Assembly (NCBI RefSeq): GCF_002094305.1
Contig: NZ_LWTX01000004.1
Span: 1 to 64,000, forward strand
Source of the DNA: Prescottella equi
Lineage (GTDB): Bacteria; Actinomycetota; Actinomycetes; Mycobacteriales; Mycobacteriaceae
DNA: 64,000 bases
Direction: 5' to 3'
The notes beneath the pieces were generated by a model. It saw only the letters and a program-made list of their open reading frames with translations. It ran no database searches and was not told the DNA's origin. A program made the position numbers and the translations under genes. This document shows positions 1-64,000 of this stretch, piece after piece (position 1 is the stretch's first letter; each line of letters starts with the position of its first letter).

Positions 1-35
1 GCGATGCCCGAATTGTTGAGTCCCCCCGGATTCAT
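1..35 (-). CDS. possible N-terminal fragment of an SOS-controlled gene running off the left edge
   Basis: On the minus strand an ATG at 35-33 opens a frame with no stop down to base 1, reading MNPGGLNNSGI. There is no clear Shine-Dalgarno sequence, but a perfect SOS box ends 15 bases upstream, the spacing expected for a leaderless or short-leader SOS transcript. Only 11 codons are visible, so neither the reading frame nor the product can be confirmed. Confidence 0.3.
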   Translation of the reverse strand, partial: MNPGGLNNSGI

Positions 36-49
36 GACACGAGCCTAGT

Positions 50-65
50 TCGAACGAATGTTCGA
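50..65. promoter_or_regulatory. LexA binding site (SOS box), perfect actinobacterial consensus
   Basis: The sequence is TCGAAC-GAAT-GTTCGA, an exact match to the mycobacterial/rhodococcal consensus TCGAAC-N4-GTTCGA. It lies just beyond the 3' end of the lipoprotein gene, so its target must be the gene leaving the window to the left on the minus strand. Confidence 0.75.
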
Positions 66-85
66 GTCAACCAGGCGCGGACCGT

Positions 86-928
86 TCAGCGCAGGGTGTG
101 TAGTTCCTGCGCGGTCGCCGCGTACGCGGTGTCGTAGTCGAGCGCCGTGAGGGCCTCGACATCACCGACCCGGGTGAACTCCTCCCACGCGCGTCCGTCC
201 CGGCTGCGCCATGCGTTGCCGTCGACGTCCATGCCCCACAGGGCGCCGTCGGTCCCCGCCGAGACCAGTCCGAGCCGCGGTGCGCCCGGCGTGGGGGCGA
301 ACGTGCGGGCGCCGTCGGTGCTGAGCAGCAGACCGTCCGGGGTGGCCGCCCAGATGCCGGCTTCGGTCACCGCCAACGCGGATACCCCGATCGCCGCACC
401 GTCGGCCCACGTCGCACCGTCGTCCGCGGATACCCGGATGCCCGACGAGGTGTCGAAGCCGGCGAGTACGTCGCCGTCACTGGCAAGGGCGTGGAAGTCG
501 ACCTCACCGACGAGGGACCGGGACTCCCACGTCACTCCGCCATCGGTGCTGCGCGCCAGGCCCAGCGGATCGGGAGCGTCGCTCGAGGGCCCCGGGTGTC
601 CCGACGAGAACAGGGTGTCGGTGCCGGGTACTCCGCTGAGGCCCATCAGATCGTCGTCCGATGTCCCGACCCGCGTCGTGTTCCCGGACGGTGCCAGTGC
701 GAGCAGGCCGGAATGCGTTCCGGCGAGCACTGTTCCGTCGGCGTCGACGTGCAGGCCGTGCAGATGGTCCAGCTCGGGGCTCAGCGGCATGGTCGTCAGT
801 CGTGGATTGGGCGCCGGCGGGGTGGTCGTCTCGGCATCGGCCGTCGTCTTCGTGTCGGTGGTGCACCCGGCCACGGCCAGGGCCGCCGCGGCGATCAGGG
901 GCAGTGCGGCGGTGCGGAATCGCGCCAT
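86..928 (-). CDS. lipoprotein with BNR/sialidase-like repeats (F510_1955-type)
   Basis: The 280-residue product begins with a lipoprotein signal peptide; the lipobox is VAGC, with the lipidated Cys at residue 22. The rest has repeated short motifs of the type LARSTDGGVTWES, IRVSADDGATWAD and LLLSTDGARTFAP. These are Asp-box (BNR) beta-propeller blades resembling the F510_1955 glycosylhydrolase-like family. No catalytic function can be assigned; such propellers often act as binding scaffolds. It lies 47 bases downstream of the multicopper oxidase on the same strand and is probably cotranscribed with it, which suggests a role in the same extracytoplasmic metal or envelope process. The start is ATG 928. 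Confidence 0.8.
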   Translation of the reverse strand: MARFRTAALPLIAAAALAVAGCTTDTKTTADAETTTPPAPNPRLTTMPLSPELDHLHGLHVDADGTVLAGTHSGLLALAPSGNTTRVGTSDDDLMGLSGVPGTDTLFSSGHPGPSSDAPDPLGLARSTDGGVTWESRSLVGEVDFHALASDGDVLAGFDTSSGIRVSADDGATWADGAAIGVSALAVTEAGIWAATPDGLLLSTDGARTFAPTPGAPRLGLVSAGTDGALWGMDVDGNAWRSRDGRAWEEFTRVGDVEALTALDYDTAYAATAQELHTLR

Positions 929-975
929 CAGTAACTTCTCCGTCCTCGGGATGGGTGTGGGGCGGGAATCGTCGA

Positions 976-2517
976 TCAGTCGACGTAGGAGAGGACGGTC
1001 ATCATTCCCGCCTCACCGTGATAGAGGTTGTGGCAGTGGATCATCCACTGGCCCGGATTGGTCGCGTCGAGGTCGACCTCCACCGTCTGTCCGGGAAGCA
1101 CGAGCGAGGTGTCCTTGCGTGCACCTGCCCCCGATCGGTCCACCACCTGATAGGTGTGGCCGTGCACGTGCATCGGGTGGAACATCATGGTGCCGTTGAC
1201 GAAACGCAGCCGCACACGCTCACCCTCGGTGACCTCGAGTGGGGTGTGATCGCCGTAGGTCTCGCCGTTGACGGTCCACGTGTATCCCGACATCTCCATT
1301 CCGAGAATCAGGTCGTGGGTGCGGTCGGGCGCGCGGGCCGCGAGCCGGACGTCGGCGGGCGCTCGCAGCTGCGCGCCGGTCACCGGATTCGCGGTCAACT
1401 CCGTCGGCCGGGCATCGGGGCCGGGGGTTTCGCCGGCGCCGGTCCGCAGGACAGCGAGCGCATGTCCGTTCTTGCCCTCGGCGGAGGCGACGATCGGGAA
1501 GGCCCCGTCGCCGAGTGTGACGGTCACGTCGAATCGTTCGCCCATGCTGATCAGCACGGACTCCGCCTCGAGAGGTTCGACCCGGTAGCCGTCGCTGTGG
1601 GTCACCGTCATCCGGTGTCCGCCGACCGCGAACCGGAACGCTGTGTCCGCAGCCGCGTTGACGATCCGCAACCGGATGCGTTGGCCGGGACGGCCCGCGA
1701 CGTTGGCCGGGTCGAGCACCGTGCGTCCGTTGATCAGGTAGTACGGATAGTTGACGTCCCCCGCGTCCGTCCCCAGCGGGTTCCCCGGATCGGCGCGCAT
1801 GCCCATACCGCCCATGCCCATTCCACCCATCGCCCCGTGGTCCATGCCGCTCATCCCGGGCATGCCCTCCCGGCGCAGAGTCGCGAGCTGCTCGTCCGGG
1901 GTACCGGCGACCCCGTCGAGCCAGTCGTCGAGGACGAGGACCGCCTCGAGGTCGTAGTCCGCGCCGTCGTCGGGATCCTCGACGATCAGCGGCGCGTAGA
2001 GTCCGCGGTCCAACTGCATTCCGACGTGCGGATGGAACCAGTGGGTTCCGGCGTCGGGAACGGTGAACTCGTAGCGGAACGAGTCCCCGGGCCGGACCGC
2101 CGCCTGTGTCAGTTCGGGCACCCCGTCCATGTCGTTGCGCAGGGCGATTCCGTGCCAGTGCACCGTCGACTCGTCGGGAAGTTCGTTGGCGAAGTCGACG
2201 CTGAGGACGTCGCCCCGGCGGGCGCGGATCTCGGGGCCCGGCACGCGTCCGTCGTAAGCCCACGTGTCCACGACGACGCCGCCGAGGTCGATGCGTTCGG
2301 GGCGTGCGCGCAGCGTGACGGCGACGGTGCGGCCGGTACCGCTGCGTCGGGCGTTCTCGGCAGCAGTCACGGCGGACGCGCCCGATCCCACTGCTGTCGT
2401 CGTCGAGGTGCCGGAGCCGCACGCGGTGGCGACCGCGGCCGCGCCGATGCCTCCGGCGAGCAGCATGAAGCGGCGCCGCGAGATGCCGTGCTGCAGGTGG
2501 TTGTTCCGTTCGATCAT
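976..2517 (-). CDS. Tat-exported multicopper oxidase, Met-rich (CopA/MmcO-like)
   Basis: A 513-residue three-cupredoxin oxidase. A twin-arginine signal (SRRRFMLL, residues 13-20) is followed by VATAC, so the mature protein may be lipidated at Cys33. All copper ligands are present: HWH at 120-122, HWFHPH at 159-164, HPMHVH at 447-452, and HCH at 494-496 with His500 and Met505 completing the type 1 site. A stretch at 219-240 holds eight Met and one His, as in cuprous oxidases such as CueO and mycobacterial MmcO. The likely role is oxidation of Cu(I) outside the membrane for copper tolerance. ATG 2517 is chosen over ATG 2550 because AGGAG lies just upstream and the Tat signal then begins properly. 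A BlaI-type palindrome lies 40-66 bases upstream. Confidence 0.9.
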   Translation of the reverse strand: MIERNNHLQHGISRRRFMLLAGGIGAAAVATACGSGTSTTTAVGSGASAVTAAENARRSGTGRTVAVTLRARPERIDLGGVVVDTWAYDGRVPGPEIRARRGDVLSVDFANELPDESTVHWHGIALRNDMDGVPELTQAAVRPGDSFRYEFTVPDAGTHWFHPHVGMQLDRGLYAPLIVEDPDDGADYDLEAVLVLDDWLDGVAGTPDEQLATLRREGMPGMSGMDHGAMGGMGMGGMGMRADPGNPLGTDAGDVNYPYYLINGRTVLDPANVAGRPGQRIRLRIVNAAADTAFRFAVGGHRMTVTHSDGYRVEPLEAESVLISMGERFDVTVTLGDGAFPIVASAEGKNGHALAVLRTGAGETPGPDARPTELTANPVTGAQLRAPADVRLAARAPDRTHDLILGMEMSGYTWTVNGETYGDHTPLEVTEGERVRLRFVNGTMMFHPMHVHGHTYQVVDRSGAGARKDTSLVLPGQTVEVDLDATNPGQWMIHCHNLYHGEAGMMTVLSYVD

Positions 2518-2556
2518 CGGGGCTCCTGAACATGGCGATCGTGCGACCACCGAAAA

Positions 2557-2583
2557 CTACTGACCTACTTAGTAGGTTAGTAG
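2557..2583. promoter_or_regulatory. BlaI/CopY-type operator upstream of the multicopper oxidase
   Basis: A 27-base palindrome whose left arm is CTACTGACCTACT and whose right arm is AGTAGGTTAGTAG, with one central base; 12 of 13 positions pair. The CTAC/GTAG core resembles operators of the BlaI/MecI/CopY family. It sits in the promoter region of the oxidase gene (start 2517), immediately downstream of the blaI-blaR pair that probably supplies the repressor. Confidence 0.7.
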
Positions 2584-2647
2584 AAGGCGAAGCGAAGAGC
2601 CCCGTAGCGTGGCCCGAGTCACCCGCGGGTGTCGCCGATCGGAGGGG

Positions 2648-3595
2648 TCAGAACACTGCGGTGATGCACAGCATCCGGCCGGCGAGGGCCAGCGCAGTGG
2701 CGGCGAGGGGGAGGGCCGCGAGGAGTGCGATCGCCGCTCCGAGCTGCGCACGGTTACGGAGTCGGTCGGCCCGATCCGCCGGCGAGGCGAGCCTCCCGGC
2801 TCGGTCCAGGACCGCGACGTTCCCGGCGCCCACCGCGCCGTCGGGGACGGGGCCGACGCCCGCGAGAGCGACGAGCCCGTGCAACAGCATGCGCGGTTCG
2901 TGAGTACGCATCGCCTGATCGTCCGCGCACATCTCGAGCAGCCGGGCGACATCCGCCGCACCCGCCGTGAAGATGGAGACCCGCGGCGCGGTGTCGGCAA
3001 GGGCACGCACGACGGCCAGGAGTTGCGGGTGCCGCCCGTCGAGGTGCGCGCGCTCGTGCGCGAGTACCGCGTCGAGTTGCGGATGATCGAGCGCGTCGAG
3101 GGCTCCTCGCGTCACGACGATGGCGTGGGGGCGCCCCGGCACGCAGTAAGCGGCCCGCTCCGGTGCATCGAGCACGACGGCGTCGACGCCGGCGATCCTG
3201 CGCCCCACCATCCGGGCGGAACGCGCGTGGTGGAAGGTGACCCGGCGACGCGCAGCGAGGTTGCGCGTCAACTGCACGCCGGCGAAGGTGAGCGTTCCGC
3301 CCGCAGCGAGCGCCACCACGGTCGTCGCGAACTGTGCGGCGGGCGCGCTGTGCACCCCGGACACTGCCTGCACGAGATGCTCGCAGGCGTCCACGATCGA
3401 CCGCCCGACGACCGCCTCCGCGATGACGGCGACGACACTCACCACCGCCGCGAGCACCGTGGTGGCGATGGCGGCCAGCCAGGCGGCCACACCGAGCCGG
3501 GGTGCGATGCCGCTGCGGGTCAGGCGCGGCAGGATGCGCGGGGCGACGACGGCGACGGTGACGGCATACGCCGCCATGCACGCCGCCGCGCTCAT
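2648..3595 (-). CDS. M56-family membrane metalloprotease (BlaR1-like sensor without penicillin-binding domain)
   Basis: The 315-residue protein has several hydrophobic segments (N-terminus, about residues 35-60, about 90-110 and the C-terminus) and a cytoplasmic zinc-protease motif VLAHERAHLDG (HExxH). M56 proteins such as BlaR1 and MecR1 cleave or inactivate a partner BlaI-type repressor after an external signal. This one is too short to carry a beta-lactam sensor domain, as is usual for the actinobacterial Rv1845c type. Its ATG overlaps the stop of the BlaI gene (ATGA), indicating translational coupling. The sensed signal is unknown; the adjacent oxidase suggests copper or an envelope stress. 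Confidence 0.85.
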   Translation of the reverse strand: MSAAACMAAYAVTVAVVAPRILPRLTRSGIAPRLGVAAWLAAIATTVLAAVVSVVAVIAEAVVGRSIVDACEHLVQAVSGVHSAPAAQFATTVVALAAGGTLTFAGVQLTRNLAARRRVTFHHARSARMVGRRIAGVDAVVLDAPERAAYCVPGRPHAIVVTRGALDALDHPQLDAVLAHERAHLDGRHPQLLAVVRALADTAPRVSIFTAGAADVARLLEMCADDQAMRTHEPRMLLHGLVALAGVGPVPDGAVGAGNVAVLDRAGRLASPADRADRLRNRAQLGAAIALLAALPLAATALALAGRMLCITAVF

Positions 3596-3969
3596 CCGGC
3601 GTCTCCCCGGGAAGTGAAGCGGTCGAGCGCGATACGCAGGCTCGCCGACTGCTCCTCGGACATCTGCTCGATGAAATGAGTGAGTACCAGATCCGAGCGT
3701 CCGCCGTCGTCGAAGGCGTCACGCATCAGTCGGGCGGTGTGCTGCTCGCGGGTGAGGACCGGCCAGTAGCTGAATGCCTTGCCGACGCGTTCACGCTCGA
3801 GCCAGCCCTTACGGTGCAGATTGTCCATCGTGGACATCACCGTCGTGTACGCGATCGAACGCTCCTGCGCGAGCTCGTCGAAGACCTGTCGAACCGTGGC
3901 GGCGGCACCGCGATCCCACAATCGGTCCATCACGACGGCCTCGAGCTCGCCGAATCCGCGCACACGCAC
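3592..3969 (-). CDS. blaI: BlaI/MecI/CopY family transcriptional repressor
   Basis: The 125-residue protein has the typical BlaI layout: an N-terminal winged helix (FGELEAVVMDRLWDRG, then TVRQVFDEL and AYTTVMSTMDNLHRKGWLERE) and a C-terminal dimerisation region. Family members bind CTAC/GTAG palindromes and are released when their M56 partner acts. It forms a coupled pair with the downstream M56 gene. The only good operator seen nearby is at 2557-2583, in front of the multicopper oxidase. None is evident at its own promoter, so autoregulation is not supported by sequence. Confidence 0.9.
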   Translation of the reverse strand: MRVRGFGELEAVVMDRLWDRGAAATVRQVFDELAQERSIAYTTVMSTMDNLHRKGWLERERVGKAFSYWPVLTREQHTARLMRDAFDDGGRSDLVLTHFIEQMSEEQSASLRIALDRFTSRGDAG

Positions 3970-4369
3970 ACATTCCTCCCGTTATCGTCGCCCTCAGGAT
4001 ACGACGCCGGGTGAGGTCCGGTCGCCGCGCTGAACGTGTGGCAAGGAATCGCCGCCCGCGATTCCGACGCTTTGCTCCGCCTGCACACGTGGGCGCGGAT
4101 GGCCCGACGGCGTTGGCCGTCCTTATGTCGCGAGAGGCGGATCTCCACGTCATGCAACTCATGCAAGCGTCCCCACTGTGGGAGGGCCCGGCCGGCCTCT
4201 CGAACAGCTCTCGGAGGTCGATTCGAGGGATCGGCACCGCGATGCCCGTCGCCGTTGGAGTTGCGCCGGTGGCTCGGATGTGGGACTTCTTCGTGTCGTG
4301 GATTCGTGACGAGTTCGTATCCGCTGTGGCTCTACCGATCTGATCTAACGTTCGATGAAAGGGTGTGGG
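3970..4369. other. intergenic region without a convincing gene
   Basis: About 400 bases between the divergent blaI and M23 peptidase genes. Short open frames here lack ribosome binding sites and recognisable products. No c-di-AMP (ydaO) riboswitch core, which often precedes actinobacterial wall-hydrolase genes, was recognised. The region presumably holds the two divergent promoters. Confidence 0.5.
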
Positions 4370-5014
4370 ATGGCGGGTTCCAAGTGGCGCTTGGGGGTTC
4401 GGCGCATGGTGGCCGGGGTCGTGGCGGCTGCAGGCCTCACGGCCGGAGTCGCGGTGATGTCCGCCCCGGCCGCATCGGCACAACCGGCGCTACCGCCGTT
4501 GCCCAGCTCGTCCGAGATCACCGGTCTCATCGACCAGGCGACGTCGCTGGTCGGAACCGTCTCCGGTGCCATCCAGAGCATTCAGAACCTGGACTTCGGG
4601 TCCAGCTCCGGACTGCCCCTCGGCAGCCTCGGCCTCGGTGGGGTCGGGCGCCCGGCGTCGGGGCCGATCTCGCAGCGCTTCGGCGGAGGCCACATGGGCA
4701 TCGACATCGCGGCGCCGATGCGTTCGCCGATCCTCGCGGCAGCCGACGGCGTCGTCATCGACTCCGGCCCCGCCTCGGGATTCGGGCTGTGGATCCGGAT
4801 CCGTCACAACGACGGCACGGTGACCACGTACGGCCACAACGACGTCAACTTCGTCAAGGTCGGACAGCGGGTGTCGGTGGGCCAGCAGATCGGTCTGGTC
4901 GGAAGCCGAGGCCAGTCGACGGGCCCGCACCTGCACTTCGAGGTGGACCTGCCGGGGTGGATCAAGATCGACCCCATCCCGTGGCTCGCCGCGCGCGGCG
5001 TCATCATGTTCTGA
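4370..5014 (+). CDS. secreted M23-family peptidase (LytM/peptidoglycan endopeptidase)
   Basis: The 214-residue product has a cleavable signal peptide ending near ASA-QPA. A low-complexity linker follows, then an M23 domain with zinc-site motifs GHMGIDIAAP (H and D) and HLHFEVDL (HxH). M23 enzymes cut peptide cross-links in peptidoglycan; with no extra wall-binding domain visible, it probably acts in the periplasm-like space. ATG 4370 is preferred because AAAGGG lies six bases before it; ATG 4355, five codons upstream in the same frame, has no ribosome binding site. Confidence 0.88.
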   Translation: MAGSKWRLGVRRMVAGVVAAAGLTAGVAVMSAPAASAQPALPPLPSSSEITGLIDQATSLVGTVSGAIQSIQNLDFGSSSGLPLGSLGLGGVGRPASGPISQRFGGGHMGIDIAAPMRSPILAAADGVVIDSGPASGFGLWIRIRHNDGTVTTYGHNDVNFVKVGQRVSVGQQIGLVGSRGQSTGPHLHFEVDLPGWIKIDPIPWLAARGVIMF

Positions 5015-5050
5015 GGTCCTCGTCTCTCGTCGACACCCGCGGGACGACGC

Positions 5051-5085
5051 GGGCCGCCCGCTGAGTGGTTCTCGGCAGGCGGCCC
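5051..5085. terminator. bidirectional hairpin between convergent M23 peptidase and ridA genes
   Basis: GGGCCGCC at 5051-5058 pairs with GGCGGCCC at 5078-5085, and the stem continues inward as GCTGAG/CTCGGC after a one-base mismatch. There is no T tract, which is common for actinobacterial terminators. It lies between two convergent stop codons. Confidence 0.6.
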
Positions 5086-5099
5086 CGGGCGGAGGGTGA

Positions 5100-5465
5100 T
5101 CAGTCGGCGACGACGGCGTCGGCCTCGATCTCGATCAGAAGGTCGGAGTCGATGAGGGCGCTCACCTCGAGGATCGTCGTGGCGGGACGGATCTCACCGA
5201 ACACCTCGCCGTGCGCCAGGGCGGCTTCCTCCCACTTGCTCATGTCACGCAGGTACATGCGGGTGCGGATGACGTCCGAGAGGGACGCACCGGCCTCGGT
5301 GAGGGACGCTGCGATGGTCGCCAGGGCGCCGCGGGTCTGCTCCTCGAGGGTGGCGCCGGGAGAGGTGGTTCCGGAGACGGCGACCTGGTTGCCGATCCGC
5401 ACGGCACGCGAGTAGCCGATCTTGGGCTCCCACTCGGAACCGGACGAGATGTTCTTTCTGGTCAT
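5100..5465 (-). CDS. RidA family protein (enamine/imine deaminase)
   Basis: The 121-residue protein matches the RidA/YjgF/UK114 family in size and motifs (YSRAVRIGNQVAVSGTT near the N-terminus; MYLRDMSKWEEA; PATTILEVSALIDSDLLIEIEADAV at the end). RidA proteins hydrolyse reactive enamines and imines formed by PLP enzymes, although many paralogs have other roles. ATG 5465 (MTRKNISSG) is chosen; the frame stays open further upstream, but that extension has no homology character and would cross the SOS box. It is transcribed divergently from the radical SAM gene. Confidence 0.88.
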   Translation of the reverse strand: MTRKNISSGSEWEPKIGYSRAVRIGNQVAVSGTTSPGATLEEQTRGALATIAASLTEAGASLSDVIRTRMYLRDMSKWEEAALAHGEVFGEIRPATTILEVSALIDSDLLIEIEADAVVAD

Positions 5466-5520
5466 GGCGAGAATTGTGACAGTCGCGTGTTTCCGGCATG
5501 TTCCCCGCCCGCCGATTTCC

Positions 5521-5536
5521 TCGAACGTCCATTCGA
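5521..5536. promoter_or_regulatory. SOS box (LexA site) before the radical SAM gene
   Basis: TCGAAC-GTCC-ATTCGA matches the actinobacterial consensus TCGAAC-N4-GTTCGA at 11 of 12 fixed positions. It lies 44-59 bases upstream of the radical SAM start and 56 bases upstream of ridA. A TTGACA (5545-5550) with a weak -10 (TCGACT, 5568-5573) follows, so LexA could block the rightward promoter. Confidence 0.65.
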
Positions 5537-5579
5537 AGTTGCGGTTGACAGCGATTCGCACGCGTGTTCGACTGGATGC

Positions 5580-6605
5580 ATGAGGTGGCAGGGGCAGACA
5601 ATCGACACCGACGATGGTGCGCTCCCGGGACTCGAGCGGGCCGGGCTGGTACGCAGCGTCCAGACTCCCGAGTTCGAGGGCATCACGTTCCACGAGGTGC
5701 TGTGCAAGAGTGCGCTGAACAAGGTGCCCGAGGCGTCAGCGCTTCCGTTCCAGTTCACCGTCAACACGTTTCGCGGTTGCACGCACGCGTGCCGGTACTG
5801 CTTCGCGCGTCCCACGCACGAGTACCTGGATCTGGACGCCGGCAGCGACTTCGATTCGCAGGTCGTCGTGAAGATGAACGTCGCCGCGGTGCTGCGCAAG
5901 GAACTTGCGCGGCGATCGTGGAAGCGTGAGCACGTCGCTCTGGGTACCAACACGGATCCGTATCAGCGGGCCGAGGGGCGCTACCGGTTGATGCCCGCGA
6001 TCATCGGGGCGCTCACCGAGTCGGACACGCCGTTCTCGATCCTCACCAAGGGCACGCTGCTGCGCCGGGATCTGCCGATGCTGCGGCAGGCCGCCGAGCG
6101 CGTCTCGGTCGGCATCGGGGTCTCCCTCGCGATCCACGATCCCGAACTGCAGAAGGCCGTCGAACCCGGTACGCCCTCACCACGGGCGCGCCTGGATCTG
6201 ATCCGGTCGGTCACCGACGCGGGCCTGCCCTGCAATGTCATGGTGGCGCCGGTCATTCCCTACCTGACCGACTCGACCGCGCACCTCGACGGGTTGCTCT
6301 GCGCGATCGCCGACGCGGGGGCCACGGGTGTCACGATCTTTCCCATGCACCTGCGTGGCAGCACGCGCGGATGGTTCCTGAACTGGCTCGCCTCCGAGCA
6401 TCCGGCGCTGGTGCGGAGGTACCGGCAGTTGTACGGCCGCGGTGCCTACGTCGCACCCGAGTACAAGACGTGGCTGCGAGCGCGCGTCGAGCCCATGGTC
6501 GAGAAGTACGGGCTGGGTGCACGATCCGAGCACCGCGCCGCACCCACTCCGGAGCGGCGTGAGCTCGCCACGGCCGGCACGGGGCCCGCGCTCACCCTGT
6601 TCTGA
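5580..6605 (+). CDS. Rv2578c family radical SAM protein
   Basis: The 341-residue protein starts MRWQGQ and carries the radical SAM iron-sulfur motif Cys67-x3-Cys71-x2-Cys74 (CTHACRYC). NTDPYQRAEGRYRLM and related segments match the SplB-like/Rv2578c family. The substrate is unknown; relatedness to spore photoproduct lyase and the SOS box upstream point to DNA repair or damage response. ATG 5580 is used because it gives the conserved N-terminus, whereas an in-frame start at 5211 would overlap ridA and the SOS box. It converges on the thiolase gene 21 bases away. Confidence 0.9.
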   Translation: MRWQGQTIDTDDGALPGLERAGLVRSVQTPEFEGITFHEVLCKSALNKVPEASALPFQFTVNTFRGCTHACRYCFARPTHEYLDLDAGSDFDSQVVVKMNVAAVLRKELARRSWKREHVALGTNTDPYQRAEGRYRLMPAIIGALTESDTPFSILTKGTLLRRDLPMLRQAAERVSVGIGVSLAIHDPELQKAVEPGTPSPRARLDLIRSVTDAGLPCNVMVAPVIPYLTDSTAHLDGLLCAIADAGATGVTIFPMHLRGSTRGWFLNWLASEHPALVRRYRQLYGRGAYVAPEYKTWLRARVEPMVEKYGLGARSEHRAAPTPERRELATAGTGPALTLF

Positions 6606-6616
6606 GGGAGCGCGGG
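6585..6616. terminator. possible hairpin terminator between radical SAM and thiolase genes
   Basis: CCCGCGCTC (6585-6593) pairs with GAGCGCGGG (6608-6616) across the radical SAM stop codon. There is no T tract. It could serve both convergent genes, but part of the stem is coding. Confidence 0.4.
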
Positions 6617-6626
6617 CGCAGCGGGG

Positions 6627-7778
6627 TCAGCCGAGGCGTTCGACGATCAGGACGTTCGCGGTTCCGCCGCCCTCGCACATCGTCTGCAAACCGAATCGTC
6701 CACCCGTGCGTTCGAGTTCGTGCAGCAGGGTGGCGAACAGCTTCGTACCCGACGCACCCAGCGGATGTCCGAGCGCGATGCCGCCTCCGTTGACGTTGAC
6801 GCGGTCCGGGTCCGCCCCGGTCTCGGCGATCCAGGCCAGCACGACGGAAGCGAACGCCTCGTTGACCTCGAACGCGTCGAAGTCGTCGATCCGCATTCCG
6901 GTCTTGCGGAGCGCATACTCCGTGGCCGGAATCGGCGCGCTGAGCATGAAGATGGGGTCCGCGCCCCGGACGCTGAGGTGGTGGATGCGTGCCCGCGGTG
7001 TCAGGTCGTGCGCCTTCACCGCGGCCTCCGAGGCGACGAGGACTGCGCTGGCTCCGTCCGAGATCTGGCTGGCCAGCGCTGCCGTCAGGGTGCCGCCGGG
7101 CCGCAGGGTGGGCAACTTCGCCATCGCCTCCAGGCTGGTGTCGCGTGGGCATTCGTCGATGGTGAAGTCGCCGACCGGAACCGTCTCGCTCGCGAATCGT
7201 CCCTCGGCGATCGCCGCCTGCGCCCGTTCGTGACTGCGCAGCGCCCAGCGCTCCATCTCCACGCGGCTGATGCCCCACTTGTCGGCGATCAGTTCGGCGC
7301 CGTGGAACTGCGAGACCTCCTGGTCGCCGTAGCGGCGCCGCCACTGCGCCGAGCCGGAGAACGGATCCTCGAAGCCGAACTCGCGACCGACGGTCATGGC
7401 CGCGGAGATCGGAATCCGGCTCATGCTCTGCACCCCGCCCGCCAGGATGAGGTCCGAGGCCCCGCTCATCACTGCCTGCGCGGCGAAGTGCAGCGCCTGC
7501 TGGCTCGACCCGCACTGCCGGTCGACCGTCGTGCCAGGCACCTCCTCGGGGAGTCCGGCGGCCAGCCAGGACGTGCGGGCGATGTTCCCGGCCTGCCCGC
7601 CGATCGCATCGACGCACCCGAAGACGACGTCGTCGACGGCTGCGGGGTCGACGGAAGTTCGGTTCATCGCGGCCCGGATGACGTCGGCGCCCAGATCGAT
7701 CGGGTGGACGGCCGCGAGCGCTCCGTTCCTTCTCCCGATAGGGGTGCGAACGGCATCGATGATGTACGCCTCGGTCAT
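6627..7778 (-). CDS. thiolase family protein / acetyl-CoA C-acetyltransferase
   Basis: The 383-residue protein has the thiolase signatures: the nucleophilic Cys89 in VDRQCGSSQQAL, the NVNGGGIALGHPLGASG loop with the catalytic His, and a C-terminal MCEGGG with the second catalytic Cys. It catalyses thiolytic cleavage of 3-ketoacyl-CoA or acetoacetyl-CoA condensation; the chain length cannot be read from sequence. ATG 7778 is preceded by GAGGAG; the frame extends 20 codons upstream without support. It may work with the nearby acyl-CoA ligase (9105-10628) in fatty or aromatic acid degradation. Confidence 0.9.
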   Translation of the reverse strand: MTEAYIIDAVRTPIGRRNGALAAVHPIDLGADVIRAAMNRTSVDPAAVDDVVFGCVDAIGGQAGNIARTSWLAAGLPEEVPGTTVDRQCGSSQQALHFAAQAVMSGASDLILAGGVQSMSRIPISAAMTVGREFGFEDPFSGSAQWRRRYGDQEVSQFHGAELIADKWGISRVEMERWALRSHERAQAAIAEGRFASETVPVGDFTIDECPRDTSLEAMAKLPTLRPGGTLTAALASQISDGASAVLVASEAAVKAHDLTPRARIHHLSVRGADPIFMLSAPIPATEYALRKTGMRIDDFDAFEVNEAFASVVLAWIAETGADPDRVNVNGGGIALGHPLGASGTKLFATLLHELERTGGRFGLQTMCEGGGTANVLIVERLG

Positions 7779-7803
7779 GGGATGCTCCTCGCCGTTAATC
7801 AGG

Positions 7804-7830
7804 TAGATAATTAATCTATACAGGAGGTGG
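7804..7830 (-). promoter_or_regulatory. AT-rich palindrome in the thiolase promoter region
   Basis: TAGAT-AATTA-ATCTA lies about 25-40 bases upstream of the thiolase ATG in an otherwise GC-rich context. It could be a repressor operator (for example TetR type), overlap the -10 region, or both. The regulator is unknown. Confidence 0.35.
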
Positions 7831-7937
7831 TGGGGCACGTCCAGCCTCGACTCGGCTGTCGCAACCTCCCCGCCCGATCTCGCTGCGACGGGTAGGTTCC
7901 GCGATAGACCGGCAACCGAGACGGGGCGGAGGGTGCG

Positions 7938-9101
7938 ATGGGTGGGGAGGAGCCGCGGGCCGACGCCGAGGGCCCGGCCGCGACCGGTCGCGGCAGCCGA
8001 CGAGCCGACCTGCGTTCACTGCGGGTGGCGATCGTCTACATCCTGCTCGCGGTCGCCGCCTACCAGGTCTCGGGTTGGCTGTTCCACCACATCCGGGACT
8101 TCCTCGGCATGCTGTTCCTCGCGTGGCTGGCCAGCGTCACCATCGAGCCCGTCGTCGACCGGCTCGAACGCACCGGTATGCGCCGCGGACTCGGAACCGG
8201 CCTCGTGCTGTTCGGGACGATCGTGTTCGCGATCGGATTCATCGCGATCTTCGGGGCGCTCCTGGCCGAACAGCTCGCGCAGCTGCTCGGAGCCCTACCC
8301 GACGCCCTGACCCGCGTGACCGATTGGGCCAACCGCAAATTCGGCACCGACTTCGCCACCGGCAAGGACCTCATCAACATCACGCCGGAGACGGTCCGGG
8401 ATCTCGCCGAGAAGTACACGCCCGGTGTGCTGGGCGTCGTCTCGACGCTCGTCGGGGTGATCTTCCAGGCCGCGACGGTGCTGCTGTTCGTCTTCTACAT
8501 GTCCGCGCAGGGCCCGCAGTTGCGCCGCACCATCTCCAGTTGGTTCCCGGCCCGTCAGCAGAAGGTGATCGCTTCGGTCTGGGAGATCTCCGTCGACAAG
8601 GCCGGCGGGTACGTGGTGTCGCGCGTCATCCTCGCGGCGTTCAGTGCGGTCGCCACCGGCATCTTCTTCCTGATCATCGGTGTCCCGTACTGGCTTCCGC
8701 TGGCGATCTGGACGGGCGTCGTCTCGCAGTTCATTCCGACGCTCGGCACGTACCTGGCGATCGGGCTGCCGGCCGTCATCGCTGCCGCCGCGCAGCCCCT
8801 GGACGCGGTGTGGGTGATCCTGTTCGGCACCGCCTACCAGCAGATCGAGAACTACATCCTCCACCCCCGGATCACCTCGCGCACCGTGTCGATCCATCCC
8901 GCGGTGGCGTTCGGGTCGGTGATCGTCGGCGCCTCGCTCTTCGGTGCCATCGGTGCGCTGGTGTCGGTGCCGGTGGTCGCGGTCATCCAGGCGATCGTCG
9001 AAACCTACGGCCACCGATACGAACTCGTCCAGGAAGTCGACGGTGGGCCGGACCGGGCCGCCGGGTCCGATGACGACGACGAGAACCGGGACGGCGAGTG
9101 A
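7938..9101 (+). CDS. AI-2E family transporter (PerM-like permease)
   Basis: The 387-residue membrane protein has about seven to eight hydrophobic segments. It shows the family pattern of an N-terminal pair of helices, a soluble middle part (about residues 110-155) and C-terminal motifs such as GTYLAIGLPAVIAAAAQP and QQIENYILHPRI. The family includes TqsA and PerM. Substrates vary (AI-2, sodium/proton exchange) and none is proven here. The C-terminus is acidic (DRAAGSDDDDENRDGE). The ATG has GGCGGAGGG upstream. It ends three bases from the convergent acyl-CoA ligase stop. Confidence 0.88.
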   Translation: MGGEEPRADAEGPAATGRGSRRADLRSLRVAIVYILLAVAAYQVSGWLFHHIRDFLGMLFLAWLASVTIEPVVDRLERTGMRRGLGTGLVLFGTIVFAIGFIAIFGALLAEQLAQLLGALPDALTRVTDWANRKFGTDFATGKDLINITPETVRDLAEKYTPGVLGVVSTLVGVIFQAATVLLFVFYMSAQGPQLRRTISSWFPARQQKVIASVWEISVDKAGGYVVSRVILAAFSAVATGIFFLIIGVPYWLPLAIWTGVVSQFIPTLGTYLAIGLPAVIAAAAQPLDAVWVILFGTAYQQIENYILHPRITSRTVSIHPAVAFGSVIVGASLFGAIGALVSVPVVAVIQAIVETYGHRYELVQEVDGGPDRAAGSDDDDENRDGE

Positions 9102-9104
9102 TCC

Positions 9105-10628
9105 TCAGCGCTGCGGCCAGTAGGGCGCTCGCAACACCCGCTTGGTGAGTTTGCCCATCGTCGAGCGGCCGAGGTCGTCCCGGAATTCGATACTGCGCGG
9201 AACCTTGTAGCCCGCCAGCGAGGCACGGCAGTGCTCGACGAGATCTGCGACATCCGGCGTCCGCTCGCGGGGAACGACCAACGCGTGCACCGACTCGCCC
9301 ATGTCGGCGTCGGGCACCCCGATCACCGCGGCATCCGCGACACCCGGGTGAGTGACCAGCACGTTTTCGATCTCGGCGGGATAGATGTTGACTCCGCCGG
9401 AGATGATCATGTCGGTCTCGCGATCGGTGATGAACACGAAGCCCTCGTCGTCGACGTAGCCGACGTCGCCCAGAGTGAACAGCCCCGGCCGGACGAGCGC
9501 GTCCGACGTCTTCTGCGCGGCGTTGAGATACGCGACGGACCGCCCGTCGCGCTCCTCGAATGCGAGCCTGCCCTCGACGCCGGCCGGGAGCTCGTTGCCG
9601 TCGGCGTCCACCGCGACGGCCCGGACGAACGGCGGGCGGACCTGCCCGACGCTGCCCGGACGTCGAAGCCAGTCGGCCGACGAGATCCCGCACAGTGGGC
9701 CGGATTCGCTACCGCCGTACGAATCGAACAGGACGGGTCCGAACCAGTCGATCATCGCCTGCTTGACATCACGAGGGCATGCGGCACCGGTGTGGGTGAC
9801 GAGCTTCAGCGAGCCGACGTCGTAGCGGTCGCGGACCTCGTCGGGCAGCGACAACAGCCGGTGGAAGTGTGTCGGCACCATGAGTGACGTCGCGATGCGG
9901 TACCGGTCGACGGCCGCGAGGACCGACTCGGCGTCGAACCGTTCCAGCACGGTGACCGGCATGCCGCACGCGACGAGACGCACGCCGGCGAGCGGGCCGG
10001 TGTGGTGCAGCGGGCCCACCACGAGGTGACCCGGCCACTGGGCGAGCGGCAGGGACCGCATCGAGCGCACGTACGCGTCCACCGTCGTACCCGGGACCGG
10101 GCTGCCCGCAAGCGCGTTGACGCCCTTAGGGGTCCCGGTGGTGCCCGACGTGTAGGACAGGAAGGGCAGAGCCGGGACGTCCGACGGCGGGTCGTCGTCC
10201 GACGCCGCCGCGAGCCACCCCGTCCACGGTGTCACCGCGCCCGTGTCGCAGCGCCAGCCGACCACCAGCGGCACTCCCGCGAGGCGCGCCGCCTCGGCCC
10301 CGATCGCAGCGGTCTCCGGGCCGACGAACAGAACCGTTGCATGCGAATCCTCGAGGATGTATGCCAGTTCCGGCGCCGTCAGATGGAAACTCGCAGGAAC
10401 GGGGGAGCAGCCCGCATGGATGAGCCCGGCGTGGGCGAGGACGGTCTCGGCGGAGTTGCGGGCGAACACCGCCACCCGTCGCTCCGGGCCCGACCCGCTG
10501 TCGCGCAGTGCGTTCGCGATCCTGTTCACCGTGCGGTCGACGTCCCGCCAGGACAGCTCGACGCGGTCGTCACGCAGCGCCACCTCGCCGGGGGCCTCGA
10601 GTGCGCGCTCACGATGCACGATCGCCAA
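9105..10628 (-). CDS. AMP-dependent acyl-CoA ligase/synthetase
   Basis: The 507-residue protein has ANL-superfamily motifs in order: the P-loop LSYTSGTTGTPKGV, the adenine-binding YGGSESG, GDVGYVDDEGFVFITDRETDMIISGG with the hinge aspartate, and the C-terminal catalytic Lys in STMGKLTKR. It activates a carboxylic acid to acyl-AMP and then acyl-CoA. The substrate is unclear; the length suits a medium-chain, fatty or aromatic acid ligase. It is monocistronic on the minus strand, converging with the AI-2E transporter. Confidence 0.88.
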   Translation of the reverse strand: MAIVHRERALEAPGEVALRDDRVELSWRDVDRTVNRIANALRDSGSGPERRVAVFARNSAETVLAHAGLIHAGCSPVPASFHLTAPELAYILEDSHATVLFVGPETAAIGAEAARLAGVPLVVGWRCDTGAVTPWTGWLAAASDDDPPSDVPALPFLSYTSGTTGTPKGVNALAGSPVPGTTVDAYVRSMRSLPLAQWPGHLVVGPLHHTGPLAGVRLVACGMPVTVLERFDAESVLAAVDRYRIATSLMVPTHFHRLLSLPDEVRDRYDVGSLKLVTHTGAACPRDVKQAMIDWFGPVLFDSYGGSESGPLCGISSADWLRRPGSVGQVRPPFVRAVAVDADGNELPAGVEGRLAFEERDGRSVAYLNAAQKTSDALVRPGLFTLGDVGYVDDEGFVFITDRETDMIISGGVNIYPAEIENVLVTHPGVADAAVIGVPDADMGESVHALVVPRERTPDVADLVEHCRASLAGYKVPRSIEFRDDLGRSTMGKLTKRVLRAPYWPQR

Positions 10629-10686
10629 GGGAAGCCTCCGGGAACTGTCGTCGAATGTCGGTCCCGCACAGGCTAGGCGGCGCGGG

Positions 10687-11616
10687 TCAGCGCAGCGCGG
10701 GCGGACTGTTCAGGTCCCGGGCCGCGTAGGTGTCGCACGCCGCGACCTTGCCGGAGTCCAAGCCTGCGGCGAACCACTTCTGCCGCTGCTCCGACGACCC
10801 GTGCGTCCACCCCTCGGGGTTGACCCGGGCACCGGCCGACCGCTGGATCCGGTCGTCGCCGACTGCGGAGGCGGCCGACAGCGCGTCGCGGACATCGGCG
10901 TCGGTCAACGGCTCCAGGAACGGCCGCGAGCTGTCGGGGCCGGGTTGGTTCGACGCGTAGTGCGCCCACAGTCCGGCGTAGCAGTCGGCCTGCAGTTCGG
11001 TGCGCACCGCCAGCGACGCCGCACCGCGCGGATCCTGTTGTGCCCGGCCGATGTCGCCGAGCTGGTTCTGGATGTGATGCCCGAACTCGTGCGCAACGAC
11101 GTACTCCTGCGCGAGCGGGCCGGCATTCGCGCCGTACCGGTCGACGAGCAACTGGAAGAAGCTGGTGTCGAAGTAGGCCGTCGAATCGGCGGGGCAGTAG
11201 AACGGGCCGACGTCGCTCGTGGCGTAACCGCACCCGGTGTCGATCGCGCCGGAGAAGAGCCGAACCTTCGGCGCCTCGTACCTGACGCCGGTCTGGGTGG
11301 GCAGCTGTGCGCCCCAGACGGCGTCGAGACTCTCCGCGGTCCCGGCCACTCGGCAGCCGACGTCCCGGTTCGCGTCGACGCCGAACTCACAGTTCTCCAG
11401 ACCGGAGCCGCCGACCGCGCTCGTGCCGGCGTCGTACGACCCGTCCGTCGCGCCGAGAAGCGACCCCGGATCGCCGCCGAGGAGCAGCGCGAGGACGAGG
11501 ACTATCAGGCCACCCGCGCCACCGCCGAGCACGTACTTCCCGCCGCGTCGACCGCCTCCGCCACCTCCGACGGAAACTCGGTCGGCGTTGATCGGGACGT
11601 CGTCGTTGAACGTCAT
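10687..11616 (-). CDS. YpfJ-type neutral zinc metallopeptidase, membrane-anchored
   Basis: The 309-residue protein has a Gly/Arg-rich N-terminus, one membrane helix (about residues 27-48) and an external zinc metallopeptidase domain with VVAHEFGHHIQNQLG (HExxH). RTELQADCYAGLWAH supplies the downstream conserved Glu region. This is the YpfJ/neutral zinc metallopeptidase family, whose substrates are unknown. ATG 11616 has GGGAG upstream; in-frame starts up to 11730 lack a ribosome binding site. It diverges from aspS across 167 bases. Confidence 0.87.
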   Translation of the reverse strand: MTFNDDVPINADRVSVGGGGGGRRGGKYVLGGGAGGLIVLVLALLLGGDPGSLLGATDGSYDAGTSAVGGSGLENCEFGVDANRDVGCRVAGTAESLDAVWGAQLPTQTGVRYEAPKVRLFSGAIDTGCGYATSDVGPFYCPADSTAYFDTSFFQLLVDRYGANAGPLAQEYVVAHEFGHHIQNQLGDIGRAQQDPRGAASLAVRTELQADCYAGLWAHYASNQPGPDSSRPFLEPLTDADVRDALSAASAVGDDRIQRSAGARVNPEGWTHGSSEQRQKWFAAGLDSGKVAACDTYAARDLNSPPALR

Positions 11617-11783
11617 CGCGTTGGCTCCCTGTCCGAATCCGTGTGTGCCGGTCGTAACAGCATTCCAGCAATCCGGGCGTGCGTTTCCGGTAACACGAGG
11701 TGCCTCCGTAGGATCGCAGCAACAGAACACCGTGCCGTACGCACGGATCGACCACTGTGCTGGATGTTTGTGAAAGGAATCCC

Positions 11784-13565
11784 GTGCTGCGCACCCACCT
11801 GGCAGGCTCGCTACGACCCGAGCACGCTGAGCAGACCGTCACCCTCACCGGCTGGGTGGCCCGGCGGCGCGATCACGGCGGAGTGATCTTCATCGATCTC
11901 CGTGATGCGTCGGGCGTTTCCCAGGTGGTGTTCCGTGCCGGCGACGTACTCGAGCAGGCGCATCGACTGCGCGCCGAGTACTGCGTCAAGGTCACCGGCA
12001 AGGTCGAGGTGCGTCCCGAGGGCAACCAGAACTTCGAGATCCCCACCGGTGCCATCGAGGTCAACGCGACGGAGCTCGAGGTGCTGAACGAGAGCGCCCC
12101 GCTGCCGTTCCAGCTCGACGACCAGGCGGGCGAGGAAGCCCGCCTGAAGTACCGCTACCTGGATCTGCGCCGGGAGGGCCCGGGCCGCGCGATCCGGCTG
12201 CGTTCGAAGGCCAACGCCGCTGCGCGGGCCGTGCTGGCCCACCACGAGTTCGTCGAGGTCGAGACCCCGACCCTCACCCGCTCGACGCCGGAGGGTGCGC
12301 GTGACTTCCTCGTGCCCGCACGCCTGCAGCCGGGTAGCTTCTACGCGCTGCCGCAGAGCCCGCAGCTGTTCAAACAGCTGCTGATGGTCGGTGGCATCGA
12401 GCGCTACTACCAGATCGCGCGCTGCTACCGCGACGAGGACTTCCGCGCCGACCGCCAGCCCGAGTTCACTCAGCTCGACATCGAGATGAGCTTCGTGACG
12501 CAGGAGGACGTGATCCTCCTCGCCGAGGAGATCCTGCACGCGGTGTGGAAGCTCATCGGCCACGAGATCAGCACGCCGATCGCCCGGATGACCTACGCCG
12601 AGGCGATGCGCCGGTTCGGATCCGACAAGCCGGACCTGCGGTTCGACATCGAACTCGTCGAATGCATGGACTTCTTCAAGGACACGACGTTCCGCGTCTT
12701 CCAGGCGGAGTACGTCGGCGCGGTCGTGATGCCGGGTGGCGCGAGCCAGCCCCGCAAGCAGCTCGACGCCTGGCAGGAATGGGCCAAGCAGCGCGGCGCG
12801 AAGGGTCTGGCGTACGTCCTGGTGGGTGAGGACGGCACGCTCGGCGGCCCGGTCGCCAAGAACCTCACCGATGCCGAGCGCGACGGTCTGGCCGCCCACG
12901 TCGGCGCGAAGCCGGGCGACTGCATCTTCTTCGCGGCCGGCGCAACCAAGCCGATGCGCGCGCTGCTCGGCGCGGCTCGCGGCGAGATCGCCCGTAAGCA
13001 GAACCTCATCGATCGGGACGCGTGGGCGTTCGTGTGGATCGTCGACGCACCGATGTTCGAGCCCACCGCCGACGCCACCGCGAGCGGTGACGTGGCCCTC
13101 GGGTACAGCGCGTGGACCGCGGTCCACCACGCCTTCACCTCGCCCAAGCCGGAGTCGATCGATACGTTCGACACCGACCCGGGCAAGGCCCTGGCCTACG
13201 CCTACGACATCGTCTGCAACGGCAACGAGATCGGCGGCGGTTCGATTCGTATCCACCGCAAGGACATCCAGGAACGCGTCTTCAAGGTGATGGGCATCTC
13301 CCACGAGGAGGCCGAGGAGAAGTTCGGCTTCCTGCTCGATGCCTTCGCGTTCGGCGCCCCGCCGCACGGCGGCATCGCGTTCGGTTGGGACCGCATCACC
13401 GCGCTCCTCGCGGGAGTCGATTCGATCCGCGAGGTCATCGCCTTCCCGAAGTCGGGAGGCGGCGTCGACCCGCTCACCGACGCGCCCGCACCCATTACCG
13501 AACTCCAGCGCAAGGAATCCGGCATCGACGCCAAGCCCGAACCTGCGGCAGCCGAGTCCGAGTAG
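11784..13565 (+). CDS. aspS: aspartyl-tRNA synthetase (probably non-discriminating Asp/Asn)
   Basis: The 593-residue class II synthetase has an OB-fold anticodon domain at the N-terminus, motif 2 in [18 protein letters not shown], a bacterial GAD insertion (about residues 300-410) and motif 3 in [10 protein letters not shown]. It charges tRNA-Asp; actinobacterial enzymes usually also charge tRNA-Asn, which is repaired by GatCAB. GTG 11784 ([11 protein letters not shown]) with AAAGGA upstream is chosen over GTG 11757. Confidence 0.95.
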
Positions 13566-13589
13566 GACACCGGGGCGGGGGGAACACAC

Positions 13590-14555
13590 GTGCTGCATCT
13601 GCGCGTGATCTGTCCGGCGGACTTCACCGACGAGGTTCTCGCACTGCTCGAGGAGGAGCCCGGCGCCACCCACATCACGGTGGCGCGGGGCTCCGCAGTG
13701 GAGCCCGCCGGTGACGTGGTCCAGGCGGACATCGCGCGCGAGTCGGCCAACGAAGTGCTCGATCAACTCCACGCGCTGCGAATGGAACACATCGGCGCCA
13801 TCACGTTGGTGCCGACGGAGACGGTGCTCTCGGATTCGGCGCGGGCGGCCGAACAGGCGGCTCCCGGCGACCCGGACGACACGGTCGTCTGGGAGGAACT
13901 GATCTCCCGGACCCGCGAGGAGTCGACGCTCAACGTCACGTTCCTGGCGTTCCTCACCATTGCGTGTCTGCTGGCGTCGGTGGGCATCGTGACGGACTCG
14001 CCGGTGACGATCGTGGGGGCGATGGTGGTGGGGCCGGAATTCGGACCACTCGCCGCGCTCGCGGTCGCAGTCGCCCGCAGGAAGTTCAGCCTGGCCCGCC
14101 GTTCCTTGATCGCGTTGGTGGCCGGCTTTCCGTTCGCCATCGCCGTCACGGTGGCGTGCACGCTGATAGCCAAGTTGCTGGGCTGGGTCGACCTCGCGAC
14201 GATCGAGGACCTGCACCAGGTCGACTTCATCTACCGGGTCGGACTGTCGTCGTTCATCGTCGCCCTGCTCGCCGGCGCCGCGGGCATGCTGGCCCTCGTC
14301 TCCGCGAAGTCGGCGGCGCTGGTCGGCGTGTTCATCTCGGTGACGACGGTCCCCGCGGCCGGTTTCACGGCGGTTGCCGCCACCCTCGGCGAGTGGCGGG
14401 TGGCGGCGATGTCGGCGCTCCAGCTCGGCGTCAATCTGACCGGAATTGTGATCGCGGCCATCGCGGTGCTGCTCCTCCAGCAGACGCGCACGCGTCGTGA
14501 CCGAGCTGCAACACACAATATTCCCAGGTCAGCGCCCTGGGCGCCGCGTTCCTGA
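13590..14555 (+). CDS. DUF389 domain membrane protein
   Basis: The 321-residue protein has a soluble N-terminal ACT-like half (about residues 1-95: LHLRVICPADFTDEVLALLEEEPG) and then at least six hydrophobic helices with the DUF389 motif GAMVVGPEFGPLAALAVAVARR. The function is unknown; members are predicted inner-membrane proteins. GTG 13590 has a GGGGGGAA ribosome binding site. It starts 24 bases after aspS and may be cotranscribed. Confidence 0.85.
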   Translation: MLHLRVICPADFTDEVLALLEEEPGATHITVARGSAVEPAGDVVQADIARESANEVLDQLHALRMEHIGAITLVPTETVLSDSARAAEQAAPGDPDDTVVWEELISRTREESTLNVTFLAFLTIACLLASVGIVTDSPVTIVGAMVVGPEFGPLAALAVAVARRKFSLARRSLIALVAGFPFAIAVTVACTLIAKLLGWVDLATIEDLHQVDFIYRVGLSSFIVALLAGAAGMLALVSAKSAALVGVFISVTTVPAAGFTAVAATLGEWRVAAMSALQLGVNLTGIVIAAIAVLLLQQTRTRRDRAATHNIPRSAPWAPRS

Positions 14556-14603
14556 TCCCGAATGCCCGGCCTCGAACGAGTCGGCCAGGTAGGTTGGGGG
14601 GCG

Positions 14604-15782
14604 ATGACCGCAATATTGGCGGAACCCCTCTCCGAGGTCGTTGCCGCAGCCGAGAAGTTGCTCGCCCGTCGCACGGGCGCCGCTGTCCGACTCGTCGACC
14701 CAGTCGATCTCGGGGGGAGCGGCCGCACGATCGTGCTCCGAGTCCGCGTCGCCGAGAACCCGTTCTCCCTGCCCCGGACGCTCGTTCTCAAGCAGGTACG
14801 CGAATCGTCCCGCAAGGCGGCCGACCCGCGGCGGATCGAGTTCGACGGCGTCGACGACAACTCCGTCGATGTCGCCTTCCTGCGGGAAGCGGTGTCGTAC
14901 CAGTTCGCCACGGCGCTCGCTACGGAGAACCGGCCCGGCGCGGAGCTGCTCGCCTACGACTTCGAGACGCGCCTGCTCGTTCTCGGCGACCTCGGCGATT
15001 CCACGCCGTTCGCGACGCTGCTCAAGCACTCCGATCCCGACTCGGTCACGAACTCGCTGATGGCGATGGCGCAGGCCCTCGGCCGGATGCACGCGGCCAC
15101 GGTGGGTCGCGAAGAGGACTTCACGGCGCTGCTGCGGCGCGCCGAGGTGGCCCATTGCGGAGATGTGGTCGCGGAGCAGGCCGCAGCCTCGCTCGAGACG
15201 GTGCCGGCGCTGCTGGCCGAGCAGCTCGGGGTCGAGGTCTCGCCGGCCGTGCTCGACGTCGCGGCCCGGGCCGGCAAGCTGTTCGGCGGGGGCCGATTCC
15301 GCGCCTTCAGTCCGTCGGATCTGTGCCCGGACAACATCATCGTGAACGACGAGGGTGTCCGCTTCCTGGACTACGAATGGGGCGGCTTCCGCGACGCCAC
15401 CCTCGATCTGGCTTACGCGCTCGTCTCGTTCCCCGCCTGTCTGTGCAGCATCGAGTTGTCGTACGAGCGGGCGCGGGCGATGACCGAGGCCTGGCGCGCC
15501 GAGGTCGTCGGTATGTGGCCAGCCCTCGCGGACGACGACTTCCTCACCGAGCGCGTTCTCGACGCCCAGCTCGTGTGGGTGTGGCTGAGCACCTTCCTGT
15601 TCCTGCCGGAGGATTACACGCGCATCGCGGCCGTGCGGGGCCACCAGCTCTCCGCGCCGCGAGCCGAGGCTCTGCAGGCGCGATGGGGGAGCCTGGCGAC
15701 GTTCGCGGAGCAGACCGGCCACGAGGCCGTTGCGGAGCACGCCGCGCAGGTCCTCGCGCGTCTGCGCGAACGCATGCGCTGA
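14604..15782 (+). CDS. aminoglycoside phosphotransferase-like (kinase-fold) protein
   Basis: The 392-residue protein has an APH/choline-kinase-like fold. VLKQVRESSRKAADPRR carries the likely ATP-binding Lys, FSPSDLCPDNIIV is the catalytic loop, and FLDYEWGGFRDATLDLAYAL replaces the metal-binding DFG/DxD segment. The usual His of HxDxxxxN is Ser here, while Asp and Asn are kept. The substrate is unknown; antibiotic modification cannot be inferred. ATG 14604 is preceded by a G-rich ribosome binding site; ATG 14562 is less likely. It ends 11 bases from the convergent TetR gene. Confidence 0.75.
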   Translation: MTAILAEPLSEVVAAAEKLLARRTGAAVRLVDPVDLGGSGRTIVLRVRVAENPFSLPRTLVLKQVRESSRKAADPRRIEFDGVDDNSVDVAFLREAVSYQFATALATENRPGAELLAYDFETRLLVLGDLGDSTPFATLLKHSDPDSVTNSLMAMAQALGRMHAATVGREEDFTALLRRAEVAHCGDVVAEQAAASLETVPALLAEQLGVEVSPAVLDVAARAGKLFGGGRFRAFSPSDLCPDNIIVNDEGVRFLDYEWGGFRDATLDLAYALVSFPACLCSIELSYERARAMTEAWRAEVVGMWPALADDDFLTERVLDAQLVWVWLSTFLFLPEDYTRIAAVRGHQLSAPRAEALQARWGSLATFAEQTGHEAVAEHAAQVLARLRERMR

Positions 15783-15793
15783 CCGACAGCTCG

Positions 15794-16549
15794 TCAGCCG
15801 GCGTCCGCGGAGTCTTCCCGATCCGAGGCGCCGGCGACCAGCAGCTCGACGGAGCGACGCAGGTTCTCTCGTGCCGCCTGTTCCATGCTGGGCACACCAC
15901 CGCCGGGAGCCCCGTGTCCGAGCCCGCTCGCAAGAGGGAATCTCTCGGCGAAGTCGGGCGCGGCCGCGGCCAGTGCCTCCAGACGGGGATTCCACGACGG
16001 TTCTCCGGCGTCCTCGCCGGCCGACCGCGCGCGCCTCGCATCGACGATCGTCCGTGCGGCCGCGGCGGGAAGCGAGTACGCCGACGAGGCGATCGCCACG
16101 ACGTCCCGGCGATCGAAGCCGTAGGGCACGAGTGTGCCGAGGAGAAGCTCGAAGGCCTGCTGCTGATGGGGTCCGAGCACCGGGCGGGCGGGCGCGATGT
16201 CGAGTAGCCACGGGTGGGCGAGATAGAGGTCCAGGAGCCGCTCGGTCCATTCGATCACCGAAACCGGGGCCGCCGTCCCGAACTCTCGGTGGGCCCGGTC
16301 GTACATCAGGTCGAGCAGTTCGTCCTTCCCGTCGACGTAGGTGTAGAGCGCCATCGCGCTACATCCGAGGCGCTTGCCGATCGCGCGCAGCGGCACCGCG
16401 GTGTCACCGCGTTCGTCGGCGATCGCGGTGGCGGTGTCGATGATCGCGGCAAGCGTCAGACCCGTCTGTGAGGTGTGTTCCTCGCCCGGGGGCGTCCACA
16501 ACATCGACATCGTCCGGGACACACGCGGGTGTGCGGCCGTCGTGCCCAT
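15794..16549 (-). CDS. TetR family transcriptional regulator
   Basis: The 251-residue protein has an N-terminal helix-turn-helix (LTLAAIIDTATAIADERGDTAVPLRAIGKRLGCSAMALYTYVDGKDELLDL, about residues 32-82) and a C-terminal ligand domain resembling the TetR_C family of TetR itself. ATG 16549 has AGGAG upstream; the frame runs on to 17083 only because of GC bias. Two near-identical palindromes lie in the 154 bases shared with the divergent PIG-L gene, so self-regulation and control of that gene are likely. The ligand is unknown. Confidence 0.88.
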   Translation of the reverse strand: MGTTAAHPRVSRTMSMLWTPPGEEHTSQTGLTLAAIIDTATAIADERGDTAVPLRAIGKRLGCSAMALYTYVDGKDELLDLMYDRAHREFGTAAPVSVIEWTERLLDLYLAHPWLLDIAPARPVLGPHQQQAFELLLGTLVPYGFDRRDVVAIASSAYSLPAAAARTIVDARRARSAGEDAGEPSWNPRLEALAAAAPDFAERFPLASGLGHGAPGGGVPSMEQAARENLRRSVELLVAGASDREDSADAG

Positions 16550-16557
16550 CCATCTCC

Positions 16558-16568
16558 TTACACTGTAA
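16558..16568. promoter_or_regulatory. TetR operator 1 (TTAC-N3-GTAA)
   Basis: TTAC-ACT-GTAA, directly against the ribosome binding site of the TetR gene (start 16549). It matches operator 2 and would block TetR transcription or initiation when bound. Confidence 0.6.
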
Positions 16569-16588
16569 AGACTGCAGGTAGTAATCAC

Positions 16589-16601
16589 TTTACAACGTAA
16601 A
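16589..16601. promoter_or_regulatory. TetR operator 2 (TTTAC-N3-GTAAA)
   Basis: TTTAC-AAC-GTAAA shares TTAC-N3-GTAA with operator 1. The centres are 32 bases apart, about three helical turns, so dimers would lie on the same DNA face. It lies about 100 bases before the PIG-L start. Confidence 0.6.
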
Positions 16602-16703
16602 CCCCGATTGTGTGGAGGCTGGCCGAATTGTGTCCGTTCGGCGGTTCCGACTGTGGTGTGGCGCTGGGTGGACGAGACTGGAGCGACTCGGAAGGGATTC
16701 GGC

Positions 16704-17384
16704 ATGGACACGGGTACAGCGGACGCGGTTCTGGGTGAGATCGCTGCGGGCGGTCCGTCGCTCGTGGTGGTGGCGCATCCGGACGACGAGAGTTTCGGAT
16801 TGGGCGGGGTGCTGGCCGCGCTGGCGGTGCTCGGCGCCGACATTCGCGTGTTGTGCCTGACGGCCGGCGAGGCCAGCACGCTCGGCGCTGTCGTGGACCT
16901 CGCGGAGATACGACGCGACGAGCTGTCGGCCGCCGCCGCCGGCCTCGGAATCGGCGACGTCGCTCTTCTGGACTTCCCCGACGGCGGTCTGGACGGGGTG
17001 GACCCCGACGCGCTCGACGCGGTGGTGGTCGATGCGCTCGGAACGGCCGCGACGCTGGTCGTGTTCGAGTCGAGCGGCGTCACAGGTCATCCCGACCATC
17101 GTGCGGCGACGGCGTCCGCTGTCCGCGTCGCGCGTGAACGAGGTCTGCGGGTGCTCGAGTGGGGCGTGGCACCGGCCGTCGCCGACGCACTGAACCGCGA
17201 TTTCGGCGCGGCCTTCGCCGGGTTCGAGGGTGACGACGTGCTCGATGTGGCCGTCGATCGGGAGATGCAGGCTGCTGCCATCGCGTGCCACGCAAGCCAG
17301 GCCACCGACAACCCGGTCCTGCGCCGGCGTCTCGAGCTCTCGGGGCCCCTCGACCGGATCCGATCGACCACACAGCGGCGCTGA
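16704..17384 (+). CDS. PIG-L family deacetylase
   Basis: The 226-residue protein has the zinc-binding AHPDDESFGLGG motif (residues 20-31) and a downstream His motif GVTGHPDHRAAT. The family includes MshB and Mca-like deacetylases and N-acetylglucosaminyl-phosphatidylinositol deacetylases. It is shorter than MshB (about 290-300 residues), so another N-acetyl sugar or conjugate is likely. ATG 16704 has GGAAGGG upstream. It is divergent from the TetR gene and probably under its control. Confidence 0.85.
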   Translation: MDTGTADAVLGEIAAGGPSLVVVAHPDDESFGLGGVLAALAVLGADIRVLCLTAGEASTLGAVVDLAEIRRDELSAAAAGLGIGDVALLDFPDGGLDGVDPDALDAVVVDALGTAATLVVFESSGVTGHPDHRAATASAVRVARERGLRVLEWGVAPAVADALNRDFGAAFAGFEGDDVLDVAVDREMQAAAIACHASQATDNPVLRRRLELSGPLDRIRSTTQRR

Positions 17385-17424
17385 CCCCGGCTCGGGGGGT
17401 GTGGGCACAAGCACATTGTCGTGG

Positions 17425-17440
17425 ATACCCCAGGGGGTAT
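17425..17440. promoter_or_regulatory. CsoR/RicR-like operator palindrome
   Basis: ATACCCC-AG-GGGGTAT, with perfect 7-base arms, 41 bases upstream of the Cys-rich small protein. ATACCC/GGGTAT palindromes are typical of CsoR-family copper or persulfide repressors. No csoR gene is in the window. A TTGACG follows directly (17442-17447) and could be a -35 element. Confidence 0.6.
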
Positions 17441-17481
17441 TGTTGACGGCACGATCCGCAACATCCCCGAGGAGATTCATC

Positions 17482-17640
17482 GTGTGTTACCCCGTCACCT
17501 GCAAGACCTGCTCCAAGACCACGTGGGGCGGCTGCGGCCAGCACGTCGACAGCGTCATGCGGACGGTCCCGGCGAGTGAGCGTTGCACGTGCGAGAAGCC
17601 GGCCAAGTCGGGCTTCTTCGCATCGCTGTTCGGCCGCTGA
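17482..17640 (+). CDS. small Cys-rich protein (52 aa), possible metal or sulfur binder
   Basis: GTG 17482 with GAGGAG upstream opens a 52-residue frame: MCYPVTCKTCSKTTWGGCGQ and onward to FFASLFGR. Cys residues are at 2, 7, 10, 18, 35 and 37, with His21 between them, a pattern suited to a zinc or Cu(I) cluster or a small zinc ribbon. Similar short MCYPVTCK proteins occur in actinobacteria as hypothetical proteins, from memory. The CsoR-like palindrome upstream links it to copper or reactive sulfur. Its function is not established. Confidence 0.8.
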   Translation: MCYPVTCKTCSKTTWGGCGQHVDSVMRTVPASERCTCEKPAKSGFFASLFGR

Positions 17641-17682
17641 CCGGGCGCGTTTCGGCGGTGACGTCGTGCGCCCTGCCCGGTC
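17639..17682. terminator. possible hairpin between the Cys-rich gene and the ABC operon
   Basis: GACCGGGC (17639-17646) can pair with GCCCGGTC (17675-17682), with an alternative inner GGGCGC/GCGCCC pairing. It lies between two convergent stop codons; no T tract. Confidence 0.35.
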
Positions 17683-17695
17683 CGCGCGTTCGGCG

Positions 17696-19330
17696 TCACA
17701 CCGCGGCTGGTTGCCGGTCGGCGGAGCGGACGTCTCGACGCGACGGGTCGGGCAACGGCACCGCGTCGATCAGTGCCCGGGTGTAGGGGTCGTGGGGTGT
17801 CGTGAACACGGTATCCACCGGTCCCGCCTCGATCACCGACCCGGACCGCAGGACCGCGACCCGATCGGCGACCTGGTGGACCACCGCCAAGTCGTGGCTG
17901 ACGAACAGGCATGCGAACCCCAGGTCCTGCTGGATCGCGGTGAACAATTCGAGCACCTCGGCCTGCACGGACACGTCGAGAGCGCTCGTCGGTTCGTCCG
18001 CGATGAGCAGCTTCGGCCGAAGCGCGAGAGCGCGGGCCAGCGCGATCCGCTGGCGCTGTCCACCCGAGAGTTGGTGCGGGAGGCGGTCGGCGAAGGCGGC
18101 GGGCAACCGGACGGCGTCGAGGAGTTCGAGCACGCGACGGCGGCGGTCGGCCGCGGAGCCGACGCCGTGCACGTCGAGCGGCTCGCGAACACTTGCGCCG
18201 ATCGTCAGCCGGGGATCGAGGGAGGTCGCGGGATCCTGCTGGACGAACGCCACGTCGCGCCGCAGTTCGCGGAGATGCCGGGCGGTGATCTCGCCGAGAT
18301 CGAGCCCTTCGACCAGCACCCGGCCCCCGGTGAGCGGTACGAGTCCCACCGCGGCCCGCCCGAGGGTGGTCTTGCCGGAACCTGATTCCCCCACGAGCCC
18401 GAGAACTTCGCCGCGGCGGACCGTGAGGCTCACCTGGTCGACGGCACGGAAGGCGGGACTTCCGTGCCGTGCCGGGTACGTGACCGTGGCCGCGTCGAAC
18501 TCGAGCACGACATCGGCACCGGACGTCGGAGGCGGCGTCACGGCCGCCTCCTCGGGTAGTCGCGGAACCGCCGCCAGCAGGGATCGGGTGTACGGGTGTG
18601 TCGGGGCGTCGAACACCGCGTGCACACTGCCCGTTTCGACGACCCGGCCGGCGCGCATGACGACGACACGGTCGGCGTGCTGCGCCACGACACCCATGTT
18701 GTGAGTGATGAGCAGGATGCCCATGCCGGTTCGGGTGCGCAGGCGGTCGAGCAGCGCCAGGATCTCGGCCTGGACCGTCACGTCGAGGGCTGTGGTGGGC
18801 TCGTCGGCGACGAGCAGATCGGGTTCGCCCGCCAGGGCGAGCGCGATCGCGACCCGTTGCTTCTGCCCCCCGGACAGTTGGTGCGGGTAGTAGTCCACGC
18901 GTCGCTCGGGGTCGGGGATCTCCACCTGCCGGAGCAGGTCCACTGCCGCCGCTCGGGCGCCTGCCCTCGATGTCTTCCGGTGTGCGCGGATCGCCTCCCG
19001 TAGCTGCCAGCCGACGCGGCGTACGGGGTTCAGCGCGCTCTGCGGCTCCTGGAAGATCAGCGACACCGTGTTGCCGCGCACGCGGGCGAAGTCGGCGTCG
19101 GGGACACCGATCATTTCAGCGCCGTCGAGGACGATCGACCCTCGGGGAGTCGCGCCGTCGGGCAGAAGACCGAGGATCGCGCGGGCGGTCATGGACTTGC
19201 CGGAGCCGGATTCGCCGACCAGGGCCACGATCTCGCCGCGGTCGACGTCGAGGGAGGCGGAATCGACGGCGGGTCGTGCCGCCCCGAAGGCGATCGTCAG
19301 GTCGCGGATGTCGAGTAGTCGAGTGGTCAC
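17696..19330 (-). CDS. ABC transporter ATP-binding protein, two fused ATPases (DppD-DppF type)
   Basis: The 544-residue protein holds two complete ATPase domains. The first has Walker A GESGSGKS near residue 38 and signature [10 protein letters not shown]; the second has GESGSGKTT near 315 and [12 protein letters not shown]. Each also has an oligopeptide-type C-terminal extension ([26 protein letters not shown]). Such fusions energise peptide/opine/nickel-type importers. It is the last gene of the importer operon, 21 bases after the DppC-like permease. The gene context (sulfatase, TauD enzymes) suggests organosulfur rather than peptide uptake. Confidence 0.92.
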
Positions 19331-19351
19331 GAGAGTCCTTGGAATGGTGGT

Positions 19352-20218
19352 TCACCGCAGCCGTGACCGGGCGGCGAGGGCTTGCGAGATCAGGAGCAGT
19401 CCTAGTACCAGGACGACGACGACCGCGAGGGGGCCGACGACGAAGAACGGTGAGTGGTACGCATTCTGCGTCCCCTCCTTGATGAGGGAACCGAGCGACG
19501 GGGCCGGCGGAGTGATGCCGAGGCCGAGGAAGCTCATGGCTCCCTCGATGAACACCCCCACCGACATCGCCAGCGCGAGTTGCACTGTCAGTGGTTCGAG
19601 GCAGTTGGGCAGGACGTGTCGGCGCAGGATCCATCCCTCCTCGGCTCCGAGCGTTCTCGCGGCTTCGACGTAGGGCGCCTGCCGTACCGTGAGCACCGAC
19701 GTCCGGGTCAGCCGACCGAACACCGGGATCTCCGCAAGCACGATCACCGTCGCGATCGTCCAGATGCCGGGACCGATGACCATCGTGAGCGCGATCGCGA
19801 GGACGATGGTCGGGAACGCGAGGATCAAGTCGAACGCGCGTTGGACAACGGTGTCGATCCGGCCGTCCCGGGTCGCGGCGAGGCCGAGCAGCGAACCGGT
19901 CACCGCTCCGGCCGGCACCGCCAGGAAGATCACTACGAGATCGATCCGGATGCCGTAGAGGGTCCGGGACAGGATGTCGCGCCCGACGGAGTCGGTGCCG
20001 AGGAGATGCTCACCGCTCGGTCCGAGCAGCGCCGCGCCGGCGGTCTGTTCGTCGGGTGCGTACGGTGCGAGCCAGGGCGCAGCGAGGCCGGCGAGCGCAA
20101 CGATGGTCACCAGGACCACACCGGCCGACCCGCGACCCGTGCGCAACGCGGCCCAGCGACTGCGCCGATCGGTGGTGACGGCGGTCTCGTCCGGTGCGGC
20201 GTCCACAATTGCGCTCAT
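19352..20218 (-). CDS. ABC transporter permease, DppC type
   Basis: The 288-residue protein has an N-terminal helix followed by a binding-protein-dependent permease domain with about five further helices. The EAA-like loop EAARTLGAEEGWILRRHVLPN contacts the ATPase. Its start overlaps the stop of the DppB-like gene by four bases. It forms the permease heterodimer with that protein in the cytoplasmic membrane. Confidence 0.92.
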   Translation of the reverse strand: MSAIVDAAPDETAVTTDRRSRWAALRTGRGSAGVVLVTIVALAGLAAPWLAPYAPDEQTAGAALLGPSGEHLLGTDSVGRDILSRTLYGIRIDLVVIFLAVPAGAVTGSLLGLAATRDGRIDTVVQRAFDLILAFPTIVLAIALTMVIGPGIWTIATVIVLAEIPVFGRLTRTSVLTVRQAPYVEAARTLGAEEGWILRRHVLPNCLEPLTVQLALAMSVGVFIEGAMSFLGLGITPPAPSLGSLIKEGTQNAYHSPFFVVGPLAVVVVLVLGLLLISQALAARSRLR

Positions 20219-21174
20219 GCGTGACCACCCAGCCGGATGCGCGGATCGAGCCAGGCGTTGACGAGATCGGTGATCAATTGGACGGCGACGAACAACCCGA
20301 CGGAGAACAGCAGCATCACCTGCACCACCGGGTAGTCACGGCTCGAGATGGCCCGCTCGATCAGGTGCCCGAGTCCGGGCCAAGCGAAGATCGCCTCGAC
20401 GAGAACGGTTCCGCCGAGCAGATGCCCGACCTGCATGCCCAGTACCGTGACCGTCGACGGCAGCGCATTGGGCAGGGCCTGGGTCAGCACGATGCGCCGG
20501 CGTGAGATCCCGAGCGCGCGGGCCGTGGTGACGTACGGTTCGGCGAGTTGGCTGCGCAGCGATTCGGTGAGGAACCGGGTGAGCGCTGCTGCGATCGGCA
20601 GAGCCAGGCACACGGCGGGGAGGATCAGGTACTGCACGGAGATTCCGGGGTCGTCGAGAAAGCCGCTCCTCGGCACACCTCCCGCGGGCAACACCGCCCA
20701 CACCACACCGAACAGCACCACCAAAATCGTGCCGGTGACGAAATTGGGGATCGCGACGGCCACGGTGCCGAACCCGGTGACGACGCTGTTGAGCCAGCGC
20801 CGGTCGACGATCACCGAGACCGTGCTCATGGTGAAGGCGATGACGACGGCGAGCAGCAGCGCCGCCGCCGCGAGGACGACGGTGTTGCCGAGCGCGTCGA
20901 GCAGCAGGGAGCCGATGTCGCCACCGAGAATCAGCGAATGCCCGAGATCGAAGGAAGCGACACCACCGAGCCATGAGAAGTACTGGCCGACTTGGGAGCC
21001 GGTCAGACCGAGGTCGTCACGGATCGACTCGAGTGCTTTGGGAGAGGAGTCGGGGCCGGCGAGGATCTGGGCCGGGTCGCCCGGTACCAGCCGCAGCAGG
21101 GTGAAGATCACGACCGAACCGATGGCGAGCACGATCAACGCGGACGGGATCCGACGGAGGCTGTAGCGCAGCAT
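20215..21174 (-). CDS. ABC transporter permease, DppB type
   Basis: The 319-residue protein has six predicted helices, the DppB/OppB N-terminus (LRYSLRRIPSALIVLAIGSVVIFTLLRLVPGDPA) and the coupling loop TTARALGISRRRIVLTQALPN. It begins six bases after the substrate-binding protein stop and is translationally coupled to the DppC-like gene. Confidence 0.92.
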   Translation of the reverse strand: MLRYSLRRIPSALIVLAIGSVVIFTLLRLVPGDPAQILAGPDSSPKALESIRDDLGLTGSQVGQYFSWLGGVASFDLGHSLILGGDIGSLLLDALGNTVVLAAAALLLAVVIAFTMSTVSVIVDRRWLNSVVTGFGTVAVAIPNFVTGTILVVLFGVVWAVLPAGGVPRSGFLDDPGISVQYLILPAVCLALPIAAALTRFLTESLRSQLAEPYVTTARALGISRRRIVLTQALPNALPSTVTVLGMQVGHLLGGTVLVEAIFAWPGLGHLIERAISSRDYPVVQVMLLFSVGLFVAVQLITDLVNAWLDPRIRLGGHA

Positions 21175-21180
21175 CGTCGG

Positions 21181-22755
21181 TCACCCACCCAGGTAGGCGT
21201 CGCTCAGGTCGAGCTCGCCCTTCTTGGTCCAGCCCACGCCCTGGAGGGCGGCGGACGCGGCCAGCTCGTTCTCGTGGTTGAACAGGCCGATCACGAAGGC
21301 GTTGTCGAGTAGCTCGGTGTTCAGTGCGCGGTACGCGTCCTCGGCGTCAGTACTGCTCGGATCGGTGATCCCCCAGACTTTTTCGACGGCGGCCTGGTAT
21401 CCGGGGTCGATGAAGTTCGACGTGTTCTTGTTCGCGTTGTAGACGTAGGCGCTGGTGGGCAGGGTTGCCGGTGTGTACTGCGCGAAGGTGTGTTCGGTGA
21501 TCCACAGGCCGCCGTAGGTGCCCGCGATCAGGTTCTTGAGCGTGGTGGCCTGATCCTGGGGCTGGAGGGTGGTCTCGATCCCGACCGCGGCGAGGTCGGC
21601 CTGCACGATCTGCGCGACCGCCTCGGATTCGGTGGATCCCGCCGTGTAGGCGACGGGGATGACCGGCACGCTGCCGACCTCGCCGACCAGTGCCTTGGCC
21701 TTCTCGGTGTCGTGGTCGTACGTGCCGTTCAGGTCCGCGTCGAATGCGGGCGAATACTGCGGCCACGGCAGGTTGGCGAGATCCCCGTGCCCCTGGTAGA
21801 CGTCGGCGACGATCCGGTCTCGATCCACCGCGTGGGCGATCGCCTGGCGAAGCCGGATGTCGCCGAGTCCCGGCGCCTGCACATTGGCGCCGATGTAGGC
21901 GGTGCGCTGCACACCGGTCTGGTCGACCACCCGGAAACCGGGATCGGCGCCCAGTTGGTCGGCGTCGCGGGGCGCGACGTTGAGCAGCAGGTCGAGTTGG
22001 CCGGAGCGCAGCTGCGACACCCGCGTCTGGGCGTCGGGGACGATGACGTACTCCACCCCGTCGAGGTGCGGCGCGCCGTCCCAGTACTGTTCGTTGACGT
22101 CGAACGTGATCGACGCTCCCGGCTTCCAGGCGGCGAACCGGAACGCACCGGTCCCGTTGTACCCCTTGCCGGTATCGAGGTCGGGCAGTGTGTCGACGTC
22201 GATGATCGGCATGACGTCGAAGAGGTCGAGGAAGTTGCCGGCGGGCCTGGCAAGCGTGAGCGTGATCGCGTGCGGATCGCTGGTGTCGAAGCCCGTGACC
22301 AGGGCGGCTGTGCGGGCGAGCTGCCCGGATCGGGCCGGATCGGCGTACGTCCGGATGCTGGACTCGACGTCCGCCGAGGTGAACGGCTTGCCGTTGTGGA
22401 AGGTGACGTCGTCGCGCAACTCCAGGTGCACGGACAGCTTGTCCTCGGAGACCGTCCAGGACGTCGCCAGTTTCGGCTGCGGATCGAGGCTGTCGGCGGG
22501 GTAGCGGATGAGGGTGTCGTAGACCAGTCCGGTGATGGTGGCCTGCGCGGGGGCGCCCGAGTACAGCGACGCGGGGGTCAGATCACCACCGTCACCGATT
22601 CGAAGGATACCGCCCTCCGTGACCTCGGTACGGGTGTCGGCGCCGGCCTGGTCGACCGCGGAGTTGCACCCCGCGGCGCCGAGGACGCCGACGACGGACA
22701 GGACGAGGGCTCCCAGTAGGGAGCGACTCCGGGGGAGCGCGGGACGGCTGAACAC
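21181..22755 (-). CDS. ABC transporter substrate-binding lipoprotein, family 5 (DppA-like)
   Basis: The 524-residue protein has a lipoprotein signal ending in GAAGC and an SBP family 5 fold (LATSWTVSEDKLSVHLELRDDVTFHNGKPFTSADV shows the classic motif). It captures the substrate outside the membrane and delivers it to the permeases. GTG 22755 has AAAGGA upstream; the ATG at 22857 would put the start inside the conserved promoter block and lacks a ribosome binding site. The substrate is unknown; the shared promoter with the TauD operon points to a sulfur-containing compound. Confidence 0.9.
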   Translation of the reverse strand: MFSRPALPRSRSLLGALVLSVVGVLGAAGCNSAVDQAGADTRTEVTEGGILRIGDGGDLTPASLYSGAPAQATITGLVYDTLIRYPADSLDPQPKLATSWTVSEDKLSVHLELRDDVTFHNGKPFTSADVESSIRTYADPARSGQLARTAALVTGFDTSDPHAITLTLARPAGNFLDLFDVMPIIDVDTLPDLDTGKGYNGTGAFRFAAWKPGASITFDVNEQYWDGAPHLDGVEYVIVPDAQTRVSQLRSGQLDLLLNVAPRDADQLGADPGFRVVDQTGVQRTAYIGANVQAPGLGDIRLRQAIAHAVDRDRIVADVYQGHGDLANLPWPQYSPAFDADLNGTYDHDTEKAKALVGEVGSVPVIPVAYTAGSTESEAVAQIVQADLAAVGIETTLQPQDQATTLKNLIAGTYGGLWITEHTFAQYTPATLPTSAYVYNANKNTSNFIDPGYQAAVEKVWGITDPSSTDAEDAYRALNTELLDNAFVIGLFNHENELAASAALQGVGWTKKGELDLSDAYLGG

Positions 22756-22853
22756 AGGGGGTCCTTTCGGGGCCGTGTGGAGGTGAACTCGCAGGGGCGA
22801 GGTGGGGGCGTCGATCGGGATGTCGGCGCGCCTGGGCTGAAAAGCTCCGAGGA

Positions 22854-22918
22854 TCAAAGTAATTGGGAGGAATTAAATTGCGGAGGTATCGGATCCACGT
22901 GCGTCGAATCCTTTACAG
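22854..22918 (-). promoter_or_regulatory. conserved promoter block A of the ABC importer operon
   Basis: This block shares long identical runs with block B (27351-27416): TCAAAGTAATTG, ATTAA, GTGCGTC and TTTACAG on the plus strand, in the same order and spacing to within one base. Read in the direction of transcription it starts CTGTAAA, then GACGCAC, then an AT-rich stretch about 100 bases before the importer start. It probably contains the promoter and an activator site of a sulfur-limitation regulator. Confidence 0.65.
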
Positions 22919-22943
22919 GGCCGCTCACAGGACCGTCGCGCGG

Positions 22944-25274
22944 TCAGTGCGTGACGAGCTCCGCCGCGAGCCGCTGAGCGTCGGTGGGCCGGCCGCCGGC
23001 TGCTTCGGTCTCGAGAGTGACCTCGCCGATCCGACCGGTGTACCGGTACTCGTCGCCGCGGGCGTAGTCGGAGGTGACCGGCGTGCCCGGGTTCGCACCC
23101 ACCGTCAGCCGACCGGACCCGAACAGGGCCGTGCGTTCGACGCGACCCTCCCCGACGATCCGACCGTCGACGAGGATGCGACCGGTCCCGCCCCGCCCGA
23201 TGCCTCCGCCGTCATAGGCGAACAGGTACTCGAGCAGGTGTTCGCCGGCCGCGAGCGACTCGGTGGCGCGTACGTGCGTGGTGACCACACTGCACAGGTT
23301 GTGGGCGAACGTCACCACCCCTTCCCGGACGTAGAAGGACAGCCCGTTGAAGGAGTTGCCCAGGCTCACCAGAACGCCGTCGGACTCGGCACTGTCGGCC
23401 ACTACGGGCACGCTCAGCCGAAACGACGTGTTCGATGTGCTGGGGAATGCGGCGGTCGGTAGTCGCCGTGTGCCGGCCGGCACGGTGACCCGCCCGCCCA
23501 GGTCGGGGACGCGGCGCCCTGCGACGGCCGCGTCCATGCGTTCGATGCCTCGGTCGTCGAGCGGCAGCACCTGGTGTAGCCGTGCCTGCTCCAGGAACAG
23601 CTCTTGCAGCGCGGCCAGCCGTTCCGGGTACTCGGAGGCCAGATCGGTGGCCTGGGAGAAGTCACGGGTGATGTCGTACAGCTCCCACGTGTCCTGGTCG
23701 AACGGGATGGGGTCGGTTCGCGACAGGTCCCACGGAGAACGGTGCTTGGTGACCGCGGTCCAGCCGTCGTGGAAGATCCCGCGGTTGCCGAAGATCTCGA
23801 AGTACTGGGTGAGGTGCCGGTCCGGCGCGGCGCCGTCGCGCAGGGCGTACAGCATCGAGGTGCCCTCGATGGGGCGCTGGGCGATCCCGTCGACCCGGTC
23901 GGGATGCGGGATCCCGGCGGCCTCCAGAATGGTCGGTGCCACGTCGATGACGTGGTGCCATTGTGTGCGGACGCCACCTCGATCGGAGATCCCCTTGGGC
24001 CAGTGCACGACGAGCCCGTTGCGCGTTCCACCGAAGTGCGACGCGACCTGCTTCGTCCACTGGAAGGGGGTGTCCATCGCCAGGGCCCAACCGACGGGGT
24101 AGTTCACGTAGCTGGTCGGACCCCCGATCTCGTCGAGGCGATCCCGAATCTCGGCGGCGGTTTCCGGCAGTCCGTTGTAGGTCCGCGACTCGTTGAACGT
24201 GCCCGTCAGGCGTCCCTCGCAGGACGCGCCGTTGTCGCCCAGGATGTAGAAGACCACCGTGTTCTCGAGCTCCCCGGCGGCGCGGAGAAACTCGACCAGC
24301 CGACCGACCTGCTCGTCGGTGTGCTCGGCGAACGCCGCGTACATCTCCATGAGCCGTTCCGCGACGACGCGACCGTCGTCGTCGAGCTCGTCCCAGTGCG
24401 GGGCGCCGTCGGGCCAGGGCGACAGGAGCGTGCCGGGCGGGACGACGCCCAGCTCCTTCTGCCGCTCGAGGGTCTGCTCACGTTGCGCGTCCCAGCCGTG
24501 GCCGAACTTCCCGCGGTACCGGTCCCGCCACGAATCCGGAACCTGGAAGGGGGAGTGGGTGGCGCCGAAGGGCAGGTAGGCGAACCAGGGACGGTCCTTG
24601 TCCACGTCGCGCACCGATCGGATCCAGTCCCTGGTCTTGTCGACGAGGTCCTCGGAGAGGTGATAACCCTGCTCCGGCGTCGACGGCGGCTCCACCTGCG
24701 CGGTGCCGGAGTACAGGTTCGGGTGGAATTGATCGTCGGCCCCGCCGATGATCCCGTAGAAGGTGTCGAAGCCCTCCCGAGTCGGCCAGTGCGTGAACGG
24801 GCCGACGGGAGTGATCTCGTCCTGCGGGATCTGGTGCCACTTGCCGAACACGCCGGTCGCGTAGCCGTTCTCCCGCAGGGTCCGCGCCAGCGGAGCGGCG
24901 TCCAGCGGTCGGACACCCGTGTAGCCCGGTGCGCTGGAGGAGAAATCGGTGACGACTCCCATTCCCACGCTGTGGTGGTTTCGCCCCGTGAGCAGCGCCG
25001 CCCGCGTCGGTGAGCAGATCGCCGTGGTGTGGAAGCGGTTGAACCTCAGCCCGTCGGCCGCCAACTGCTCGGCCACCGGCATCGAGCACGGCCCGCCGAA
25101 GGCCGACGAGGCACCGAAGCCCATGTCGTCGAGCAGAATCACCAGCACGTTGGGTGCACCCTGGGGTGCGGTCACTCTCGGGGGCCCGGGGAAGGGCACC
25201 TGCTGATCGCGGACGTCGTGCGCGGCGTCGACGGTCTCCGGGGTGAGGTGAATCGGTAGCTGAGTGCGATCCAT
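22944..25274 (-). CDS. type I sulfatase (arylsulfatase AtsA-like)
   Basis: The 776-residue protein has the metal-binding start NVLVILLDDMGFG and the formylglycine signature CSPTRAALLTGR (C-x-P-T-R), whose Cys must be converted by a formylglycine-generating enzyme. GVFGKWHQIP is the next active-site motif. The length matches the long mycobacterial/pseudomonad arylsulfatases (about 780). It releases sulfate from sulfate esters and has no signal peptide, so it is probably cytoplasmic, consistent with an importer supplying substrate. ATG 25274 has GAGGAG upstream; the frame runs on to 26054 but overlaps the dioxygenase gene. Confidence 0.92.
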   Translation of the reverse strand: MDRTQLPIHLTPETVDAAHDVRDQQVPFPGPPRVTAPQGAPNVLVILLDDMGFGASSAFGGPCSMPVAEQLAADGLRFNRFHTTAICSPTRAALLTGRNHHSVGMGVVTDFSSSAPGYTGVRPLDAAPLARTLRENGYATGVFGKWHQIPQDEITPVGPFTHWPTREGFDTFYGIIGGADDQFHPNLYSGTAQVEPPSTPEQGYHLSEDLVDKTRDWIRSVRDVDKDRPWFAYLPFGATHSPFQVPDSWRDRYRGKFGHGWDAQREQTLERQKELGVVPPGTLLSPWPDGAPHWDELDDDGRVVAERLMEMYAAFAEHTDEQVGRLVEFLRAAGELENTVVFYILGDNGASCEGRLTGTFNESRTYNGLPETAAEIRDRLDEIGGPTSYVNYPVGWALAMDTPFQWTKQVASHFGGTRNGLVVHWPKGISDRGGVRTQWHHVIDVAPTILEAAGIPHPDRVDGIAQRPIEGTSMLYALRDGAAPDRHLTQYFEIFGNRGIFHDGWTAVTKHRSPWDLSRTDPIPFDQDTWELYDITRDFSQATDLASEYPERLAALQELFLEQARLHQVLPLDDRGIERMDAAVAGRRVPDLGGRVTVPAGTRRLPTAAFPSTSNTSFRLSVPVVADSAESDGVLVSLGNSFNGLSFYVREGVVTFAHNLCSVVTTHVRATESLAAGEHLLEYLFAYDGGGIGRGGTGRILVDGRIVGEGRVERTALFGSGRLTVGANPGTPVTSDYARGDEYRYTGRIGEVTLETEAAGGRPTDAQRLAAELVTH

Positions 25275-25495
25275 CGGGGCTCTCCTCTGTTCTGAACGAA
25301 CCGTCGCGCGCCGGTCCGAGAGGTCCGGGAATTCGCCCGGTAGGTGCTGAAGCTGCTGCCGCTGACGTCGAGCCGCCGCGGGTGACGACCGGTGGCGAAT
25401 CGGATTCGAGAAGTGCGCCGCGGTGCCGCAATTCTCCTCCGTCGCGAAGGCGCCGAAGGTGAATTGCGCTCGGTTCCTTCCCCGGTCCAGGTGGG

Positions 25496-26461
25496 TCAGG
25501 CGTCGAAGCCGGGGAAACGGTCGGGGGTGTCGACGACCGAGAAATGCGACGCGTCGCCGGTGAGGATGCGGCTGGCATCCCCGTCGACCGATACCGGGAC
25601 GTCGCCGGCCAGGGTCACCCGGTGCACGCTGCGCTTGTGGGTGCCGAAGTCCGCGATGCCGTAGTGCTGGGTCGCGCGGTTGTCCCAGATCACCAGATCG
25701 CCCGGCGCCCAGGCCCAGCGCAACGTGTTCTCGAGCCGAACGACGCGCTCCTGCAGGAGCTGGAACAGTGCAGCCGACTCGTTGGTCTTGAGTCCCACGA
25801 AGTTCTTGACGAAATGACCGAGGAGCAGCGACCGCTCGCCGGTTTCGGGATGCACGCGCACGACCGGGTGCTCGATCTCGAACTTCAGGCGCGTGAAGTT
25901 CTGCATCGTCTCGTGACGGTTGACCGCGATGCCCTTGCGGTCGGCGTGTACGCCTGCGTAGTCGTACTCGTTCGAGTGCACCGCCCACAGGCTGTCGACG
26001 AGGGCCTTCAGGGGGGCGGGAAGCTGCTCGTAAGCCGCGGTGGTCGAGGCCCACGTGGTGGCGCCACCGTAGGGCGGGATGTCGACCGCTCGCAGGATCG
26101 ATGCCTTCGGGATCCGGTCGACGAAGCTGACGTCGGTGTGCCAGCTGTTGGCGGCGCCCTCGATGACGAGCGTCCGGTTGTCCTCGGACGTCAGCGTCGG
26201 ATGGGTGGTGGTCTGCGAGCCGAGGGTGCCGGCGAACCGGTACTGGATGTCGTCGGTGACGTGGTGCTGGCCGCGGAAGACGACGACCTTGTTCGCGGCG
26301 AGGGCGTAGCGGATCGCGTACGCGGTCTCGGCGGGGATGTCCCCGGAGACGTGCACGCCCTCGATCAGGGCGCCGATGTTCTCGCCGAGTCGGGTGACGG
26401 TGATGCCGCCGGCGGCGTAGATGTCGTGCGCGGTGGACGGGCGGGTCTCGACGGTGGTCAC
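25496..26461 (-). CDS. TauD/TfdA family Fe(II)/2-oxoglutarate dioxygenase (alkylsulfatase AtsK-like)
   Basis: The 321-residue protein has the iron ligands WHTDVSFVD (HxD) and a distal His in HKRSVHRVTLAGDVP with the 2-oxoglutarate-binding Arg. Family members hydroxylate taurine, alkyl sulfonates or alkyl sulfate esters to release sulfite or sulfate. The length and N-terminal style (ITVTRLGENIGALIEGVHVSGD) resemble the alkylsulfatase AtsK group, although substrates cannot be fixed by sequence. It is 43 bases downstream of the second dioxygenase gene. Confidence 0.88.
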   Translation of the reverse strand: MTTVETRPSTAHDIYAAGGITVTRLGENIGALIEGVHVSGDIPAETAYAIRYALAANKVVVFRGQHHVTDDIQYRFAGTLGSQTTTHPTLTSEDNRTLVIEGAANSWHTDVSFVDRIPKASILRAVDIPPYGGATTWASTTAAYEQLPAPLKALVDSLWAVHSNEYDYAGVHADRKGIAVNRHETMQNFTRLKFEIEHPVVRVHPETGERSLLLGHFVKNFVGLKTNESAALFQLLQERVVRLENTLRWAWAPGDLVIWDNRATQHYGIADFGTHKRSVHRVTLAGDVPVSVDGDASRILTGDASHFSVVDTPDRFPGFDA

Positions 26462-26504
26462 GATTGCTCCTCTGCTGTGGGTGACGGGTACGGCCTGTGC
26501 TGTG

Positions 26505-27311
26505 TCAGCGCGCGGGGACGGGTGCCTCGGGCGCGACCTCGATGCGATGGATCCGACGCGGCTCGTCGCCGTAGTCGTAGATGGCGTTGTGCTGGACGAA
26601 GTGGTTGTCCCAGACAGCGATGTCCCCTACGCTCCAGCGGCGGCGGACGGTGAACTCGGGCCTGATCGACACCGTCTTCAGCAGTCCGAGCAGCGCCCGG
26701 CTCTCGTCCTCGGTGACCCCGTCGATCGCGGAAGTGAAGAGGTCGTTGACGAACAGCGCCTCGCGTCCTGTCTCCGGATGCCGGATCACCAGCGGGTGCC
26801 TCGCCTCGGGGACGTTCGGCAGTGGCGCGATCCGATGCGTCGCAGTGAGTCCGTACAGCGCTTCGCGGATCGGGGGCGAGAGTGCGTCGAGCGCCGCGTA
26901 CTGGTTGGACCACAGCGTGTCGCCGCCGACCTCCGGGAGCACCTGCATGTGCAGGATGCTGAAACGTGACGGCTCGGCTCTCCACGCGACGTCGCAGTGC
27001 CAACGGTTGGCCTGGTAGGCGCTGCCGTTGTCGGTGCTGATCACACTGATCTCGCGGTAGCCCTCGTCGCCGAGGTGAGCGAGGTGCTCGTGCGGATACA
27101 CGATGTCGCCGAAGTGCTGCGCGAAAGCCCGGTGGGTGGCGGGGTCGACGCCCTGCTCGGGGAAGAACAGCACCCCGTGGTCGTGCAGGGCCGTCCGGAC
27201 GAGCTCGACGTCGGCGCCGGACAGGGCGGCCACGTGGAGACCGCGCACCTCGGCGCCGATCGCTCCGGCCAACGGTGTGACGGTCACCGTGGCGGCTTCG
27301 AGTGTCGTCAT
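26505..27311 (-). CDS. TauD/TfdA family Fe(II)/2-oxoglutarate dioxygenase
   Basis: The 268-residue paralog of the neighbouring enzyme has WHCDVAWRAEP (HxD) and a distal His in EPRRIHRIEVAPEAP. The two share layout but differ in length and sequence, suggesting different sulfonate or sulfate ester substrates. It is the first gene of the dioxygenase operon and starts 40 bases downstream of promoter block B. Confidence 0.88.
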   Translation of the reverse strand: MTTLEAATVTVTPLAGAIGAEVRGLHVAALSGADVELVRTALHDHGVLFFPEQGVDPATHRAFAQHFGDIVYPHEHLAHLGDEGYREISVISTDNGSAYQANRWHCDVAWRAEPSRFSILHMQVLPEVGGDTLWSNQYAALDALSPPIREALYGLTATHRIAPLPNVPEARHPLVIRHPETGREALFVNDLFTSAIDGVTEDESRALLGLLKTVSIRPEFTVRRRWSVGDIAVWDNHFVQHNAIYDYGDEPRRIHRIEVAPEAPVPAR

Positions 27312-27350
27312 CGGTCGTCCTCGAATCTGTGTGGGGGACTGGGATGATCG

Positions 27351-27416
27351 TCAAAGTAATTGCCGAGTATTAATTTCTGGAATGGATTCGCTCCGTGTGC
27401 GTCCAGGGGTTTACAG
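27351..27416 (-). promoter_or_regulatory. conserved promoter block B of the dioxygenase operon
   Basis: Counterpart of block A (22854-22918). Identical runs are TCAAAGTAATTG, ATTAA, GTGCGTC and TTTACAG, with total spacing one base longer. In the transcribed direction it reads CTGTAAA, GACGCAC, then an AT-rich segment ending CAATTACTTTGA, 40 bases before the start codon. Confidence 0.65.
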
Positions 27417-27505
27417 ATCGGCGGCCGCGCGATATTCGTGAGCGCAGGACGCGCTTCGGCGTCGGCACGTCGACCCGAGATCCGACGCGATTAGGGTGAG
27501 CAGCC

Positions 27506-28159
27506 ATGACTGCCAGACGCGGCCGCTACAGCGCCGGCCAGGAAACGCGCGTCCTCCTGGTGGAGACAGCCGAACGGTTGTTCGCCCAGCGCGGCTACGA
27601 CGCCGTCACGCTCGCCGAGATCCGCAGTGCCGCAGGTCAACACAATGCATCGGTGATCGGCTACTACTTCGGGTCGAAGGAGAAACTGCTCGAAGCGGTC
27701 CTCGAGCACCGCCTGCCGGCCGTCAACGCGCACCGCGAGCGGATGATCGGCGAGCGGAGGACCGCCGACGGTCGGCTGACCGTTCGCGACGCCCTGTGGT
27801 GCCTCGTGCAACCGCTCGCCGACAGCGTGCGCGAGGGAAATCACTACGTCGGCCTGCTCGACCGGCTGCTGGACGCCGAGATCCTGGGAAGCGTGTTCGG
27901 CTCCGCGGATCCCACCGTGACCGCGAGTGGCCTCGCCGTGGACCAGGCTCTACGCGAGGCCCTCGATGATCTTCGGGACGAGGTCCGCCTGCAGCGGATC
28001 ATGATGGTCTACGAGAGCGCGCTGCGGACGCTGGCGCGAATCGCCCGCTCGAGCGGGTCCCCCGATCGCGGCGAGCTCTCGGCGTGCATCGACGCCTGGG
28101 TGGGGTTGCTGCGTGCGCCGACGTCCGACGAGACCCTCCGTGCGCGCGCTCACTCCTGA
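27506..28159 (+). CDS. TetR family transcriptional regulator
   Basis: The 217-residue protein has a typical N-terminal helix-turn-helix (LLVETAERLFAQRGYDAVTLAEIRSAAGQHNASVIGYYFGSKEKLLEAV, about residues 15-65). The C-terminus is a ligand domain of unknown specificity. It diverges from the dioxygenase operon and is a candidate local regulator, but no TetR-type palindrome was recognised between them. The link is by position only. Confidence 0.87.
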   Translation: MTARRGRYSAGQETRVLLVETAERLFAQRGYDAVTLAEIRSAAGQHNASVIGYYFGSKEKLLEAVLEHRLPAVNAHRERMIGERRTADGRLTVRDALWCLVQPLADSVREGNHYVGLLDRLLDAEILGSVFGSADPTVTASGLAVDQALREALDDLRDEVRLQRIMMVYESALRTLARIARSSGSPDRGELSACIDAWVGLLRAPTSDETLRARAHS

Positions 28160-28204
28160 GTGCAGCCGGCTCGGTGCGTCGGTGTCGGCTAGTAGCGTCG
28201 GGGC

Positions 28205-29611
28205 GTGACTGATTTCTTCGGCGACACGGACCCGGGCAGCGATACGGGCCTGTTCGAGGCCCCCGCCGCCGAGCCGGAACCCGAGCCCCTCACGTCGGTT
28301 CCGCGCTCGGCGCCGACGTCTCATCCCGGGGCCCCGCTGGCCGTTCGGATGCGGCCCGCGGCGCTGTCCGAGGTAGTCGGCCAGCAGCATCTGCTCGCAC
28401 CGGGGGCCCCGCTGCGCCGTCTCGTCGAAGGCTCCGGCGCCTCGTCGGTGCTGCTCTACGGCCCGCCCGGCACCGGGAAGACCACGCTGGCGTCGCTCAT
28501 CTCCGGTGCCACCGGCCGCAAGTTCGAGGCGTTGTCTGCGCTGTCGGCGGGTGTGAAAGAAGTGCGGGGCGTCATCGAACTGGCCCGCCGACGCCTGCTC
28601 CAGGGTGAGCAGACGGTCCTGTTCATCGACGAGGTCCATCGCTTCTCCAAGACCCAGCAGGATGCGTTGCTCGCCGCGGTCGAGAACCGCATCGTGTTGC
28701 TCGTCGCGGCCACCACGGAGAACCCGTCGTTCTCGGTGGTCTCGCCGCTGCTGTCGAGGTCGTTGGTGCTGCAGCTGCAGTCCCTCACGTCCGACGACAT
28801 CCGGCTGGTCATCGAACGGGCCCGCGCCGACGAGCGGGGGCTCGGCGGCTCCGTCGAGATCGCCGACGACGCGCTCGAGCACCTGGTCCGGTTGGCCGCC
28901 GGTGACGCGCGCCGGGCGTTGACCGCCCTGGAAGCGGCGGCCGGCACGGCGCTGGATCGGACCGACGAGCGCCCGGCGCTGCTCGACCTCGAGACCGTCG
29001 AATCGAGCGTCGACAAGGCTGCCGTCCGCTACGACCGCGACGGCGACCAGCACTACGACGTCATCAGCGCGTTCATCAAATCCATCCGTGGCTCCGACGT
29101 CGACGCCGCGCTGCACTACCTGGCCCGGATGATCACGGCAGGGGAGGATCCGCGGTTCATCGCCCGCCGGCTCGTCGTGCATGCCAGCGAGGACATCGGC
29201 ATGGCCGACCCGACGGCGCTGCAGACCGCGACCGCCGCGGCGCAGGCGGTGCAGCTCATCGGGATGCCGGAGGCGCGGCTCGCCCTGGCGCAGGCCACCA
29301 TCCATCTCGCGACCGCGCCCAAGTCCGGAGCGGTGATCGCGGCGCTGGGCGCGGCGATGGCGGACGTCGCGGCCGGTAAGGCAGGTCTCGTGCCGCCGCA
29401 CCTGCGGGACGGTCACTACGCCGGCGCCGCCCAGCTCGGGAACGCGGTCGGTTACAAGTACCCGCACGACCACGCCGACGGTGTCCTTCCACAGCAGTAC
29501 CCGCCGGACGAGCTGGTGGGTGTCGACTACTACGAACCGACCACTCACGGCGCCGAGAGGGAGATCTCGGCGCGGGTCGGGAAGCTCCGGAGGATCGTGC
29601 GCGGACGCTGA
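28205..29611 (+). CDS. rarA: replication-associated recombination protein A (RarA/MgsA)
   Basis: The 468-residue AAA+ ATPase is related to clamp loaders. Walker A is GPPGTGKTT (about residues 85-93), Walker [10 protein letters not shown], and the arginine-finger region [13 protein letters not shown]. The C-terminal tetramerisation part ends with [21 protein letters not shown], characteristic of RarA. It acts at stalled replication forks. GTG 28205 begins the frame. In M. tuberculosis this gene also lies near alaS. Confidence 0.93.
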
Positions 29612-29762
29612 TCCGCGGTTCGGTCGACCACCTCGGTCGCCGCCGAATAAATGGCGAGCGCCGGGGCGTTAAGCTTGCCCATGGCTGATTCGCGCCTCGG
29701 TGCCGATATCTGCTTGCCGAACACTGTGACATTTCGACGGACATACGTTAGGACGAACCCAG

Positions 29763-32435
29763 GTGCAGACCCACGAGATCCGTAGGCGCTTCCTCGACCA
29801 TTTCGTCAAGGCGGGCCACACCGAGGTGCCCAGCGCCTCGCTGATCTTCGACGATCCGAACCTGCTGTTCGTCAACGCCGGCATGGTGCAGTTCAAGCCG
29901 TTCTTCCTCGGCCAGCAGACTCCGCCCTACGACACCGCGACCAGCGTGCAGAAGTGTGTGCGCACCGGTGACATCGAGAACGTCGGCGTCACCACCCGCC
30001 ACAACACGTTCTTCCAGATGGCCGGCAACTTCAGCTTCGGCGACTACTTCAAGCGCGGCGCGATCAAGCATGCGTGGGCGCTGTTGACGAACAGCGTCGA
30101 GGACGGCGGCTACGGCTTCGATCCCGAGCGGCTGTGGGTCACCGTCTACCTCGACGACGACGAGGCCCGCGACATCTGGAAGGAAGAGGCCGGCATCCCC
30201 GACGAGCGCATCCAGCGCCGTGGCATGGCCGACAACTACTGGTCGATGGGCGTGCCCGGCCCGTGCGGCCCCTGCTCGGAGATCTACTACGACCGCGGTC
30301 CCGAGTACGGTGCCGAGGGTGGCCCCGAGGCCGACGAGGACCGCTACCTCGAGATCTGGAACCTCGTGTTCATGCAGAACGAGCGAGGGGAGGGCACCGG
30401 GAAGGACGACTTCGAGATCCTCGGCCCGCTGCCCAAGCAGAACATCGACACCGGTATGGGTGTCGAGCGTGTCGCGTTCCTGCTGCAGGGCGTCGACAAC
30501 GTCTACGAGACCGACCTGGTCCGTCCCGTGATCACCAAGGCCGAGGAGCTGTCGGGCCGCACGTACGGCACCGACCCCGAGGCCGACGTCCGCTTCCGCG
30601 TCATCGCCGACCACGCGCGTACCGCTGTGATGCTGATCGCCGACGGCGTCAACCCGGGCAACGAGGGCCGTGGCTACGTGCTCCGCCGCCTGCTGCGGCG
30701 CATCATCCGGTCGGCGAAGCTGCTCGGCGCCGAGAAGCCCAGCATGCGCGAATTCGTGACCGTCGTGCGCGACACGATGTCCCAGTCGTACCCGGAACTC
30801 GCCACCGACTTCGACCGCATCGTCGGTGTCGCCGTGGGTGAGGAGACCGCGTTCCTGCGCACCATCGCGGCCGGCTCGAAGATGTTCGAGGCCGAGGCCG
30901 ACGAGGTGAAGGCCGCGGGCAGGAAGGTCTTCGGCGGCAACGAGGCGTTCGTGCTCCACGACACCTACGGTTTCCCGATCGACCTGACGCTCGAGATGGC
31001 GGCCGAGGCCGGCCTGAGCGTCGACGAGGACGGCTTCCGCTCGCTGATGGCCGAACAGCGGAAGCGAGCCAAGGAGGATGCGCAGGCACGCAAGCACGCG
31101 CACACCGATCTCACGGTCTACAAGGAGTTCGTCGACCGCGGCGCCACGGAGTTCACCGGCTTCAACGAGCTGGTGTCCGAGGCGCACGTGCTGGCGCTCA
31201 TCTCGAACGGTGTGCGCGTCCCCACGGCGACCGCCGGCCAGGACGTCGAGGTCATCCTCGACCGCAGCCCGCTGTACGCGGAGTCGGGCGGCCAGATCGC
31301 CGACATCGGCACGATCACCGCGAACGGTCTGCGGGTCAAGGTCAACGACGTGCAGAAGATCGCCAAGAAGGTATGGGTCCACAAGGTCTCGGTGACCGAG
31401 GGACAGATCACCGAGGGCGACGTCGTCCTCGTGCAGGTCGACCCGGAGTGGCGCAAGGGCGCGACGCAGGGCCACTCCGGCACCCACATGGTGCATGCCG
31501 CGCTGCGACAGGTGCTCGGCCCCAATGCCGTTCAGGCCGGTTCGCTCAACAAGCCGGGCTATCTGCGTTTCGACTTCAACTGGCAGGGCCAGCTGTCGGA
31601 GTCGCAGAAGCAGGAGATCGAGGTCGTCACCAACGAGGCCGTCGCCGCCAACCACGCGGTCAACACCTTCGTCACCGATCTGGACAAGGCGAAGCAGATG
31701 GGCGCGATGGCGCTCTTCGGCGAGAACTACGGCGACGAGGTGCGCGTCGTGGAGATCGGCGGACCGTTCTCGATGGAGCTGTGCGGCGGCACGCACGTGC
31801 AGACGTCGGCGCAGATCGGTCCGGTCACGCTGCTCGGTGAGTCCTCCGTCGGCTCCGGCGTGCGACGCGTCGAAGCGTTCGTCGGTCTCGACTCGTACCG
31901 CTACCTGGCCAAGGAGCGCGCGCTCCTCGCCGGGGTCGCGTCGTCGCTCAAGGTGCCGTCGGAGGAGGTCCCGGGTCGTGTCGAGGCACTCGTCGAGCGG
32001 CTGAAGGCGGCCGAGAAGGAACTCGAGGCCACCAAGGCGGCCGCGGTGCTGGCGTCGGCGGGCACGTTCGTCGACAAGGCGCACCGCTTCGGCGAGGTGC
32101 TTCTCGTCGCCGAGCAGGCACCCGACGGTGTCGCCGGAAACGACCTGCGTGGTCTGGTCAGCGACATCCGGGGCCGGTTCGGCACGCAGCCCGCTGTGGT
32201 GGTGCTGCTCGGCAACGCCGACGGCAAGGTGCCGTTCGTCGTCGCCACCACCAAGGCGGCCCAGGATCTCGGCATCAAGGCCGGTGAGCTGGTGTCGAGC
32301 TTCGGCCCGCAGATCGGTGGCCGCGGCGGCGGCAAGGCGGACATGGCGCAGGGCTCCGGCTCCGACGTCTCCGGAATCCCGGCGGCGCTCGAGGGCGTGC
32401 GGGGCCGGGTCGCCGAGCTGGCAGGAAACTCCTAG
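29763..32435 (+). CDS. alaS: alanyl-tRNA synthetase
   Basis: The 890-residue class II synthetase has an aminoacylation domain ([19 protein letters not shown] onward), an editing domain with [15 protein letters not shown] and CGGTHV (zinc ligands), and a C-terminal DHHA1 domain rich in Gly ([13 protein letters not shown]). GTG 29763 fits the conserved N-terminus; the AGGA ribosome binding site lies about 10 bases upstream. ruvX starts two bases after its stop. Confidence 0.96.
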
Positions 32436-32437
32436 CG

Positions 32438-32998
32438 GTGCCCCCGGTCTCGTCGGGTCCCGACCGTTCCGCCCAGTCGGGTCCCGACCGGCCTGGGGCG
32501 GACGACCCCGGGCGCGGGCGTCGGATCGCAGTCGACGTCGGGAGTGTGCGGATCGGGGTGGCCTCGTGCGACCCCGACTGCATCCTCGCGACGCCGGTGG
32601 AGACCGTTCCGCGCTCGAAGGAGAAGGGCCCCGACGCGCCGGACATCCGGCGGATTGTCGCGATTGTCGAGGAGTACGAGGCCGTCGAGGTTATCGTCGG
32701 TCTGCCGCAGACCCTGCGAGGTGAACGCGGCAAGGCCGCAGACCTGGCGTCCGCGTTCGCGCGGCGACTCCGGCGTGCCGTCGAGCCTGTCCCGGTGCGG
32801 ATGGCCGATGAACGTCTGACGACGGTGACGGCGTCGCGCGCACTGCGCGAGAGCGGGGTGAAGGCCAAGGGTCAGCGGCCGATGATCGATCAGGCCGCGG
32901 CGGTGGCGATCTTGCAGGGATGGTTGGACGAGCGGAGCAGAGCGGTGAACGTGTCGGATCCGGAAGAAGGCGATCGACCCACGGGAGACGCCCTGTGA
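32438..32998 (+). CDS. ruvX: Holliday junction resolvase-like YqgF/RuvX
   Basis: The 186-residue protein has the RNase H-like fold with [30 protein letters not shown] and [14 protein letters not shown]. The family acts in pre-16S rRNA 5' maturation and was predicted as a Holliday junction resolvase. An unusual 25-residue Pro/Gly/Asp-rich head precedes the domain, possibly because the real start is internal. Its stop overlaps the mltG start (GTGA). Confidence 0.92.
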
Positions 32999-34446
32999 GT
33001 GATCAACGGCCGCCGTCGGGGCGTCCCGAGTACGAGTCGGACTCGCGGTACGCGGGTGGTCACGACGGCGACTACGGCTACGAGTACAGCCGGCCGTACG
33101 AACCGGCGTACGACCGGGGCCGGGCCTCGGACGTCGACCAGGGCTACACCTCGGACCACACATCGGACTACGGCTCGGACTACGGATACGAGCCCCAGTA
33201 CGACAGGTACGAGTACGACGACGGGCGCCGCGCCCTGCCGACCGCGGTCGGCACCCACCCGATCAGCCGCGGCGAGGCCCGTCGACTCCAGGCCGCCGCG
33301 CGCCGCAAGCGGCGTGGCCGCATCATCGGCGTGCTGGCCGGCGCGGTGCTCCTCGGCGGCATGGGCGCGGCCGCGGTCGCGGTGTACGACAAGGTCTCCG
33401 GACGCGATGTCGCGGACTACGCGGGCCCGGGCGGTCCCGAGGTGGTCGTGCAGGTGCATCCCGGCGACACGGCGAACCAGATCGCGGACGAGATGGCCGC
33501 GAAGGACGTCGTCAAAAGCGAGGCCGCGTTCTATCGGGCGGCGCTGCGCAACGATGCGATGAGTGCGGTGCAGCCCGGCTACTACTCGATTTCCACCCGG
33601 ATTTCCGGTTCGGACGCGGTGTCGGCGCTCGTGTCGCCGGACGCCCGTGTCGGCGCGCTGGTGATCTCGGAGGGGCGTCAGCTCCACGACACTCGCGACG
33701 TGCAGACCGGCGCGGTGAAGAAAGGCATATACACCCTCATCGCCGAGGCCAGCTGTGTCGGCCCGGCGGACGCGCAGAAGTGCCTCACCTACGACCAGCT
33801 CAACGAGGCGGGCGCGGGCCCGGACCTCGCGGCGCTGGGCGTGCCGGACTGGGCGCAGGCAGCGGTGGCGAACGTCCCGGACCGGGATCGCCAGCTCGAG
33901 GGTCTGATCGCCGCGGGCAGCTGGGATTTCGATCCCACGCAGACCCCCGCCGAGATTCTCCGGCAGCTGGTGAGTTCGAGCGCGGAGAGCTACGAGGCGA
34001 CGGGACTCGAGAGCGCGGGTGGCAACGTCGGGCTCGCGCCGTACCAGATGCTCATCGTCGCGTCGCTCGTCGAACGCGAGGCGTTGCCCTCGGACTTCGA
34101 CAAGGTCGCGCGGGTGGTGGTGAACCGGCTTGCGGTCGCCCAGCCGTTGCAGTTCGACTCGACGGTCAACTACGCACTCGACACGACGGAGGTCGCGACC
34201 ACCGACGCCGATCGTGCCCGGGTCACGCCGTGGAACACGTACGCCATGCCGGGCCTGCCCGCGACGCCGATTGCGTCCCCGAGCATCAATGCGCTTCGCG
34301 CGGTGGAGAATCCGGCGCCCGGTGACTTCCTGTACTTCGTGACGATCGACAAGAAGGGCACGACGCTCTTCACCCGTAGCTACGAAGAGCACCTCGCGAA
34401 CATCGAACTGGCCCAGAAGAGCGGCATTCTCGACAGTGGAAGGTGA
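32995..34446 (+). CDS. mltG: endolytic murein transglycosylase MltG
   Basis: The 483-residue protein has a long cytoplasmic Asp/Tyr/Arg-rich head (about residues 1-105), one membrane helix ([21 protein letters not shown]) and a YceG domain. The catalytic Glu lies in [17 protein letters not shown], and [11 protein letters not shown] is near the end. It cuts nascent glycan strands and sets their length. GTG 32995 overlaps the ruvX stop; an earlier in-frame start lies inside ruvX. The tyrosine-rich head resembles actinobacterial homologs. Confidence 0.93.
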
Positions 34447-34451
34447 TCGAC

Positions 34452-35276
34452 GTGTCGGCCAGTGAAGGCAGGAAGGCCGCCGTTCTCGGTAGCCCGATCG
34501 CGCATTCGAAGTCCCCGGACCTGCACCTCGCTGCCTATCGTGCGCTCGGGTTGACCGACTGGACGTACGAGCGGATCGAATGCACCGGCGAACAGTTGCC
34601 GGGTCTGGTGTCGGGTCTCGGGCCCGAGTGGGTCGGCCTGTCGGTGACGATGCCCGGGAAGGTGGCGGCGCTCGAGTTCGCGACCGAACGCACCGACCGC
34701 GCCGTCGCGATCGGGTCGGCGAACACGCTGGTGCGCATCGACGACGGCTGGCGGGCGGACTGCACCGACGTCGACGGGGTCCGCGGCGCACTCGTCGAGG
34801 GCGGGATCGGCGACCTCTCGGGCGCGCCGGCCGTCGTGATCGGTGCCGGTGGCACCGCCCGGCCCGCGCTGGTGGCCCTCGCGGATCTGGGCGTCGGCTC
34901 GGTGACCGTCGTGGCCCGCGATGCCGCCCGCGCGCGCGAGACCCTGGACTGCGGGGAGGCCGTCGGTCTCCACGTGCGGCACCTGACGTTCGACGACGCC
35001 CGCCTCGGCGACGTCTGTGCGCACTCCGCCGCCCTCGTCAGCACGGTGCCGGCCGTGGGGGCTGCGCCCTGGGCCGAGGCGATCGGCCGGGCACCGTTCG
35101 TGCTCGACGCGATCTACGACCCGTGGCCGACGCCGCTGGCGCAGGCCGTCGAGCGGGCCGGCGGCACCGTCGTCGGCGGTCTCGCGATGCTCCTCAACCA
35201 GGCATACGGCCAGGTGGAGCAGTTCACCGGCATGCCGGCGCCGCGCGCGGCGATGGCTGCCGCACTCGATTCCTGA
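34452..35276 (+). CDS. aroE: shikimate dehydrogenase
   Basis: The 274-residue protein reduces 3-dehydroshikimate to shikimate with NADPH. It shows AVLGSPIAHSKSPDLH (shikimate binding), LSVTMPGK with the catalytic Lys, IGSANTLVR and the nucleotide loop VIGAGGTARPAL. GTG 34452 has GGAAGG eight bases upstream; GTG 34443, overlapping the mltG stop, is an alternative adding three residues. First aro gene of the run. Confidence 0.93.
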   Translation: MSASEGRKAAVLGSPIAHSKSPDLHLAAYRALGLTDWTYERIECTGEQLPGLVSGLGPEWVGLSVTMPGKVAALEFATERTDRAVAIGSANTLVRIDDGWRADCTDVDGVRGALVEGGIGDLSGAPAVVIGAGGTARPALVALADLGVGSVTVVARDAARARETLDCGEAVGLHVRHLTFDDARLGDVCAHSAALVSTVPAVGAAPWAEAIGRAPFVLDAIYDPWPTPLAQAVERAGGTVVGGLAMLLNQAYGQVEQFTGMPAPRAAMAAALDS

Positions 35277-35387
35277 CTTCGCCGACGGCGCGGTAACCGC
35301 GGCACCGCCCGCCTGTGGCGGGTGTGGCGGCTGCGACCGACGGCCCGCTGTCGAAGGTGACCCTACGGACGTGGAAAGATGCTGGAC

Positions 35388-36575
35388 GTGTTGCGCTGGA
35401 TAACTGCTGGAGAGTCCCATGGTCCCGCCCTCGTAGCCATGCTCGAGGGGATGGTCGCCGGCGTCGAGGTGACGTCCGACGACATCTCGGCGCAGCTCGC
35501 GCGCCGTCGTCTCGGCTACGGCCGCGGTGCCCGCATGAAGTTCGAGGCCGACAAGGTCACGATCATCGGCGGTGTACGGCACGGCCGCACGCTCGGCGGA
35601 CCGATCGCGGTCGAGGTCGGTAACACCGAGTGGCCCAAGTGGGAGACCATCATGTCCGCCGACCCGGTGGACGAGGCCGAACTCGTCGGCCAGGCGCGCA
35701 ACGCGCCGCTCACCCGTCCGCGTCCCGGGCACGCCGACTACTCGGGCATGCTCAAGTACGGCTTCGACGATGCCCGCCCGGTGCTCGAGCGCGCCAGCGC
35801 CCGTGAGACCGCGGCCCGTGTCGCCGCCGGTACCGTCGCCCGCCAGTTCCTCCGCCAGCTCTTCGGCGTCGAGGTGCTCTCGCACGTCATCTCGATCGGC
35901 GCGTCCGAGCCCTACGTCGGCGTCGGCCCGGAGGCCGGCGACCTCGAGGCGATCGACGCCAGCCCGGTGCGCGCGTTCGACAAGGCCGCGGAAGACTCCA
36001 TGATCGCCGAGATCGAGGCAGCGAAGAAGGACGGCGACACCCTCGGCGGCGTCGTCGAGGTCATCGTCCACGGTCTCCCGGTCGGCCTCGGCTCGTTCAT
36101 CAGCGGCGCCGATCGTCTCGACTCGAAGCTGGCCGCCGCCCTGATGGGCATCCAGGCGATCAAGGGCGTCGAGGTCGGCGACGGCTTCGAGACCGCACGC
36201 CGTCGCGGTAGCGCGGCACACGACGAGATGCGTCCGGGGCCCGACGGCATCCTGCGTTCCACCAACCGCGCCGGCGGTCTCGAGGGCGGGATGACCAACG
36301 GCGAGGCCCTGCGGGTCCGCGCCGCGATGAAGCCGATCTCCACCGTCCCGCGCGCGTTGTCCACGATCGACATGGCGACCGGTGAGGAAGCGGTCGCGAT
36401 CCACCAGCGCTCCGACGTGTGCGCGGTCCCGGCGGCAGGCGTCGTGGCCGAGGCGATGGTCGCGTTGGTCGTGGCCCAGGCCGCGCTCGACAAGTTCGGT
36501 GGCGACTCGATCGCCGAGACCCGCTCGAACTTCCAGCGCTACGTCGACGGCATCGCGGCACGTCACCCGCGGTGA
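35388..36575 (+). CDS. aroC: chorismate synthase
   Basis: The 395-residue protein starts with the conserved [15 protein letters not shown] and contains [11 protein letters not shown]-like [31 protein letters not shown] and [17 protein letters not shown]. It converts EPSP to chorismate with reduced FMN. GTG 35388 is preferred over ATG 35379, which abuts the GGAAAG ribosome binding site. The 100-base gap from aroE holds a small GC hairpin (CCCGCC-TGT-GGCGGG). aroK follows after four bases. Confidence 0.94.
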
Positions 36576-36579
36576 TCGG

Positions 36580-38673
<2,094 letters not shown>

Positions 38674-38701
38674 CCGACAGCGAATTTGCCGAGTCCGACG
38701 A

Positions 38702-38737
38702 GAACGGGCCGGGGCGGTACTCCGCCCCGGCCCGTTC
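38702..38737. terminator. strong hairpin after the aro genes
   Basis: A 16-base perfect stem, GAACGGGCCGGGGCGG at 38702-38717 with its complement at 38722-38737, and a TACT loop. Only a weak T content follows. It sits between convergent aroQ and the B-4DMT gene and probably terminates both. Confidence 0.8.
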
Positions 38738-38773
38738 GCCGTCCTGTACTCCCCGCCGCCTGCTGGTCGACTG

Positions 38774-39412
38774 CTACTTGTCGGCGCGGTGCGCTCCGCC
38801 CCCGCCCTGGCTGCCGTCGGGATCGACCGGGCTGAACACCTCGGTGGCGGACTCGTCGGCCGCCGGGTTGTACCCGCTCTCGTTGCCGTGCTCGTACGAC
38901 CATTCGCTGTCGGCGTAGTTCTCGGCCGCGTTCTCCTCGACCTCGAGGTCGGCGTCGTGCTCGTAGGCGACCGCCCCGTCGGACGACTTCGACTCGCGGC
39001 CGGCGAGGAACCGGCCGAGAGCCACGGCGACGGACGCCGGGACGAACACCAGCAGGACGGTGAACGCGGCGCCGGAGGTCACCTCGAAGAACAGCGATCC
39101 GTTGGTCACCGCGATGTCGAAGATCAGACCCACCAGCCACGACACCGCCCCAGCGAGGATGCCGGCCACGAAAGCCGCCTTGAGCCACATCATCGTGAGG
39201 TCGGCGGCGTCGTCGGGATCGGGGTTGGCGCGCCGGTCCCGGATGCCGTCGAAAGCGCCCCACAGGAACGCGGCGAGGATCACGAGGATCAACGAGAACC
39301 ACCGCAGGATGCTGCCCTGCTGGGGCCACTGCGTCACCGCCGCGCCCAGGAAAGTGCGCACCACCGCATGTACCAAAGCCAGACCGAGACCGCGTACGAC
39401 CCACCCATTCAT
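38774..39412 (-). CDS. small membrane protein, B-4DMT/Rv2536 family
   Basis: The 212-residue protein has four predicted helices within about residues 1-140 and an acidic, low-complexity cytoplasmic tail (about 145-212, rich in Glu, Asp, Ser, Tyr). It matches the Rv2536-type B-4DMT family that sits between aroQ and pepQ in related genomes. No transport substrate is known. ATG 39412 gives MNGWVVRGLGLALVHAVVRT; longer frames lie over pepQ. Confidence 0.85.
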   Translation of the reverse strand: MNGWVVRGLGLALVHAVVRTFLGAAVTQWPQQGSILRWFSLILVILAAFLWGAFDGIRDRRANPDPDDAADLTMMWLKAAFVAGILAGAVSWLVGLIFDIAVTNGSLFFEVTSGAAFTVLLVFVPASVAVALGRFLAGRESKSSDGAVAYEHDADLEVEENAAENYADSEWSYEHGNESGYNPAADESATEVFSPVDPDGSQGGGGAHRADK

Positions 39413-39443
39413 GTGACACAGCGTAACCAGCAGGATTCCGCGC

Positions 39444-39463
39444 TTGTGTCGTAACCCACACAA
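39444..39463. promoter_or_regulatory. inverted repeat between divergent B-4DMT and pepQ genes
   Basis: TTGTGT and ACACAA arms separated by eight bases, about 30 bases upstream of the B-4DMT start. It is a candidate operator for either gene; the regulator is unknown. Confidence 0.3.
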
Positions 39464-39514
39464 ACGGCACGAAGAGGCGTCGGACACGTCGGGGGTGCGG
39501 GGTAGTTTCGGTGC

Positions 39515-40633
39515 ATGTCGATTCATGAGGTGACCACGTCGACCGCCGCGCGCAGGTCGCGGCTCCGCGAGATTCTTCGGGAGCGCGAGCTCGATGCGCT
39601 GCTCGTGACCGATCTGCTCAACATCCGGTATCTGACGGGCTTCACGGGATCGAATGCGGCCCTGATCGTTTCGGTCTCCGACGTGCTCGGGTCCGAGGAC
39701 CGCACCGTCATCGCCACCGACGGCAGGTACCTCGTGCAGGTGGGGGAGCAGGTGCCCGATCTGCGTGCCGAGATCACCCGGGCGTGCGCGCCGGAACTCC
39801 TCGAACTGGCCACGGCCTGGGGCGCCGGCCGGCTCGGGTTCGAGAGCCACGTGGTCACCGTCGACCAGCACGCTGCGTGGCGTGACCGGGTGCCGGGGAT
39901 CGATCTCGTGCGCTCACCCGGGATCGTCGAGCAGTTGCGGGAGGTCAAGGACGAGGGCGAGATCGAACTGCTGCGCCGGGCGTGTGCCGCCGCCGACGAC
40001 GCCCTCGCCACGCTCGTCGAGCGCGGGGGCCTGCGTCCCGGTCGGACGGAGCGCGAGGTCGCGCGCGAGCTCGAATGGTTGATGTTCGAGCACGGTGCCG
40101 ACGGCATCTCGTTCGAGACGATCGTGGCCGCCGGCCCCAACTCCGCCGTACCGCACCACCGGCCCACCGGGGCGGTGCTCTCGTCCGGCGACTTCGTGAA
40201 ACTCGACTTCGGTGCCCAGATCGGCGGCTACCACTCGGACATGACCCGCACCTACGTCCTCGAGCGCGCGGCCGACTGGCAGCGCGACGTCTACGACCTG
40301 GTCGCGCGGGCGCAGGCGGCGGGCCGGGCGGCGCTGACGCCGGGGGCGGCGGTCGGTTCGGTGGACGCGGCGGCTCGGTCGGTGATCGAGGACGCCGGCC
40401 ACGGCGAGAAGTTCCTGCACGGATTGGGGCACGGCGTCGGACTCGAGATCCACGAAGCGCCCGGGATCGGCAAGCTCGGCACCGGTACACTGCTTGGCGG
40501 TGCGGTGGTGACCGTCGAGCCGGGTGTGTACTTCTCCGGGCGCGGTGGCGTCAGGATCGAGGACACGCTCGTCGTTCGCGAGCAGGGGCCGGAACTCCTC
40601 ACTCTCACCAGCAAGGATCTCGCAATCGTCTGA
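39515..40633 (+). CDS. pepQ: Xaa-Pro aminopeptidase/dipeptidase, M24 family
   Basis: The 372-residue protein has a creatinase N-terminal domain and an M24 pita-bread domain. The metal ligands are KLDFGAQIGGYHSDMTRT (two Asp), HGLGHGVGLEIHE (His) and two later Glu in VTVEPGVYF and GGVRIEDTLVV. It removes N-terminal residues before proline or cleaves X-Pro dipeptides. efp starts 16 bases later, the conserved order in actinobacteria. Confidence 0.92.
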   Translation: MSIHEVTTSTAARRSRLREILRERELDALLVTDLLNIRYLTGFTGSNAALIVSVSDVLGSEDRTVIATDGRYLVQVGEQVPDLRAEITRACAPELLELATAWGAGRLGFESHVVTVDQHAAWRDRVPGIDLVRSPGIVEQLREVKDEGEIELLRRACAAADDALATLVERGGLRPGRTEREVARELEWLMFEHGADGISFETIVAAGPNSAVPHHRPTGAVLSSGDFVKLDFGAQIGGYHSDMTRTYVLERAADWQRDVYDLVARAQAAGRAALTPGAAVGSVDAAARSVIEDAGHGEKFLHGLGHGVGLEIHEAPGIGKLGTGTLLGGAVVTVEPGVYFSGRGGVRIEDTLVVREQGPELLTLTSKDLAIV

Positions 40634-40649
40634 AGGAGACGCGAACTAA

Positions 40650-41213
40650 GTGGCAGACACCAGTGATTTCAAGAACGGGCTCGTGCTGAAGATCGAGGGC
40701 CAGCTCTGGCAGATCATCGAGTTCCAGCACGTCAAGCCGGGCAAGGGCCCTGCGTTCGTGCGCACCAAGATGAAGAACGTCCTGTCGGGCAAGACCGTCG
40801 ACAAGACCTTCAACGCGGGTGTCAAGGTCGAGACCGCGACGGTCGACCGCCGCGACATGACCTACCTCTACCACGACGGTAGCGACTACATCTTCATGGA
40901 CGGCGACACCTACGACCAGATCCCGATCGGCGAGGCCACGGTCGGCGACGGCGCGCGCTTCCTGCTCGAGAACATGCAGGTCCAGGTTGCCACGCACGAG
41001 GGTGCTCCGCTGTTCGTCGAGCTCCCGGTCACGGTCGAGCTCGAGGTCAAGCACACCGATCCGGGTCTGCAGGGCGACCGCTCCACGGGCGGCACCAAGC
41101 CCGCCACGCTCGAGACCGGTGCCGAGATCCAGGTTCCGCTGTTCATCAACACGGGCGACAAGCTCAAGGTCGACTCCCGTGACGGCAACTACCTCGGGCG
41201 CGTGAATTCCTGA
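40650..41213 (+). CDS. efp: translation elongation factor P
   Basis: The 187-residue EF-P has the three beta-barrel domains; the loop [12 protein letters not shown] carries the Lys that contacts the peptidyl centre, here within HVKPGKG. It relieves ribosome stalling at polyproline. GTG 40650 has AAGGAG upstream. nusB begins directly after its stop. Confidence 0.95.
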
Positions 41214-41717
41214 GTGTCGGGCACGCATAAGAAACTCGGAGCACGTCACAAGGCCCGCAAGCGGGCCGTCGACTTCCTGTTCGAGGCCGAGGCACGCGAC
41301 GTCGACCCGGTCGACCTCGCGGACGAGCGGTCCGATCTGGCCGGCCGCGACGATTCGGTGGCGCCCGTAGCCCCGTACACGGTGACGGTCGTCCAGGGTG
41401 TCGCCGAGAACCTGGACCGGTTGGACCAGGTGATCGAGTCCCACTTGCAGGACTGGACCCTCGACCGCCTGCCGGCGGTCGACCGGGCGATCCTCCGTAT
41501 CGCTGTGTGGGAGTTGTTCCATGCAACCGACGTGCCGCCCGTCGTGGCCGTCGACGAGGCCGTCGAACTGGCCAAGGAACTCTCCACCGACGATTCGCCG
41601 GGCTTCGTGAACGGGGTGCTGGGCCAGGTGGTCCTGGTCGCGCCGCAGGTCCGGGCCGCCGCTGCCGCCACCTCGCAGCGCTCCACCGTCGAGAACGCCG
41701 AAGACGACGAGTCCTGA
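41214..41717 (+). CDS. nusB: transcription antitermination factor NusB
   Basis: The 167-residue all-helical protein has the NusB motifs [21 protein letters not shown] (RNA-binding N-terminus) and [16 protein letters not shown]. It partners NusE in rRNA antitermination. GTG 41214 is immediately adjacent to the efp stop. The C-terminal tail after about residue 140 is Ala/Ser/Glu-rich and probably disordered. Confidence 0.93.
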
Positions 41718-41722
41718 CGTGT

Positions 41723-41767
41723 CGCCGCTGCCGCCCATTCCCGTCACGGGGGTGGGCGGCAGCGGCG
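41723..41767 (+). terminator. strong hairpin after nusB
   Basis: A 15-base perfect stem, CGCCGCTGCCGCCCA at 41723-41737 with its complement at 41753-41767. The loop can form an inner CCCG-TCA-CGGG stem. No T run follows. It separates the efp-nusB unit from the pyr operon. Confidence 0.7.
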
Positions 41768-41868
41768 TCCGTGCGGCCCTGGACGCAGTGACGTCCGGGT
41801 CCGTGGATTCGCACTACCCGGAATCTGGCGCGTGCGCGGCCGCTGATAAGCTGTGCCGCGTCAGACAT

Positions 41869-43482
<1,614 letters not shown>

Positions 43483-43538
43483 GCGACCGGAACACGACAA
43501 GTATCGACGAGACGAGAAACGAGAAGGTGGCGCCGCAG

Positions 43539-44858
43539 ATGTCCGCGAGCGGGAACGTGTTGATCCGAAACGTTCTGGTGTACGGGGAGGGCGAGCCGAC
43601 CGATCTGCTGCTCGGCGGGGGGCAGATCCTCGAGATCGGCACCGGTCTGGACGCAGGCGACGACGTCGAGGTCATCGACGGCGCCGGCCAGATCCTGCTG
43701 CCCGGCTTCGTCGACATGCACACGCACCTGCGGGAGCCGGGCCGCGAGGACACCGAGACCATCGACACCGGTTCCGCGGCTGCGGCTCTCGGCGGGTACA
43801 CCGCCGTGTTCGCGATGGCGAACACCAGCCCGGTCGCCGACTCGGCCGTCGTCACCGATCACGTGTGGCGCCGCGGCCAGGAAGTGGGCCTCGTCGACGT
43901 GCACCCCGTCGGCGCAGTCACGGTCGGCCTCGAAGGCCGCCAACTCGCCGAGATGGCGACGATGGCCGCCGGTGTCGGCAAGGTGAAGATGTTCTCCGAC
44001 GACGGCCACTGCGTCGCGGATCCGCTGATCATGCGACGGGCGCTCGAGTACTCGGCGTCGCTCGGGGTCCTGATCGCGCAGCACGCGGAGGAGCCGCGAC
44101 TGACCGTGGGGTCGGTTGCACACGAGGGTCCCACCGCGGCTCGCCTCGGACTCGCCGGCTGGCCGCGCGCCGCCGAGGAGTCGATCGTCGCCCGGGACGC
44201 ACTGCTGGCCCGCGACGCCGGTGCGCGCGTGCACATCTGCCACGCATCCACCGCGGGCTCCGTCGAGCTCGTCAAGTGGGCACGCGGCCAGGGCATCTCG
44301 ATCACGGCCGAGGTCACCCCGCACCACCTGTTGCTCGACGACTCGCGGCTCGAGACGTACGACGCGGTCAACAAGGTCAACCCGCCGCTGCGGGAGGCGT
44401 CCGACGTCGCGGCGCTGCGTGCGGGCCTGGCCGAGGGGATCATCGACTGCGTGGCCACCGACCACGCGCCGCACGCCGAACAGGACAAGTGCTGCGAGTT
44501 CTCCCAGGCGCGTCCCGGCATGCTCGGGCTCGAGACGGCGCTGTCGATCGTCGTGGAGACGATGGTCCGGCCCGGTCTGCTCGACTGGCGCGGTGTCGCC
44601 CGGGTGATGAGCGAGCGTCCCGCGGAGATCGTCGGGCTCGACGACCAGGGCCGCCCGATCGAGGTGGGAGAGCCGGCCAACCTGGTGCTCGTCGATCCCG
44701 ACACCGAGTGGACGGTGCATGGTCCGGAACTGGCCAGCGTCGCGAACAACACGCCGTACGAGTCGATGACCCTTCCGGCGAAGGTCACGGCGACGGTGCT
44801 GCGCGGCCGGGTCACCGCCCGCGACGGCAAGGTGCGGCCACTCGGAGAGGCACGGTAG
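43539..44858 (+). CDS. pyrC: dihydroorotase
   Basis: The 439-residue class I enzyme has the zinc motif [15 protein letters not shown], the carboxylated Lys region KVKMFSDDG, His ligands in IAQHAEE and VHICHAST, and the catalytic Asp in ATDHAPH. It cyclises carbamoyl aspartate. ATG 43539 has AAGGTGG upstream. GTG 43479, in frame and overlapping the pyrB stop, would add 20 residues and is a real alternative. Confidence 0.94.
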
Positions 44859-44860
44859 TC

Positions 44861-45403
44861 ATGGAACGAATCCTGTGGGTGGTCGGCTGCATCGCGGTGT
44901 GGGCACTGCTGGTGTTCCTGATGTACCGCGGGTGGAAGGGCCGCGCCAGGCGCCAGGCAGACCGGATCGGTGAGCTGCCGCAGGTGCCGGCGGATCTCGG
45001 TGAGCGGTTGATCGCGCCGAGCACGGGCCTGTACGTGGGCAGCACGATCGCCCCGAGCTGGCAGGACCGCGTCGCGGTCGGCGACCTGGGGTTCCGGGCG
45101 ACCGGCGAGATCAGCCGCTGGACCGGGGGAATCCTGCTCGAGCGCGACGGCGCGTCGACGCTCTGGATCCCGGAGGCGGCGATCCGGGCGATCCGGACCG
45201 AACGCGGCCTGGCCGGAAAAGTGATGACGAAGGACGGAGTCCTGGTGATCCGGTGGGAGCTCCCCACCGGCACCGAGATCGATACGGGATTCCGTGGAGA
45301 CGACAAGACGGTGTACCCGCAGTGGGTACGCGAGACAGACAGTGATGACACAGCGAATGCGGCGGGCTCTGGTGAGGTCGAGCAGAACGGAGAAGACGCA
45401 TGA
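44861..45403 (+). CDS. single-span membrane protein with PH-like domain (Rv1382-like) inside the pyr operon
   Basis: The 180-residue protein has one N-terminal membrane helix ([19 protein letters not shown], residues 4-22). A cytoplasmic beta-rich domain resembling bacterial PH domains follows (about 40-160), then a short acidic tail. The function is unknown. It sits between pyrC (two bases upstream) and carA (ATGA overlap), where M. tuberculosis has Rv1382, so it is a conserved operon member rather than an insertion. Confidence 0.85.
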
Positions 45404-46559
45404 GCGGCTTTGACAGCAATACGGCGGTCCTGGTTCTCGAAGACGGCCGCGTCTTCCGCGGGACCACCTTCGGCGCCGTGGGACAGACCTTGGGCGAGGC
45501 GGTCTTCAGCACCGGGATGACGGGCTACCAGGAGACCCTGACCGATCCCAGCTACCACCGCCAGATCGTGGTGTCGACGGCACCGCAGATCGGCAACACC
45601 GGTTGGAACCAGGAGGACAACGAGTCGGTCGGCCCGACCGGCGAGTCCGCCGGATCGAAGATCTGGGTGGCCGGCTACGTCGTGCGCGACCCCTCGCGCC
45701 GCACCTCCTCGTGGCGTGCGACCGGTTCGCTGCAGGACGAGCTCGAGCGTCAGGGCGTCGTCGGTATCGCCGGCATCGACACCCGTGCCCTCGTCCGGCA
45801 CCTGCGCACCCGCGGCTCGATGCGCGCCGGCATCTTCTCCGGTGAGGCGCTGGCCGACGTGGACGTCCTCCTCGATCGGGTCAAGACCCAGCCGTCGATG
45901 CTCGGTGCCGACCTGGCCGGCGAGGTGTCCACCCCGAACGGCTACGTCGTCGAGCCCGCCGGCGGTGAGGCCCGCTTCACCGTCGCGGCCATCGACCTCG
46001 GCATCAAGACCAACACCCCGCGGATGTTCGCCGAGCGCGGCATGCGGGTGCACGTGCTGCCGTCCACCGCGACGCTCCACGACATCCTCGACATCGGGGC
46101 GGACGGGGTGTTCCTGTCCAACGGTCCGGGCGACCCGGCCACCGCGGACGGCGCCGTCCACCTCACCAAGGAGGTGCTGGGCCAGGGACTGCCGCTGTTC
46201 GGGATCTGCTTCGGCAACCAGATCCTCGGCCGAGCACTGGGTATGAGCACCTACAAGATGAAGTTCGGCCACCGCGGCATCAACATCCCGGTCGTCGAGC
46301 ACGAGACCGGCCGCATCGCGATCACCGCGCAGAACCACGGTTTCGCCCTCGAAGGCGAGGCCGGCCAGGAGTTCGACACCCCGTTCGGGCGCGCCGTGGT
46401 CAGCCACACCTGCGCCAACGACGGCGCCGTCGAGGGCGTCCGCCTGCTCGACGGTTCGGCCTTCTCGGTGCAGTACCACCCCGAGGCCGCGGCCGGCCCG
46501 CACGACGCCGCGTACCTGTTCGATCGTTTCGCCACCATGCTCGAGGGAGTCAAGAAGTA

Positions 46560-46560
<1 letters not shown>
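45400..46560 (+). CDS. carA: carbamoyl-phosphate synthase small (glutaminase) subunit
   Basis: The 386-residue protein has an N-terminal CPSase domain and a class I glutamine amidotransferase domain with LSNGPGDPA, the nucleophile in [11 protein letters not shown] and the [10 protein letters not shown] catalytic His/Glu. It releases ammonia for CarB. ATG 45400 overlaps the upstream stop, and its stop shares the A of the carB ATG. Confidence 0.96.
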
Positions 46561-49903
<3,343 letters not shown>

Positions 49904-49907
<4 letters not shown>

Positions 49908-50740
49908 CGTCCACGGAGACGTTCGGGGCGCGGCTCCACGAGGCGACGGGCCGGCACGGCTCGCTGTGCGTCGGCGTGGACCCGCACCCCGAGTTGCTCG
50001 AGGCGTGGGGCCTGCCCGACAGCGTCGACGGACTCGAACAGTTCAGCGAGATCTGCGTCGAGGCGTTCGTCGGGCAGGTGGCCCTCGTGAAGCCCCAGGT
50101 CGCCTTCTTCGAGGCCTACGGCTCCGGCGGCCTGGCCGTGCTGGAGCGGACCGTCTCGGTGCTGCGGGAGGCCGGGACGCTCGTACTGGCCGACGCCAAG
50201 CGCGGCGACATCGGCACCACCATGAACGCGTACGCGCGGGCCTGGCTGGGCGCGGGATCGCCGCTCGAATCGGACGCGGTGACGGTGTCGCCGTACCTGG
50301 GATTCGGGTCGCTCGACCCCGCGCTGGAGTTGGCGGAGCGCAACAACGGGGGACTGTTCGTGCTGGCGGCGACGTCGAATCCGGAGGGCGCGCAGGTCCA
50401 GTCGTCCACCGCGGCGGACGGCCGAAGGATCAGTCAGGTGATGGTCGACGAGGCCGCCGCCCGCAACGCGGGTGCCGACGTCCTCGGGTCGATCGGTGTG
50501 GTCGTGGGGGCGACGCTGCGCGACGCCCCCGACCTCGGCGCGCTGCACGGCCCGATCCTCATGCCCGGCGTCGGGCATCAGGGCGGCACCGCCGACGACG
50601 TGCGACGACTGGCGGGCTCCGCCCTCCGCGCGGTCGTTCCGAGTGTCTCGCGCGAGGTTCTGCGCGCAGGACCGTCCGTGACGGCGCTGCAGGAGGCCGT
50701 GGGCCGCTCGGTGGACGCCTTCGCGTTCCTCCAGGACTGA
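49904..50740 (+). CDS. pyrF: orotidine 5'-phosphate decarboxylase (type 2)
   Basis: The 278-residue protein has [27 protein letters not shown] and the catalytic [17 protein letters not shown] (Lys-x-x-x-Asp set). It converts OMP to UMP and ends the pathway. GTG 49904 overlaps the carB stop; the longer frame from 49784 lies inside carB. No pyrD or pyrE is in the window. A strong terminator follows. Confidence 0.94.
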
Positions 50741-50768
50741 CCGCGCTGCTTCGAGTGTGAAACCCGGC

Positions 50769-50811
50769 AGGGCCGGACCCGGTGAACTCACCGGGTCCGG
50801 CCCTTTGTCGT
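50769..50811 (+). terminator. rho-independent-type terminator after pyrF
   Basis: A perfect 17-base stem, AGGGCCGGACCCGGTGA at 50769-50785 pairing with 50788-50804, followed by TTGTCGTT. A second small hairpin (GGCGCCG/CGGCGCC, 50818-50835) comes directly after. It ends the pyr operon. Confidence 0.85.
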
Positions 50812-50835
50812 TGTGGGGGCGCCGTTTCCGGCGCC

Positions 50836-51216
50836 GCGCGGGTGCGACACGCACAGTGGTCGACGGATTTCCGAGATTTCTTCCCGATTTCTCCGGCATG
50901 TCGTGCCGTTCCGGCGCAAGTGTGGGCCACGCCACGTCGTCGAGGAGTGCCGGCTGGGGCGCGTGAGGCAGGAAAAGCGGTTTCACCAGGGAGTATCCGG
51001 GCCGGACCCGCCGCCGGGGCGACGTCCGGGCCCGCGGAGGTGGGTGTACCGGCCCCCTTTCGAACACCCCGTCGAATGAACACATATCCCACCCGAATCG
51101 CGCGTCTACGTCGGGGGGTGGGTTAGCAATCGTCGCCCCGCGTGGGTACGGTCGCTATCGCCCCTGGTTATCCGGGGGTTGTAGACCATATGTGCACACG
51201 ATGAGACGGAGGAACC
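50836..51216. other. intergenic region carrying the mihF promoter/leader
   Basis: About 380 bases with no convincing gene; the small open frames have no ribosome binding sites. It must contain the mihF promoter. The 12-mer TCGCCCCTGGTT at 51158-51169 recurs at nearly the same distance before rpoZ. An imperfect GC repeat (CCCC/GGGG) flanks TTATCC near 51161-51178. Confidence 0.5.
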
Positions 51217-51537
51217 GTGGCCCTTCCCCAGTTGACCGATGAGCAGCGCGCTGCTGCTTTGGAGAAGGCGGCTGCCGCCCGCAAGGCCCGGGCTGAGCTC
51301 AAGGAGCGCCTCAAGCGCGGCGGCACCGACCTGAAGCAGGTCCTGAAGGATGCCGAAGAGGACGAGATCCTCGGCAAGATGAAGGTCTCGGCACTGCTCG
51401 AGGCTCTGCCCAAGGTGGGCAAGGTCAAGGCTCAGGAGATCATGACCGAGCTGGAGATCGCCCCGACCCGCCGCCTGCGTGGCCTCGGCGACCGTCAGCG
51501 CAAGGCTCTGCTGCAGCGTTTCGATTTCGAGGCCTGA
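51217..51537 (+). CDS. mihF: mycobacterial-type integration host factor (mIHF/sIHF)
   Basis: The 106-residue nucleoid protein starts MALPQLTDEQRAAALEKAAAARKARAELK and has a helix-two-turn-helix core (LLEALPKVGKVKAQEIMTELEIAPTRRLRGLGDRQ). It binds DNA as a monomer and shapes the chromosome; it is unrelated to enterobacterial IHF. GTG 51217 has ACGGAGGA upstream. It precedes gmk, its normal neighbour. Confidence 0.95.
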   Translation: MALPQLTDEQRAAALEKAAAARKARAELKERLKRGGTDLKQVLKDAEEDEILGKMKVSALLEALPKVGKVKAQEIMTELEIAPTRRLRGLGDRQRKALLQRFDFEA

Positions 51538-51546
51538 GCGCGGCAC

Positions 51547-52182
51547 GTGATCTCTGACGCAGAAAACGTGTCAGGCGGCAGTGTCGTCTCGGCGACGTCC
51601 GAGACAGGCAGCGCAGTGCGGAGGGGTCGGCTGGTAGTACTGGCCGGCCCCTCGGCCGTGGGTAAGTCCAGCGTCGTGCGGCTGCTGCGGGAGCGTTTCC
51701 CCGAGGTCGTCTTCAGTGTCTCGGCGACCACCCGCGACCCGCGTCCGGGCGAGGTGGACGGTCAGGACTACCACTTCGTCACGCGTGACGAGTTCGACCG
51801 CATGATCGCAGCCGGTGACCTGCTCGAATGGGCGGAGATCCACGGCGGCTTACAGCGTTCGGGTACGCCGGCCGAACCGGTTCGCCGGGCGTTGAGCGAG
51901 GGCAAGCCGGTTCTTCTCGAGGTGGATCTGGTGGGCGCACGCTCGGTGCGGGCCGCGATGCCGGAAGCCGTGCTCGCGTTCATGGCACCGCCGAGCTGGG
52001 ACGTGCTGGTCGCCCGACTGACCGGTCGCGGAACCGAACCGGCCGACGTCGTCGAGCGCCGGCTCCAGACCGCGAAGGTGGAATTGGCCGCCCAGGACGA
52101 GTTCGACACCGTCATCGTGAACGAGGACGTCAGCCACGCCTGCGACGAGTTGGTATCCTTGTTGGCTGGACGACAGGTCTAG
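51547..52182 (+). CDS. gmk: guanylate kinase
   Basis: The 211-residue kinase has Walker [14 protein letters not shown], the GMP-binding [22 protein letters not shown] and [13 protein letters not shown]. It phosphorylates GMP to GDP. An N-terminal extension of about 27 residues precedes the fold; GTG 51547 may be too early, with in-frame GTG codons at 51568 and later as alternatives. It starts nine bases after mihF. Confidence 0.94.
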
Positions 52183-52249
52183 GCACCGTCGCCCCTGGTT
52201 CCGACATTTTCCTCTTGCCATTTACCCAGTCCAGTTCAGGAGAAACCGA

Positions 52250-52555
52250 GTGAGCAGCACCGAAGCAGTTGTGTCCGACACCGCAGGTCGGGGCGCCCTG
52301 CCTGCCTACGACACCCCGCTCGGCATCACCAACCCGCCGATCGACGAGTTGCTCGAGCGCACGTCGTCGAAGTACGCCCTGGTCATCTACTCGGCCAAGC
52401 GTGCCCGTCAGATCAACGACTACTACAACCAGCTCGGTGACGGCATCCTCGAGTACGTCGGCCCGCTCGTCGAGCCGGGTCTGCAGGAGAAGCCGCTGTC
52501 GATCGCGCTGCGCGAGATCCACGCCGACCTCCTCGAGCACACCGAAGGCGAGTGA
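52250..52555 (+). CDS. rpoZ: RNA polymerase omega subunit
   Basis: The 101-residue protein has the omega core [34 protein letters not shown] and [18 protein letters not shown]. It stabilises beta-prime in RNA polymerase. GTG 52250 has CAGGAGA upstream; the 67-base gap from gmk contains the repeated 12-mer TCGCCCCTGGTT. Its stop overlaps coaBC (GTGA). Confidence 0.95.
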
Positions 52556-53856
52556 GCGGAGTAGCGCCCGTGTCAGATCGGGGAACCGATTCGGCGACCG
52601 ACGGCTCGGGGACTTCCCCGGCACGTAAGCGGATCGTCGTCGGTGTCGGTGGCGGTATCGCCGCGTACAAGGTGTGTGCGCTCATTCGGAGTTTCACCGA
52701 GAGCGGCCACAGTGTGCGGGTGATCCCCACCGAATCCGCGCTCCAGTTCGTGGGGCGCGCAACGTTCGAAGCGCTGTCGGGGAACCCGGTGCAGACCGGG
52801 GTGTTCGCGGACGTTCCGGAGGTGGCGCATGTGCGCCTCGGCCAGGAAGCCGATCTCGTCGTCATCGCCCCGGCCACCGCGGACCTCATGGCCCGCGCCG
52901 TCGCCGGGCGTGCCGACGACCTGCTGACCGCGACCCTCCTCACTGCGCGGTGCCCGGTGGTGTTCGCGCCCGCGATGCACACCGAGATGTGGGAGCACGC
53001 GGCGACCGTCTGGAACGTCGCGACGCTGCGTGAACGCGGGAACGTCGTCATCGAACCGGCATCGGGTCGGCTCACCGGGAAGGACACCGGCGCCGGCCGG
53101 ATGCCCGAGCCCGAGGAGATCTTCGCGCTGGCCTCGCTGCTCCTCGAAAGGTCCGAGGCGATGCCGCGGGATCTCGAGGGCCACCGTGTGGTCGTGTCGG
53201 CCGGCGGGACGCGGGAGCCGCTCGACCCGGTGCGGTTCCTCGGTAACCGCAGTTCCGGCAAACAGGGTTACGCGATCGCGCGCCTCGCGGCCCAGCGCGG
53301 CGCCCAGGTGACGCTCGTCGCGGGTGCGGTGTCGGATCTCTCGGACCCCGCCGCGGTCGACGTCGTCCGTGTCCGCACCGCCGAGGAGATGCGGGAGGCG
53401 GTCATGAAGCACGCCGTCGACGCGGACGCCGTGGTCATGTCGGCGGCGGTCGCGGACTTCCGTCCGGCGTCCGTGGCCACCAGCAAGATCAAGAAGGGCG
53501 CAGCGGACGAGCCGGATTCGATTCCGCTGGTTCGAAACGAGGACATCCTCGCGGGTCTCGTGCAGGCCCGCCGCGACGGCGCCGTCGGATCGTCGACGGT
53601 GATCGTCGGATTCGCGGCCGAGACCGGTGACGAGACCGGCGGAGTACTCGACCACGCCCGCACCAAACTGGCCCGCAAGGGTTGCGACCTGCTGGTCGTC
53701 AACGCGGTAGGCGATGGCAAGGCGTTCGAGGTGGACCACAACGACGGTTGGCTACTCGGTTCCGACGGCACCGAAACCGCGATCGAGCCGGGTTCGAAGT
53801 CGCTGATGGCCAGTCGTGTCCTGGACGCGCTGGCTGGTCTGCTGGTCCCCGAGTAA
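52552..53856 (+). CDS. coaBC: bifunctional phosphopantothenoylcysteine decarboxylase/synthetase
   Basis: The 434-residue protein has the CoaC flavoprotein half ([21 protein letters not shown]; the [13 protein letters not shown] active-site region) and the CoaB half ([28 protein letters not shown]). It performs two steps from phosphopantothenate to phosphopantetheine for CoA. The first 20 residues are not part of the domain; an internal GTG at 52570 is possible. Confidence 0.95.
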
Positions 53857-53974
53857 CACACTGCGCGAGCAGTTGCCGCCGGGGACGGCTTCCTGGCACT
53901 AGGGTCGTCCGCGGTATTGAATAGAAGTCGAAATCAAAATCAGCTCAGGTGTCGTATCGAGTCCCCGGAGTCCG

Positions 53975-54003
53975 TTGACACGGATTCGGCGAGGTGAGAT
54001 TCG
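53975..54003 (+). promoter_or_regulatory. possible metK promoter
   Basis: TTGACA at 53975-53980 with a poor -10 about 17 bases later, preceded by an AT-rich patch (about 53917-53940). The 171-base coaBC-metK gap shows no recognisable SAM riboswitch. This is a weak call. Confidence 0.3.
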
Positions 54004-54027
54004 GGCAGAACGTCGAGAGGGAGATCT

Positions 54028-55239
54028 GTGAGCACGTCCGGCAAGCGGCTATTCACCAGTGAGTCCGTGACCGAAGGTCACCCGGACAAGATCTGTGACG
54101 CGATCAGTGACTCCATCCTCGACGCGATGCTCGAGAAGGATCCGCGCAGCCGCGTCGCGGTCGAGACCCTGGTGACCACCGGGCAGGTCCACGTCGCCGG
54201 CGAGGTCACCACGTCCGCGTACGTCGACATCCCCAAGATCGTGCGCGACAAGGTGCTCGAGATCGGTTACGACTCCTCGGCCAAGGGCTTCGACGGCAAC
54301 TCCTGCGGCGTCAACATCGCGATCGGCGCGCAGTCGCCCGAGATCGCACAGGGCGTCGACCACTCGCACGAGGCCCGCGTCGGCGGCCTCGCCGACGACG
54401 AGATCGATCGTCAGGGCGCCGGTGACCAGGGCCTGATGTTCGGGTACGCCTGCACCGACACCCCCGAGTTGATGCCGCTGCCGATCGCGTTGGCGCACCG
54501 CCTGTCGCGTCGTCTGACCGAGGTTCGCAAGACCGGTGTGCTGCCGTACCTGCGTCCGGACGGCAAGACCCAGGTCACGATCGAGTACGACGGTGACCGT
54601 CCGGTGCGCCTCGACACGGTCGTCATCTCGACGCAGCATGCCGCCGACATCGATCTCGACAACCTGCTCACCCCGGATCTGCGCGAGAAGGTGCTCGGCC
54701 ACGTTCTGTCGGAGTTGACCATCCCGCTCGACACCGCCGACGTCCGCCTGCTGGTCAACCCGACCGGGAAGTTCGTGCTGGGCGGCCCGATGGGCGACGC
54801 CGGTCTCACCGGCCGCAAGATCATCGTCGACACCTACGGCGGAATGGCGCGCCACGGCGGCGGCGCGTTCTCCGGCAAGGATCCGTCGAAGGTGGACCGC
54901 TCGGCCGCGTACGCGATGCGCTGGGTCGCGAAGAACGCCGTGGCGGCGGGTCTCGCCGACCGAATCGAGGTCCAGGTGGCCTACGCGATCGGTAAGGCCG
55001 CACCGGTCGGACTGTTCGTCGAGGCATTCGGCACCGAGAAGGTCGACATCGCGACCATCCAGCGGGCGATCAGCGAGGTCTTCGACCTGCGTCCCGGCGC
55101 GATCATCCGCGACCTGGATCTGCTTCGCCCGATCTACGCGGACACCGCGGCGTACGGCCACTTCGGTCGCACCGACGTGGATCTGCCCTGGGAGCGCACC
55201 GACCGCGCGGAGAAGCTGCGCGCGGCCGCCGGCCTCTGA
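54028..55239 (+). CDS. metK: S-adenosylmethionine synthetase
   Basis: The 403-residue protein has the signatures [18 protein letters not shown] (methionine/ATP site) and [19 protein letters not shown] (P-loop-like). It makes S-adenosylmethionine from methionine and ATP. GTG 54028 has GAGGGAG upstream. It is preceded by a 171-base gap and so probably has its own promoter. Confidence 0.96.
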
Positions 55240-55300
55240 TCGCGACCGAGAGATCGGTTCGCTGACCGGCACCGACAAGACAGCGGCAGCACACGCGCCC

Positions 55301-57283
55301 GTGGCGCGAGTGCTGCCGCTGCTTCCTGTTGCGCACCTGGACCGGGAATTCGACTACCTGATTCCTGCGGAGCTCGACGATCAGGCGCAGCCCGGCGTGC
55401 GGGTGCGGGTGAGGTTCTCCGGTCGTCTGGTCGACGGCTATCTCCTCGAACGGATCGAATCCAGCGAGCACCCCGGCAAGCTCGGCTGGCTGGACCGGGT
55501 CGTGTCCGCCGAACCCGTCCTGACCGCGGAGGTGCGGGATCTGGTCGACGCCGTCGCCCAGCGCTACGCCGGGACGCGGACCGACGTCCTGCGTCTCGCG
55601 GTTCCACCGCGGCACGCGAAGGTCGAGTCCGAGGAGTGGACGCCCCGCCCGGTCCCCGAGCCGCCGAAGGCGGATCGGGAGGCGTGGTCGGCGTACACCC
55701 ACGGCATCAACTTCCTGGAGGCACTCGAGGCGGGGCGCGGGCCGCGCGCCGCGTGGCAGGCCCTTCCCGGTGAGGACTGGACGACGCGGTTGGCCGAGCT
55801 GGCCGGTGTCGTCGCCGCGACGGGCCGCGGCGTGATCCTCGTGGTGCCCGATCAGCGCGATCTCGACCGACTGCTCGCGGCGTGCGAAAGCGTAGTCGGC
55901 GCCGATCATGTCGTGGGACTCGCGGCCGGGCTCGGTCCGGCAGCGCGGTACCGCCGCTGGCTCGCCGCCCTGCGGGGCACTGCGCGGATCGTCGTGGGGA
56001 CCCGCGCCTCGGTCTTCGCCCCGACGCCGGACATCGGCCTCGTCGTGGTGTGGGACGACGGCGACAGCAGCCTGTCGGAGCCACGGTCGCCGTACCCGCA
56101 TGCGCGGGAGGTCGCGTTGCTGCGGGCCCATTCCACCGGATGCGCCGTGGTGATCGCGGGTCACGCCCGGACGGCGGAGGCGCAGGCCCTCGTCGACTCC
56201 GGGTGGGCGCACGACCTCGTGGCGGCGCGCGACGTCGTGCGGGCGCGGGCACCGATGATCACCGCGCTCGCGGACAGCGACCATGCGCTGGCTCGCGATC
56301 CCGGGGCCCGCGCCGCCCGGCTGCCGGGCATCGCCTTCGCGGCGGCCCGTCAGGCGCTTGCCGCGGGACACGGTGTGCTGGTCCAGGTTCCGCGGCGCGG
56401 CTACGTCCCCTCGCTCGCGTGCGCCAAGTGCCGGGCGCCTGCACGATGCCGTCGCTGCAACGGTCCGCTGGCGCTGCCCGCGGCGGCCGGGCCGGACGGT
56501 GCGGGCTCGCCGACCTGCAAGTGGTGCGGTGTGGCCGACACCAACCATCGCTGCCACGCGTGCGGCGCCCGGGCGCTGCGGGCGGTGGTCGTCGGCGCCG
56601 GTCGTACCGCGGAGGAACTGGGCCGGGCGTTCGCGGGGATCGCGGTGCACACGTCGGGGGGATCCGACGTCAAGGCCGAGATCTCGCCCGGGCCCAAGCT
56701 GGTGGTGTCGACCGTGGGCGCGGAGCCGGTGATGCCGGGCGGCTACGGCGCGGCGCTGCTGCTCGACGGTTGGGCACTGCTCGGCCGGGCGGATCTGCGC
56801 GCCGCCGAGGAGACGCTGCGCCGGTGGATGACGGCGTCGGCGCTGGTGCGGCCGCACGGCGACGGGGGACAGGTCGTGGTGGTCGCCGATTCCGGGATAC
56901 CCACCGTGCAGGCGCTGGTGCGCTGGGACCCGGTGTGGCACGCCCGCGGGCAACTCGAGGAACGGGCCGAGGTCGGGTTCCCTCCGGCCGTGCACCTCGC
57001 GGCGATCGACGGGACGGTCGCGTCGATCGGGGAGATCCTCGAGCTCGCGGCGCTGCCCGAGTCGGCCGAGGTACTCGGACCGGTGCCCTTGCCGCCCGGT
57101 GAGCGTCTGCCGTTCTCGAGTGACGAGCCGGAACCCGAGGACGTGGAGCGAATGCTGGTGCGGGTTCCCCGTGCCGACGGGCGAGCGCTCGCGAAGGCCT
57201 TGGCCGAGGCGCGGGCAGTGCGGAGCGCCCGCCGGTCGGTAGGTCCGGTGCGGGTGCAGGTGGACCCGCTGCGCATCGGCTAG
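55301..57283 (+). CDS. priA: primosomal protein N' (PriA), helicase motifs absent
   Basis: The 660-residue protein keeps the PriA 3' DNA-binding domain (VLPLLPVAHLDREFDYLIPAEL) and the Cys zinc clusters (CAKCRAPARCRRCNGP, CKWCGVADTNHRCHACG). There is no Walker A GxGKT, and the DEAH box is replaced by VVWDDGDSS, so it cannot be an active ATP-driven helicase. This is the known actinobacterial PriA type. GTG 55301 is used; no better start is evident upstream although the frame is open. Its stop shares CTAG with the convergent gene. Confidence 0.9.
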   Translation: MARVLPLLPVAHLDREFDYLIPAELDDQAQPGVRVRVRFSGRLVDGYLLERIESSEHPGKLGWLDRVVSAEPVLTAEVRDLVDAVAQRYAGTRTDVLRLAVPPRHAKVESEEWTPRPVPEPPKADREAWSAYTHGINFLEALEAGRGPRAAWQALPGEDWTTRLAELAGVVAATGRGVILVVPDQRDLDRLLAACESVVGADHVVGLAAGLGPAARYRRWLAALRGTARIVVGTRASVFAPTPDIGLVVVWDDGDSSLSEPRSPYPHAREVALLRAHSTGCAVVIAGHARTAEAQALVDSGWAHDLVAARDVVRARAPMITALADSDHALARDPGARAARLPGIAFAAARQALAAGHGVLVQVPRRGYVPSLACAKCRAPARCRRCNGPLALPAAAGPDGAGSPTCKWCGVADTNHRCHACGARALRAVVVGAGRTAEELGRAFAGIAVHTSGGSDVKAEISPGPKLVVSTVGAEPVMPGGYGAALLLDGWALLGRADLRAAEETLRRWMTASALVRPHGDGGQVVVVADSGIPTVQALVRWDPVWHARGQLEERAEVGFPPAVHLAAIDGTVASIGEILELAALPESAEVLGPVPLPPGERLPFSSDEPEPEDVERMLVRVPRADGRALAKALAEARAVRSARRSVGPVRVQVDPLRIG

Positions 57284-57627
57284 CTCTCGTGGACCTCGAC
57301 GATGTACATCCGGTTACGTGAGCGGTCGAGGAACTTCTCCTCGTCGGCCTCGATCGCCGCGGCCACCTCGGGGCGCGCATGGGTGGCGATCATCGCCTCG
57401 TACGCCTCCCGGTCGGCGAACACGAACTCACTGATCACGTCGAAGTCCGGGTCAGGCGCGCCGGCCGCGCCCAGCATGTTGCCGCGGTCGAGGTAATTGC
57501 GGCGGTACTCGCCGATCTGCGGCAGCAGGCGCCGGATCAGCTCGGCGTGATTGTTCTCGTAGTATTCGACGAACTCGGCGTGGGTGAGTTCCGGCTTACG
57601 GGCCAGTAGCGCAACGGCTTTGATCAT
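57280..57627 (-). CDS. EthD-like/dimeric alpha-beta barrel protein
   Basis: The 115-residue protein starts MIKAVALLARKPELTHAEFVEYYENNHAELIRRL, matching EthD/dimeric ferredoxin-like folds. Members act in small-molecule degradation, often without a known reaction. ATG 57627 has no ribosome binding site and may be leaderless; an ATG at 57645 is an alternative. A CRP-like site lies 38-53 bases upstream. Confidence 0.8.
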   Translation of the reverse strand: MIKAVALLARKPELTHAEFVEYYENNHAELIRRLLPQIGEYRRNYLDRGNMLGAAGAPDPDFDVISEFVFADREAYEAMIATHARPEVAAAIEADEEKFLDRSRNRMYIVEVHES

Positions 57628-57664
57628 GTCGGCACGGTAGGGCACGCGCCGCGTCGCCGGCAGA

Positions 57665-57680
57665 TGTGATCCCGCTCACC
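57665..57680. promoter_or_regulatory. CRP/GlxR-like site upstream of the EthD-like gene
   Basis: TGTGA-N6-TCACC matches the actinobacterial CRP/GlxR consensus TGTGA-N6-TCACA with one mismatch. It lies between corA and the EthD-like gene, both on the minus strand, 38 bases before the latter's start. Confidence 0.4.
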
Positions 57681-57694
57681 GGCAACGTCTCGGG

Positions 57695-58711
57695 TCAGAG
57701 CCAGTGTTGGCGTTTGAAGACGAAATACAGCGTCACGGAGGTCGCGACCATGAGCAGGACGGCTATCGGATAGCCGAATTGCCAGCCGAGTTCGGGCATG
57801 TTCTGGAAGTTCATCCCGTACACCGTGCCGACCAACGTAGGCGCGAAAAGGATTGCAGCCCAGGCCGAGATCTTCTTGACTTCCTCGTTCTGGGTGAGGC
57901 TCGTCAGCGTCAGACGGCGCATCTCCTCGTTCTGCTGCTGCGCCACCAGGGTGGCGTGCACCGTCAGGGCCGTCTGCAGATGGGCACGGGACGAGTCGGC
58001 GCGCTCGACGATCCGCAGGGTGTGGTCCAGGACGTCACGCAGATGCCGACGAAGTTCGAGTTCGACGTGATACTTGTCGGATCCGCGTTCGAGGGCCTCG
58101 AGGATCGACACGAGCGGATGGGTGGCGCGCTGGAAGTCGATGACCTCGCCGGAGAGGTCGTAGATGCGCCTGGCCACCGCCGGATCACCGGTGAAGACCT
58201 GATTCTCGATCTCGTCGATGTCGTTCTCGAGTCCCGCGGCGACGGGCAGGTACTCGTCGACGATCTGGTCCAGGATCGCGTAGAGGACCGCCTCGGGGCC
58301 CAACTTCAGCAGGTCGGGGGAGGCTTCGAGCCGACGTCGGACCTGCGCCAGGTCGGGCGACTCGGCGTGCCGGATGGTGACCACGAAATCCGGTCCGACG
58401 AAGACGTGTACCTCGCCGAACTCGACCTTCTCGACGTCGTCCAGATAGCGGGCAGGGCGGAGCACCACGAACAGGGTGGTGTCGTAGCGCTCGAGCTTGG
58501 GGCGCTGGTGCGCCGCGATCGTGTCCTCCACCGCGAGGTGATGCAGACCGAATTCACGAGCGAGCGAATCGACCTCGGCCGCGTCCGGCCGGTACAGGCC
58601 GATCCAGGCCATGCCGTCGTGCTCGCGCATGCTGCGGTACGTACAGTCGAGCGACTTCGGCGTGTCCACCCGCGTGCCGTCGACGTAGACCGCGTTGTCC
58701 ACGATGGTCAT
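57695..58711 (-). CDS. corA: CorA family Mg2+/Co2+ transporter
   Basis: The 338-residue protein has the large cytoplasmic funnel domain and two C-terminal helices. The GMN selectivity motif is in VGTVYGMNFQNMPELGWQFGY, and the tail ends FKRQHWL. It forms pentameric divalent cation channels. It is a single gene; its product probably imports magnesium, although some CorA relatives move cobalt or nickel. Confidence 0.93.
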   Translation of the reverse strand: MTIVDNAVYVDGTRVDTPKSLDCTYRSMREHDGMAWIGLYRPDAAEVDSLAREFGLHHLAVEDTIAAHQRPKLERYDTTLFVVLRPARYLDDVEKVEFGEVHVFVGPDFVVTIRHAESPDLAQVRRRLEASPDLLKLGPEAVLYAILDQIVDEYLPVAAGLENDIDEIENQVFTGDPAVARRIYDLSGEVIDFQRATHPLVSILEALERGSDKYHVELELRRHLRDVLDHTLRIVERADSSRAHLQTALTVHATLVAQQQNEEMRRLTLTSLTQNEEVKKISAWAAILFAPTLVGTVYGMNFQNMPELGWQFGYPIAVLLMVATSVTLYFVFKRQHWL

Positions 58712-58891
58712 CAGTGCCCCTGATTCTCTCGCGCAGTGGCCTTATTGCATCACGTCCGCGGCGCTGCCGGTTCGAACGCCGCCGTGCGGCAGTCGTTCCA
58801 CGATCGTGATCTCATCCACCGGTCTGCGATACGCCGCCACCGCAACGATCTTGATAGACACACTCGAACAGGTCCGGTCGGGGAGGTGCGC

Positions 58892-59887
58892 ATGAACCGA
58901 ACGATGCGAATGGTCGCGGCGACGGTGGGTGTCGCCCTCGCGGTCGGTGCCGGGGGCTGGGGCGCGACCGCCGCTGCGGACCCGATCGGCACCGCCACCG
59001 ACCATCCCGCCTACGTCGTCCCCGTGGACCCCGGGCCGGTACAGACCCGGCACGCGGCGGCGCTGCGGTACGCCGAGGATCATCCTGATACGGCACCTCC
59101 CGGCTCGAACGACTTCACGTGCCGCCCGGCACCTGCACACCCGAATCCGGTGGTTCTCGTCCACGGCAGCGATTCCGACTCGTACACCGACTGGGCGGCG
59201 CTGTCACCGATGCTCGCCGACCGCGGCATGTGCGTGTTCACGCTCAACTACGGTTCGGACGGCAAGCCCGGCAAGTACGCGCGGGGCGGCATGGCGCTCA
59301 GCGCCGCGGAGGTCGGCGCGTTCGTCGACCGGGTACGTGCGGCGACGGCGGCCGCGAAGGTCGACCTGGTCGGGTACTCGCAGGGCGCCACCGTCGCCCG
59401 CTACTACGTCAACCGGCTCGGGGGCAGCGCCGCAGTCGATCGCTGGGTGGGCGTCGCGTCGCCCACCTACGGCGGGAACATGTACGGCATCGTGACTCTG
59501 CTCAAACTGGTGCCGCGCCCCGAACGGATCGTCGAGTGGCTCACCTCGGAAGCGATCAGCCAGCAGATGCAGGGGTCTCCCTTCCTCGCCGCCCTCAACG
59601 CCGGTGGCGACACCGTGCCCGGCGTCCGATACACCACCGTCGGCTCGCGCTACGACGAGATGATCCAACCCCACACCAACATCGCATTGCGAGATCCGGG
59701 CGCGACGAATCTGCTGATCCAGGACCTGTGTGCCGAGAACCGGGGCGGTCATTTCAACATGGTGTACGACCCGTTCGCGCTCGGTCTGGTCGTGCGCGCA
59801 CTCGACCCGAGCGCGCCGGCGCCGCCGTGCCGTCCGGTCCCGCTGGGCACCGGGATCCTCGACATGATCGTCGTCAGCAATTCCTGA
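58892..59887 (+). CDS. secreted alpha/beta-hydrolase, lipase class 2-like (EstA)
   Basis: The 331-residue protein has a signal peptide ending near TAAADP, the oxyanion segment NPVVLVHGSDSDSYTDW and the nucleophile GYSQG near residue 164. It resembles actinobacterial triacylglycerol lipases/esterases of the EstA group. ATG 58892 has GGGGAGG upstream. It diverges from corA across 180 bases. Confidence 0.87.
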   Translation: MNRTMRMVAATVGVALAVGAGGWGATAAADPIGTATDHPAYVVPVDPGPVQTRHAAALRYAEDHPDTAPPGSNDFTCRPAPAHPNPVVLVHGSDSDSYTDWAALSPMLADRGMCVFTLNYGSDGKPGKYARGGMALSAAEVGAFVDRVRAATAAAKVDLVGYSQGATVARYYVNRLGGSAAVDRWVGVASPTYGGNMYGIVTLLKLVPRPERIVEWLTSEAISQQMQGSPFLAALNAGGDTVPGVRYTTVGSRYDEMIQPHTNIALRDPGATNLLIQDLCAENRGGHFNMVYDPFALGLVVRALDPSAPAPPCRPVPLGTGILDMIVVSNS

Positions 59888-59907
59888 CAGTTCCGCCGGA
59901 ACGGCAG

Positions 59908-60114
59908 TCAGTCGGCGAGTGTCGCCACGGCCTGCGCCCACAGGAAGAACTTGTTGGTGCCCAGGTCCCGTACGGTCCGGATGCCGAAGGCGGCCAGGAG
60001 GTGTTCGGCGTCGGAGTCGCTGACTCCCCGCAGCGACGAGACCGGGGCGTCGGCGAGGTCGTCCACCGAGCGTGATTCGAAGGCCTTGTCGAACTTGCTC
60101 GCGATTCCCGTCAT
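59908..60114 (-). CDS. small helix-hairpin-helix-like protein (68 aa)
   Basis: ATG 60114 with GGAGG upstream encodes MTGIASKFDKAFESRSVDDL and so on to LWAQAVATLAD. The middle (APVSSLRGVSDSDAEHLLAAFGIRTVRDLG) looks like a helix-hairpin-helix or SAP-like fold of the kind found in DNA-binding proteins. No function is known. The much longer upstream frame lies over the next gene and is spurious. Confidence 0.75.
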   Translation of the reverse strand: MTGIASKFDKAFESRSVDDLADAPVSSLRGVSDSDAEHLLAAFGIRTVRDLGTNKFFLWAQAVATLAD

Positions 60115-60231
60115 GTCGACCTCCACACGCTGGGTTACGGTCAGGATTCGTACCCGCAGTAGAGCGCAGGACACGGCGGGTACGTCGAGATTGCGGCCTC
60201 GATCCGGTGTCGAGGCCTTATCGTTCCGGCC

Positions 60232-61986
60232 ATGACAGCAGCTATCCGGGCATCCGACCCGGGTGCGGATGGTGCCGACGGCACCGCGCACGCACCCGAC
60301 GACGGTGTCGGCACCCCGTCCGTGAGCCGTCGTGCCGTGCGGCGGATGCGGGAGTACGGGCGTGGACTGCACCCGGTGGGACTCGCGGTCGCACTCGTGC
60401 TCTTCACGTGGTCGATCAGCCCGTCCCTCCTGCCCCGCGCCTGGTATCTGCAGGGGGTGGCGACCGGTATCTCCGTCGCCGCCGGCTACGGCTTCGGTTG
60501 TCTCGCCGCATGGGTCGTGCGTTCGTGCGGCGTGCAACCGGCGTGGTCGGCGCGCACCCAGCGGATCGGCTGGTGGATCCTCGCTGCGGCGACCGTGATC
60601 GTCGTCCCCGTCTTCCTGGTGCTCGGTGGGGTGTGGCAGAACTACGTCCGCGACCTCGTCGGCATCGAGCGCACCAATCAGGCGAACGTCCTGCTGGTGT
60701 TCCTCATCGCGCTCGTGGTCTGGTTCGTGCTGCTCGAGGCCGGCCGCGGTGTCCGGGCCGGGACCCGCGAGCTCGCCGCGTTGGCCCGGCGGGTGATTCC
60801 CCGGCCCGCCGCCAACGTCGCAGGCCTGGCGGTCGCGGTCGTGCTGGCCGTCCTCCTCGTCAACGGCGCGCTCTACAACGGGCTCGTCGCGTTCGCCAAC
60901 TGGAGCTTCTCGGGAGCCGACACCGCCACCGCGCCGGGAGTCGAGCAGCCGACGGTCCCGGAGCGAAGTGGGTCGCCGGCGTCCGCGCAGGCGTGGGACA
61001 CCCTCGGTCAGGAGGGGCGCACGTTCGTCGGGCGCGGCCCGGGCGCGGCCGAGATCGCCGCGGTCACCGGTCGTCCCGCGAAGGAGCCGATCCGGGTCTA
61101 CGCGGGACGGGAGTCGGCCGAATCCGTGCCCGCGGTGGCGAACCTGGTGGTCGCCGAGCTCGACCGGACGAAGGCGTGGGAGCGGAAGGTCCTGGCGGTC
61201 AACACCACCACGGGCCGCGGCTGGGTGAATCAGAGCGTGGCGTCGTCGCTCGAGTACATCGAGGGCGGTGACACCGCCATCGCGTCGATGCAGTACTCGT
61301 TCCTGCCGAGCCCGCTGGCGTTCATCGCGGACCGGGAGAGCCCGCAGATCGCCGGGCGCGCGCTCTTCAACGCCGTGTTCGCCCGGTGGATCGACCTGCC
61401 CGTGGAGACGCGGCCGAAACTCGTCGTGTTCGGCGAGAGCCTCGGGTCCTACGGCGGCCAGAACGCGTTCGCGGGTTTCCAGGACATGGCCGCACGCGTC
61501 GACGGGGGCCTGTGGGTGGGGACCCCGAACTTCACCCCGCAATGGCAGGAGGTGACCGCCGCCCGCGATGCCGGCTCGCCCGAGATCCTGCCCGTCGTCG
61601 GGGACGGGGCGTCGGTGCGGTTCGCATCCGATCCCGAGGACCTCGACCTCGGCACACCGTGGAAGCCACGGCGGATCGTGTACTGGCAGCACGCGAGCGA
61701 CCCCATCGTGTGGTGGTCGCCGAGCCTGCTGTTCAACGAGCCCGACTGGCTGAGGGAACCGCGGGGTCGCGACGTGGATCCGAACATGACGTGGATGCCG
61801 TTCGTGACCTTCTGGCAGGTGACGCTCGACATGGTGTTCTCCGCGGACGTCCCGGACGGCCACGGGCATTCGTACGGGCCGGAGGCGGCCGGGATCTGGG
61901 CGCGGATCCTGCAGCCCGAGGGGTGGACCGACGCCGACACCGCGCGCGTGCAGGCGGCGCTGACCGGGGAGGAGAGCGCTCCGTAG
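60232..61986 (+). CDS. membrane-anchored alpha/beta-hydrolase (PF10081/PF15420 type)
   Basis: The 584-residue protein has four to five N-terminal membrane helices (about residues 45-235, Abhydrolase_9 N-terminal domain) and a C-terminal alpha/beta-hydrolase domain with the nucleophile GESLG in [16 protein letters not shown]. The family is common in actinobacteria, and substrates are unknown. ATG 60232 begins a run of hydrophilic residues before the first helix. fmt follows after 107 bases. Confidence 0.85.
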
Positions 61987-62093
61987 AATCGCGGGGTGAA
62001 CCCTCTTCCGGCGCCGCCGGGATTCGATGCTCCGGGAGCCGCCCTCGTGAACTGTGTGACCACCCGTCCTCCGTGCAGGGAGGTTCGGCGCTG

Positions 62094-63017
62094 ATGCGGA
62101 TCGTCTTCGCCGGGACACCGGAACCGGCCGTGCCGTCGCTGCGACGGCTGATCGAATCCGAGCGGCACGAGGTGGTTGCCGTCGTCACTCGGCCCGACGC
62201 CGTTGCCGGCCGGGGCCGCAAGCTGGTGCGTTCGCCGATCGGTCAGCTCGCCGACGAACACGGCATCGAGGTGCTCACCCCGAAGTCGGCGTCGGACCCG
62301 GAGTTCCTGGCCCGATTGCAGGAGCTCGCTCCGGACGCCTGCCCGGTCGTCGCGTACGGCAACCTGCTGCCGCGTCCGGTGCTCGACGTCCCCCGGTTCG
62401 GGTGGATGAACCTGCACTTCTCGTTGCTGCCCGCGTGGCGGGGAGCGGCGCCCGTGCAGGCTGCCATCAACGCCGGGGACGAGATGACCGGCGCGACGGT
62501 GTTCGCTCTCGACGAGGGCATGGACACCGGGCCCGTGTACGGGGTGGTGACGGAAGCCATTCGCACCACCGACACGGCGGGCGCGCTGCTCGCCCGGCTC
62601 TCGGAGAGCGGTGCGATTCTGCTCGAGAGCGTGCTCGACGGCGTCGAGGACGGTGCGCTGCAGGCGGTTCCGCAGCCCCGCGAGGGTGTCTCCCACGCGC
62701 CCAAGGTGTCGGTCGAGTCGGCGCGGATCCGGTGGGATCAGCCCGCGCTGGCGGTGCACCGCCACGTGCGTTCGGTGACCCCGACACCCGGTGCGTGGAC
62801 CATGATCGGTGATCTCCGGGTGAAGATCGGGCCCGTGACACTGGCCCAGGACTCCCTGCCGCCCGGTCGGATCGAGATCCGCAAGGACGGCTTCTACGTC
62901 GGGACGTCGACCACCGCGGTCCGGCTCGATCAGGTGCAGCCGCAGGGCAAGAAGCAGATGGCGGCGGTGGACTGGGCGCGTGGTGCGCGTCTCGACGGAG
63001 AGGTTCGGGCACAGTGA
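62094..63017 (+). CDS. fmt: methionyl-tRNA formyltransferase
   Basis: The 307-residue protein begins [19 protein letters not shown] and has the formyl-transfer core [29 protein letters not shown]. It formylates initiator Met-tRNA with 10-formyl-THF. ATG 62094 has GGGAGG about 10 bases upstream. It overlaps rsmB by four bases. Confidence 0.95.
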
Positions 63018-64000
63018 GCGACGAGAAGCGACCGGCACGCCGATCCGGAGGATCCGGTGGCCAGGGAGCGCGCAGTCGGAGCGGGCGTCCCACCGGACAG
63101 GGGCGGCGTAACGAGCGGCCCAAGCAGGCTCGTCGTCCGGACGCCGCCCAGGCCTCGATCGACCAGCCGCGGCGCGCGGCGCGCGACGTGTTGCGTGCGG
63201 TCCGTGAGCGCGACGCGTACGCGAATCTGGTTCTGCCGGGCCTGCTTCGGGAACGACGCCTCGACGGACGCGATGCCGCGCTGGCCACCGAACTCGCGTA
63301 CGGCGCCGCCCGGGCCCGCGGCCTGCTCGACGCGGTGATCGCCGAATGTGCGGGCCGGCCCGTCGAGGAGATCGACGGACCCCTGCTCGACGTCCTCGAG
63401 CTCGGTGCGTACCAGCTGCTGCGGACTCGTATCGCGCCGCACGCGGCGGTCGCGACATCGGTGGACCTCGTGCGCGCCGAAGCCGGCCCGGGCAAGGCGG
63501 GCTTCGTCAACGCGGTACTGCGCCGGGTGTCCGAGAAGACCGAGGACGAGTGGGTCGCCCGCCTGGCCCCGGACGCCGTCGCCGACCCGGTGGGGCACCT
63601 GGCATTCCGCTACGCGCACCCCAAGTGGATCGCGCAGGCGTTCGCCGACTCGCTCGGCGCCGACGCCGCCGAGCTGCAGGACGTGCTGGTCGCCGACGAC
63701 GCTCGGCCGGGAGTCCATCTGGTCGCGCGGCCGGGTGAGATCTCGGCAGAGGAATTGGCGCTGGTCACGGGCGGTGAGGTGGGCCCGTACTCGCCGTACG
63801 CGGTGCACCTCGACGGTGGCGATCCCGGTCTGCTCGACGCCGTGCGCGAAGGGTTGGCCGGTGTTCAGGACGAGGGCAGCCAGCTGGTCGCTCGCGCACT
63901 GACGCTGGCGCCGTTGGAGGGACCCGACACCGGCCGGTGGCTCGACCTGTGTGCCGGGCCCGGCGGGAAGGCGGCCCTGCTCGGGGCGCTCGTCGGCATC
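63014..64000 (+). CDS. rsmB: 16S rRNA (cytosine-967-C5)-methyltransferase RsmB, cut by the right edge
   Basis: The open frame from GTG 63014 has 329 codons before the window ends. A basic, Gly/Arg-rich head (about 50 residues) precedes a NusB-like RNA-binding domain ([26 protein letters not shown]). The Rossmann methyltransferase domain follows, with the SAM motif [14 protein letters not shown] at the very end. The catalytic PC motif would lie beyond the edge. It is coupled to fmt (GTGA), its usual partner. Confidence 0.93.

Follow-up and report, generated by a model that had tools for sequence, protein, structure and literature searches.

The sulfur regulators CysB, Cbl and SsuR are of the LysR type, and many upstream activators have sites that reach to about -68. 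How organosulfur scavenging is controlled in Rhodococcus and Nocardia is poorly known. For R. qingshengii IGTS8, a proteomics paper describes a strain without a homologue of CysB, Cbl, CmbR or McbR (PMC8557817). In Streptomyces, according to a study of TetR-family regulators, five of the five tested regulators with gaps below 200 bp repressed their divergent neighbour, and this 200-bp rule is unreliable for longer gaps such as 206-241 bp (PMC3511530). Among the enzymes, Rv3406 is described as an alkylsulfatase dioxygenase (PMC3675115).

The locus considered here lies in a window of 64,000 nucleotides from Prescottella equi (contig NZ_LWTX01000004.1; the window is the whole stretch of DNA that was analysed) and carries these genes:

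17696..19330, minus strand: double ABC ATPase
19352..20218, minus strand: ABC permease, DppC/NikC type
20215..21174, minus strand: ABC permease, DppB/NikB type
21181..22755, minus strand: substrate-binding lipoprotein (SBP_bac_5), start GTG at 22755 placed by comparison of relatives
22944..25274, minus strand: sulfatase gene, in three genomes separating tauD2 from the transporter genes, start ATG at 25274 placed by comparison
25496..26461, minus strand: tauD2, TauD-family dioxygenase close to the AtsK/Rv3406 alkylsulfatases
26505..27311, minus strand: tauD1, TauD-family Fe/alpha-ketoglutarate dioxygenase
27506..28159, plus strand: divergent TetR-family regulator gene, candidate binder of the blocks described below; Pfam TetR_N (PF00440), E=2.7e-12

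The tauD2 product matched Rv3406 at 1.2e-90, AtsK at 2.3e-88 and TauD (1gqw) at 9.3e-39, its two best matches being a putative dioxygenase (4y0e, 8e-121) and a protein named taurine dioxygenase (4j5i, 1.4e-111). Both the dioxygenase and the importer gene sets probably serve to free sulfur from organic sulfate esters.

Two copies of one block and their origin

The two gene sets are each preceded by a copy of the same block:

27351..27416, minus strand: block 1 (P1), candidate promoter/operator block preceding tauD1, tauD2 and the sulfatase gene
22854..22918, minus strand: block 2 (P2), the other copy, preceding the genes for the substrate-binding protein and the ABC importer

The blocks measure 66 and 65 bases and their starts are 4497 bases apart. 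On the minus strand, which is the direction of the genes, they have in common CTGTAAA, GACGCAC, TTAAT and CAATTACTTTGA, in this order and with a spacing that differs by one base, just as a sequence-only reading of this DNA had described; GGA, AT, TCC and AA, which it did not list, also stand at matching positions. Aligned locally, the two intergenic regions scored 44 at best, with 45 of 65 aligned pairs identical and one gap, and none of 2000 dinucleotide shuffles came to this value (maximum 34). Block 1 was also compared with 200-base segments of the window, which covered both strands in 100-base steps; the one holding block 2 scored 44, and those touching neither block scored at most 26. P1 and P2 have the look of a single promoter present twice, with a candidate site for the product of the adjacent regulator gene.

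In relatives, block 1 was followed through 17 divergent tetR-tauD gaps, namely that of the window and those of 16 related loci. The model found the block in 16 of the 17 (15 of the 16 relatives), the last being aligned by hand, and every one of these sites sits between divergent tetR and tauD genes. P2 occurred only in the three genomes with a sulfatase gene in the cluster, the window included, and stands in the same place in the other two. The conservation extends over the whole 65 bp across Rhodococcus and Nocardia. Two earlier proposals are upheld, namely that the block exceeds a core promoter and that it connects the genes of the transporter with those of the dioxygenases.

A trace of how P2 arose is preserved in Rhodococcus sp. 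OK519, where a tauD2 remnant, made up of two collinear stretches (46 nt, 87%; 36 nt, 83%), lies between block 2 and the transporter gene. Because this remnant follows P2, the second promoter derives from a duplicated promoter-tauD2 unit, the extra tauD2 having decayed afterwards. After P2 in the window and in the relative G012 no such remnant was recognisable, though the block is present. In G012 a 25-nt match (E 3.6e-4) occurs elsewhere in its locus.

The remnant also speaks for a simpler explanation, in which P1 and P2 are alike through common ancestry alone and RNA polymerase is the only binder, since it shows a common origin by duplication. Such an explanation is nevertheless improbable, given that the block persists in both Rhodococcus and Nocardia, whereas the remaining gap aligns poorly (by eye) outside close relatives, and that in the window and G012 the block is still recognisable where the tauD2 remnant is not.

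Searches for further sites

The models R1 and R2 were built from these sites, which score highly by construction, so that the absence of sites elsewhere is the test; their calibration is rough, and strongly diverged sites would escape. In the own genome, scoring of the best 150 of 499 and the best 150 of 771 first-look candidates returned two sites, P1 and P2, both in the cluster. When the filters were switched off for the window, both blocks came up and no other match was better than E=0.42. In 400 relatives, where R2 was applied under stricter filters to the best 12 candidates per genome, the 15 strong sites were all within this cluster, and both half-patterns, searched in 61 genomes, matched cluster sites only. 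Weak R2 matches (23 sites in the 22 other matching genomes, E 0.006-0.098) were no more than expected by chance, and the 18 of them compared as loci had no match to any of 12 window proteins.

These scans do not support the genome-wide sulfur-limitation regulon that the sequence-only reading had proposed; of its sulfur theme, the likely role of the genes in sulfate-ester scavenging is supported and the spread over the genome, with only two sites found, is not. Such a regulon would have sites before several sulfur genes that are not linked to each other; the two sites found both belong to the cluster.

The same reading had named a dedicated LysR-type activator of sulfur limitation, CysB/SsuR-like, as one candidate binder with such a regulon. 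The conserved stretch does reach about -68, a consensus -35 was not found, and the genes are of sulfur-scavenging types, all of which would suit an activator of this kind. It is nonetheless an unlikely binder: the block adjoins a TetR-family gene, none of the ten window proteins scanned (14562-28156) is of LysR type, the strong sites and the half-patterns keep to the cluster, and IGTS8 is reported to do without the regulators named above.

A candidate operator and the neighbouring regulator

Within the blocks the following parts were distinguished:

27351..27378, no strand: 28-bp imperfect inverted repeat in P1, arms 7/10 complementary, 8-base spacer; candidate TetR operator
22854..22881, no strand: 28-bp imperfect inverted repeat in P2, 7/10 arm pairs
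27353..27358, minus strand: likely -10 box TACTTT of P1, TANNNT form, strongly conserved, within the right repeat arm
22856..22861, minus strand: likely -10 box TACTTT of P2, from column conservation
27382..27416, minus strand: upstream element of P1, TGTNAA..CGCA..GATNNNAT type, from column conservation
22884..22918, minus strand: upstream element of P2, from column conservation and the strict pattern

Two of the shared pieces first noticed, TCAAAGTAAT(TG) and ATTAA, are the arms of the 28-bp repeat over the likely -10 box, TCAAAtTAAT-N8-ATTACTTTGA, and the other two belong to the upstream element. Over 20 sites, which are related to each other and not independent, a mean of 7.1 of 10 arm positions pair, rising to 9/10 in five of the six Nocardia sites. 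Sliding one arm gave at most 4.25 pairs, and 8 of 20000 column permutations reached 7.1. The repeat was chosen from a scan in which all of 100 column shuffles fell short of its 8-base-arm score. With three or fewer mismatches allowed, the own genome holds no match to it besides P1 and P2. The repeat is weaker at the window sites (7/10) and poor in Rhodococcus sp. CH91 (4/10). It overlaps the -10 box, which would be conserved in any case.

No TTGACA-type promoter was found in 22700-27600, and there is no good -35. Across 61 genomes the strict pattern of the upstream element occurred three times, each time in this cluster, and a dyad scan of the element gave nothing significant. Of the direct repeats in the block, AATTA/AATTA at 14 bases ranked first (for 5-base words, 1 of 100 shuffles), and the inverted repeat may account for it. 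Conserved upstream positions appear by eye to be spaced 11-12 bases apart, and no claim is made on this spacing. A structured RNA leader or riboswitch was rejected, Rfam giving 0 window matches at gathering scores and seven sequences no consensus pairs.

The TetR-family gene is the divergent neighbour at 17 of 17 block-1 sites. Its product matched TetR-family PDB entries (best E=3.1e-10), and the gene is likely leaderless, judging by eye from a -10 TAGGGT. In the window 194 bp separate tetR from tauD1 (27312-27505); in at least three of the 16 relatives (L030, L035, L040) the tetR-tauD gap is 206-241 bp. The 28-bp repeat fits the operator of a divergent TetR-family gene better than it fits a LysR site. 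Three related TetRs, from R. gordoniae, R. coprophilus and CH91, are 51-55% identical with a nearly identical helix-turn-helix; they have no tauD genes alongside and no block in their gap, and hence the helix is not always paired with this site. CH91 carries the cluster elsewhere in its genome, and in the R. gordoniae and R. coprophilus genomes the search turned up no block at E<=10. Changes in the operator may be linked to TetR residue 46, which is suggestive only.

The computations show a duplicated and conserved block with an inverted repeat, only two sites found in the own genome, tetR as neighbour of block 1 throughout and, in one relative, what is left of a tauD2; TetR binding, repression, a ligand and sulfur control we infer. 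The reading preferred here, with a probability of about 0.58, is that both blocks are promoters carrying their own operator, to which the divergent TetR-family protein binds as a repressor, P2 having arisen by duplication. In its favour are the tetR-tauD setting of all block-1 sites, the inverted repeat and the gap below 200 bp in the window; the three related TetRs, the longer gaps in relatives, the upstream element without a dyad and the weaker repeat in the window and CH91 count against it. The protein would most likely sit on the repeat, which spans the likely -10 box and the spacer, and block RNA polymerase, until it is released by some small molecule, for which a sulfate ester or a product of its breakdown is plausible. 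A further protein, or another unit of this one, probably binds the upstream element (about -68 to -37) and would aid a promoter that lacks a good -35 box. With P2 controlled in the same way, the importer would stay in step with the enzymes despite the intervening sulfatase gene.

The lack of a good -35 and the conservation over the whole 65 bp would also suit a local TetR protein that covers all of -68 to -24 and activates, as some TetR-family proteins do, for instance AtrA (PMC3511530). This is rather unlikely, as a protein bound over the -10 box is expected to block the polymerase and the upstream element has no significant dyad. Somewhat less doubtful, and still tentative, is a two-input cassette private to the cluster, with the TetR operator over the -10 and a sulfur-starvation activator site upstream, copied whole with a gene and keeping the sulfatase-split operon under joint control.

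Comparison with described systems

Under the repressor reading, the locus offers a candidate regulator, together with a candidate operator of 28 bp, both open to direct test, and a case in which separated gene sets would have stayed under joint control through promoter copying, caught with a gene fossil in one relative. With the CysB, Cbl and SsuR regulators it plausibly shares the physiology of sulfur scavenging; it differs in having no spread regulon in the scans and no LysR protein among the ten scanned. It resembles TetR/tetA-type repressors with divergent targets in gene order, in a gap below 200 bp and in an inverted-repeat candidate operator, whereas binding and repression here are predicted, the importer genes have a candidate operator copy of their own at a distance of 4.5 kb, and the block also has a conserved upstream element. 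The tauD2 product, for its part, matches AtsK and Rv3406 strongly, though less well than the two proteins named putative dioxygenase and taurine dioxygenase, and it is encoded together with a peptide/nickel-type ABC importer and, in three genomes, a sulfatase.

The duplicated block and its inverted repeat

The two blocks described in the sequence-only reading are present, both before minus-strand gene sets; in gene direction, 45 of 65 aligned pairs are identical with one gap, and alignment of the two intergenic regions scores 44, against a maximum of 34 in 2000 dinucleotide shuffles.

27351-27416, minus strand: block 1 (P1), before tauD1, tauD2 and a sulfatase gene
22854-22918, minus strand: block 2 (P2), before the genes for a substrate-binding lipoprotein (SBP), two permeases and a double ATPase
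27506-28159, plus strand: tetR, encoding a TetR-family regulator, divergent from tauD1 across a 194-bp gap that holds P1

Conservation was assessed over 20 sites (17 of P1, three of P2), with position numbers that assume TACTTT at -12 to -7, and the conserved columns form two parts. The right part consists of a 28-bp inverted repeat from -32 to -5, with the arms TCAAAtTAAT and ATTACTTTGA eight bases apart; thus two of the four words reported as shared by the blocks are the arms of one inverted repeat. A mean of 7.1 of the 10 arm positions are paired over the 20 sites, while sliding the left arm by -12 to +8 bases gave at most 4.25, permutation of left-arm columns reached 7.1 in 8 of 20000 trials, and, in a scan of all positions, none of 100 column shuffles attained the highest score found with 8-base arms (one of eight tests of this kind). 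Arm agreement is 9/10 in five of the six Nocardia sites and 8/10 in the other, 7/10 in the window's two sites, and lowest in Rhodococcus sp. CH91 (4/10). The left part, from about -68 to -37, carries TGTNAA, CGCA and GATNNNAT, with no significant dyad or direct repeat.

Occurrence inside and outside the cluster

A TetR alignment scan found 159 relatives, of which 80 loci were kept and the best 19 of these 80 (at least 51% identity) used. Sixteen of the 19 have tetR running divergently from tauD genes, and R1, a model built from known block sites, detects the block in 15 of these; in the sixteenth (R. globerulus) it can be aligned by hand, the right part gap-free. The remaining three loci, without tauD genes, have no block in the tetR gap. 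Both blocks are retained at both positions in Rhodococcus sp. OK519 and R. hoagii AcN21-7. Among the loci examined, P2 was seen only in the three genomes with the sulfatase inside the cluster, and the same three, of 300 genomes, are the only ones with sulfatase matches above 90% identity, all others reaching at most 56%. AcN21-7 also carries, downstream of its ATPase gene (L007:1039-3234), another sulfatase gene of 40% identity. At the Nocardia flavorosea locus (L024:9760-10690), only fragments of the SBP, permease and ATPase genes follow tauD2, with block and tetR retained.

The sequence-only reading had proposed a sulfur-limitation regulon; its spread over the genome is not supported. In model searches that scored the best first-look candidates, the window's own genome yielded two sites with R1 at E<=10, and the same two with R2, likewise built from known sites. 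Over 400 relatives, searched in the same way, R2 matched 34 genomes at E<=0.1; of these, 12 genomes held 15 sites with E<=6.7e-9, each in the tetR-tauD or the sulfatase-transporter gap. The next-best match had E=0.006, and the 23 such weak matches compare with about 40 expected by chance at E<=0.1. The repeat pattern at up to three mismatches matched only P1 and P2 in the own genome and, in 101 genomes, gave four matches outside the cluster versus five for a reversed control; the P2 copies of OK519 and AcN21-7 do not match it at three mismatches. Exact half-patterns, which are blind to diverged sites, gave six (3' half) and three (5' half) sites in 61 genomes, all within the cluster, with one match for the reversed control of the 5' half. 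By these searches, the block does not look like part of a wider regulon.

Origin of the second copy

In all six Nocardia loci tauD2 directly follows the block and tauD1 is absent; tauD1 comes first in eight of the ten Rhodococcus loci with tauD genes. The OK519 locus holds a remnant between P2 and the SBP gene:

L008:11514-11602, same strand: tauD2 remnant in two collinear pieces

Piece 1 (46 nt, 87% identity) matches codons near the start of OK519's own tauD2, and piece 2 (36 nt, 83%) matches its end and extends 15 nt beyond the stop, with E values, computed against the 19-kb locus, of 1.9e-11 and 5e-6. P2 thus formerly stood before a copy of tauD2; no remnant of this kind follows P2 in the window or AcN21-7.

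The TetR-family candidate and the function of the cluster

The divergent neighbour is the TetR gene at 17 of 17 P1 sites, and in compact gaps (loci L033, L035, L037 and L041 of relatives) the block's upstream end lies 14-44 bases from the tetR start, so that a protein bound there could affect tetR too. In a published Streptomyces test (PMC3511530), each of five TetR-family regulators whose gap was shorter than 200 bp acted as a repressor of the divergent neighbour; among four with wider gaps, one was an activator and three showed no effect. At least 3 of the 16 relatives have a tetR-tauD gap of 206-241 bp; because this weakens the argument from context, the probability given to the TetR-family protein as the block's regulator was lowered slightly, from 0.60 to 0.58. 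Against this candidate, loci L042, L043 and L044 (around 9001) encode TetR proteins of 51-55% identity with a near-identical helix-turn-helix, and lack adjoining tauD genes and the block; the R. gordoniae and R. coprophilus genomes yielded no block at E<=10. Another conserved regulator gene may lie near the block in relatives, because their neighbouring genes were recognised solely by match to 12 window proteins. The TetR-family protein is the slightly favoured candidate regulator.

Further observations concern tetR and its surroundings. By eye, the start of the divergent neighbour in L042, L043 and L044 resembles a short-chain dehydrogenase. In the window (27480-27506, plus strand) TAGGGT stands 8 bases before the tetR ATG, an arrangement kept in several relatives, and tetR looks leaderless by eye. 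In L036, L037 and L041, whose TetR carries R or G at residue 46 in place of H, N or Q, the arm of the candidate operator differs from TTTGA; residue 46 and this arm possibly change together, the independent cases being few. Among the literature matches listed, with subscription literature mostly outside the scope, no title or abstract start names the block or its regulator.

Rv3406 (1.2e-90) and AtsK (2.3e-88), which both carry the name alkylsulfatase, match the tauD2 product much more closely than TauD 1gqw does (9.3e-39). Ahead of them, however, its top two matches are a putative dioxygenase (8e-121) and a protein listed as taurine dioxygenase (1.4e-111). The tauD1 product is TauD-like, with PlaO1 as best match, and points to no clear substrate, and the sulfatase product matches the 536-residue arylsulfatase PDB 1hdh at 4e-73. 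Because of these matches, the cluster genes likely serve sulfate-ester scavenging. The genome of R. qingshengii IGTS8 is reported (PMC8557817) to be without known global sulfur regulators, and in its proteomics sulfatases and TauD-type enzymes were higher on dibenzothiophene than on sulfate.
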